Below are positions 1-33,653 of a stretch of DNA of 33,653 nt, piece after piece. The position numbers were made by a program, and so were the translations under genes. The notes beneath the pieces were generated by a model. The model worked only from the letters and a program-made list of their open reading frames with translations, made no database searches and had not been told where the DNA came from. The DNA comes from a virus, in the IMG/VR virus record IMGVR_UViG_3300025286_000070, positions 1-33,653 of that record. One strand, given 5' to 3'. Numbering within the stretch: the stretch's first letter is position 1; each line of letters starts with the position of its first letter.

Positions 1-825
1 CTGCAGAAGTTGAAACGCAATTACGTTCGCCGTCCCCGCCACGTCGGCAGCCTGTACGTCGAGGAGGGTTACGAGCCACGTTTTGTCGAGGACGATGTCG
101 GGTTGCTGAAGATCTGGTGCGACCTGGACATCGACCTGAACCCGCCGCGGGACCGTGATTACGTTGTCGGTGCGGACATTTCCCAGGGCACCGGGGCCAG
201 CGATTCGGCGTTGTCGGTGGTGGACCGGCTCAGTGGTGAGAAGGTGGCCGAATTGTGCAGTAACCGGATCAGTGCCAACCGGTTCGCGGAACTCTCGGTG
301 GCACTGTGCCGGATGTTCTCGGGCAGCGAGGGGCGGGGTGCCTTTTTGATCTGGGAGGCGACGGGACCGGGACGTACGTTTGGTCGAACGATCGTTGAGG
401 ACTGCGAGTATTCACACATCTACTTCCGCGAGGATGAGACGCGGATGAGAAAGAGAACGTCGGATCGTCCTGGCTGGTTCTCAACCGGCGAGGGGAAGAA
501 GGACTTGTTGATGAACTACCGTGACTCGCTGGTCACAGGCAAGTTCATCAACCCTTCAGAGAAGTCATTGATCCAGGCGGGTGAATTCGTATATCTTCCC
601 AGTGGGCGAGTTGAGCATGGCGGTGCATCAACGACGATTGATCCCAGCGACAGCCGGGACAATCATGGTGACGTGGTGATTGCCGATGCGTTATGTGCTA
701 AGATTTTGCGAGAGCGGGAGTCGAGGGCCAGGCAGAGAGAATCCGTTGAGGCTCCAGTGATGTCATTCGAGTGGCGTCGCCAGCGTCGTCAGCGCGAACT
801 GGCCGAAACAACCGATTGGGAATGA
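1..825 (+). CDS. Terminase large subunit, C-terminal (nuclease) part; 5' end outside window
   Basis: The reading frame is open from base 1, so the gene is cut by the window edge and the TTG at 10 is only an internal codon. What remains is about 274 residues that fit the RNase H-like nuclease domain of a phage packaging terminase. VVGADISQG carries the first acidic metal ligand (Asp codon 175-177), LIWEATG the second (Glu 355-357) and VVIADAL the third (Asp 685-687). The upstream ATPase domain with Walker motifs would lie before the window. The enzyme cuts concatemeric DNA and docks on the portal during headful or site-specific packaging. The portal gene follows 17 bases later, the normal order. 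The family call is from motif pattern and context; the acidic triad is inferred by spacing. Confidence 0.8.
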   Translation: MQKLKRNYVRRPRHVGSLYVEEGYEPRFVEDDVGLLKIWCDLDIDLNPPRDRDYVVGADISQGTGASDSALSVVDRLSGEKVAELCSNRISANRFAELSVALCRMFSGSEGRGAFLIWEATGPGRTFGRTIVEDCEYSHIYFREDETRMRKRTSDRPGWFSTGEGKKDLLMNYRDSLVTGKFINPSEKSLIQAGEFVYLPSGRVEHGGASTTIDPSDSRDNHGDVVIADALCAKILRERESRARQRESVEAPVMSFEWRRQRRQRELAETTDWE

Positions 826-842
826 GGCTGTTGGGCAAATGA

Positions 843-2630
843 TTGAATCCCAAAGACCCCCTGCATATCCAGCGATTGCAGCGATCCGTCGAGGCCTCCA
901 GGCGTAAACTCGAACCGTTTCGTTCGAGGCATCGCGAGGCCGTCGAGCAGTACGTCGGGGTTTACTACTCCGACGACGCTGCCAGTCGCCCTGTTCACGT
1001 CAACCTGATGGAGTTGGCGACGAACATCTACGAGCGGAATCTCAGCGCGCGGCCGCCGCAGGTTCTGGTGCTGACACGCAATCGGAAACTGCGACCGATG
1101 GGCGTGAAGTACGAACGGATGCTCAACGAGCAGTTGATCAAACAGAACGTACACCAGCAGATCCAGCGTTGCGTGAAACAGTCACTGCTCTCGATGGGCA
1201 TCTGCAAGGTTGGCATCGAGACCCGCGGCGAGGTCGATGTCCAGGGTTACAGTTTTGCCAACACGCAACCCTACATCCGCAGCGTGCTGCTCGACGACTG
1301 GGTCCATGACATGTCGGCGCGTCACCTGGAGGAAGTGGCCTACTGCGGTCACAGGTACAGGATGCGCCTCGATGAGGCGATCCAGGACAAGAGTTTCAAG
1401 AAGTCGGTCAGGGACAAGTTGCGGGCCGAGGAGAACTACAACTTCAACGAGTCGGGTGGCGACGAGCGGATCAGTACGCTGGCGTCGGGGATTGCCCAGG
1501 TCGAGACGGCCCTGGAAGACACCGTCGAGTTGTGGGAGATCTGGTTGCCGCACGAGAAGAAACTGGTGACGCTCTCGCCCCTGCGCGGTGAGGATCCGTT
1601 GCGGGTTGTCGATTGGGACGGGCCGGATCGGCACATGGGTCCGTTTCACATGCTGTGGTTCAACGAGGTTGACGGCAACACGATGCCGCTGGCCCCGGCG
1701 ATGCTCTGGCAGGGACTGCACCAGATCGTCAACGGCCTGTACCGGAAACTCGAACGCCAGGCACAGCGGGTCAAACACATCGGCGTGACGCGGGGTGCCG
1801 ATGTCGGTGACGCGGAGCGGATTCGCCAGACGAGTGACGGCGAGGTGGTCGCGGTCGATAACCCCGACGCGATCCAGGAGAAGAGTTTCGGCGGCATCGA
1901 CCAGCGCAACTTTGCCTTCATGCTGCAGAGTCGAGACCTGTTCAGCTGGATGGCCGGCAACCTTGACGCGCTGGGTGGACTGGGTCCGCAGAGTGATACG
2001 GTCGGCCAGGACCGGTTGTTGTTCTCGGCTGCCAACCAGCGTATCGCCGGCATGCAGGACTCGGTGACCGAGTTCACCCGCAACATCATCAGGGACTTCG
2101 GCTACCACCTCTGGGAAGACCCGTTGCAGACCTACCCGGTCACGGTCGAGTTCGAGGGTATCCGGCCCCTGGAGATGGAGATATCTCCTGACGACCGCCG
2201 CGGTCATTCGGTCTACGAGCATGAAGTTGAGATCGAGGCGTACTCGATGCAGCACCAGTCACCCGGCCAGCGTCTGCAGACGATCAACCAGATCGTGCAG
2301 GGGATACTGGTTCCGGCGATGCCGTTGCTGCAGCAACAGGGCATGGAGTTGAACATGCCGGCGTTGCTGGACCTGTACTCGAAGTACTCGAACCTTCCCG
2401 AGTTGCGTGACCTGGTCACGCAGGTCAACCAGGGTCCACCCGGCCCCGAGGGCGATTCTCCCGGTTCCGATCGCAATCGTCCACGCCAGTCCCCGGTGAC
2501 AACGCGCGAGAACGTGCGCGTGAACCGTCCCGGTGCGGCCAGTCGTCAGAACGCTGACGCGAGCATGATCAGCCAGTTGATGTCGGGCACGGGCCGCACG
2601 GCAGACTCGATGATGACAGGAGGCGCATGA
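843..2630 (+). CDS. Portal protein
   Basis: This 595-residue protein sits directly after the terminase. It has the expected podovirus-type portal features: a helical N-terminus (RSRHREAVEQYVG), a conserved-looking core around SLLSMGICKVGIETRG and DDWVHDM, and a long helical C-terminal part. It ends in a Pro/Gly/Arg-rich tail from about residue 525. Twelve copies would form the DNA channel at one capsid vertex and bind terminase and then the tail adaptor. The start is unusual: a TGA immediately precedes the TTG at 843, so TTG is the earliest possible start, with only a weak GAGG about 15 bases upstream. An ATG at 839 is in another frame. The next in-frame ATG is over 150 bases in and would remove portal-like sequence, so TTG is preferred. 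The last codons overlap the next gene as ATGA. Confidence 0.82.
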   Translation: MNPKDPLHIQRLQRSVEASRRKLEPFRSRHREAVEQYVGVYYSDDAASRPVHVNLMELATNIYERNLSARPPQVLVLTRNRKLRPMGVKYERMLNEQLIKQNVHQQIQRCVKQSLLSMGICKVGIETRGEVDVQGYSFANTQPYIRSVLLDDWVHDMSARHLEEVAYCGHRYRMRLDEAIQDKSFKKSVRDKLRAEENYNFNESGGDERISTLASGIAQVETALEDTVELWEIWLPHEKKLVTLSPLRGEDPLRVVDWDGPDRHMGPFHMLWFNEVDGNTMPLAPAMLWQGLHQIVNGLYRKLERQAQRVKHIGVTRGADVGDAERIRQTSDGEVVAVDNPDAIQEKSFGGIDQRNFAFMLQSRDLFSWMAGNLDALGGLGPQSDTVGQDRLLFSAANQRIAGMQDSVTEFTRNIIRDFGYHLWEDPLQTYPVTVEFEGIRPLEMEISPDDRRGHSVYEHEVEIEAYSMQHQSPGQRLQTINQIVQGILVPAMPLLQQQGMELNMPALLDLYSKYSNLPELRDLVTQVNQGPPGPEGDSPGSDRNRPRQSPVTTRENVRVNRPGAASRQNADASMISQLMSGTGRTADSMMTGGA

Positions 2631-3844
2631 TGGCGCGGCCACCAATACAAAGTCAGGTACAGAGTTTGATCCGCGAGGCCGAACGGGCTGATCGTCGCGG
2701 TAGAGGTGGAAGAGAGGCTCAGCGTTTTCGCGATGCTCTTGATGCTGCACGCGAGGACGTTGCCGGCAGACAGGCACCACCCGGTTTTGAGTTTGACGTT
2801 GGATTTGACGTTCAACATAGAGGTAAAGGCAACTACCTGGTGACACCCAAGGTCATCCTGATCCACACCGAAAGTGGACAAGAGTTTCCGGGTGACACTC
2901 CATTGGGACAGATTCCTGCTGGTGGCGTACCCGGTGACGTACCGGGTACGTTCGTAATTCCGCAACAAAAATATGTACACCCCAAAAGTACAAAAACCGT
3001 GCCGGCACCATCCCTTGGCCCGTTCCCGATTCCCGGTTTCCAGCCGGGGCCAGGCGGAATGCCCGGTCAGGCACCCGGTCAGGTTCCGGGTCAGGTTCCG
3101 GGTCAGGGTCCATTGCCCGGTGATTACGGTCCACCGATTCCTGGCAGTTTGCCGGCTGTCATGGGTGCTGGACAGCAGATGCTGGGGGCATACGGTCAGA
3201 TTCCGTTTCCGTCAGATTTTGAAGGTAACACAGCATTTGCGGCGCAAATGAAGGCACTGGTTGGCGACTGGACCGGCAGTAATCCAGCGGCAATCGGGCC
3301 AGTGTCTGCATACTTGGCCAACAAGAAATATCAAGAGTACAAGAACGAAATTGAGGCGGCGGCAGCGGCCGGTGAACCACACCCGTTTGGTGGCCAGAGT
3401 GCCCTTTCGCAAACTTCGCCGCAATTTCAACAGGGAGTCAATACTGCTGGCCAAATGATCGCCCAACCCTACGTCGAACAGTTTGAACAGGCCGCCGGTC
3501 AATTCGGCAGCCAGTTGATGCAGGGTCTGACTCCCACTCCTGTTCAGGCCCAGGCACCACACCCGTTGGCTGGCACTTCCACAGGATCCGCATTAGGCAT
3601 CGATCCTCTCGCGACAATTCCAATTCCAGGGCAGACCATGCCCTTTGGCACTCCACCGCTCATGCAGGGTTTGCCGACACTCAGTGACATCGGAAACATG
3701 ATCTTCGGTCCCGTACCTGGCCAGATCGGACAGGCGGTAATGAATCCGTCGATACCGCCAGCACCGGCGATGCCGGGCAATATCCCGCCGATGTTCCCGA
3801 CAACGATGCCACCGGCACCACCGTTGCCGACAACATTCCCGTAA
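2627..3844 (+). CDS. Pro/Gly-rich virion-associated protein of unknown function
   Basis: This 405-residue protein starts at an ATG that overlaps the portal stop (ATGA), with a perfect AGGAGG at 2618-2623, so it is translationally coupled to the portal. Residues 1-45 are charged and helical (SLIREAERADRRGRGGREAQ). The rest is dominated by Pro, Gly and Gln, including four tandem PGQ(A/V/G) units near residues 146-161. The C-terminus is almost pure Pro/Ala/Met/Thr. No enzyme motif is visible. The composition suggests an extended, disordered or collagen-like protein. Its place between portal and scaffold suggests a head-assembly or internal protein, but this is context only. It resembles in style the two other Pro/Gly-rich proteins at 3857 and 19522. 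Confidence 0.75.
   Translation: MMARPPIQSQVQSLIREAERADRRGRGGREAQRFRDALDAAREDVAGRQAPPGFEFDVGFDVQHRGKGNYLVTPKVILIHTESGQEFPGDTPLGQIPAGGVPGDVPGTFVIPQQKYVHPKSTKTVPAPSLGPFPIPGFQPGPGGMPGQAPGQVPGQVPGQGPLPGDYGPPIPGSLPAVMGAGQQMLGAYGQIPFPSDFEGNTAFAAQMKALVGDWTGSNPAAIGPVSAYLANKKYQEYKNEIEAAAAAGEPHPFGGQSALSQTSPQFQQGVNTAGQMIAQPYVEQFEQAAGQFGSQLMQGLTPTPVQAQAPHPLAGTSTGSALGIDPLATIPIPGQTMPFGTPPLMQGLPTLSDIGNMIFGPVPGQIGQAVMNPSIPPAPAMPGNIPPMFPTTMPPAPPLPTTFP
3062..3109 (+). repeat. Four tandem 12-base units encoding PGQX
   Basis: Within the Pro/Gly-rich gene, CCN-GGT-CAG-NNN is repeated four times, giving PGQA, PGQV, PGQV and PGQG. The two central units are identical at DNA level. This is a coding microsatellite-like repeat that could change in copy number by slippage. 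Confidence 0.85.
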
Positions 3845-3856
3845 AGGATCACGCGC

Positions 3857-4453
3857 ATGTCAGGTCAATGGCCATCACCGCCGATGCCAACGGGAATTGG
3901 TCCCGGTGGTCAGCCCGTGGCCGGAACAACGGCACTGGATCAATTACTCCAGTCGGCGCAACGGTTGATGAATCCGCCGCCGCAGGAGTTTTACCAGGAG
4001 GCGTACCAGAACATGCCTCTCGACGTGATGGGTGGTGTGCCGACCCAGACACCAGCCGGCCAGTCGATTCCGCCCGGCATGACCGTCGGCGGTATCCCCG
4101 CCTACTACCCCCAGTACGCCGCCCAGGTCGCCAAGACGGGACTGGGCAATTTCTTCGGTGGCAGCGCACCCACGCCGACCCCGCCTTCCGACGTGGTGAA
4201 CATGGCCGGCAGCGTGATCGGCATGCAGGAAGGTTTGATCAACCCATTGACCAATGTCATGAACCTGGCGGGTCACTACCCGATTGCGGGACTCTCACAA
4301 CTGCTCAACAGCATGGGCATGCCCGGTCCCGGCACCGGTCCCGGTGCCTCCTACGCTGGTGCCTACCATCCAGATTATCCGATCGGTCCCAGTAACATCT
4401 CCCCCGGCGCGCCGGGAACGGGATTCGACTACGGTTACGCACCGATGCCGTAA
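3857..4453 (+). CDS. Pro/Gly-rich hypothetical protein
   Basis: This 198-residue protein has AAAGGA (3843-3848) eight bases before its ATG and starts 12 bases after the previous stop. It is rich in Pro, Gly, Met and Tyr, with motifs such as GGIPAYYPQYAAQ. There is a central more hydrophobic helical segment (GSVIGMQEGLINPLTNVMNL) and a Gly/Pro/Tyr tail. No known domain is recognised. A longer-looking second frame at 3868-4395 is Arg-rich and looks like a shadow of this gene. Position between portal and scaffold and the similar composition to the preceding gene suggest a minor virion or assembly protein; its function is unknown. Confidence 0.7.
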   Translation: MSGQWPSPPMPTGIGPGGQPVAGTTALDQLLQSAQRLMNPPPQEFYQEAYQNMPLDVMGGVPTQTPAGQSIPPGMTVGGIPAYYPQYAAQVAKTGLGNFFGGSAPTPTPPSDVVNMAGSVIGMQEGLINPLTNVMNLAGHYPIAGLSQLLNSMGMPGPGTGPGASYAGAYHPDYPIGPSNISPGAPGTGFDYGYAPMP

Positions 4454-4462
4454 GGTTTACTG

Positions 4463-4753
4463 ATGGCAGTCATCTACAAGATCAACGGCAAGACGGTCAG
4501 CCGTCGCGAGTTCACAAAAAACTCTCGCGGTACGGGGCAGGTGATAATGCCCTATTCACCGTCCCAGGTCATCGTCAGCGAGGGTGCTGCAGTTCATCCC
4601 CTGGACCGCCAGGCTGCCGAGGACCATGCACGCAAACACGGTTTTGCAATCAACTTCGATCAGGAAGGTCGTCCGCATTTCACGAGTCATCGTCAGCAGA
4701 GGGCCTATCTTCGCACGATCGGGATGGTGAATCGGGATGCCTACTTTTCATAA
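4463..4753 (+). CDS. Small conserved-looking phage protein, unknown function
   Basis: This 96-residue protein has TAAGG about seven bases before the ATG, overlapping the previous stop region. The layout is a short beta-like N-terminus (VIYKINGKTVSRREF), then a middle with PSQVIVSEGAAVHP, a helix (RQAAEDHARKHG) and a C-terminal FTSHRQQRAYLRTIGM ending. I remember proteins of this layout (a 'VHP...A..A..HG' core followed by 'F.SR...R..YLR..G...RD.GY') in other tailed-phage structural clusters, always uncharacterised. The basic, compact composition would fit a DNA- or capsid-associated protein, but no function can be assigned. It is followed 32 bases later by the 35-residue basic peptide gene. 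Confidence 0.75.
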   Translation: MAVIYKINGKTVSRREFTKNSRGTGQVIMPYSPSQVIVSEGAAVHPLDRQAAEDHARKHGFAINFDQEGRPHFTSHRQQRAYLRTIGMVNRDAYFS

Positions 4754-4785
4754 AATGTTGACGATCACTCGCCAAGGAGAATACA

Positions 4786-4893
4786 ATGCCACGACACTAC
4801 AAGGGTAAGAAGGGTGCCGCCAGGAAGAAGGCATTGAAGGAACACCGCAGGGCGGTGAGGGGGAAGAGGGCAAAGAGGAAGAGGGTTTACTGA
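4786..4893 (+). CDS. 35-residue hyperbasic peptide
   Basis: This small gene is supported by a strong Shine-Dalgarno sequence (AAGGAGA, 4774-4780) five bases before the ATG. The peptide begins MPRHYKGKKGAARKKALKEH and ends RKRVY. Of 35 residues, 17 are Lys or Arg and only one is acidic. No fold is expected beyond a helix. It could bind packaged DNA, the scaffold's very acidic N-terminus, or RNA. It lies in the structural cluster between the portal region and the scaffold, directly upstream of a structured intergenic region and terminator. The next possible ATG (4893) overlaps its stop as TGATG but opens only a 14-codon frame to 4937. Function is inferred from charge and location only. Confidence 0.7.
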   Translation: MPRHYKGKKGAARKKALKEHRRAVRGKRAKRKRVY

Positions 4894-4904
4894 TGACCAA
4901 GGGG

Positions 4905-4968
4905 GCCGGTGGAATCTCACCGGCAACTAACGGCTGAAACGGAAGTCGCGATCCGTAAGACGCCTTAC
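4905..4968 (+). other. Series of short RNA hairpins upstream of a terminator
   Basis: The gap after the basic-peptide gene can fold into small hairpins. GCCGGTG (4905-4911) pairs with CACCGGC (4918-4924) around a six-base loop. ACGGA (4939-4943) pairs with TCCGT (4952-4956). GTAAG (4955-4959) pairs with CTTAC (4964-4968) around ACGC. The last two share two bases and are alternatives. Such a chain next to a terminator could be a leader, an antiterminator or an RNase-processed spacer. No known riboswitch or RNA family is recognised. Confidence 0.45.
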
Positions 4969-4983
4969 CGTCGTTGCTCGTAA

Positions 4984-5021
4984 GGGGGCCGCGTGGGAAA
5001 CCACGTCGGCCCCCTTTTTTT
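4984..5021 (+). terminator. Strong intrinsic terminator before the scaffold gene
   Basis: GGGGGCCG plus CGTGG (4984-4996) pairs with CCACG, one bulged T, and CGGCCCCC (5001-5014), giving 13 base pairs closed by a GAAA tetraloop. Seven T residues (5015-5021) follow directly. This is a near-ideal factor-independent terminator for plus-strand transcription. It ends only 38 bases before the scaffold start codon. Confidence 0.9.
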
Positions 5022-5059
5022 GTACCAGAGCAGGACGCTCCCTTCGGGGAATTTCAGGA

Positions 5060-6088
5060 ATGCCAGAAGACAACGCGACAACCGAAACAGTTGATGCTCC
5101 CGTCGAGGACGCTCCCGTTGAGGAGACTCCAGTCGAGGAGGCACCGCCGGTCGAGACAACGACCGAGCCGGAAGGCGACATCGTCTCCGAAGAGCCGGCG
5201 ATCAACCAACTCGGCGTCTTTACCGAGGATCCAGAGCCGGAATCGGAACTGGAACCCGAGCCGGAACCCGAGCCGGAACAACAGATCCAGTGGCGCAACG
5301 ACCAGTACGCACTCGGCGCGGCGATGGGCATGTCGGTCGAGGAAGTGCAGTCTTTCGACAGTCCAGAAAAATTCGACCGGGTCATCGGTGGCCTGGTACA
5401 GCGTGCCGCAGCCGCCCGCGCGCAGCAACAACCCGCACAGGGTCAGCAACAACCCGCACAGGGTCAGCAACAACCCGCACAGGGTCAGCAACAACCCGCA
5501 CAGGGTCAGCAGCAACAGCCAGCCGGCGACTACTTCTTCGCGGAACCGGAGGATTACGACGACGGCGTGTTGCAGATGAACGAACATGTCAATCGTCGTT
5601 TCCAGGAGCAGGAACAACGCCTGGTTGCTCTTCAGCAACAGAACCAGGCGATGTACCAGCAGCACCAGATGATCCAGGCCGAGGCGGCTGGCCGGGAGAT
5701 GGATGCCATCATGGACACGATGGACGAAAACCTTTTTGGCCGGGGGCGGTTGAATTCACTCTCGCAGGAACTGGCCGAGAACCGGATCAAGGTCGCGAAT
5801 GCAGCTACTCGCGACGGACAGGTCCAAATACAGAACGGCGAGGAAGTTCCGTCGTTCCAGCAGCTGATTTCACGGGCTGCGAATTCCTTGTTCAGTGATC
5901 AATTCACTAAAAACGCATTGGCGAAGGCGTCGAAACAGTCGCGGAAGGTGGCAGAGCAGTCCTCTGCAGTTCCCACCCGCCAGGAGGACGTTTCGGATCG
6001 TGGCTACGAGGCTGCGATTCGGGCTGCCGCAACCTGGCAACGGGAACATTCCACCCTCGATGACTCGATAGACTCCTTCCCGAGCTAA
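5060..6088 (+). CDS. Scaffolding protein
   Basis: This 342-residue protein lies immediately before the major capsid gene. Residues 1-75 are highly acidic and Pro-rich (long runs of Glu-Pro). Residues about 122-149 are four exact QQQPAQG repeats. About 172-220 is a Gln/Glu-rich coiled-coil-like helix (RRFQEQEQRLVALQQQNQ). The C-terminal third is charged and ends with a short tail. An acidic, extended, helical protein just before the capsid gene is the usual profile of a podovirus scaffold that guides procapsid assembly and is then lost. GGGGA (5047-5050) precedes the ATG. The gene follows a strong terminator, so its transcription must involve read-through or a very close promoter. Confidence 0.8.
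   Translation: MPEDNATTETVDAPVEDAPVEETPVEEAPPVETTTEPEGDIVSEEPAINQLGVFTEDPEPESELEPEPEPEPEQQIQWRNDQYALGAAMGMSVEEVQSFDSPEKFDRVIGGLVQRAAAARAQQQPAQGQQQPAQGQQQPAQGQQQPAQGQQQQPAGDYFFAEPEDYDDGVLQMNEHVNRRFQEQEQRLVALQQQNQAMYQQHQMIQAEAAGREMDAIMDTMDENLFGRGRLNSLSQELAENRIKVANAATRDGQVQIQNGEEVPSFQQLISRAANSLFSDQFTKNALAKASKQSRKVAEQSSAVPTRQEDVSDRGYEAAIRAAATWQREHSTLDDSIDSFPS
5423..5506 (+). repeat. Four perfect 21-base tandem repeats in the scaffold gene
   Basis: The unit CAGCAACAACCCGCACAGGG plus T is present four times without a mismatch, encoding QQQPAQG each time; a partial, altered fifth unit (CAGCAGCAACAGCCAGC) follows. Identity at synonymous sites indicates recent copy-number expansion or ongoing slippage, and the unit length keeps the frame. 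Confidence 0.95.
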
Positions 6089-6103
6089 TACGGAGGGTCC
6101 GAC

Positions 6104-7141
6104 ATGCCTTACCAGGCTGACGACTACACGGATCTCGTAACGACCACGTTGCGGCATCTGGAGAAGAAGACGTGGGCAGACATCGTTGTGGACAATCAGA
6201 ACCACATCGCGATGCCCAAAATCCTGAAGAAGAAGGCGGTTACGTTCGGTTCCGGCTACGGGCACCAGTTCAATGTTCGAGTATTCTCGAACCAGGCTGC
6301 TCGGAACGTGAAACTCAACGAGACCGACAATCCGACGACTGCCGACACGCAGAAGACGGGCAACGTGCCCTGGCGACACTCGGAAACGCACTGGGCACTG
6401 GAAGAACGGATCATTTCGATGAACCGTTCCCCGTCCCAACTGGTCAGTCTCCTGTCAACCTCGCGGGTTGACGCGATGACCGACCTCGCGGAACTGATGG
6501 AGTCGAACTTCTGGGGCGCGCCCAGCAGTTCGTCCGACACGCTCGCGCCTTACGGCGTTCCGTACTGGATCGTCAAGAACAACACGACGGGGTTCAACGG
6601 TGGACATCCGAGTGGGTTCTCCGACGTAGGTGGTTTGAGTCAAACGACATACGCCAGATGGGCCAACTGGACAAGTCAGTATGTTTCGGTCGGAAAATCG
6701 GATCTGATCCGCAAATGGCGCGAAGCTGCGACGAAGACTTCGTTCCGTCCTCCCGTCGATGGTCCGTTCTCGAACACGGGAAACCAGTACGGTTTCTACA
6801 CCGACTACACGGTGCTGGGGACTCTCGAAGAGATCCTGGAATCGCAGAACGACAATCTCGGCAACGATGTTGCCTCGAAGGACGGGGACGTTCATTTCCG
6901 TCGCATCCCGGTCGAGTGGGTGTCGTACTTCGACAACAACAGCGGCACCGTGGACACGACCAACCCGATCTACGGGATTAATTGGGCCGTGTTTAAACCT
7001 TGTTTTCTTTCGGGCGAGTACCTGAAGGAAACCAAGGTCGCACCGCACCCGCTGCACCACAGGACGATCACGCAGTACACCGACTGCACGTACAATTTCT
7101 TCTGCGTCGATCGCCGAAGGAACTTCGTCCTGAGCAAGTAG
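6104..7141 (+). CDS. Major capsid protein (HK97-fold type, inferred)
   Basis: This 345-residue protein directly follows the scaffold, with GGAGGG about seven bases before the ATG. The N-terminus (TTTLRHLEKKTWADIV) is helical. The centre has the mixed alpha/beta composition of a capsid protein, including a long helix after SMNRSPSQLVSLLSTSRVDA and a loop with GVPYWIVKN. The C-terminal region (SGEYLKETKV...) is beta-rich. Length and position fit a HK97-type major capsid protein of a podovirus. I cannot confirm the fold without structure comparison, but no other gene in the window competes for this role. A GC-rich hairpin lies 35 bases after the stop. Confidence 0.8.
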   Translation: MPYQADDYTDLVTTTLRHLEKKTWADIVVDNQNHIAMPKILKKKAVTFGSGYGHQFNVRVFSNQAARNVKLNETDNPTTADTQKTGNVPWRHSETHWALEERIISMNRSPSQLVSLLSTSRVDAMTDLAELMESNFWGAPSSSSDTLAPYGVPYWIVKNNTTGFNGGHPSGFSDVGGLSQTTYARWANWTSQYVSVGKSDLIRKWREAATKTSFRPPVDGPFSNTGNQYGFYTDYTVLGTLEEILESQNDNLGNDVASKDGDVHFRRIPVEWVSYFDNNSGTVDTTNPIYGINWAVFKPCFLSGEYLKETKVAPHPLHHRTITQYTDCTYNFFCVDRRRNFVLSK

Positions 7142-7176
7142 AAGGAGTGATTCCGGCTGAGTGAGTGAAACCGTTA

Positions 7177-7215
7177 CCTCCCGACCCCGCTATCACTGCC
7201 ATGCGGGGCGGGAGG
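7177..7215 (+). other. GC-rich hairpin after the capsid gene, without T-tract
   Basis: CCTCCCG, a bulged A and CCCCGC (7177-7190) pair with GCGGGGCGGGAGG (7203-7215). This gives 13 base pairs around a 12-base loop. No T-run follows (ATTGAATCC), so it is not a classical terminator. It could stabilise the 3' end of the capsid message, pause polymerase, or mark a processing site. It lies in the 110-base gap between the capsid and the next gene. Confidence 0.8.
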
Positions 7216-7251
7216 ATTGAATCCGCGCTTGGCAGTACCGGGAGATGATTG

Positions 7252-8040
7252 ATGACATCCAACATGCCGTACAAAGACGCATCGAGCGTCCCACTTCAAC
7301 TCAGCCCCAACGTCTGGGGCAACATTCCGCTGCGGTCCTGTGCGTCCCTGATCGGCGGAAATGGCCGAGTGGCCAATCCGATTTCGATGCCTGGGTGTGC
7401 CGCAGCTGGTGTCATGGCCGAGACTGGTGGCGATCTCATCGCTGCCGAAGCGTCGAATACGTCTGCCCTGGCCGCTGCGGATCGCGGCTGGAAGATCACC
7501 CCGGCGAACAACAAGGGTTGGGTACTCGGTTTCCCCAACTGCAACGCCGACTTCACGCAGAAGCGTCGTTGGGGATACGAGGTCTGCTTTTCCCAGGCGA
7601 CTGCTGCGAGCCACGGGTTTGCTGCTGGACTGACCTCGCGTGCGGACGCTGGCGTGGACGCATTCGCAGCGAATACGGTTTTCACTGCCGGCGAAGTGGT
7701 CGTGTCGAACGTGTCGTTCCTTGGATTCCGCAAACCGGAAGACGCCGACATCGACATTCTCTACAAGACTGACGGTTCGGCAATTCCGTCAACCGCAGCC
7801 ACCGGGTTGCACACGACAACCGCCGCGAGCCTGGCTGATGCCACGTTCATCAAGTTGGGCATGAACTGCGACGGACGCAACATCCGGTTCTTCATCGACA
7901 ATGCGCAGATCGGCCTTGCCGTCTCCCTGGACGATGCGTATCTGCCGGCAGAGTCGGATCTGATCCCGATCTTTGCTTTCTACGCCGATGACACAACGGT
8001 TGTCACCATGAGTTGGATGGCATTCGCGGAAGTCAACTGA
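7252..8040 (+). CDS. Probable capsid decoration or minor head protein
   Basis: This protein of 262 residues starts at ATG 7252, with GGGAG (7240-7244) seven bases before it. An in-frame TTG at 7249 adds one residue and is less likely. The protein is rich in Ala, Gly, Thr and Asp with alternating hydrophobic residues. Its C-terminal half reads like a beta sandwich (FIKLGMNCDGRNIRFFIDN then AQIGLAVS), a pattern I associate with concanavalin/LamG-like folds. Right after the capsid gene and before a terminator, the best guess is a protein on the capsid surface. No catalytic motif is seen, and the fold assignment is an inference. Confidence 0.65.
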   Translation: MTSNMPYKDASSVPLQLSPNVWGNIPLRSCASLIGGNGRVANPISMPGCAAAGVMAETGGDLIAAEASNTSALAAADRGWKITPANNKGWVLGFPNCNADFTQKRRWGYEVCFSQATAASHGFAAGLTSRADAGVDAFAANTVFTAGEVVVSNVSFLGFRKPEDADIDILYKTDGSAIPSTAATGLHTTTAASLADATFIKLGMNCDGRNIRFFIDNAQIGLAVSLDDAYLPAESDLIPIFAFYADDTTVVTMSWMAFAEVN

Positions 8041-8065
8041 GTCCTCTCGAAACTCTCTCTGCAGA

Positions 8066-8108
8066 GGGGGGGGTAGGTCAATCACAGCCTGTCCTGCCCC
8101 CCCTTTTT
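8066..8108 (+). terminator. Intrinsic terminator after the capsid cassette
   Basis: A run of seven G, T and AGG (8067-8077) pairs with CCT, G and seven C (8093-8103), including one G-T wobble, around a 15-base loop that itself contains a small ACAG/CTGT stem. Five T residues (8104-8108) follow. It ends four bases before the first possible ATG of the next gene. Confidence 0.85.
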
Positions 8109-8112
8109 CATC

Positions 8113-8343
8113 ATGGACAGAAATACCCACATGAAACTGGGACTGTTGCTCGGCGCGGAGGTTCCCGAGCAGACGGTCAGGTTCTATGACCGGATCAGTG
8201 ACCGGGTTGCCTTGCTCAACGGGGCGAGTCATCCCGACCCTTGGATTCTCGCGTTGATTGCCGAGATGTCCAACGCGCCACCGCCGCGGACGAATTCGAT
8301 TGCAAGGAAGAAGAAAAAGGTCGAGGTAGTACCCAGTGGCTGA
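8113..8343 (+). CDS. Small hypothetical protein before the tail adaptor
   Basis: This protein of 76 residues could also start at ATG 8131 (70 residues). Neither start has a good Shine-Dalgarno sequence, and the first ATG is four bases from the terminator T-run. The N-terminal half is moderately hydrophobic and helical (KLGLLLGAEVPEQTV, DPWILALIAEMS). The end is a basic cluster (SIARKKKKVEVV). It overlaps the adaptor start by eight bases. No family is recognised. A membrane role is not supported, since no long hydrophobic segment exists. Confidence 0.55.
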   Translation: MDRNTHMKLGLLLGAEVPEQTVRFYDRISDRVALLNGASHPDPWILALIAEMSNAPPPRTNSIARKKKKVEVVPSG

Positions 8344-9361
8344 ACCGACCCTGTCGATGACCTGGGGCGACATACGCAATCGCGTCTACCAGGAGGCGAT
8401 GGGTGGTGGCATCACCGGCTACACCGACGAGACCGATGCGGACAAGAAGGGTCTGATCGATTCGATCTGCGAATCGGGGTTGCGGCAGATGTATCATCCG
8501 CCGGCCCTGGGCGGTAAGGCACACGACTGGTCCTTCCTGTACAAACAGGACTCGATCAGCACCGAGGCCCCGTATTCAACCGGGACGATTGCCTTCGATT
8601 ACACCGGGGGCACCCACGAACTCCAGGTGACCCTCTCGGGTGGAACCTGGCCGTCATGGGCGATCGAGGGCGAGATCGAGATCAGCGGTACAGATTACGG
8701 TGTCGCGACCCGCGTCAGCGACACGGTGATCCTGCTCGCCAGCAACAACAACCCCGGTGAGGACGTGGCTGCCAGCACCAGTTACTCGCTGCACAAGGAC
8801 GACTACGATCTCCCTGATGATTTCGGATCGATCATCGGGTCATTCACGTTCGCGCAGAAAGATAACGCCTGGTACACGTGCAAGGTTGTTGGCGAGGCGC
8901 GTATTCGAGAACTGCGACAGCGTGACTTCAACCATGCCAGCGGCGATCCCCAGTTTGCGGCGATTCGATCCAGGAACAAGACCGACGCGAATATCGGAAC
9001 CCGTCACGAGGTTATGTTCTGGCCGTCTGTTACCTCATCGTCAACGGTCAGTCATCGATATCGCGTTCACGTTGACAAACCGATCGGTGACAGTGATTAC
9101 GTCCCCGGCATGCCGGCTCACACCGAGACGATCATGTACTCCTGCCTGTCCGAGATGGAACGCCGAATGGATGGGGAGCGTGGAGTCCTGTGGCAGCAGT
9201 TCGGAGACCTGTTGGCGACATCGATTCTCCGCGACCAGCAGGACAACAAACCTGAAATTCTCGGCTACAACGCCGACGACTCCGAGGGACGGGAGATGTT
9301 TTCGCATCACCGACTGCTCCTGTACGGCAGCGGTGTGACATACAAGGGCCAGGGAACGTAA
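8336..9361 (+). CDS. Head-tail adaptor (tail tubular A-like)
   Basis: This 341-residue protein starts at GTG 8336, overlapping the previous gene, with GAGG (8323-8326) nine bases upstream. The N-terminal helix (WGDIRNRVYQEAMGG) is followed by a beta-rich insertion around residues 80-145 (YSTGTIAFDYTGG, WPSWAIEGEIEISG, GVATRVSDTVILL). After it comes DDYDLPDDFG and a C-terminal helical part. This sequence of elements, N-terminal adaptor helix, 'TGTI...WPSWA..GEI.I', then 'DDY.LP.DFG', is one I recognise from podovirus-like proteins that join the portal ring to the tail nozzle. The downstream nozzle-like gene supports this. Confidence 0.7.
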   Translation: MAEPTLSMTWGDIRNRVYQEAMGGGITGYTDETDADKKGLIDSICESGLRQMYHPPALGGKAHDWSFLYKQDSISTEAPYSTGTIAFDYTGGTHELQVTLSGGTWPSWAIEGEIEISGTDYGVATRVSDTVILLASNNNPGEDVAASTSYSLHKDDYDLPDDFGSIIGSFTFAQKDNAWYTCKVVGEARIRELRQRDFNHASGDPQFAAIRSRNKTDANIGTRHEVMFWPSVTSSSTVSHRYRVHVDKPIGDSDYVPGMPAHTETIMYSCLSEMERRMDGERGVLWQQFGDLLATSILRDQQDNKPEILGYNADDSEGREMFSHHRLLLYGSGVTYKGQGT

Positions 9362-9371
9362 GGAGAACGAT

Positions 9372-9620
9372 ATGTCTTCAAGGCACAATCTGCAGGACGG
9401 GACTGGTGTCATTGCGACTGACGGTGTCGGCAACAAGTTGATCGTGATCGAGGATCTTGGCAGCGCGGGCGGTGATGCCCCGGCTGATGGTACTGCCGGC
9501 TACGCGAAGGCGTGCCTGATCTTCAACTCGGGTGCAGCCGATGACGACATCGACGCGCACATCTACATCAACCTGGGATCGGCCACCGACAGCAACATCG
9601 ACAAGTTGACGGTCAACTGA
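9372..9620 (+). CDS. Small virion protein, hypothetical
   Basis: This 82-residue protein has AGGAGA (9361-9366) five bases before its ATG. It is Gly/Ala/Asp-rich with short beta-like segments (NKLIVIEDLGSAGG, GYAKACLIFNSGA, AHIYINLGSATDSNI). Small proteins with a 'GYA.GC.F....G.....YIN.G...SA.F' pattern are familiar to me in tail/head clusters, usually as decoration or fibre-attachment proteins. The function here is not known. Confidence 0.7.
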   Translation: MSSRHNLQDGTGVIATDGVGNKLIVIEDLGSAGGDAPADGTAGYAKACLIFNSGAADDDIDAHIYINLGSATDSNIDKLTVN

Positions 9621-9637
9621 ACCGGGGGGAGTGAAGA

Positions 9638-10015
9638 ATGGTTTCCTCGACAACAACCGCGATGGGTGGTTTCGGCAACGTCGCCTTCGCCCACGGTGGC
9701 CAGCAGTACGCCTCGATATCGGCGGCAGCCGGTGGGACAAGGGAACTGGTTGCTGCGGTTACCGGATCGAAGATCCGCGTTCTCGCTATCGTGGTCTTGC
9801 AGGACTCGGATGCAGCGGCTGCATTTCAATTCAAGAGTGCTACGACGGCTCTCACTGGTGAATTCACCGTCGCAATCACCGCTGAAGGCCACATGGTTCT
9901 GCCTTTCAGTCCAGTTGGCTGGTTTGAAACGGCTGCCGGCGAGGCACTCAACGTGACGGTGGCGGCCAATGTCCTCGTCGGTTGCCTGGTGTATGACGAG
10001 GTCGCGGCCGGGTGA
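9638..10015 (+). CDS. Small beta-rich virion protein, hypothetical
   Basis: This 125-residue protein has GGGGGAG six bases before the ATG. After a flexible N-terminus it alternates hydrophobic residues in short strands: ELVAAVTGSKIRVLAIVVLQ, then FQFKSATTALTG, then GHMVLPFSPVGWFETAAGEA and LNVTVAANVLVGCLVYDEV. This is the familiar layout of small jelly-roll-like phage proteins found as head fibres, decoration or tail accessory proteins. Location between adaptor and nozzle does not decide which. No enzymatic motif is present. Confidence 0.7.
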   Translation: MVSSTTTAMGGFGNVAFAHGGQQYASISAAAGGTRELVAAVTGSKIRVLAIVVLQDSDAAAAFQFKSATTALTGEFTVAITAEGHMVLPFSPVGWFETAAGEALNVTVAANVLVGCLVYDEVAAG

Positions 10016-10027
10016 CGGGAGTGTTTG

Positions 10028-13000
10028 ATGCCACGTCGATACTCGCGCGAACTGGAATTTCCAGTCGGCGGGATCGTCGAGGGACTGGCCTACGAGGACC
10101 AGCCTCCCAAGACGACCGTTGACGCGCAGAACGTGCGCCCGTTTCCGGCCAGTTCGCCGGATGTTGCCAGCGGTCTCAACTCGAAGTCCTCGGGTCGTGA
10201 CCGGGGTGGCCAGCGAGCGGGGTTGAGCAAGTACAACTCCTCCGCTCACACGACCGATGGCAGGATCCAGGACATCAACCACCTGATCTATCCGCAGTTC
10301 CAGGCGGTGCGGGGACGCGGTCACGCGGTCATGGCTGCCAGCAGTGGCGGGTCTGGCATCCTGGTTGACAATCTCGGTGCCCAGGTCGGCAGCAATCTCG
10401 GTGCTGCCAGCGAGACGTACAACATTTCAGTCTGGGGCCGGGACGGCTACGCCTACCTCGCCACGGTCAACGGTTCTCACCAGATGATTCTTCGCAAGTA
10501 CAACAAGAACGGAACCAACCTCTGGGACTGGACGGCGGATGATTCTCCCGTCATGGCCCTGACATCCGCGACACGACAGGTCCGCGGGATGACTGTCTGG
10601 GGCAACATCCTCTACGTCTGGATCTCGGATATCAGCGGAGTCAACGGTGAGGCGATTTACCGCATCAAGACATCCGACGGGGCAATCGTTGAGACCACCA
10701 GCGGTGACGGTTCCCAGTCGGACTACTGGCTACTTTCCGAGAACCAGAGTACGGCCAAGTTCCAGGATTTTTATCCGTCGAGCGAGAACACGTCGAAAAT
10801 CCAGAACTTGATGGTGTCTGACAGCGGCATGCTGGGCATGGTCGTCGTCAATGACAGCGCAGCCGCTCGACAGGTGAGTACCACCGGAACGACGACTGCC
10901 ACCATCGATGCGACGGCTACCTCGTCTACGGTGCAGACAGCGTTGCGTGGTGTGTCACACCTGGCGACCGATGGCAGCGATGTGCGGGTCAGCTGCACGG
11001 GTGGGCCACTGAATACGGCTGCGGTGATTGCCGAATTCACGGGAACACTCGGGCTGCAGGACGTGGCGATCCTGGTGAAGGGCGGGACCATCGCCGGCAA
11101 TATCACGATCGCCGTGACGCAGACGGGCAACGCCTTCCAGAACACGAAGATGTCGATTACCTGTAATACGGGCAGTGGCAACTTCACGCTGACACACGAC
11201 CAACGGTTGTCACTGCAGATGATGGATATCGCACTCGGCAAACAGATCATGTGCGTCGAGTTGATGTCTTACGCACCCTACGCCTCTGGCCAGGCACCCA
11301 AACAGACCAACCAGGAACTGGACATTGCCTCTGACGGGATGGGCAATTTCTTCACGTTGACGCGGACGATTCCCGACATTGTCGGTGCCGCTTCGACGTT
11401 CAGTCACCAGGTGACGAAAGTTACCGCTGCCGGTGCAGTGTCGTGGACCCAGGCCAGTGCGGGAACAACGAACGGTATTTCCTACGATCCGGTCAATGCC
11501 AGGATCGGTGCGGTTGGCGGCAACGTCTACGGCAGCGGTCACTCGTTTGCGACAATCGCAGTCGCGGACGGGGCCAGGATCAACTCGCAGGATCCGAACA
11601 GTACCACGACGTGGAACGCGATCGATGCTGACGAGGAGGGCGGGTTTCGGATCTTCCGCAACAACGCCAGCGACAACATCGCCCGCATGACCAAGGCGAC
11701 GACTCCAGTTCTTGACTGGGTGGCCAGCCATGGCTCCAACAGTCAACTCGGTGCGACCTGTTCGGCGTCTTACGCCCTGGACATGGAGAATGCCGTTGCC
11801 CAGAGAATGACAAAACGGATTGCCGTTTGTTCCGGGATCGTCAAGGAATTCGATGACGAGAACTGGTACACGGTCGCCAGCGGGGGTGATTTCTCGACGC
11901 CGGCCCTGGACCGGAATGCCCCGGTGATCTTCTCGACGCAACTCGGGCAGAACCTGTTCTTTGCTGACGGCAAGAACATCAAGTACTACAAGGGCCAGAC
12001 GGCGACGATGACGGCCTGGGCGACCACTTCCGGTTCCTTGCCCGTTGACAGCGAGGGCCGGTACGCGACGTTGATCGAGACCTGGCGAGGTCGTGTCGTA
12101 CTCTCGGGAGTCTCGGGAGATCCGCAGGAGTGGTACATGTCGAGGATCAATGATCCCTTCGACTACAACTACTCGCCAACGGTGTTGACCGAGGACCAGG
12201 CGATTTCGGGGACCAACGCTCCCGCGGGGAAATCGCCCGACGTGATCCGCTGTATGATCCCCGTCAGCGAGGACGTGTTGATATTCGGCTGCGATCATTC
12301 GATCTGGCAGATGAGCGGGGATCCGATGCTGGGTGGTCGCCTGGACCGGGTGGCCGAGGGTGTGGGCACGCCGTGGGGTCGTCCCTGGTGCCAGGACTCA
12401 TCGAAGAATTTCTACATCTTCGGCACACGCGGTGGCGTCTATCGCGGCTCGGTCGGACAGGGAATTTCCAAGATCACAACTGGACGCATCGAGGAACGTC
12501 TGTCTGCGATCAACCTCGACACGAACCTGATTCGGCTGGCCTGGAACGAGCGGGAACGCGGGGTGCATGTCTTCGTCACACCGCTGACGGTCGGGGACAG
12601 CAGCGTCGAACATTACTTCTACGACGTGCGAAACGAGTCGTGGTGGATCGACAAGTTTGCCAACACGTCCCACGATCCACGAGCGGTTCACGTCTTCGAC
12701 GGTGACACCGCCAGCGACCGGACGATCCTGCTGGGTGGCCTGGACGGATACCTGCGCAAGTGGGATCTGGCCGCCGCCGACGATGACGGTACGGCGATCA
12801 GCAGTCATGTCTATCTCGGGCCGATTGCTGCGAAGGGACCGGTTGCCGTGCGGGTCAACGAGATACGCAGCGTCGTCGCCAAGGGGTCTGCCAACGTGAC
12901 GATGTCGGTTTACCGGGGAGACAACCCCGAGGACGCCTACAACAGTTCGACGGCGTTTTTCACGTCAACACTTTCAGCCGGCAACAATGCAGCCGAACGC

Positions 13001-13126
13001 CGCAAGGCGATCGCGCATGCCATCTACCTGAAATTCGGCAACACGACAGCCAGCCAGACGTGGGCGATGGAGCATGTCGAGTGCCACTACACCGAAACAT
13101 CGCCCCGGTTTGCGAGGACGTTTTAG
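10028..13126 (+). CDS. Tail nozzle-like protein (tail tubular B-like, beta-propeller)
   Basis: This protein of 1032 residues starts at ATG 10028, six bases after GGGAG; an adjacent TTG at 10025 would add one residue. The N-terminus (EFPVGGIVEGLAYEDQP, TTVDAQNVRPFP) resembles the start of podovirus nozzle proteins. Repeated Trp/Gly/Asp-rich strands through the middle suggest beta-propeller blades. The best marker is GRVVLSGVSGDPQEWYMSR near residue 690, followed by NDPFDYNYSP and DHSIWQMSGDP, close to the 'R..l.g...p....S...dp.dF' signature of T7 gp12/P22 gp10-type nozzles. It is longer than T7 gp12, with extra beta-rich sequence at residues about 270-400. It would form the distal tail tube closing the DNA channel. 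Confidence 0.7.
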   Translation: MPRRYSRELEFPVGGIVEGLAYEDQPPKTTVDAQNVRPFPASSPDVASGLNSKSSGRDRGGQRAGLSKYNSSAHTTDGRIQDINHLIYPQFQAVRGRGHAVMAASSGGSGILVDNLGAQVGSNLGAASETYNISVWGRDGYAYLATVNGSHQMILRKYNKNGTNLWDWTADDSPVMALTSATRQVRGMTVWGNILYVWISDISGVNGEAIYRIKTSDGAIVETTSGDGSQSDYWLLSENQSTAKFQDFYPSSENTSKIQNLMVSDSGMLGMVVVNDSAAARQVSTTGTTTATIDATATSSTVQTALRGVSHLATDGSDVRVSCTGGPLNTAAVIAEFTGTLGLQDVAILVKGGTIAGNITIAVTQTGNAFQNTKMSITCNTGSGNFTLTHDQRLSLQMMDIALGKQIMCVELMSYAPYASGQAPKQTNQELDIASDGMGNFFTLTRTIPDIVGAASTFSHQVTKVTAAGAVSWTQASAGTTNGISYDPVNARIGAVGGNVYGSGHSFATIAVADGARINSQDPNSTTTWNAIDADEEGGFRIFRNNASDNIARMTKATTPVLDWVASHGSNSQLGATCSASYALDMENAVAQRMTKRIAVCSGIVKEFDDENWYTVASGGDFSTPALDRNAPVIFSTQLGQNLFFADGKNIKYYKGQTATMTAWATTSGSLPVDSEGRYATLIETWRGRVVLSGVSGDPQEWYMSRINDPFDYNYSPTVLTEDQAISGTNAPAGKSPDVIRCMIPVSEDVLIFGCDHSIWQMSGDPMLGGRLDRVAEGVGTPWGRPWCQDSSKNFYIFGTRGGVYRGSVGQGISKITTGRIEERLSAINLDTNLIRLAWNERERGVHVFVTPLTVGDSSVEHYFYDVRNESWWIDKFANTSHDPRAVHVFDGDTASDRTILLGGLDGYLRKWDLAAADDDGTAISSHVYLGPIAAKGPVAVRVNEIRSVVAKGSANVTMSVYRGDNPEDAYNSSTAFFTSTLSAGNNAAERRKAIAHAIYLKFGNTTASQTWAMEHVECHYTETSPRFARTF

Positions 13127-13591
13127 ATGACCAGCACTGTTACCGCCGCCACCCTGACGGTCAAGATTACCGAGACGATCACGCTCAACGGTTCCGACCA
13201 GGGTGCGACAAACACGCTGACCATTGCGTCGGTCAACGAGGTGATGAAACGGATCATCACATGCAGCGCATCCCAAACCACGACGATCGCGGAGTTTCGC
13301 AACGATGTCTACGAGGCCGCCGGGGCCATCGACATTGAAGACTCCCGGTACATTCGGGTTACGAACCTGGACGACACCAACTCGGTTGAGATTGCCGTTG
13401 TCACGGTTGGGACGACTTACCAAGTGAAGTTGGACCCTGGTCACAGTCACGTACTCGGCAGTGCAAACGACCTGATGCTCGCGGAAGCGGATACCACGCC
13501 AAGTTTCGGGACTATGGCTGACGTGAACAGCATCAGGGTCAGGCCCGGGGCGAGTGCGGTCGATGTTGAACTCTTCGTGGCGAGTATTTGA
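13127..13591 (+). CDS. Small tail-cluster protein, hypothetical
   Basis: This 154-residue protein has an ATG that begins immediately after the nozzle stop codon, and its own stop is immediately followed by the fibre ATG, so the three genes are probably coupled. Its composition is Thr/Val/Ala-rich and beta-like (LTVKITETITLNGSDQG, RYIRVTNLDDTNSVEI, YQVKLDPGHSHVL, VNSIRVRPGASAVDVELFV). The 'I.V.NL...N.V.I...V.....L.PG....' order is familiar from small uncharacterised proteins next to tail fibres, possibly fibre adaptors. No direct evidence of function. Confidence 0.7.
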   Translation: MTSTVTAATLTVKITETITLNGSDQGATNTLTIASVNEVMKRIITCSASQTTTIAEFRNDVYEAAGAIDIEDSRYIRVTNLDDTNSVEIAVVTVGTTYQVKLDPGHSHVLGSANDLMLAEADTTPSFGTMADVNSIRVRPGASAVDVELFVASI

Positions 13592-16500
13592 ATGGGCATC
13601 GTCAATCGCGGCTACGAGCAGTGCCGATTTGTCGATCCCGCGGGTGGCGGTGTCGCCCGCATGCGCCGCGCGCAGAACAACCTGGCTGGAAAACACTCGG
13701 TCCTTCGTGAACTTGGTCTTGGCACGAATGATCCCGAGAAGATCCTGCACTTACTTTCCGAAACGACTGGAGGCGGTTTACTGGTCGAGCGGATCCAGGA
13801 TACGGCCAATCCGACCGCTGTCACGCTGCGAAAGTCCCGCGGTGATCTTGATGCCCAAACGGTTATCAGCAACAACGACAACCTGGGCGACTTTCTCATC
13901 GAGGGCTACGTCGGAGCCAACAACGGTTACGAGACTGTTGCCGACTTTCGTTTCGAGGTCGATGGCAGTGTGTCTGATGCCGCCTACGGCGCACCGATGC
14001 GCATGGTCCTGAAGTTGGCAACCGGCAGCGCGTTGACCGAGCGACTGCGGATCGACAGTTCCGGCAACATGGGCATCGGGACGAGCGATCCGTCCACGAA
14101 GTTGACGGTGGAAGGTGCCGTGACGCTGAAAGAGCAATCCGCAGCCGATGGGGATACTGCTGCATACGGACAAGTCTGGGTGAAAACCGCCACTCCGAAC
14201 CAACTTTATTTCACCACGGATGCTGGTAACGACATCCAGTTGACGAGTGGTACTGCTATTGCTGCCGTTGACACAACCGTAGCGGGTGACAGTGGCTCCA
14301 CGGGAATCACTCCCGGCGACACGCTGACAATTGCTGGTGGCACCAATGTCACCACAGCGATGTCTGGGGACACATTGACGGTCACATCGACCGACACCAA
14401 CACCCAACTCACCCAGGAACAGGTGGAAGACTACGCCGGTGCGCTCGTCGCCAGCGGTGGAACCAAGACCGGCATCTCGGTGACCTACCAGGACGGCACC
14501 GGCGACATGGACTTTGTCATATCTGATCTCACGGTGGCGGGGGATTCAGGTTCCACGGGGATGACACCAGGCGACACGTTAACGATTGCCGGTGGCACAA
14601 ACGTCAGTACCGCGATGTCGGGCGACACGTTGACCATCACGTCAACCGATACCAACACGATGGGATCGGGTTTTATTCTCGAGGATGGTGACGGCACGGA
14701 AGTTACCATCACCGAGAACAAGGAAGTGAAGATCGTTGAAGGGACCGGCATTGATGTCAACTGGACTGACACGAGCAACGGTACGGATGGCGATCCTTAT
14801 GATCTGACGATTTCCTGTGATCTCGAGGGAACAGAACTCAAGTCCACTGGAGAGTCCAGTGGTGTCAAGTTTCTCCGCGAGGATGGTGACGGGACGTGCA
14901 GTTGGCAGGGAATTACTGATGAAGTTGGCATAACCGGCGTATCCATCACCACGGATAGTGGGGCTGGTGCCAAGGCAGCAGATTCGTCGGGCCTGGCCGA
15001 GTTTGATCTTATTGGTGGCGAGGGAATCGATGTCACCAACACATTGCACACAATCACCGTAGCCGGGGAGAATGCGACAACCTCGAACAGGGGAGTTGCC
15101 AGTTTTCACAGTGACAACTTCTCGGTCAGCAGCGGTGCGGTCACGATCAAGGACCAGGGAGTGGTCTATGCGGAGATACAGAATGTCTCGGCAACGGACA
15201 GGATCCTGGGACGGGATTCCTCTGGTGCTGGTGTCATCGAGGAGATCACGCCTGCAAACCTGAGAACGATGCTCAACGTAGCTGACGGGTCCACGGCGGT
15301 GACGACTGAGAACATCCAGGACATCGTCGGTGCGATGTTCGACGGCAACACCGAGACGAGGATAGCCGCGACCTACGAGGACGGGGACGGCACCATCGAC
15401 CTGGTCGTGACTGACATGACTGCCAACACGATGGGATCTGGTTTCGTGCTGGAGGATGGCGATGGCACGGAAGTCACGATCACTGAGAACAAGGAAGTGA
15501 AGTTCGTTGAGGGTGGCGGGATCGACATCGACTGGACCGATGTCACCCCAGGCTCTGATGCTGATCCATTCGACTTGACCTTCACCGTTCCAGATTTGAC
15601 CGTGGCTGGAGACAGCGGATCGACGGGGATGACTCCCGGAGACACGGTGACCATTGCGGGCGGGACCAACGTCACCACGGCAATGTCTGGCGATACGCTG
15701 ACGGTTACTTCGACTGACACCAATACAACTTATTCAGCGGGAGACGGCCTTGACCTCTCAGGAACGACCTTCTCGACCGACCTCAAATCTAACGGTGGAC
15801 TTGTCATTGAGTCCACTGAACTCGCCGTGGATCTTGGAGCATCCTCAGTCACAGGCACTCTTGCGGTTGGTGACGGAGGTAGCGGACAGACTAGCTATAC
15901 CAATGGACAACTCCTCATCGGAAACACCACCGGAAACACCCTCGCCAAGGGGACCCTGACGGCGGGAACCAACGTCACGATCACCAACGGTAGTGGATCT
16001 ATCACCATCGCTTCGGCAGACACGAACACGATGGGATCTGGTTTCGTGCTGGAGGACGGGGATGGCACCGAGGTCACGGTCACCGAGAACAAGGAGGTCA
16101 AGTTCGTTGAGGGTGGTGGCATCGACATCGACTGGACCGATACGAGCAACGGAACAGATGGTGATCCCTACGATCTCACCTTCACGGTTTCAGACACAAC
16201 TGTCGCTGGGGACAGCGGGTCCACGGGAATAACGCCTGGCGACACGTTGACGATTGCTGGTGGTACAAACGTCAGTACCGCGATGTCTGGAGATACCCTG
16301 ACCATCACGTCCACCGACACGAACACGATGGGTTCTGGGTTTGTCCTCGAAGACGGGGACGGTACTGAAGTCGCGATCACCGAAAACAAGGAAGTGAAGT
16401 TCGTTGAAGGTGGTGGAATTGACATCGACTGGACCGATGTTAGTCCTGGCTCTGATGCTGACCCCTACGATCTCACGTTCACGGTTTCTGACACGACTGT

Positions 16501-19201
16501 CGCTGGAGACAGCGGATCCACAGGTATCACGCCAGGCGACACACTGACGATTGCTGGTGGAACGAACGTCACCACGGCAATGTCTGGCGACACGCTGACG
16601 GTCACATCAACAGACACGAACACGATGGGTTCTGGGTTTGTTCTCGAGGATGGGGACGGTACTGAAGTCACCATCACCGAGAACAAGGAAGTTAAGATCG
16701 TCGAGGGGACTGGTATTGATGTCGATTGGACTGATACCAGCAATGGGTCTGACGGTGATCCGTATGATCTCACCATCTCCTGTAATCTCGAAGGGACCGA
16801 AGTAGCGTCAACAGGTGAGGGCGGGGGTAGTAAGTTCCTCCGAGAAGACGGTGACGGGACGTGCAGTTGGCAGACCATCAGCGTTACGGGAATGAGTAGT
16901 TTCTTTCTCGAAGACGGCGATGGAACCGAGGTGGAGATCTCCAACGCCAAGGAAGTGAAGTTCGTCGAGGGAACTGGGATCGACATCGATTGGACGGACA
17001 CCAGTAACGGTACGGATGGCGACCCCTACGACTTGACGTTCACCTGTAACCTGGAGGGCACAGAACTTGTGTCCACCGGAGAGAGCGGGGGCAGCAAGTT
17101 CTTGCGGGAGGACGGTGACGGGACGTGCAGTTGGCAGACCATTAGCGTTACGGGAATGAGTAGTTTCTTTCTCGAAGACGGTGATGGAACCGAGGTGGAG
17201 ATCTCCAATGCCAAGGAGGTCAAGTTCGTTGAGGGTGGTGGCATCGACATCGACTGGACGGACACCAGTGATGGATCAGATTCCGATCCTTACGACCTGA
17301 CCTTTACGGTATCTGACACAACCGTGGCCGGAGATAGCGGATCCACGGGGATCACCCCCGGTGATACGCTCACCATTGCGGGCGGCACCAATGTCACCAC
17401 GGCGATGTCAGGTGACACGCTGACCATTACATCAACAGACACGAACACGATGGGTTCCGGTTTCGTCCTTGAGGATGGCGACGGGACCGAGGTCACGGTC
17501 ACCGAGAACAAGGAAGTCAAGTTCGTTGAAGGCACCGGGATCGACATTGACTGGACTGATACCAGCAATGGCTCTGACGGTGATCCTTACGATCTGACAT
17601 TTACTTGTAATCTCGAAGGGACCGAACTTGTATCCACGGGGGAAAGTGGTGGCAGCAAGTTTCTCCGTGAGGATGGTGACGGCACTTGCAGTTGGCAGAC
17701 GATCAGCGTCACCGGGATGAGTAGTTTCTTCCTTGAAGACGGGGATGGGACCGAAGTCGAAATCTCGAATGCCAAGGAGGTGAAGTTCATTGAAGGTGGC
17801 GGGATCGATATCGATTGGACCGACACCAGCAATGGTACTGATGGCGATCCGTATGACCTGACCTTCACGGTCGCTGACACGACTGTCGCCGGAGACAGCG
17901 GTTCCACGGGTATCACGCCAGGTGACACGCTGACGATAGCGGGTGGAACCAATGTCACGACCGCAATGTCGGGTGATACCCTGACAGTCACATCAACCGA
18001 CACGAACACCACCTACTCGGCTGGGACGTTGCTCGACCTCTCAACCACGACGTTCAATGTGGATTTGACCGAGGCTGCTGAAGCGGTACTAGCCAATGGC
18101 GACTACATCCTGTTCCTCGATGGCGGTGCCACTGGATCGCACGCGAAAGAGGCGATTGCGGATGTGGCAACCCTGTTTGCCGGGGATGGACTGACCGCCT
18201 CTGCGTCGGTCATGGCTGTCAACGTGGATGACTCGACCATCGAGACGAGTTCCGATGCGATCAGGGTCAAGGATAACGGAGTCACCCTGGCCAAGATGGC
18301 TGGTCTTGCGAGGGGGAAGATCATCTACGGAGATGCCAGCGGTGATCCTGCCGCGCTGGCGGTAGGCAGTGCCAATACTGTTCTACAATCTGACGGCACA
18401 GACGCATCGTGGGGGACTGTGGCAACAGCGATGATTGCCGACAATGCGGTTTCTCTCGCCAAGATGGCCGGTATTACCAGGGGCAGCATCATCTACGGTG
18501 ATGCCAGTGGTGATCCAGCGGCTCTAGGTGTTGGATCCAACACCTATGTCCTGACATCCGATGGAACGGATATCGCGTGGGCAGCGGCCAGTGGTGGGGG
18601 TGGGATCTCGTGGGATGGTTCGACCGCACAAGGAGTCGCCACCTTCAAGGACTCAGACGAGGCAACGGTCGAGGCGAACCTCACGTTCGACGGGAACTCT
18701 CTCTTGGTGGTCACCGGCAGTTCGTCAGCAATCCCGTGTACGATCAAGGGCGCGAGCGGTCAGTCGGCTGATTTCCTGGTCGTGGAGAACAGCAGCGGGA
18801 CGGATCAGTTCACCGTCAATAGCAGTGGCCACGTAAATCTGGCGACGGGTAACCTCCGCTTCGAGACAGGTGGAACGAGGGTCATCAACGTCAGGGAGGA
18901 ATCCGGCACGGACACGGCGGGTAAGGATCTCTTCCTCAAGGCCGGTAAGGGAACGGGAACCGGCGAGGGTGGCGACATCCGCTTGTACACGTCACCAGCA
19001 GGAGGATCATCTAATTCAAGTACGAATGCGTGGACCGAGGTGGTAAAGATCCGAAACGACAAGATTGTCGATTTCAAGATCGCGGCACACGCTGATTCTG
19101 GGATGACGCTCCAGGAGGCGCAGACGATGGGTGCGAACCTTTACCTGGAAATCAAGGTTGCAGGGACGCAGTATTATCTGCCGCTGTACGAGGAACCGTA
19201 A
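13592..19201 (+). CDS. Giant repeat-built tail fibre
   Basis: This 1869-residue protein has a fibre-type N-terminal region (residues 1-225: RLRIDSSGNMGIGTSDPSTK then VEGAVTLKE). Next comes a long array of repeated beta modules (about residues 228-1473) interrupted by unique segments such as GRDSSGAGVIEEITPANLRT. The C-terminal region contains two KMAG(L/I)xRGxIIYGDASGDPAAL repeats and Gly-rich fibre segments (GGDIRLYTSPAGG). It ends LYLEIKVAGTQYYLPLYEEP. No Peptidase_S74 autochaperone, lectin or depolymerase signature is visible. It should trimerise into a long receptor-binding or structural fibre. A small acidic gene overlaps its stop by one base and may assist folding. The array is described separately. 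Confidence 0.85.
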   Translation: MGIVNRGYEQCRFVDPAGGGVARMRRAQNNLAGKHSVLRELGLGTNDPEKILHLLSETTGGGLLVERIQDTANPTAVTLRKSRGDLDAQTVISNNDNLGDFLIEGYVGANNGYETVADFRFEVDGSVSDAAYGAPMRMVLKLATGSALTERLRIDSSGNMGIGTSDPSTKLTVEGAVTLKEQSAADGDTAAYGQVWVKTATPNQLYFTTDAGNDIQLTSGTAIAAVDTTVAGDSGSTGITPGDTLTIAGGTNVTTAMSGDTLTVTSTDTNTQLTQEQVEDYAGALVASGGTKTGISVTYQDGTGDMDFVISDLTVAGDSGSTGMTPGDTLTIAGGTNVSTAMSGDTLTITSTDTNTMGSGFILEDGDGTEVTITENKEVKIVEGTGIDVNWTDTSNGTDGDPYDLTISCDLEGTELKSTGESSGVKFLREDGDGTCSWQGITDEVGITGVSITTDSGAGAKAADSSGLAEFDLIGGEGIDVTNTLHTITVAGENATTSNRGVASFHSDNFSVSSGAVTIKDQGVVYAEIQNVSATDRILGRDSSGAGVIEEITPANLRTMLNVADGSTAVTTENIQDIVGAMFDGNTETRIAATYEDGDGTIDLVVTDMTANTMGSGFVLEDGDGTEVTITENKEVKFVEGGGIDIDWTDVTPGSDADPFDLTFTVPDLTVAGDSGSTGMTPGDTVTIAGGTNVTTAMSGDTLTVTSTDTNTTYSAGDGLDLSGTTFSTDLKSNGGLVIESTELAVDLGASSVTGTLAVGDGGSGQTSYTNGQLLIGNTTGNTLAKGTLTAGTNVTITNGSGSITIASADTNTMGSGFVLEDGDGTEVTVTENKEVKFVEGGGIDIDWTDTSNGTDGDPYDLTFTVSDTTVAGDSGSTGITPGDTLTIAGGTNVSTAMSGDTLTITSTDTNTMGSGFVLEDGDGTEVAITENKEVKFVEGGGIDIDWTDVSPGSDADPYDLTFTVSDTTVAGDSGSTGITPGDTLTIAGGTNVTTAMSGDTLTVTSTDTNTMGSGFVLEDGDGTEVTITENKEVKIVEGTGIDVDWTDTSNGSDGDPYDLTISCNLEGTEVASTGEGGGSKFLREDGDGTCSWQTISVTGMSSFFLEDGDGTEVEISNAKEVKFVEGTGIDIDWTDTSNGTDGDPYDLTFTCNLEGTELVSTGESGGSKFLREDGDGTCSWQTISVTGMSSFFLEDGDGTEVEISNAKEVKFVEGGGIDIDWTDTSDGSDSDPYDLTFTVSDTTVAGDSGSTGITPGDTLTIAGGTNVTTAMSGDTLTITSTDTNTMGSGFVLEDGDGTEVTVTENKEVKFVEGTGIDIDWTDTSNGSDGDPYDLTFTCNLEGTELVSTGESGGSKFLREDGDGTCSWQTISVTGMSSFFLEDGDGTEVEISNAKEVKFIEGGGIDIDWTDTSNGTDGDPYDLTFTVADTTVAGDSGSTGITPGDTLTIAGGTNVTTAMSGDTLTVTSTDTNTTYSAGTLLDLSTTTFNVDLTEAAEAVLANGDYILFLDGGATGSHAKEAIADVATLFAGDGLTASASVMAVNVDDSTIETSSDAIRVKDNGVTLAKMAGLARGKIIYGDASGDPAALAVGSANTVLQSDGTDASWGTVATAMIADNAVSLAKMAGITRGSIIYGDASGDPAALGVGSNTYVLTSDGTDIAWAAASGGGGISWDGSTAQGVATFKDSDEATVEANLTFDGNSLLVVTGSSSAIPCTIKGASGQSADFLVVENSSGTDQFTVNSSGHVNLATGNLRFETGGTRVINVREESGTDTAGKDLFLKAGKGTGTGEGGDIRLYTSPAGGSSNSSTNAWTEVVKIRNDKIVDFKIAAHADSGMTLQEAQTMGANLYLEIKVAGTQYYLPLYEEP
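14273..18010 (+). repeat. Modular repeat array inside the tail-fibre gene (A, B, C modules)
   Basis: Three module types recur. A (44 residues, TVAGDSGSTGITPGDTLTIA and following) occurs at 14273, 14528, 15596, 16196, 16493, 17318 and 17879, each 132 bases. B (53 residues, MGSGFVLEDGDGTEV onward) occurs at 14660, 15431, 16031, 16328, 16625 and 17450. A variant B' (52 residues, MSSFFLEDGDGTEVEISNAK) occurs at 16892, 17156 and 17717. C (36 residues, NLEGTE to REDGDGTCSWQ) occurs at 16784, 17048 and 17609, with a diverged copy near 14819. The order from 16031 is B A B A B C B' C B' A B C B' A. Copies are nearly identical in protein but differ at many third codon positions. Confidence 0.95.
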
Positions 19202-19512
19202 TGTCACAGATCACGATCAACGCCTGGGACAAGGACATCACGATTGACTTCCCGGACGACATGGAAGGCCAGGCACCGGCCGCGTTTGTCCTGCAGTACG
19301 ACTACGAGGAAACGATCCTCGATGATGACGATAACGAGATCCCCAACCCCCAGGACGAGGTGGAATTCACGGTTCACCGCATTCTGGATTTCATCAAGGA
19401 CGTGATTCGGGCGTCCGGGATCAAGGTCGCGCGAGACGCGGCGGCTGATGCGGCGCGGCTGGACATCCAGGACAAGTTGAACCAGATCGAGTTGACGATC
19501 GAAGACGCATAG
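19201..19512 (+). CDS. Small acidic protein after the fibre; possible fibre chaperone
   Basis: This 103-residue protein has an ATG overlapping the fibre stop (TAATG), so it is translationally coupled to the fibre. Residues 1-40 are beta-like and acidic (QITINAWDKDITIDFPDD). A very acidic patch (LDDDDNEIPNPQDEVEF) is followed by a C-terminal helix of about 45 residues with heptad-like spacing (RDAAADAARLDIQDKLNQIE). Tail-fibre assembly proteins often sit exactly here, and a small acidic helical protein would fit, but there is no recognisable chaperone family signature. Confidence 0.7.
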   Translation: MSQITINAWDKDITIDFPDDMEGQAPAAFVLQYDYEETILDDDDNEIPNPQDEVEFTVHRILDFIKDVIRASGIKVARDAAADAARLDIQDKLNQIELTIEDA

Positions 19513-19521
19513 GGATCGATC

Positions 19522-21051
19522 ATGCCGCTAAATATACAATTGCCGCGCACAGGAGGAAATCCAGGATGGAGAATCGATCAATCGGTTGCCGACCCAGGCG
19601 GTTTGGGCGTCTATCAACTTGGCGGCGCATACAACATAAGTAGGGGTGGGGGGGGGACGAGTTGGAATTTTTACCCCTACGATCCTGCCGGCGGTTTCAT
19701 GGCCGGCGGTTACAACAACACGGCTATGGGTTATCCGGTTCAAAACGTAGGCGATTACGGGTCGTGGGCACCGCCCGCTACGACACCGCCAGTTGGAACA
19801 ACGCCGGCAGCGGGAACAACGCCGGCCGCAGAGACGACCCTGACGGCGGGGACGATGCCAGCGACCGAGACGGGTACGGCACCCGTCGTCGGAACAACAC
19901 CAGCTACGACAGGCGTGGCCGGAACAACCCCGGCTACCGGACTGGCAACCACAACCGGCACACCGAACCAGGCACAGAACGTCGTCGGTCCTTGGGGAAC
20001 CGGACCTGGCGGTGGGATTACCTACCAGCCCAATATCGGTGCCACCGGTCCAATGCAGTACCCAGGGATGGGTGGCATGGGCCAGATGGGTCCAAGACAA
20101 TACCCGGCAATGGGCGGGATGGCACCCCGGCAGTTTTCGGCGATGGGGATGGGTGCCGGTTATCCCCAGACTGTTCTCCCGCAGCCGCAGTATCCGGCTG
20201 CCGGGGACCGGCCTACGTACACCGACTACACCAACCGCGAGATCATCAATTCACTTCGAGCGTCGAAGAACTGGTCAATGCCTGGAGCGACCGAGGGGAC
20301 GTACCGGGAGCGCGAAGGCTGGACGCCGCAGACCGATCAGCAGATCCTCGACTACATGGCATCGCAGCCGGCGTCGTGGATGACCGATCAGTTGGAGGAC
20401 TATCGGCCCGCGGCACTGGCACGGATGGCCGAGGACATCAATCAGCGCAACGAATTCCTGACGCGGACACAGGCTGGTGACGTTCAGAACATTGCCAACC
20501 AGAGCCTGATCAATTCGATGGCGATGCTGCGGGGATACGGCCAGAGCGGTCTGCGAGAGGTCGAGAAGAATTACCTGAGAAACGTCGGTCGTGGTCGTGC
20601 GAATCTTGCGAGTCGGGGCATGACTGGCACGACGGTTTACGATGCCATGCGACGTGGTGCCGGCGAACAGGCGATGGACGACTGGATGAGGGTCCAGGAT
20701 GCCATCACTTCTCAGAAGATCAACACTTACCAGCAGGGAATGGGGCAGATCCTCAACGCGATCAACTCGATCCAGTATCGGCAGATGCAGCCGATGGAAT
20801 TCGCCAACTTGTACCAGGCGTTTGGCGAGGGCGGTGCGGGTGCGGCTGCACCAGCGGCACCGAGTACGACGACATCGGCCCTGCTGGGCGGACTGGCTGG
20901 TGTTGCCACGCCGTTGTTGCTCAATTCTCTGCTCGGTCCAGCCGGCGGTGCCGTGAGTGGTCTTGCCAACGTCGGTGCCAACGTCCTCGGTGGGATTGGG
21001 GACGTGGCGGAGGACATCTGGGACTTTGTTGAAGATCTATGGCCGTTCTAA
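19522..21051 (+). CDS. Internal virion/ejection-type protein, first of three
   Basis: This 509-residue protein has AGGGA six bases before the ATG. The N-terminal 230 residues are low complexity: Gly/Asn/Tyr, then GTTPA-type Thr/Pro/Ala repeats, then (Q/M)YP(G/A)MGGM repeats. The C-terminal half is helical: RTQAGDVQNIANQSLIN, then a NLASRGMTGTTVYDAMRRGA segment seen in phage internal proteins, then QQGMGQILNAINSI. It ends with a Gly/Ala/Leu-rich hydrophobic stretch (ALLGGLAGVATPLLLNSLLG, residues about 452-472) and an acidic tail (DVAEDIWDFVEDLWPF). The hydrophobic stretch could insert into a host membrane during DNA ejection. Its position before two larger helical proteins parallels T7 genes 14-15-16. 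A nine-G run lies near codon 43. Confidence 0.65.
   Translation: MPLNIQLPRTGGNPGWRIDQSVADPGGLGVYQLGGAYNISRGGGGTSWNFYPYDPAGGFMAGGYNNTAMGYPVQNVGDYGSWAPPATTPPVGTTPAAGTTPAAETTLTAGTMPATETGTAPVVGTTPATTGVAGTTPATGLATTTGTPNQAQNVVGPWGTGPGGGITYQPNIGATGPMQYPGMGGMGQMGPRQYPAMGGMAPRQFSAMGMGAGYPQTVLPQPQYPAAGDRPTYTDYTNREIINSLRASKNWSMPGATEGTYREREGWTPQTDQQILDYMASQPASWMTDQLEDYRPAALARMAEDINQRNEFLTRTQAGDVQNIANQSLINSMAMLRGYGQSGLREVEKNYLRNVGRGRANLASRGMTGTTVYDAMRRGAGEQAMDDWMRVQDAITSQKINTYQQGMGQILNAINSIQYRQMQPMEFANLYQAFGEGGAGAAAPAAPSTTTSALLGGLAGVATPLLLNSLLGPAGGAVSGLANVGANVLGGIGDVAEDIWDFVEDLWPF
19648..19656 (+). repeat. Homopolymeric G9 tract in coding sequence
   Basis: Nine consecutive G encode three Gly codons at residues 43-45 of the first ejection-type protein, preceded by GGGG and T. 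Such tracts are slippage-prone and could cause frameshifts in replication, transcription or sequencing. In the given sequence the frame is intact. Confidence 0.9.
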
Positions 21052-21069
21052 TCGTGGCAGGAGCAACCC

Positions 21070-23133
21070 GTGCCAGTTGTTGAAAGTTATCCGAGTATCG
21101 TCGGCATAGCCGAAGTTGCGCAGGCTGCCGGCCAGGGCCGCTACAACCAGTGGTTGGCCGAGTTCAACACCCGGTCGAACGTCGCCAAGACTAACGCGAT
21201 GATGAGCGGTTTTTCCGCCGGTGCGAATGTCGGCATGTCCGCGCTGCGGATGATGCAGCAACAACAGCAGTTCACGCAACGCCAGGGTTTCATCGAGAGT
21301 CAGGCGACGGACAAGTTGAAGGCCGATACGGATCACGCCGCCGCCATGATGCCGGCGTTGGATCCCTGGGTCCAGATGAAATTCCCGCACCTGACAGCGG
21401 AACAACGCGGTGCCTACATCGGTTCGTTGAACCGGAATCAGGTTGACGAGATAGTCAATTCCCAGTCGAACGCTGGCCAGGCATTGGCGTGGCACAATAA
21501 GTTTCGCAGCCCGATGGCGATGGCGCGACAGGCTGAAGACACCTATAACAACGCGATCTCGGGAAAGAAACATCACAATGCCCGTGTCCAGGCTCGTCTT
21601 GAGCCGATACTTCAACGGGTACGCGATGCGGATCTGGATTATGTTGACGGGGCCGTTTACGACGAAATAGCCCGAATTCTGAAAGAGGAAGGCGAGGCGA
21701 AACCTGGCGGGAGTAGATCATCAGAGTGGTATGAAAATGCGGTGGTGATTCGCGATCCGAATACCGGCAAACCCGTCGCCTACACATGGAGAGACCAACA
21801 GAACAAGACGCACACCTACACTCTGCCGAAGGTGGAGGCGGTAACGACTCTAACGCAACCAGAGACTTGGGAGCAACGACACAAACTGAATACGCAGATT
21901 GGTAGCCGACACGCCCAGATGGTTTCGGAGTGGGAATCGAGATATGCGTCTGCACCGGCATACGAAGGCGACAAACCGCAGGTTCCCACAAAGGACGTGG
22001 CACTATTCTCACAGGCTGATGCCACCGGCAGGGTGCGGCATTGGCGACAGTCCCGTGTAGAAGACTCTCCAACAACGATGCGACTTCAGCGGGGGGATAT
22101 GTTTTACACCGAGACAAACATTCCGCCGCGGCCAACGTGGGACGATGCAGTCCGTCAATTCCCCGGTGCTGCTGCGTATCTCGGTGAAGGACAGGCGGTT
22201 GGTGGACCGAGAATGCAGCCGCAGCCGCAGCCGCAGGGCCAGGTTGTGCGGCCGACGCGGCCCGGCGGCGTGATGACACCAGGTCAAGATCCTGGACAGG
22301 CCATGCCTACACCGGTTCCGGTGAGGGCACGACGACCAGGCCTGGCTCCCGCACTCGTACCATCGCCTGGCGGTATGGCAGAATATGGATCGGCTGGAAT
22401 AGAGGAACGTGGTCGTGTGACTCCCGGCGAAACGATCCAACCCGAGGAAATCGAGTTGGGAAGATCAGCAGTCAGAAAACGCAAGGCGCAAGTTGATGCC
22501 AAGGGAGCGGCGATCAAGAAGTTGCGCAAAGATTACGGTAACGCTGGTCAACGAGGATTGACGGAATTGATTGGAGCGGGTCAATTGCGTCCAACGGAAA
22601 CTACGCAGAATTTCGAGGCTGTGGTGCGGAGTGGACAACCGCTGGAGCCGCTGACGAGCCAGTTGATGCTCGAAGCAGAACATCGGGAACTAAACAAACG
22701 AATCAAGGGATTTGACGCCAAGATCAGCAAGGGCCGACAACTTACGGAACCTGGTAAAGATCAAACGGTTTCGGGGTTGGGTCAGGGTGTAGAAATGGCA
22801 AGAGACCGAAGTGCCCGCGAGAACCTGACAAAACGCGAACTTGACATTTATTACCAAGTAAGAGGGCAATTCGCAGAGCGACGAGAATACATTGGGCGAA
22901 TCGCCCAGGCGGCAGTCCTCGCCACACCGCCTGGTGAGCGGGTCGATATTGGAAACATCCCGAACTACACGATGCAAGAATTCGATCTCGGCGTTAGTCG
23001 GGGTCAAATCAGAGTTGGTGAAGTGATTTTATCCGGCACGAAAGGCATCCATTTCGTGGACGAGAAAGACATCCTCGACTCAAAAGATCGAATGTGGAAA
23101 CTTCGTGGTGTGCCGCTAAGAGGAATTCAGTGA
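21070..23133 (+). CDS. Internal virion/ejection-type protein, second of three
   Basis: This 687-residue protein starts at GTG 21070, supported by AGGAG (21059-21063) six bases upstream. It is mostly helical and charged. An N-terminal part has Gly/Met/Gln-rich helices (NVGMSALRMMQQQQQFTQRQ). Next is a segment AGQALAWHNKFRSPMAMARQ, then a Pro/Gln linker at about 380-410 (MQPQPQPQGQVVRPTRPGG). The C-terminal third is rich in Lys/Arg/Glu helices. No signal peptide, membrane segment or enzyme motif is visible. Size and placement between a 509- and a 2097-residue protein fit the role of T7 gp15 in the ejection tube; homology cannot be claimed from inspection. Confidence 0.65.
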   Translation: MPVVESYPSIVGIAEVAQAAGQGRYNQWLAEFNTRSNVAKTNAMMSGFSAGANVGMSALRMMQQQQQFTQRQGFIESQATDKLKADTDHAAAMMPALDPWVQMKFPHLTAEQRGAYIGSLNRNQVDEIVNSQSNAGQALAWHNKFRSPMAMARQAEDTYNNAISGKKHHNARVQARLEPILQRVRDADLDYVDGAVYDEIARILKEEGEAKPGGSRSSEWYENAVVIRDPNTGKPVAYTWRDQQNKTHTYTLPKVEAVTTLTQPETWEQRHKLNTQIGSRHAQMVSEWESRYASAPAYEGDKPQVPTKDVALFSQADATGRVRHWRQSRVEDSPTTMRLQRGDMFYTETNIPPRPTWDDAVRQFPGAAAYLGEGQAVGGPRMQPQPQPQGQVVRPTRPGGVMTPGQDPGQAMPTPVPVRARRPGLAPALVPSPGGMAEYGSAGIEERGRVTPGETIQPEEIELGRSAVRKRKAQVDAKGAAIKKLRKDYGNAGQRGLTELIGAGQLRPTETTQNFEAVVRSGQPLEPLTSQLMLEAEHRELNKRIKGFDAKISKGRQLTEPGKDQTVSGLGQGVEMARDRSARENLTKRELDIYYQVRGQFAERREYIGRIAQAAVLATPPGERVDIGNIPNYTMQEFDLGVSRGQIRVGEVILSGTKGIHFVDEKDILDSKDRMWKLRGVPLRGIQ

Positions 23134-23136
23134 TCG

Positions 23137-26100
23137 ATGGTTTATCCTCCTGATCCGAACGAGTTGTGGGATCCCAGCGATGACGAGCGTGATATCGCTC
23201 TGGAGGAACCGCAACGTGCCCTGGAAGAGTCACAACAGTACCTTCCGGTAAGGCCGCCAATTTCTGTCGATGAAGGTTCCCAACTCTGGGATCCCGAAGA
23301 GGAATTCGTACCGACATTCACCGTCGAGAGGAGGCAAAAAATACGCGGCGAGGGTTCGCTGGAATCGGCAGAACAATTCGCGGATATGATCGCTGCCGAA
23401 ATCAAGGAACTACGGGAGAAGGAAACCGGATGGGCACAGAGAACTGTGCGAGGAGCGAAACGACTGCCCGTAATCGGGGGTCTCCTCAGTGCCGGTTCAC
23501 TCTGGGATGTCTACAAGGCCAGCGAGCGGTACAACCAGGGCCAGTTCTGGAAGGGCGATGCCAAGGCGATCGCCGCCTACATGGCCGAGGCCGAGCGTTA
23601 CGGTGACCTGGGCGTCTGGGACAAGGCCCTGGAAATCGTCCTCGACATCCCCGGTTACGGTGCCGAGATCGCACTGACCGGCAGCGCGATGACTGCAGGA
23701 CGACAACTCGTCCGCAAGGTCGGAACCGAAGTTGCCGAGAAGATGGTCAAACGCGGCGTGCTGAAGACGGTCGGCACCGCTGCGGCTGGCAGAGCGGTTG
23801 CGAGAGGTGCGCAAATAGCTACCAGGGGCGTCGGTGCGGCCGGGGGCCTGGCCGTCGGTGGCGTGGCGATGGCTGCCCGCAGCCCGTGGTTGCTCGCTGA
23901 ACAGGTAACGCAATACGCCGTACAGAATTCGCTCAAGGGTGAAGACAATGCGTTTGCCAAGGCACTCTTGCAGGGTCCGCTCTCAGCGAGCATCACGCTG
24001 GCGACCGAGTTTGCCGGCGGCTCAACGGCTGCGATGCTCGGGAGACTTCCCGGCATCCGCACGTTGAAGAAATTCGTTGCAACCAACTGGTTGAGTGCAG
24101 ACAAGACACGCACCCTTGCCGGTTTTGGGAAACTCAAGGACCGGATCGGTTGGCACGGCATCATTGGCGAAATCGAGGAAGAACGCTGGGACGAATTGCT
24201 GCACGGGTTGACCGGGTTGACCGACGACTACGGTGCCATCCAGGGCATCTTCAGCGACGACCAGGCACGGCAGAGCGAGGCGTGGAAACAGATCGGTTCC
24301 GAGACGATTGCCTTCACCGCGTTTGGTATGCCGTTCACCGTGGCGAGTGCAGCCCAGTATCGACGCGCGGGGATGACTGCCAGGAAGGCACTGGAGAAGT
24401 TCGCCCAGTCGGATAACCCGAGTCGCACGCAGTACGATCGTCTAACCGAAGGAATCAGGGCGCACATGCCCGTTGAGGGGACACCGATCTCGGTGGAGGA
24501 TGACGAAGGAAACACGGTAACCGAACCGTTCGATCCGGGAAAGAAACATCACCGACGTGCGGTTAGGAAGGACGCGCAGCAGATCCTGAACCAGTGGGAT
24601 GCGATGGCTGCAAACGCGCCCCAGGATCAGAAGGATCGAATGGTCGCGGAGGCCGAGGCGATCCTGGCGGCAACCGAGGACGTTGCGACTCAACGTGGTG
24701 CGATGGGCGCATTCGTTGACCGGTTGCTGGAAACCCGCGGTGACGGCGAAGCGATGTTGAAGGACGGTATCGACCTTGCGGAACTCAGGCGACTGCGCGT
24801 CCGGGTTGCGGGTGTACCCACCAACGCAGATCGGACTGCCGAGGAACTGGCGAGAGACTACCCCGAGGCGGCTGGCCTACTGATTGAAAGTGAGGAAACG
24901 GTTTCAGCGACACTGTTCGAGAAGTTGACCGGCATCCCGAATGCGAGCGAGAAGAAGATCGGGGAATTCGGTCAGCAGGTCCAGGACATCATCGGTGCCC
25001 AGTTCATGGAGTCACTGGGGAGGGCCGAGACGGCGCAGCAGCAGTTGTCCCAGGTCGAGGCAGATCAGGCCCAGGCCTTGTCTCAGGCCCAGGCTCAGGC
25101 AAGAGCGACCAGTCCGTTAACAGCGGGAGCCCCCGTTCCCGCCGCCGAGCCAGTCGCCGCCGTTCCCGGTGTCGCGGCGGCGGAAGGGGCCGAGCCAGGT
25201 GCCGCCGTTCCCGCCGCCGAGCCAGGTGCCACAGGTGCTGCAGCGATCGGCGGCAAACCTGGTCAATTCGGCCCGGAGGCATTCGACACCAGCCCCGCGT
25301 CACACGATGCCTACGCGCAGCATTCCCAGTTCGCGATTGCGTTACCGGAACTTCTCGAACTTGCTCAACGTCTTTTCGATGGCGAGAGTCTTGTCCTCGT
25401 TGAGGGCGCACTGGAGCGGATGGGCAAGGCCGGTGAATTCAGGGAGGCGACCGCCAAGAGAGCGGCTCATATCCTGATGAATCCGAAGTATGCCAGTGAC
25501 GCAGCGGAGGCGGCCATTATTCTTGGCCACGAAATCGGACACCTGATCAACTATCTGCCGCACGAAACGCTCAAGAACGGCAACATTCTCGGACGTGTTG
25601 CCGGTCTGCAGAAGTACCTCAAGGGTGCCCTGGCCGGGAAGATCGGTGGCCGGGAACCTATGACCGATGCCGAAAAGACAGTCCTCAAAAAGAAAGTCAG
25701 GTCCGACCTTCTCCAGCAGACCGGGAAGACGCCAACCGACGCCGAAGTTAGGGCAGAGACCAGGGAGAGGGTCCAGGCAGAGAACAAGAAACGCTCCGTC
25801 GTAACTGCGAACGAGTTGCGTGCTGAATTGATCCGTCTCTCGGAGTGGTGGACTCCGCATGGAATGGATCTTGATGTCGAGGCCGGGAGACTGCGGGCAA
25901 TCTCGCAGGAGGCCGTGAAGTCTGGGAAGATGACACAAAAACAGGCCGACGCAGCGTTCGATGCGGGTTACAAGAAGGCAGAAAATTATTTGACGTATCG
26001 ACATTCGTCATCCGAGTTGATGGCCCAGTCGTTGAGCGTGTTGCTGGTCGCCCCCAAGGAACTGCAGGAGCGGGCACCGATCTTCTGGGAATTATTCGGC

Positions 26101-29100
26101 AACTACATCAGTCGCCATCCCAAGTTTCTCAAGGAGTACCAGGAACTGCAGGATCTCCTGGCCGGCGACTCCGAGGAACTGCTGAAACATCGTGAGCGTC
26201 GGATTCTCGACAACTACGCCTCTGGAGCGGAGGCACTGATTGCTGCGGCTGCAGCCCGTGACGCTGCAAGGATCGATGGCTGGGATGCAGTTGTGCGCTG
26301 GGTCACCCAGGGAATCCTCGACCGAACGGCACCGGGGAAGAAACTTGGTGACGAGGCACGAAAGATCCTGTTGAAGAAGATCCGCGAGAAGGAGAAACGG
26401 GAGCCGACCGACGTTGAGATGGTGAAAATCAATCGGGAAGTGGAAACACTGAAGAACACCCTGGATGAACTGTTCACCGCTGACGCACCCGCTCATGCGA
26501 TGGTTCTGAAAAACCAGCGGTTGGTTATCGAGCCTCTGCGGAAGGTCGGGATTACGCTCAATGACTTTGGCATCTACATGGAGATGCGTCGAGACATCAT
26601 GGAGCGTGGAGAACTCTACAACCCTAACGCACACACTCCCGAGACTGCCGCCGAGCAAATCGATCTTCTGCGGAAACGACTGAGAAACAATATCCAGGAT
26701 CCTGACAATCCCGGACAGGAGATCACGCAGTTCGAGTATCTCGAAAGGATGGCCCTTGTCTGGCACCACGAGATTATCCATCCGATGGTGAAGGAGGCGG
26801 TGAAGGCGGGTGTGTATAGCCAGGCGACGTACAACAACAAGATCGCCCCCAACGTCGCCAACTACGCTACGTTCCTGGTGATACGTCACATCATCGGGGA
26901 CGAGATATCACCGATGATTCACGACCAGACCGGGACGTTCGAGGCTGTCGCAAACCCGGCAGTCGCGACGTTGCTCAAGATGGTCAAACTCAGTCGCATG
27001 ACGGTACTCAACCGGACCAAAGGTGCGCTCGTTGACTGGATGAACCGGTATTTCAGAGAGGAGATTGAACCGGTCCCGATCCCCACGCGACTCGACAAGG
27101 AGACAGGCAGGGAGATACCCGACACACGTCTGCTGGGCGATCCACCCAGGGGCAAGGCGCACCTGATCGTTCTTGAAGATGGCAAGAACAAGGCATATCT
27201 GGTTGATGAGTATCTGAACAAGGTATTCCTGAATTCCGATCTTGGCTCGTTGGAAGGCATCACGCGGGTGATGAATTCGGTCCTTTACCGGACGTTCCAT
27301 CCGCTGTTCGTGACCTACAACCCGTCCTTCGTCGCCGGCAACTGGCTGCGTGATATCCAGCGGACGCAGCGAAACCTTGGTGCGCAGGGACGCCGACTTG
27401 AGTTTGAAACCTACGTTGCCGAGTTACAGGCAATTCGTGACACCGAGGGACGCGAACCGACCGACGCCGAGAAGAAAACGGCCAAGGAAAAATCCAGCAG
27501 GATGCGGATGGGGTTGCTGGACATCCTCAAGGAACGGCACACGTTGATGGGCTGGGGCAAGGTTGCTGAATTTTTCAGTTTCGGATACCTCAAACCGGGA
27601 CCGGCTCGCCTGTTTGCTCGCGGAGAGAAAGTCGAGTTAGTCGAACAGATGATGGCGGAACATGCCTATGCGGTTCCGTTGACCGACATCGAATCGCAGG
27701 TGGGCGGATTGCTGCCAGGTTTCGTTGAAGAGCAGTTGTCGCCGCGGGAGCGAGTGGCGAAACAGGTGGAGAAACTCAGGGATCTCGAAGATCCGAAGTT
27801 GCGTGACAGGTTCATGCGAACAGTCCTGCCGGCGGTTGGACGGTTGTACCAGGCGTTTGAACTTATCGGAGCAGAGAGGCTGGCACGATACGGTGCGGCC
27901 CAGGAACTGGCCGGGAAGATGACCGGTTACAATCTGCTCGTAGAACGGCAAGTGCCGGTTCGTGAACGTGCGATGATCACGCGGAAGGATGTCGGCACGC
28001 CCGATTTCATGCAGCGAGGCCTGGTGTCCTCGATTACCAACTCGCTGTTCATGTACTCGAAGGTTCGCTGGTCTGCACTGTTACGGGATTACCAGTTACT
28101 CAAGGGAGACATGCCCAAGACCCGTGCGGCGTGGATCACTCACCAGATCATCTGGACATTGCTGCCGACGACGGTGACGAAACTTGCCGGGTACGGGATG
28201 CTGGCGAGCCTGGTGCCTGGCGGCGACGAGGCGGAAGAATGGTACACCATGTTCTCCAAGTATTTCCTGGACAACTACGACGTTCTCCCGATGGGTTACA
28301 CCGAGATAGCCGGGAAACAGCACGCGGTGGGAATTACGGTCCCGCGTGACGAGATGCGGAGTTTCGTGGCCCAGATGTGGGGCAACGCGATGGACGCGAC
28401 CCTGGAGTCGATGACCGACGTGGAGACCCAGGCCGGCACCGTACCCAAGGCATTCCAGGAACTGGCCGAGGCTCTTTACACCAACATGATGCCGAACATC
28501 AACCCGTACCTGGACATCGCGGGAACGTGGATGGCGTACTCGCAGGGCATGAATCCTCGCGATCGTTTCTACAAGGGTGACGTGATTCCCCGCAGCAACT
28601 GGGAGGCGGGTGGCTGGGAGTCGAACCGAAAGATGCTGGCCTGGACGTTCAAGAAGACCGGCGTACTCAACACCGCAGTCCACCCGATTGCCGGGCCGAT
28701 ACTCGGGGACGCATTTGACGATGCCCAGGAGACGTGGAAAACGACAACCCTGCGAACGACACCGATGCTGCAGAGGTTTCTCCGCGTCAGCCAGCGTGGC
28801 CTACAGGACAGGCGATGGGCTGCGATGGAAGAGGGGCGGGGCGACAGCGCGAGGTTCCGGTTGCAACTGCCGACGACGGTTCGCCAGGCAAACGGTGAAC
28901 AGTACCTGATGAGTCACACCCAGCACTTGCTCGATGACGAGGGCAAACAGAAATTGCTCGTCTTGAACAAGTGGCGATCGATGACCTACATGCCGGCACG
29001 CGAGAAAATGCTGGAGGCGACTGCCGCTGGCGACGAGCAGACTTTCAATCAACTGCGAGAGCAACTCTCGACGGTCACGCAGGAAATCATGGCAGCCCCG

Positions 29101-29430
29101 ATCTCCGAGACGCCGCCGTTGTATCTCGGAGCGGTGGCCTGGTCGTTGACCGATCCGTCGTTCGAGAAACCCGGCGAATCGAGCGAACTGAAACTGCTCA
29201 AGGTCAACCGCATCGACCTGGGCACTGTCGAATCGTTGATCAGGTCCGAGGCATTACGACGCAACAACATGGAAATTCAGCGTCGGTCGAAACGGATCGG
29301 TCGGGAGATTCGCACGCGGCAGTTCCCCAAGTACACCCGCGCACTGGCACAGCGGATCACTCGGGTACGCGACATCTTCGCCGGGCGTAAACCACGCCGC
29401 CGCATTGGTCGGGTCGGGGAACGTCGCTGA
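23137..29430 (+). CDS. Giant internal virion protein with zinc-metallopeptidase motif
   Basis: This 2097-residue protein starts three bases after the previous stop. An acidic N-terminus carries two LWDP motifs (residues 10-13 and 50-53). Residues about 205-250 are Ala/Gly-rich and hydrophobic (VGAAGGLAVGGVAMAARSP). A Gln/Ala/Pro linker spans about 628-715. A zincin-like domain follows with HEIGH at 798-802 and a candidate third ligand Glu960 in SSSELMAQ. The C-terminal 700 residues include TYNPSFVAGNWLRDIQRTQR near 1394, which recalls the C-terminal domains of large 'polyvalent' phage proteins (LPD38-like). It is the last and largest of three ejection-type proteins, in the place of T7 gp16 but with a protease motif. 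Its stop abuts the stop of the opposing operon. Confidence 0.75.
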   Translation: MVYPPDPNELWDPSDDERDIALEEPQRALEESQQYLPVRPPISVDEGSQLWDPEEEFVPTFTVERRQKIRGEGSLESAEQFADMIAAEIKELREKETGWAQRTVRGAKRLPVIGGLLSAGSLWDVYKASERYNQGQFWKGDAKAIAAYMAEAERYGDLGVWDKALEIVLDIPGYGAEIALTGSAMTAGRQLVRKVGTEVAEKMVKRGVLKTVGTAAAGRAVARGAQIATRGVGAAGGLAVGGVAMAARSPWLLAEQVTQYAVQNSLKGEDNAFAKALLQGPLSASITLATEFAGGSTAAMLGRLPGIRTLKKFVATNWLSADKTRTLAGFGKLKDRIGWHGIIGEIEEERWDELLHGLTGLTDDYGAIQGIFSDDQARQSEAWKQIGSETIAFTAFGMPFTVASAAQYRRAGMTARKALEKFAQSDNPSRTQYDRLTEGIRAHMPVEGTPISVEDDEGNTVTEPFDPGKKHHRRAVRKDAQQILNQWDAMAANAPQDQKDRMVAEAEAILAATEDVATQRGAMGAFVDRLLETRGDGEAMLKDGIDLAELRRLRVRVAGVPTNADRTAEELARDYPEAAGLLIESEETVSATLFEKLTGIPNASEKKIGEFGQQVQDIIGAQFMESLGRAETAQQQLSQVEADQAQALSQAQAQARATSPLTAGAPVPAAEPVAAVPGVAAAEGAEPGAAVPAAEPGATGAAAIGGKPGQFGPEAFDTSPASHDAYAQHSQFAIALPELLELAQRLFDGESLVLVEGALERMGKAGEFREATAKRAAHILMNPKYASDAAEAAIILGHEIGHLINYLPHETLKNGNILGRVAGLQKYLKGALAGKIGGREPMTDAEKTVLKKKVRSDLLQQTGKTPTDAEVRAETRERVQAENKKRSVVTANELRAELIRLSEWWTPHGMDLDVEAGRLRAISQEAVKSGKMTQKQADAAFDAGYKKAENYLTYRHSSSELMAQSLSVLLVAPKELQERAPIFWELFGNYISRHPKFLKEYQELQDLLAGDSEELLKHRERRILDNYASGAEALIAAAAARDAARIDGWDAVVRWVTQGILDRTAPGKKLGDEARKILLKKIREKEKREPTDVEMVKINREVETLKNTLDELFTADAPAHAMVLKNQRLVIEPLRKVGITLNDFGIYMEMRRDIMERGELYNPNAHTPETAAEQIDLLRKRLRNNIQDPDNPGQEITQFEYLERMALVWHHEIIHPMVKEAVKAGVYSQATYNNKIAPNVANYATFLVIRHIIGDEISPMIHDQTGTFEAVANPAVATLLKMVKLSRMTVLNRTKGALVDWMNRYFREEIEPVPIPTRLDKETGREIPDTRLLGDPPRGKAHLIVLEDGKNKAYLVDEYLNKVFLNSDLGSLEGITRVMNSVLYRTFHPLFVTYNPSFVAGNWLRDIQRTQRNLGAQGRRLEFETYVAELQAIRDTEGREPTDAEKKTAKEKSSRMRMGLLDILKERHTLMGWGKVAEFFSFGYLKPGPARLFARGEKVELVEQMMAEHAYAVPLTDIESQVGGLLPGFVEEQLSPRERVAKQVEKLRDLEDPKLRDRFMRTVLPAVGRLYQAFELIGAERLARYGAAQELAGKMTGYNLLVERQVPVRERAMITRKDVGTPDFMQRGLVSSITNSLFMYSKVRWSALLRDYQLLKGDMPKTRAAWITHQIIWTLLPTTVTKLAGYGMLASLVPGGDEAEEWYTMFSKYFLDNYDVLPMGYTEIAGKQHAVGITVPRDEMRSFVAQMWGNAMDATLESMTDVETQAGTVPKAFQELAEALYTNMMPNINPYLDIAGTWMAYSQGMNPRDRFYKGDVIPRSNWEAGGWESNRKMLAWTFKKTGVLNTAVHPIAGPILGDAFDDAQETWKTTTLRTTPMLQRFLRVSQRGLQDRRWAAMEEGRGDSARFRLQLPTTVRQANGEQYLMSHTQHLLDDEGKQKLLVLNKWRSMTYMPAREKMLEATAAGDEQTFNQLREQLSTVTQEIMAAPISETPPLYLGAVAWSLTDPSFEKPGESSELKLLKVNRIDLGTVESLIRSEALRRNNMEIQRRSKRIGREIRTRQFPKYTRALAQRITRVRDIFAGRKPRRRIGRVGERR

Positions 29431-29604
29431 TCAGTCAAGACCGTCGGGTGCCTTGACGATCATCAGTTCCCAGTCAATCGACTCCGGTTGCCTGGCGATG
29501 CGATGTGCATCCCAACCTTCCCGGATCTCGGCGCAGACTTCCCGGATCTCTTCCGGGGTCGGCTCGTAACGCACGTGCGATTTAGTATACTTTTTTTTCG
29601 GCAT
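29431..29604 (-). CDS. Small hypothetical protein, last gene of the minus-strand operon
   Basis: This protein of 57 residues begins MPKKKYTKSHVRYEPTPEEI. ATG 29604 is chosen because GGAGGG lies five bases upstream; the frame stays open to a farther start that would run against the upstream gene. A helix with EIREVCAEIREGWDAHRIAR follows. Short proteins of the form 'Y.PTPEEIR..C..I...W....R..R' are, from memory, frequent in Planctomycetes and their phages, which is the main hint to host. They may be DNA- or ribosome-associated, but nothing is established. The gene overlaps the nuclease-like gene by 23 bases, and its stop directly abuts the plus-strand stop. Confidence 0.7.
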   Translation of the reverse strand: MPKKKYTKSHVRYEPTPEEIREVCAEIREGWDAHRIARQPESIDWELMIVKAPDGLD

Positions 29605-29944
29605 GCCCACCCTCCACCAACAGATCACAGAGTTTTATGCCTTCTTCGTTCTCGATCGACGCCAGGAAACGTCCGTATTTGCCCTGTCGCGTCCCTCGAA
29701 AGGTACGCACGATACATTCGTCGTCATTGCAGTATTCTTCGATCATGGCAACCAGGGCCGCCTTGGCGACCAGTCCCTCGGGTTTCTCCACCCCCCTGAT
29801 CTCCGGTGCGTTGATGCCCACGCCGTCGCTCATGCAGAGACGAAGGCGTTCCACCACCTCCACGTGAAACCCCAATTTGATGCGACAATCCAGCGTGTCC
29901 GCATCCAAAACTCTCAGGATGGTTGCCTTGAACTTCCAGTCCAT
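29582..29944 (-). CDS. Staphylococcal-nuclease-like (thermonuclease-fold) protein
   Basis: This 120-residue protein starts at ATG 29944 with GAGGAG seven bases upstream. The pattern ATILRVLDADTLDCRIKLGF, then ERLRL, INAPEIRG and GKYGRFLASI, ending with LLVEGGHAEKKVY, follows the SNase OB-fold order. It has the acidic DADT, an Arg in the beta strand (Arg33/35), NAPE with the catalytic Glu48, and a second Arg in KYGR. The usual Asp-Thr before the Glu is Asn-Ala here, a common variant in phage members of the family, so metal binding may be changed. It would hydrolyse phosphodiester bonds, perhaps in host DNA turnover. It overlaps the upstream YiiX-like gene by 31 bases. Confidence 0.75.
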   Translation of the reverse strand: MDWKFKATILRVLDADTLDCRIKLGFHVEVVERLRLCMSDGVGINAPEIRGVEKPEGLVAKAALVAMIEEYCNDDECIVRTFRGTRQGKYGRFLASIENEEGIKLCDLLVEGGHAEKKVY

Positions 29945-30480
29945 TCAAGGACTCCTCGTTGAATAAGGCAGGGCAACTCGATAACGTCTGCCGGTGACAT
30001 CATAGCAGGATCCTTATTGATTTCGATTCCCGCTTCCTGCAGACAAGTGACCACGAACTCCGAGCAGAAGAATCGTTTGTCGTTCGTGTCGCGTTTGATC
30101 TTCAGCCGGTCGCAGATCCACCGGGTGAGCAACCCGAAACTACGGACGAACTGCCAGGGGCTGGCGTATTTCTGTCCCCAATGGGACAACGCCGCCTCGG
30201 AGACATCGAACCTGTTGATCGAGATCGGGACCACGGTCTGATACCAGACGAGCGTGCGTCCTTTCTTGAGAATCGTTGAGACGGGAAAGACCCTGACACC
30301 CCGGCCTTCCAGGGCCTCAACGACGCACAGTCGGTCGTAGAACCTCACGCAAATGCCGACGTGACTGATGCGGCTGCGAGTTCGGAAACTGATCAGCTGG
30401 CTGAAGAACGATTTCGGATCGTAGCGGAATGCCAATACGTCGCCGTTCTGGATCCCGCTGCGGACGAGTGAGTATTCCAT
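29914..30480 (-). CDS. YiiX/YebB-like permuted NlpC/P60 (papain-fold) enzyme
   Basis: This 188-residue protein starts at ATG 30480, with GGTGGAG formed by the last codons of the preceding gene. It has the circularly permuted order typical of YiiX-type enzymes: IQNGDVLAFR at the start, ISHVGI with the candidate catalytic His40, VVEALEGRGVRVFPVS, and later FFCSEFVVTCLQEAGI with the candidate Cys139. It ends with MSPADVIELP. Members of this superfamily cleave or remodel peptide or amide bonds in peptidoglycan or lipids. In this operon, next to a holin-like and membrane protein, it is a candidate lysis amidase/endopeptidase. There is no signal peptide, so it would depend on a holin. Confidence 0.7.
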   Translation of the reverse strand: MEYSLVRSGIQNGDVLAFRYDPKSFFSQLISFRTRSRISHVGICVRFYDRLCVVEALEGRGVRVFPVSTILKKGRTLVWYQTVVPISINRFDVSEAALSHWGQKYASPWQFVRSFGLLTRWICDRLKIKRDTNDKRFFCSEFVVTCLQEAGIEINKDPAMMSPADVIELPCLIQRGVLEWTGSSRQPS

Positions 30481-30483
30481 TAC

Positions 30484-30888
30484 TTACTCCACCTTTTTGA
30501 CTCCAGTGACGCTCAATTCCCCATCGACCGTTTCGATCGTGATGTCGAATTCCGTTGTCGCCGCGGGAATGGCCCCGGGGGGTTGCCCTGTCGGAGGAGT
30601 GGATGGCAAGAACGACAGGGCACTCACGGCCCCCACACCCCCGAGACCAATCATTGCCGCGGTGACCAGGGCGGTCTTGATGAACCCCGGTCCACCTGGT
30701 TGTATCAGCGTCTGCTGTTCCTGTGGGTATGTCCCCACGTCGTAACTGTCGTCCAGGCCGGCATCGCGAGCCAGTGCCTTGCGGCGAATCTGCAGTCGGG
30801 CTGCCACGTCGTGCATCCACATGTTGAGAAACCTATTCCGGCCCTTCAAATGGGCCGACATTCCCCTCTCGAAAACTGGTGAGACCAT
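30484..30888 (-). CDS. Single-pass membrane protein, possible lysis protein
   Basis: This protein of 134 residues starts at ATG 30888, chosen because GAGGAG (30896-30901) lies seven bases upstream; the frame is open further but would overlap the upstream gene almost fully. A basic N-terminal half (RGMSAHLKGRNRF, RLQIRRKALARDAG) is followed by one transmembrane segment at residues about 69-94 (GFIKTALVTAAMIGLGGVGA). A Pro-rich linker and a short beta-like C-terminus (EFDITIETVDGELSVTGVKK) follow. The N-terminus is predicted inside by positive charges. It could be a holin accessory, spanin-like or anchor protein; no family is recognised. It overlaps the preceding 66-residue gene by 56 bases. 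Confidence 0.65.
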   Translation of the reverse strand: MVSPVFERGMSAHLKGRNRFLNMWMHDVAARLQIRRKALARDAGLDDSYDVGTYPQEQQTLIQPGGPGFIKTALVTAAMIGLGGVGAVSALSFLPSTPPTGQPPGAIPAATTEFDITIETVDGELSVTGVKKVE

Positions 30889-31033
30889 GCAGAAACTCCT
30901 CATCGAGTCTACGCAATTCAGCCCAGGTCTGTTTCGCCGCCTCGCCAAGGCGAAGGGCAATGACGACCATCTCCCGTTCCCGCCCGCTCTCATCGAGAGC
31001 GAGCAGTCGATCCGCTTCCGACTGAAAGTCCAC
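30833..31033 (-). CDS. Small helical hypothetical protein (GTG start)
   Basis: This 66-residue protein starts at GTG 31033, whose first base is the last base of the preceding stop (TAGTG), so translation is probably coupled. It is charged and almost wholly helical (SEADRLLALDESGREREM, RLGEAAKQTWAELRRLDEEF), ending in a short Gly/Pro-rich tail. No membrane segment and no known family. The 3' part overlaps the next gene by 56 bases in another frame, which is typical of this compact operon. Role unknown. Confidence 0.6.
   Translation of the reverse strand: MDFQSEADRLLALDESGREREMVVIALRLGEAAKQTWAELRRLDEEFLHGLTSFREGNVGPFEGPE
30896..30901 (-). promoter_or_regulatory. Shine-Dalgarno that decides the membrane-protein start
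   Basis: GAGGAG on the minus strand, seven bases before ATG 30888, inside the 66-residue gene. It favours this start over the upstream extension and over ATG 30861. Confidence 0.8.
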
Positions 31034-31221
31034 TAGGCCGACGGGCCGTCTTTGCTCTGGATGAGGACACGCGAGGCGAACGACTCAGCCGCATCGACTT
31101 CGCTGTACACCTTGCCGAACGAACGGTCGAGCATCTGGAGGAAACTGTTGTTCGCCGCCGACGCCTGGGCCAATCGCTCGCCAGCACTCGCTTCCAGCAA
31201 CGCCTGAAGGTCAACTGCCAT
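31033..31221 (-). CDS. Small hypothetical protein
   Basis: This 62-residue protein starts at ATG 31221 with AGGAG and a purine run (AGGAGAAGAACG) just upstream, and overlaps the end of the protease gene by 11 bases. The sequence is helical and amphipathic (LQALLEASAGERLAQASAAN, then NSFLQMLDRSFGKVYSEVDA and FASRVLIQS). It has no hydrophobic stretch long enough for a membrane helix and no catalytic motif. Not recognised with confidence; it sits within the lysis-like cluster. Confidence 0.65.
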   Translation of the reverse strand: MAVDLQALLEASAGERLAQASAANNSFLQMLDRSFGKVYSEVDAAESFASRVLIQSKDGPSA

Positions 31222-32122
31222 CGTTCTTCTCCTGTTTAGGCGCGATCTTCACGCGAATGATCGCCCTGAAGTTCTCGCGCCAGTCCTCAAGTGAAAGTAG
31301 CCGATCCATCAGCACGTCTGTTTTGCCGACCGGCCCCGGATCCCCGCGTGGACCGGGGGGACCGGGAACCGGCGACCGTTTACTAATCGTTGCGACGAGT
31401 TCCTCCAGTTCAGCCACTCGTTGTTTCAGTAACTTGATCTCGCGGGTGCGGTCGATGTCGCCCCAACCGTCCACCAGGGCGACCGGTTTGGCAGCGACCG
31501 GCCTGGACAGGACCAGCCGCGGTCTCGCCTCCTTGAGGAACGCGATGAGTTCGTCGTGTCGGCAACCGTAGACCCACTCGTCATCAACGCCGTGAGTCAT
31601 CACGCTGACGAGATGGTCACCGATGAAGATCCCGCCACCGGAGTTGCCGTTGCGGAATCGACCCACGTTGACACCGAAGACCCAACGGTCGCCGGCCAGG
31701 TTGCTGAATCGTTCGCGGTTGGAGTATCTCAACGCCAGGCGTGTCGGCCCCTTGCCTTCCGGCCACCCGCAGCCGGTGATCGGTCCCGCGGGGACACGCT
31801 GCGGCACCGTCACGAAGTGCAGCGGTTTGCCATCGATCTTGAACAGGCTCAGGTCGCGGGTCTTATCGACGTGGACCCAGCGTGCCTTGCCCTCGGTCTT
31901 GTTGTCGTACCCGGTCCATTCGACTCGTTTGCCCTGGCTGGCGCAGTGGCCGGCGGAAATTCCGTATCCGTCCGCGGTGATGATCGTGCCCGAGCAGCCA
32001 TCGATCGTCACGCTGGCGCGGACCCACCCGGGATCTGCAGCCGTCAGCGGACTGACCAGGATCAGCCAGACAGCCAGGTATCGATGACCTTGAAGGCAAT
32101 TGGCATCAATACGCCCAGGCAC
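31211..32122 (-). CDS. Secreted trypsin-like serine protease with coiled coil and collagen-like segment
   Basis: The protein has about 303 residues from GTG 32122. This start is the best available one giving a signal peptide (hydrophobic YLAVWLILVSPLTAA, likely cleaved near residue 28-30), but it has no clear Shine-Dalgarno and lies 61 bases inside the upstream gene. The trypsin-fold triad is visible: His59 in SAGHCAS, Asp90 in TRDLSLFKID and Ser161 in NGNSGGGIF, with Cys pairs nearby. After the protease domain come a heptad coiled coil (EIKLLKQRVAELEELVATIS) and a Gly-X-Y segment (GPPGPRGDPGPVGK), suggesting a trimeric form. A C-terminal helix follows. It may cleave host envelope proteins at lysis, or defend or mature virions; substrate unknown. 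Confidence 0.7.
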   Translation of the reverse strand: MPGRIDANCLQGHRYLAVWLILVSPLTAADPGWVRASVTIDGCSGTIITADGYGISAGHCASQGKRVEWTGYDNKTEGKARWVHVDKTRDLSLFKIDGKPLHFVTVPQRVPAGPITGCGWPEGKGPTRLALRYSNRERFSNLAGDRWVFGVNVGRFRNGNSGGGIFIGDHLVSVMTHGVDDEWVYGCRHDELIAFLKEARPRLVLSRPVAAKPVALVDGWGDIDRTREIKLLKQRVAELEELVATISKRSPVPGPPGPRGDPGPVGKTDVLMDRLLSLEDWRENFRAIIRVKIAPKQEKNDGS

Positions 32123-32334
32123 GCGGCGATGGTACGCAGTTCCGTTCGCAACTTGGTGATCTGCGTGACCAGCGAGTCGCTGCCGTTGCCGCGGTAGATC
32201 GTGTTGTCGATCGATGTCAATCGCTGCGAGTGACTTTCGAGTGTGCGCCATAGCTGCCCGTCGAATCCATCCTGGCCCAGTTCGGACTTGATCCGCTCTT
32301 CGATTTTCGTGATGCGAATCGCGAGGTCTTCCAT
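32062..32334 (-). CDS. XhlA/holin-like protein (coiled coil plus C-terminal membrane segment)
   Basis: This 90-residue protein has AAGGA about seven bases before ATG 32334. Residues 1-65 form an amphipathic coiled-coil-like region (AIRITKIEERIKSEL, HSQRLTSIDNTIY, VTQITKLRTELRT). One transmembrane helix follows at about 68-88 (TIAACLGVLMPIAFKVIDTW) and a very short tail. This matches the topology of XhlA-type hemolysin/holin-accessory proteins. Together with the protease and the YiiX-like enzyme it makes this operon the probable lysis cassette. Holin function is inferred from topology and neighbours, not from a specific motif. Confidence 0.65.
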   Translation of the reverse strand: MEDLAIRITKIEERIKSELGQDGFDGQLWRTLESHSQRLTSIDNTIYRGNGSDSLVTQITKLRTELRTIAACLGVLMPIAFKVIDTWLSG

Positions 32335-32359
32335 GACGTTTCCTTTCGAGTATCTTCGT

Positions 32360-32698
32360 TTACTGCTCGCCCATAGTCAATAACAGGGTTTTAACGAGTG
32401 TCGGCAGATCTTCGAGTTGCAGACTTACCAGCCAGGGTTGGTTATCGGCACGGTGCAGCACGATGGCAACCCGGTCCTCTGCGGCGTCGTCAACGGCCCG
32501 GGCGACGACACGCTGCACGTTGATCCTGGAGACACGTTTGACCTCGATCGAGACTCCCGGTTGGCCGACGATGTCGTCGGACTCGTCGGATCGGCCGCAG
32601 AACTGCTGGCTCCGGTGCATTTCGACGCCGAAGATCTCTTCCCAGGCTTTCGCGGCTTCGAGTTCGCCACGCTTACCCTTGTCACGACTATTGATCAT
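32360..32698 (-). CDS. PD-(D/E)XK nuclease, Holliday-junction-resolvase-like
   Basis: This protein of 112 residues starts at ATG 32698, with GGAG about eight bases before it inside the methyltransferase's last codons; a TTG two codons upstream is possible. The order of motifs is NSRDKGKRGELEAAKAW (Glu12/Glu14), RSQQFCGRSDESDDIVG with the candidate metal-binding Asp, and VSIEVKRVSRINVQR with the E-V-K core. It ends PWLVSLQLEDLP. This is the Hjc-like PD-(D/E)XK arrangement seen in small phage nucleases. It would resolve branched DNA before packaging. The stop of the upstream gene overlaps its start by 11 bases. Confidence 0.75.
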   Translation of the reverse strand: MINSRDKGKRGELEAAKAWEEIFGVEMHRSQQFCGRSDESDDIVGQPGVSIEVKRVSRINVQRVVARAVDDAAEDRVAIVLHRADNQPWLVSLQLEDLPTLVKTLLLTMGEQ

Positions 32699-33515
32699 TC
32701 TCAAACTCCATGATGCAACGGCCCAGGAATTCGACGACCTGGGGGACTACTGCGTTTCCGAGTGATCTAAGTCTGTCCACCCGCTTGGGAATCCCATGAG
32801 CCACTCGACGAATTCCGGTGTCAGACTCCCAGACTCCCTGCTCGGCTTCACGACGCGACCGAGCAAGCAATTCTCGGGCACGTTCTCCACCGAGCATCCA
32901 TCCTTGTGATCCCTGCTCGTCGGTGTCGGCCACATCCGCACCATATTTCGAAGATCGCTCCGGCGATTTTTCCCACCTGTTGACCCCACGGCGTTCGCTG
33001 CCCTCGGAGTGGGCCACGATCCAAACCCTATCTCGTCTGTGGCGTGCGCCAACACTGGCAGCCGGTACGCAGTGGTACTCGACACGATAGCCGAGCGAGG
33101 CCAGGTCTCGGAGAACACCTCCGAAGAGTCCCCCTCGTCGTCCCATTGCATCAGTTGCTGAGAGTAACCCCGTGACGTTTTCACCCAGTACCCAACGAGG
33201 TCGGAGTACCTCGCAAATTCTGCGAAACTCGGGCCATAGCCATCGTTCATCGTCTTCACCTTCCTGGCGTCCAGCGTTACTGACCGGCTGGCAAGGCCAA
33301 CCGCCGCAGATCAAGTCTACCGCCCAGTCCTCGACCGGGTCAGGTGGAAATGTTTTCACGTCATCCCATCGCCGGGCATCCGGCCAATGTTTTGCCAGTA
33401 CCTTCTGGCAGAACTCGTCCTGCTCCACCTGCCAGGCGATCTCGAAGTCGGGCGATGCCATTTGCAAACCCAACTCGAATCCTCCAATTCCTGAGAAGAC
33501 GCTGCCCACTTTCAC
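32688..33515 (-). CDS. dcm: DNA (cytosine-5) methyltransferase, Dcm-like
   Basis: This protein of 275 residues starts at GTG 33515, which overlaps the upstream gene's TGA as GTGA; longer in-frame extension lacks support. Conserved C5-methyltransferase motifs are in order: FSGIGGFELGL (motif I, S-adenosylmethionine binding), LICGGWPCQPVSNAG (motif IV, catalytic Cys75), GENVTGL (motif VI), VGARHRRDRVWIVA (motif VIII) and RLRSLGNAVVPQ (motif X). The target-recognition region between VIII and X is short, giving a small enzyme. It would methylate cytosine in phage DNA to evade host restriction; no partner restriction enzyme is seen. From residue about 89 to 256 the same DNA carries a second protein-like frame. 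Confidence 0.88.
   Translation of the reverse strand: MKVGSVFSGIGGFELGLQMASPDFEIAWQVEQDEFCQKVLAKHWPDARRWDDVKTFPPDPVEDWAVDLICGGWPCQPVSNAGRQEGEDDERWLWPEFRRICEVLRPRWVLGENVTGLLSATDAMGRRGGLFGGVLRDLASLGYRVEYHCVPAASVGARHRRDRVWIVAHSEGSERRGVNRWEKSPERSSKYGADVADTDEQGSQGWMLGGERARELLARSRREAEQGVWESDTGIRRVAHGIPKRVDRLRSLGNAVVPQVVEFLGRCIMEFENDQ
32747..33250 (-). CDS. Overprinted second frame inside the methyltransferase gene (WPTP-type protein)
   Basis: This 167-residue reading frame is in +1 relative to the methyltransferase. A purine-rich AGGAAGGTG (33257-33265) lies six bases before its ATG; a GTG at 33259 is an alternative. The protein reads as an ordered sequence, not as a shadow: SFAEFARYSDLVGYW, SEVFSETWPRSAIVSSTTAY, RLPVLAHATDEIGFGSWPTP, MWPTPTSRDHKDG, then GSLTPEFVEWLMGFPSGWTD. 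I recognise the 'TW.RSG...RLP', 'WPTPTxRD' and 'WVEWLMGFPxGWTDL' elements from proteins found near phage C5-methyltransferases. The function is unknown. Alternative: the frame is preserved only because motif X and its surroundings are conserved. Confidence 0.55.
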   Translation of the reverse strand: MNDGYGPSFAEFARYSDLVGYWVKTSRGYSQQLMQWDDEGDSSEVFSETWPRSAIVSSTTAYRLPVLAHATDEIGFGSWPTPRAANAVGSTGGKNRRSDLRNMVRMWPTPTSRDHKDGCSVENVPENCLLGRVVKPSRESGSLTPEFVEWLMGFPSGWTDLDHSETQ

Positions 33516-33646
33516 GCCTCGCCCCCCGCGATCGCCTTGTACGCCGCGGCGAACTGTTTGAACAATTGCTCGCGGTTGAATTCGTTCATTTCGCACAGTT
33601 TCTGCCAGCCGACACGTTTGGTCGCGGCCATGATCTGTTCGTCCAT
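33512..33646 (-). CDS. Small helical protein upstream of the methyltransferase (possibly 5'-incomplete)
   Basis: This 44-residue frame runs from ATG 33646, just after AGGACA at the window edge, to a TGA overlapping the methyltransferase GTG. The sequence is helical (MDEQIMAATKRVGWQKLCEM, NEFNREQLFKQFAAAYKAIA). The frame is still open at the window end, so the true start may be further upstream. No family is recognised; the GTGA overlap argues for coupled translation with the methyltransferase. Confidence 0.55.
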   Translation of the reverse strand: MDEQIMAATKRVGWQKLCEMNEFNREQLFKQFAAAYKAIAGGEA

Positions 33647-33653
33647 TGTCCTG

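Follow-up and report, generated by a model that had tools for sequence, protein, structure and literature searches.

A putative structured RNA ending at a terminator before the scaffold gene of uncultivated phages: a possible moron-like unit

The short segment preceding the scaffold gene in the window, by which we mean the whole stretch of DNA analysed here (a viral record of 33,653 bases), may be a moron-like unit, made up of a promoter, a structured RNA and a terminator, that a possibly temperate phage has acquired within its head-gene operon. We put the probability of this reading at roughly 45%. It fits best the combination of an own promoter-like site, a conserved RNA, a terminator, absence from relatives and a neighbouring open reading frame (ORF) that is replaceable. 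In the proposed mechanism, a host-type promoter that lies before a small basic ORF or overlaps its start would give a short transcript whose last ~123 nt would be the conserved structured RNA, ending at the strong terminator before the scaffold gene. The product could be a small RNA of the phage or the 3′ end of a very short mRNA, and its synthesis would not depend on the late operon; it could be made, for example, in a prophage. After release, the RNA could refold from hairpins plus terminator into a 26-bp rod. Antitermination would be needed for late transcription to get past the terminators at 4984–5021 and 8062–8108. From sequence comparison we infer transcription from the promoter-like site, a temperate life style, action in trans and refolding, as well as an insertion, rather than a loss, of the RNA unit.

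Table 1. Features of the segment and its surroundings (window coordinates)
Feature	Position	Strand	Remarks
Promoter-like site TTGACG-18-TACAAT	4758..4787	+	10/12 consensus positions
Small lysine/arginine-rich (basic) ORF	4786..4893	+	35 aa; ends TGA, overlapping ATG in TGATG
14-codon frame plus stop	4893..4937	+	starts in TGATG; present, not conserved
Conserved structured RNA (putative)	4899..5021	+	~123 nt, ending at terminator; fold and comparison
Segment A (AAGGGGGCCGGTGG)	4899..4912	+	5′ arm of P1 plus 5′ extension; extension repeats terminator 5′ arm; pairing with terminator 3′ arm possible
Hairpin P1 (segments A:B)	4905..4924	+	8 bp; 4905–4912 with 4917–4924
Core, hairpin P2	4932..4964	+	33 bases; GGC/GCC, AACGGA/TCCGTW, loop AGTCGCGA
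Hairpin P3	4963..4985	+	CCTTAC/GTAAGG
Intrinsic terminator (segments C:D)	4984..5021	+	13 bp, T5006 bulged, GAAA loop, T7 tract
Remnant GAGCAGGACGCTCCC	5028..5042	+	read from sequences
Scaffold gene	5060..6088	+	no family match
Major capsid protein gene	6104..7141	+	phrog_9953 (major head protein), E 3.9e-10
Second strong terminator	8062..8108	+	−29.3 kcal/mol; just 3′ of ORF 7249–8040, which comes after the capsid gene

Fold of the segment and its terminator

The terminator is predicted from both of its usual marks, a GC-rich hairpin and a U tract directly after it. Its 5′ arm, GGGGGCCGCGTGG (4984–4996), is joined by GAAA (4997–5000) to the 3′ arm CCACG-T-CGGCCCCC (5001–5014), and the T7 tract (5015–5021) lies 38 bases (5022–5059) before the scaffold start. 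The sequence-only reading had described a structured segment with a GAAA-capped, 13-bp terminator and a T7 tract at just this distance from the scaffold gene, and we confirm it base by base. In a fold-based scan the terminator (−31.8 kcal/mol) heads the seven candidates in the window at −14 or better; a simple terminator scan of the window does not list it, probably because of the bulge. The terminator stem, followed by 6–9 T, is present in all ten carriers of the RNA.

The 128 bases from 4895 to 5022 fold at −63.3 kcal/mol, compared with −45.4 ± 3.9 in dinucleotide shuffles (z −4.6, 0/200). Most of this excess comes from the terminator: once it is removed, the remainder (4895–4982) folds with a weak excess (z −1.6, 17/200 shuffles). 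Three small hairpins had been proposed upstream of it. P1 alone of these is found in the centroid fold of the window sequence by itself, whereas P2 and P3 rest on comparison with relatives, for which the support is thin. Across the variants the local fold of P1, P2, P3 and terminator pairs 97.6% of cells, and the P2 loop is invariant. No pair of this fold is changed on both sides among six sequences; P1 has an A.C mismatch in 3/6, the middle pair of P3 is broken in L005, and one pair of P2 is broken in the window. On each side, P3 has one base less in the window and L003 than in L006, L008 and L051.

Conservation and distribution among relatives

Relatives were collected as 43 loci by capsid protein, with 12 further viral loci and one locus from a cellular genome bin (L075–L087) added by capsid alignment. 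The interval between the gene for a 96-aa protein (g96) and the scaffold gene was examined in 35 of the 43; eight loci that start too late or have no recognised 96-aa gene (L002, L004, L013, L014, L026, L039, L042 and L043) were left out. The RNA is found in seven of the 35 (L003, L005, L006, L007, L008, L018 and L038) and not in the other 28, nor in any of the 13 loci from the capsid alignment, so that with respect to its relatives the window appears to carry an insert in the operon, as a moron does. The 41 relative records without the RNA all span the interval, and several of them are near-identical to one another. A search of IMG/VR with the core pattern gives nine contigs, the seven carriers plus L051 and L053, with one exact core match each and, as in the window, always at this locus. 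L053 equals the window letter for letter over the stretch of the element compared, and 3273/5490 positions agree over their whole overlap when aligned ungapped, a count that does not allow for indels. Carriers among the 35 have capsids 89–93% identical to that of the window, and non-carriers with the interval at most 86%.

The six distinct variants have a mean column identity of 92% in the alignment. Between the window and L005, L006, L008 and L051, respectively, the RNA agrees at 111/125, 111/124, 115/128 and 116/127 positions (89–91%), whereas fourfold-degenerate sites agree at 17/35, 13/33, 19/34 and 19/34 in g96 (39–56%), at 33/82, 35/85, 34/84 and 33/84 in the scaffold gene (39–41%) and at 99/148, 77/145, 82/144 and 11/27 in the capsid gene (41–67%). 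For the nearest variant, L003, the RNA is 97% identical and fourfold sites 66–79%. The 33-base core is identical at 32 or 33 of 33 positions in all pairs compared (32/33 between the window and the four diverged variants), and is more conserved than the repeats that flank it. Conservation so far beyond that of fourfold sites in the neighbouring genes argues that the structured segment is not a chance one, and suggests strong selection on the bases of the RNA.

A covariance model finds no further clear copy in the loci searched, from which L034 and L035 were left out, their intervals being only 22–24 bases. Weak matches in L027, L028, L030, L031 and L044 (10–18.5 bits) are mainly to the terminator after the post-capsid gene, as read from the model alignments and the L030 sequence; the remaining weak matches are in L009, L011, L012, L013, L029, L032, L064 (at 11514), L068, L073 (at 3562), L083 and L084. 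Matches on the opposite strand, of up to 28 bits, are put down to the symmetry of the inverted repeat.

Rfam 15 gives no match in the window at gathering score, and the best score in a permissive search of 4700–5080 is 17.2 bits, where the cut-off is 191. With the RNA as query, BLAST returns no match among 50,697 phage and 72,556 plasmid records, and the exact core pattern does not occur in 84,980 cellular genomes. Beyond the nine known contigs, viral pattern matches (L062, 16 from another pattern, and L104) were taken as chance; the covariance model gives nothing above 14.5 bits on these 18, the 14.5-bit match in L092 being another terminator, with a similar match in L100. When the core was compared for complementarity with 18 start regions, two had p < 0.05, where about one is expected (mononucleotide shuffles), which gives no convincing target. 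The sole match of the capsid alignment in a cellular genome is a contig labelled Deltaproteobacteria from a metagenome-assembled genome (L075), which is 67% identical and without the RNA; the match is too weak for naming these bacteria as host.

Promoter-like sites, small ORFs and operon setting

For the promoter-like site of the window, transcription is predicted to start at ~4794, inside the basic ORF, and a transcript of ~228 nt running to 5021 would not include the start codon of that ORF. Since the site overlaps this ATG, its transcript could not use that start. The consensus scan has a background of 3.0 matches on average in shuffles of 12 kb, both strands counted. Scanning up to 900 bases upstream of the scaffold gene, we find a sigma-70-like site in all six RNA-bearing loci tested (the window, L003, L005, L006, L008 and L038), each time between the 96-aa gene and the basic ORF and 226–260 bases before the terminator stem. 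The other five carriers have TTGACA-17-GANNNT, to which the site of the window is unrelated in sequence, and the −10 elements of the relatives are poor (3–4 of 6). Among 27 loci without the RNA, 24 have no promoter-like site; L031 has a weak one, and the near-identical L076 and L078 have TTGACA-17-TATTTT in the same gap. That such a site occurs where the RNA is absent suggests that the promoter may do no more than supply the basic ORF and the scaffold gene.

Consensus scans of the 38 bases before the scaffold gene reveal nothing promoter-like, in agreement with the earlier remark that they leave little room for a promoter. The sequence-only reading had gone on to propose a controlled read-through point, a less likely reading that forms part of the first alternative below; the promoter-like site upstream of the terminator in 6/6 loci suggests instead that the element may be an independent transcription unit and not a place where late-operon transcription reads through.

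Upstream of the basic ORF, L003, L005, L006, L008, L038 and L051 share a nearly invariant block of 24 bases, ATGTCATTGACACCGTAACGGTTT, which is absent from the window. The block contains two adjacent 11-bp dyads, TGTCATTGACA and ACCGTAACGGT, over the −35 region; it looks like an operator, and has one match each in the eight matching records of 20 searched. Occurrences of a promoter 16-mer in 17 further viral contigs were taken as chance, another 16-mer having given 16 non-carriers.

Small basic ORFs occur at this place in many relatives, and their sequence type differs even between the close relatives L008 and L038. These two have the same RNA (the first 123 bases are identical) and differ in the type of basic ORF between promoter block and RNA, apparently through a recent cassette exchange. 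The basic ORF is thus exchanged while the RNA stays, and to judge by this comparison the conserved part is RNA and not peptide; that a neighbouring peptide gene has been swapped and the RNA kept makes the RNA the likely product under selection. The 14-codon frame, which had been proposed as a control element, does not hold up in this role. Its counterparts have 12 codons in another frame in L003, 22 codons in L005 and 13 codons with a different start in L006, and there is no ATG at its place in L008, L038 and L051. Leader-peptide attenuation is therefore unlikely: the conserved short frame overlapping the first pairing segment that an attenuator of this kind requires is missing. Three carriers (L008, L038 and L051) have a second small basic ORF, which separates the terminator from the scaffold gene; the remnant GAGCAGGACGCTCCC of the window belongs to the end of this ORF, and is found with one base changed in L003 and L006.

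The name scaffold comes from the sequence-only reading, and the position of this gene upstream of the major capsid gene agrees with it. The ten ORFs scanned also gave a weak match to a portal family (SU10_portal, 21.9 bits, where the cut-off is 30) and one to phrog_38407, a family of unknown function. In the L008 contig the second strong terminator has a counterpart at the corresponding distance past the capsid gene (on the minus strand of L064, with its T tract at 11592). A strong terminator also comes immediately past the capsid gene of the L016 contig (L066 at 9370). Late transcription in this phage group thus seems to meet terminators within the head operon, which suggests that antitermination or a resistant polymerase may be involved. 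A tyrosine integrase gene is seen in one relative, on the L008 contig (L063:2125–3450, minus strand; phrog_1, E 8.5e-31), and not in the window; it makes a prophage stage plausible for the group, which is possibly temperate.

Several other features of these contigs were noted. The scaffold gene contains four overlapping copies of a 42-base unit with 21-base spacing (5412–5516), giving glutamine-rich repeats in the translation. An ORF of 1869 aa (13592–19201) has internal repeats, such as seven copies of 135 bases and five of 300, and its Pfam matches are all below cut-off. On the minus strand the window encodes a C5 cytosine DNA methylase (32688–33596, E 6.3e-40) and a trypsin-like peptidase (31211–32251, E 1.3e-7). 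The L008 contig also encodes an FGE-sulfatase domain protein (L063:11702–12865) and an enoyl-CoA-hydratase-like protein (L063:10529–11095; phrog_1128, moron/AMG category).

Alternative pairing and competing explanations

Segment A repeats C, the 5′ arm of the terminator, and B resembles D, its 3′ arm. In an alternative fold A pairs with D and B with C, and in L005, L008 and L051 the two loops pair as well. The resulting rod has up to 26 pairs in the six variants, with 96.8% of cells paired and at least two pairs missing in the window and L003. As modelled, the local fold and the 26-bp rod are mutually exclusive, and each can form in all six variants. The complementarity of the 5′ and 3′ segments goes beyond chance: their duplex energies are −42 to −48, compared with −23 to −25 in shuffles, and were reached by 0 or 1 of 1000. 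Most of the rod pairing follows from the repeat, since P1 and the terminator share stem sequence. Two independent hints of a functional rod come from the sequence of A and its partner: (i) the extension AAGGGGG, which is outside the P1 stem yet matched to the 3′ end of the terminator (one base differs in L006) and (ii) one rod pair that is changed on both sides, G–C in the window, L003 and L006 and A–U in L005, L008 and L051.

The covariation in relatives that had been looked to in support of the hairpins is thus missing from the local fold and appears, for this one pair, in the A:D half of the rod. When the 3′ letters were shuffled by column, the share of paired cells was reached in 22/500 shuffles, the number of cells changed on both sides in 22/500 and the covariation score in 13/500, whereas the number of pairs changed on both sides was reached in 241/500; none of six slid versions of the rod has such a pair. 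The scaffold tree (ultrafast bootstrap 60) can account for the double change by a single event, whereas the concatenated gene tree (92), with which the g96 (59) and capsid (80) trees agree, requires two events, or a change and its reversal. In computed forced folds the rod is the more stable form by 7.3–9.9 kcal/mol in L005, L008 and L051, and the local fold by 2.1–2.6 kcal/mol (2–3 when rounded) in the window, L003 and L006.

This geometry is the basis of the best-surviving alternative, a terminator/antiterminator leader of the scaffold–capsid operon. The promoter would drive the scaffold and capsid genes through the leader, with the terminator on when A:B and C:D form and off when B:C and A:D form, and the choice would be set by a ribosome ending the basic ORF, by a protein or by another RNA. 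Several observations are consistent with such a leader. The basic ORF stops 5–7 bases before the GGGGG of A in 10/10 carriers; the repeat allows the 26 pairs, with a duplex energy beyond that of shuffles; the double change entails an A.C mismatch in P1 and a G–U in the terminator; and the promoter-like site of L076 and L078 would feed the scaffold gene directly. Against it, the only covarying pair supports A:D and most B:C pairs do not vary, the shuffles and the scaffold tree leave room for chance and a single event, and A:B is computed to be preferred before D is made, unless A is masked. The short leader frame is also not conserved, and in three carriers another ORF intervenes between terminator and scaffold gene. 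The earlier suggestion of antitermination or attenuation thus stands in so far as an attenuator-like swap of partners between the upstream hairpin and the terminator is possible, but not with the 14-codon frame as its control. Because of this geometry, and because L076 and L078 have a promoter-like site but no RNA, a leader stays a strong rival to the moron-like unit, although we regard it as doubtful.

A bolder proposal, which we consider rather improbable, is that the segment represents a new phage RNA family acting as a strand-exchange switch. Hairpins of the same sequence would convert through a four-way junction into a long rod, and the balance between the two, tuned between lineages, would set either read-through into the capsid operon or how stable and active a small RNA made by the prophage is.

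It is quite unlikely that the element is a plain insulating terminator whose upstream structure is a put-like or nut-like signal, or a protein site, letting a modified late RNA polymerase pass. The other strong terminators (at 8062–8108 and in the L008 and L016 contigs) and the invariant P2 loop would agree with this, but the RNA stands directly before a terminator of its own, a search with the covariance model reveals no second copy close to the other terminator, and the L016 contig has its terminator without such an RNA. Still less probable is a processing site, at which RNase III or another enzyme would cut the rod or the terminator hairpin and so separate the upstream mRNA from the scaffold–capsid mRNA: all six variants could form a rod of at most 26 bp, but such a site needs neither an invariant core nor a T tract. 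A mobile or recombination element (a MITE-like inverted repeat or a linker for gene exchange) instead of an RNA is scarcely credible, since in spite of imperfect terminal inverted repeats and an adjoining ORF that differs in type between close relatives, the element has a single exact core match at one locus in 9/9 contigs and the window, and its internal core is more conserved than its repeats.

Trp-type transcription attenuators work by 1:2, 2:3 and 3:4 pairing. As in these, hairpin 1:2 of our segment shares sequence with terminator 3:4, partners can be exchanged and an ORF ends just upstream; unlike in these, no conserved leader peptide overlaps the RNA and the only covarying pair supports 1:4. 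The put RNA of phage HK022 has a length of ~70 nt and two stem-loops, and its action reaches even terminators 10 kb or more away (PMC9378689). Our segment is likewise a structured phage RNA downstream of a promoter (here a promoter-like site), but is fused to its own terminator; the two are set apart by description, not by sequence. As a putative short phage-encoded non-coding RNA it also resembles VpdS, PreS and OOP (PMC12197685). It differs in having no Rfam match and no known Hfq dependence or target.

Phage morons carry their own promoter and terminator. As a rule they are independently expressed, and the ant moron lies in the late operon of P22-like phages, where in P22 it includes the antisense RNA sar (PMC2629481). 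If the segment described here is transcribed, the head-gene cluster of uncultivated phages contains a strongly conserved structured RNA of which our literature search found no recognisable description, and its paired hairpin/terminator design, with a lineage-specific balance, provides a model, open to direct test, of how an RNA refolds at a terminator. It would differ from the ant moron in that the conserved product is a putative RNA, that no gene of known function is present and that independent expression is predicted. Like the ant moron, it is a unit that, in a comparison of relatives, looks like an insert in an operon of the phage.
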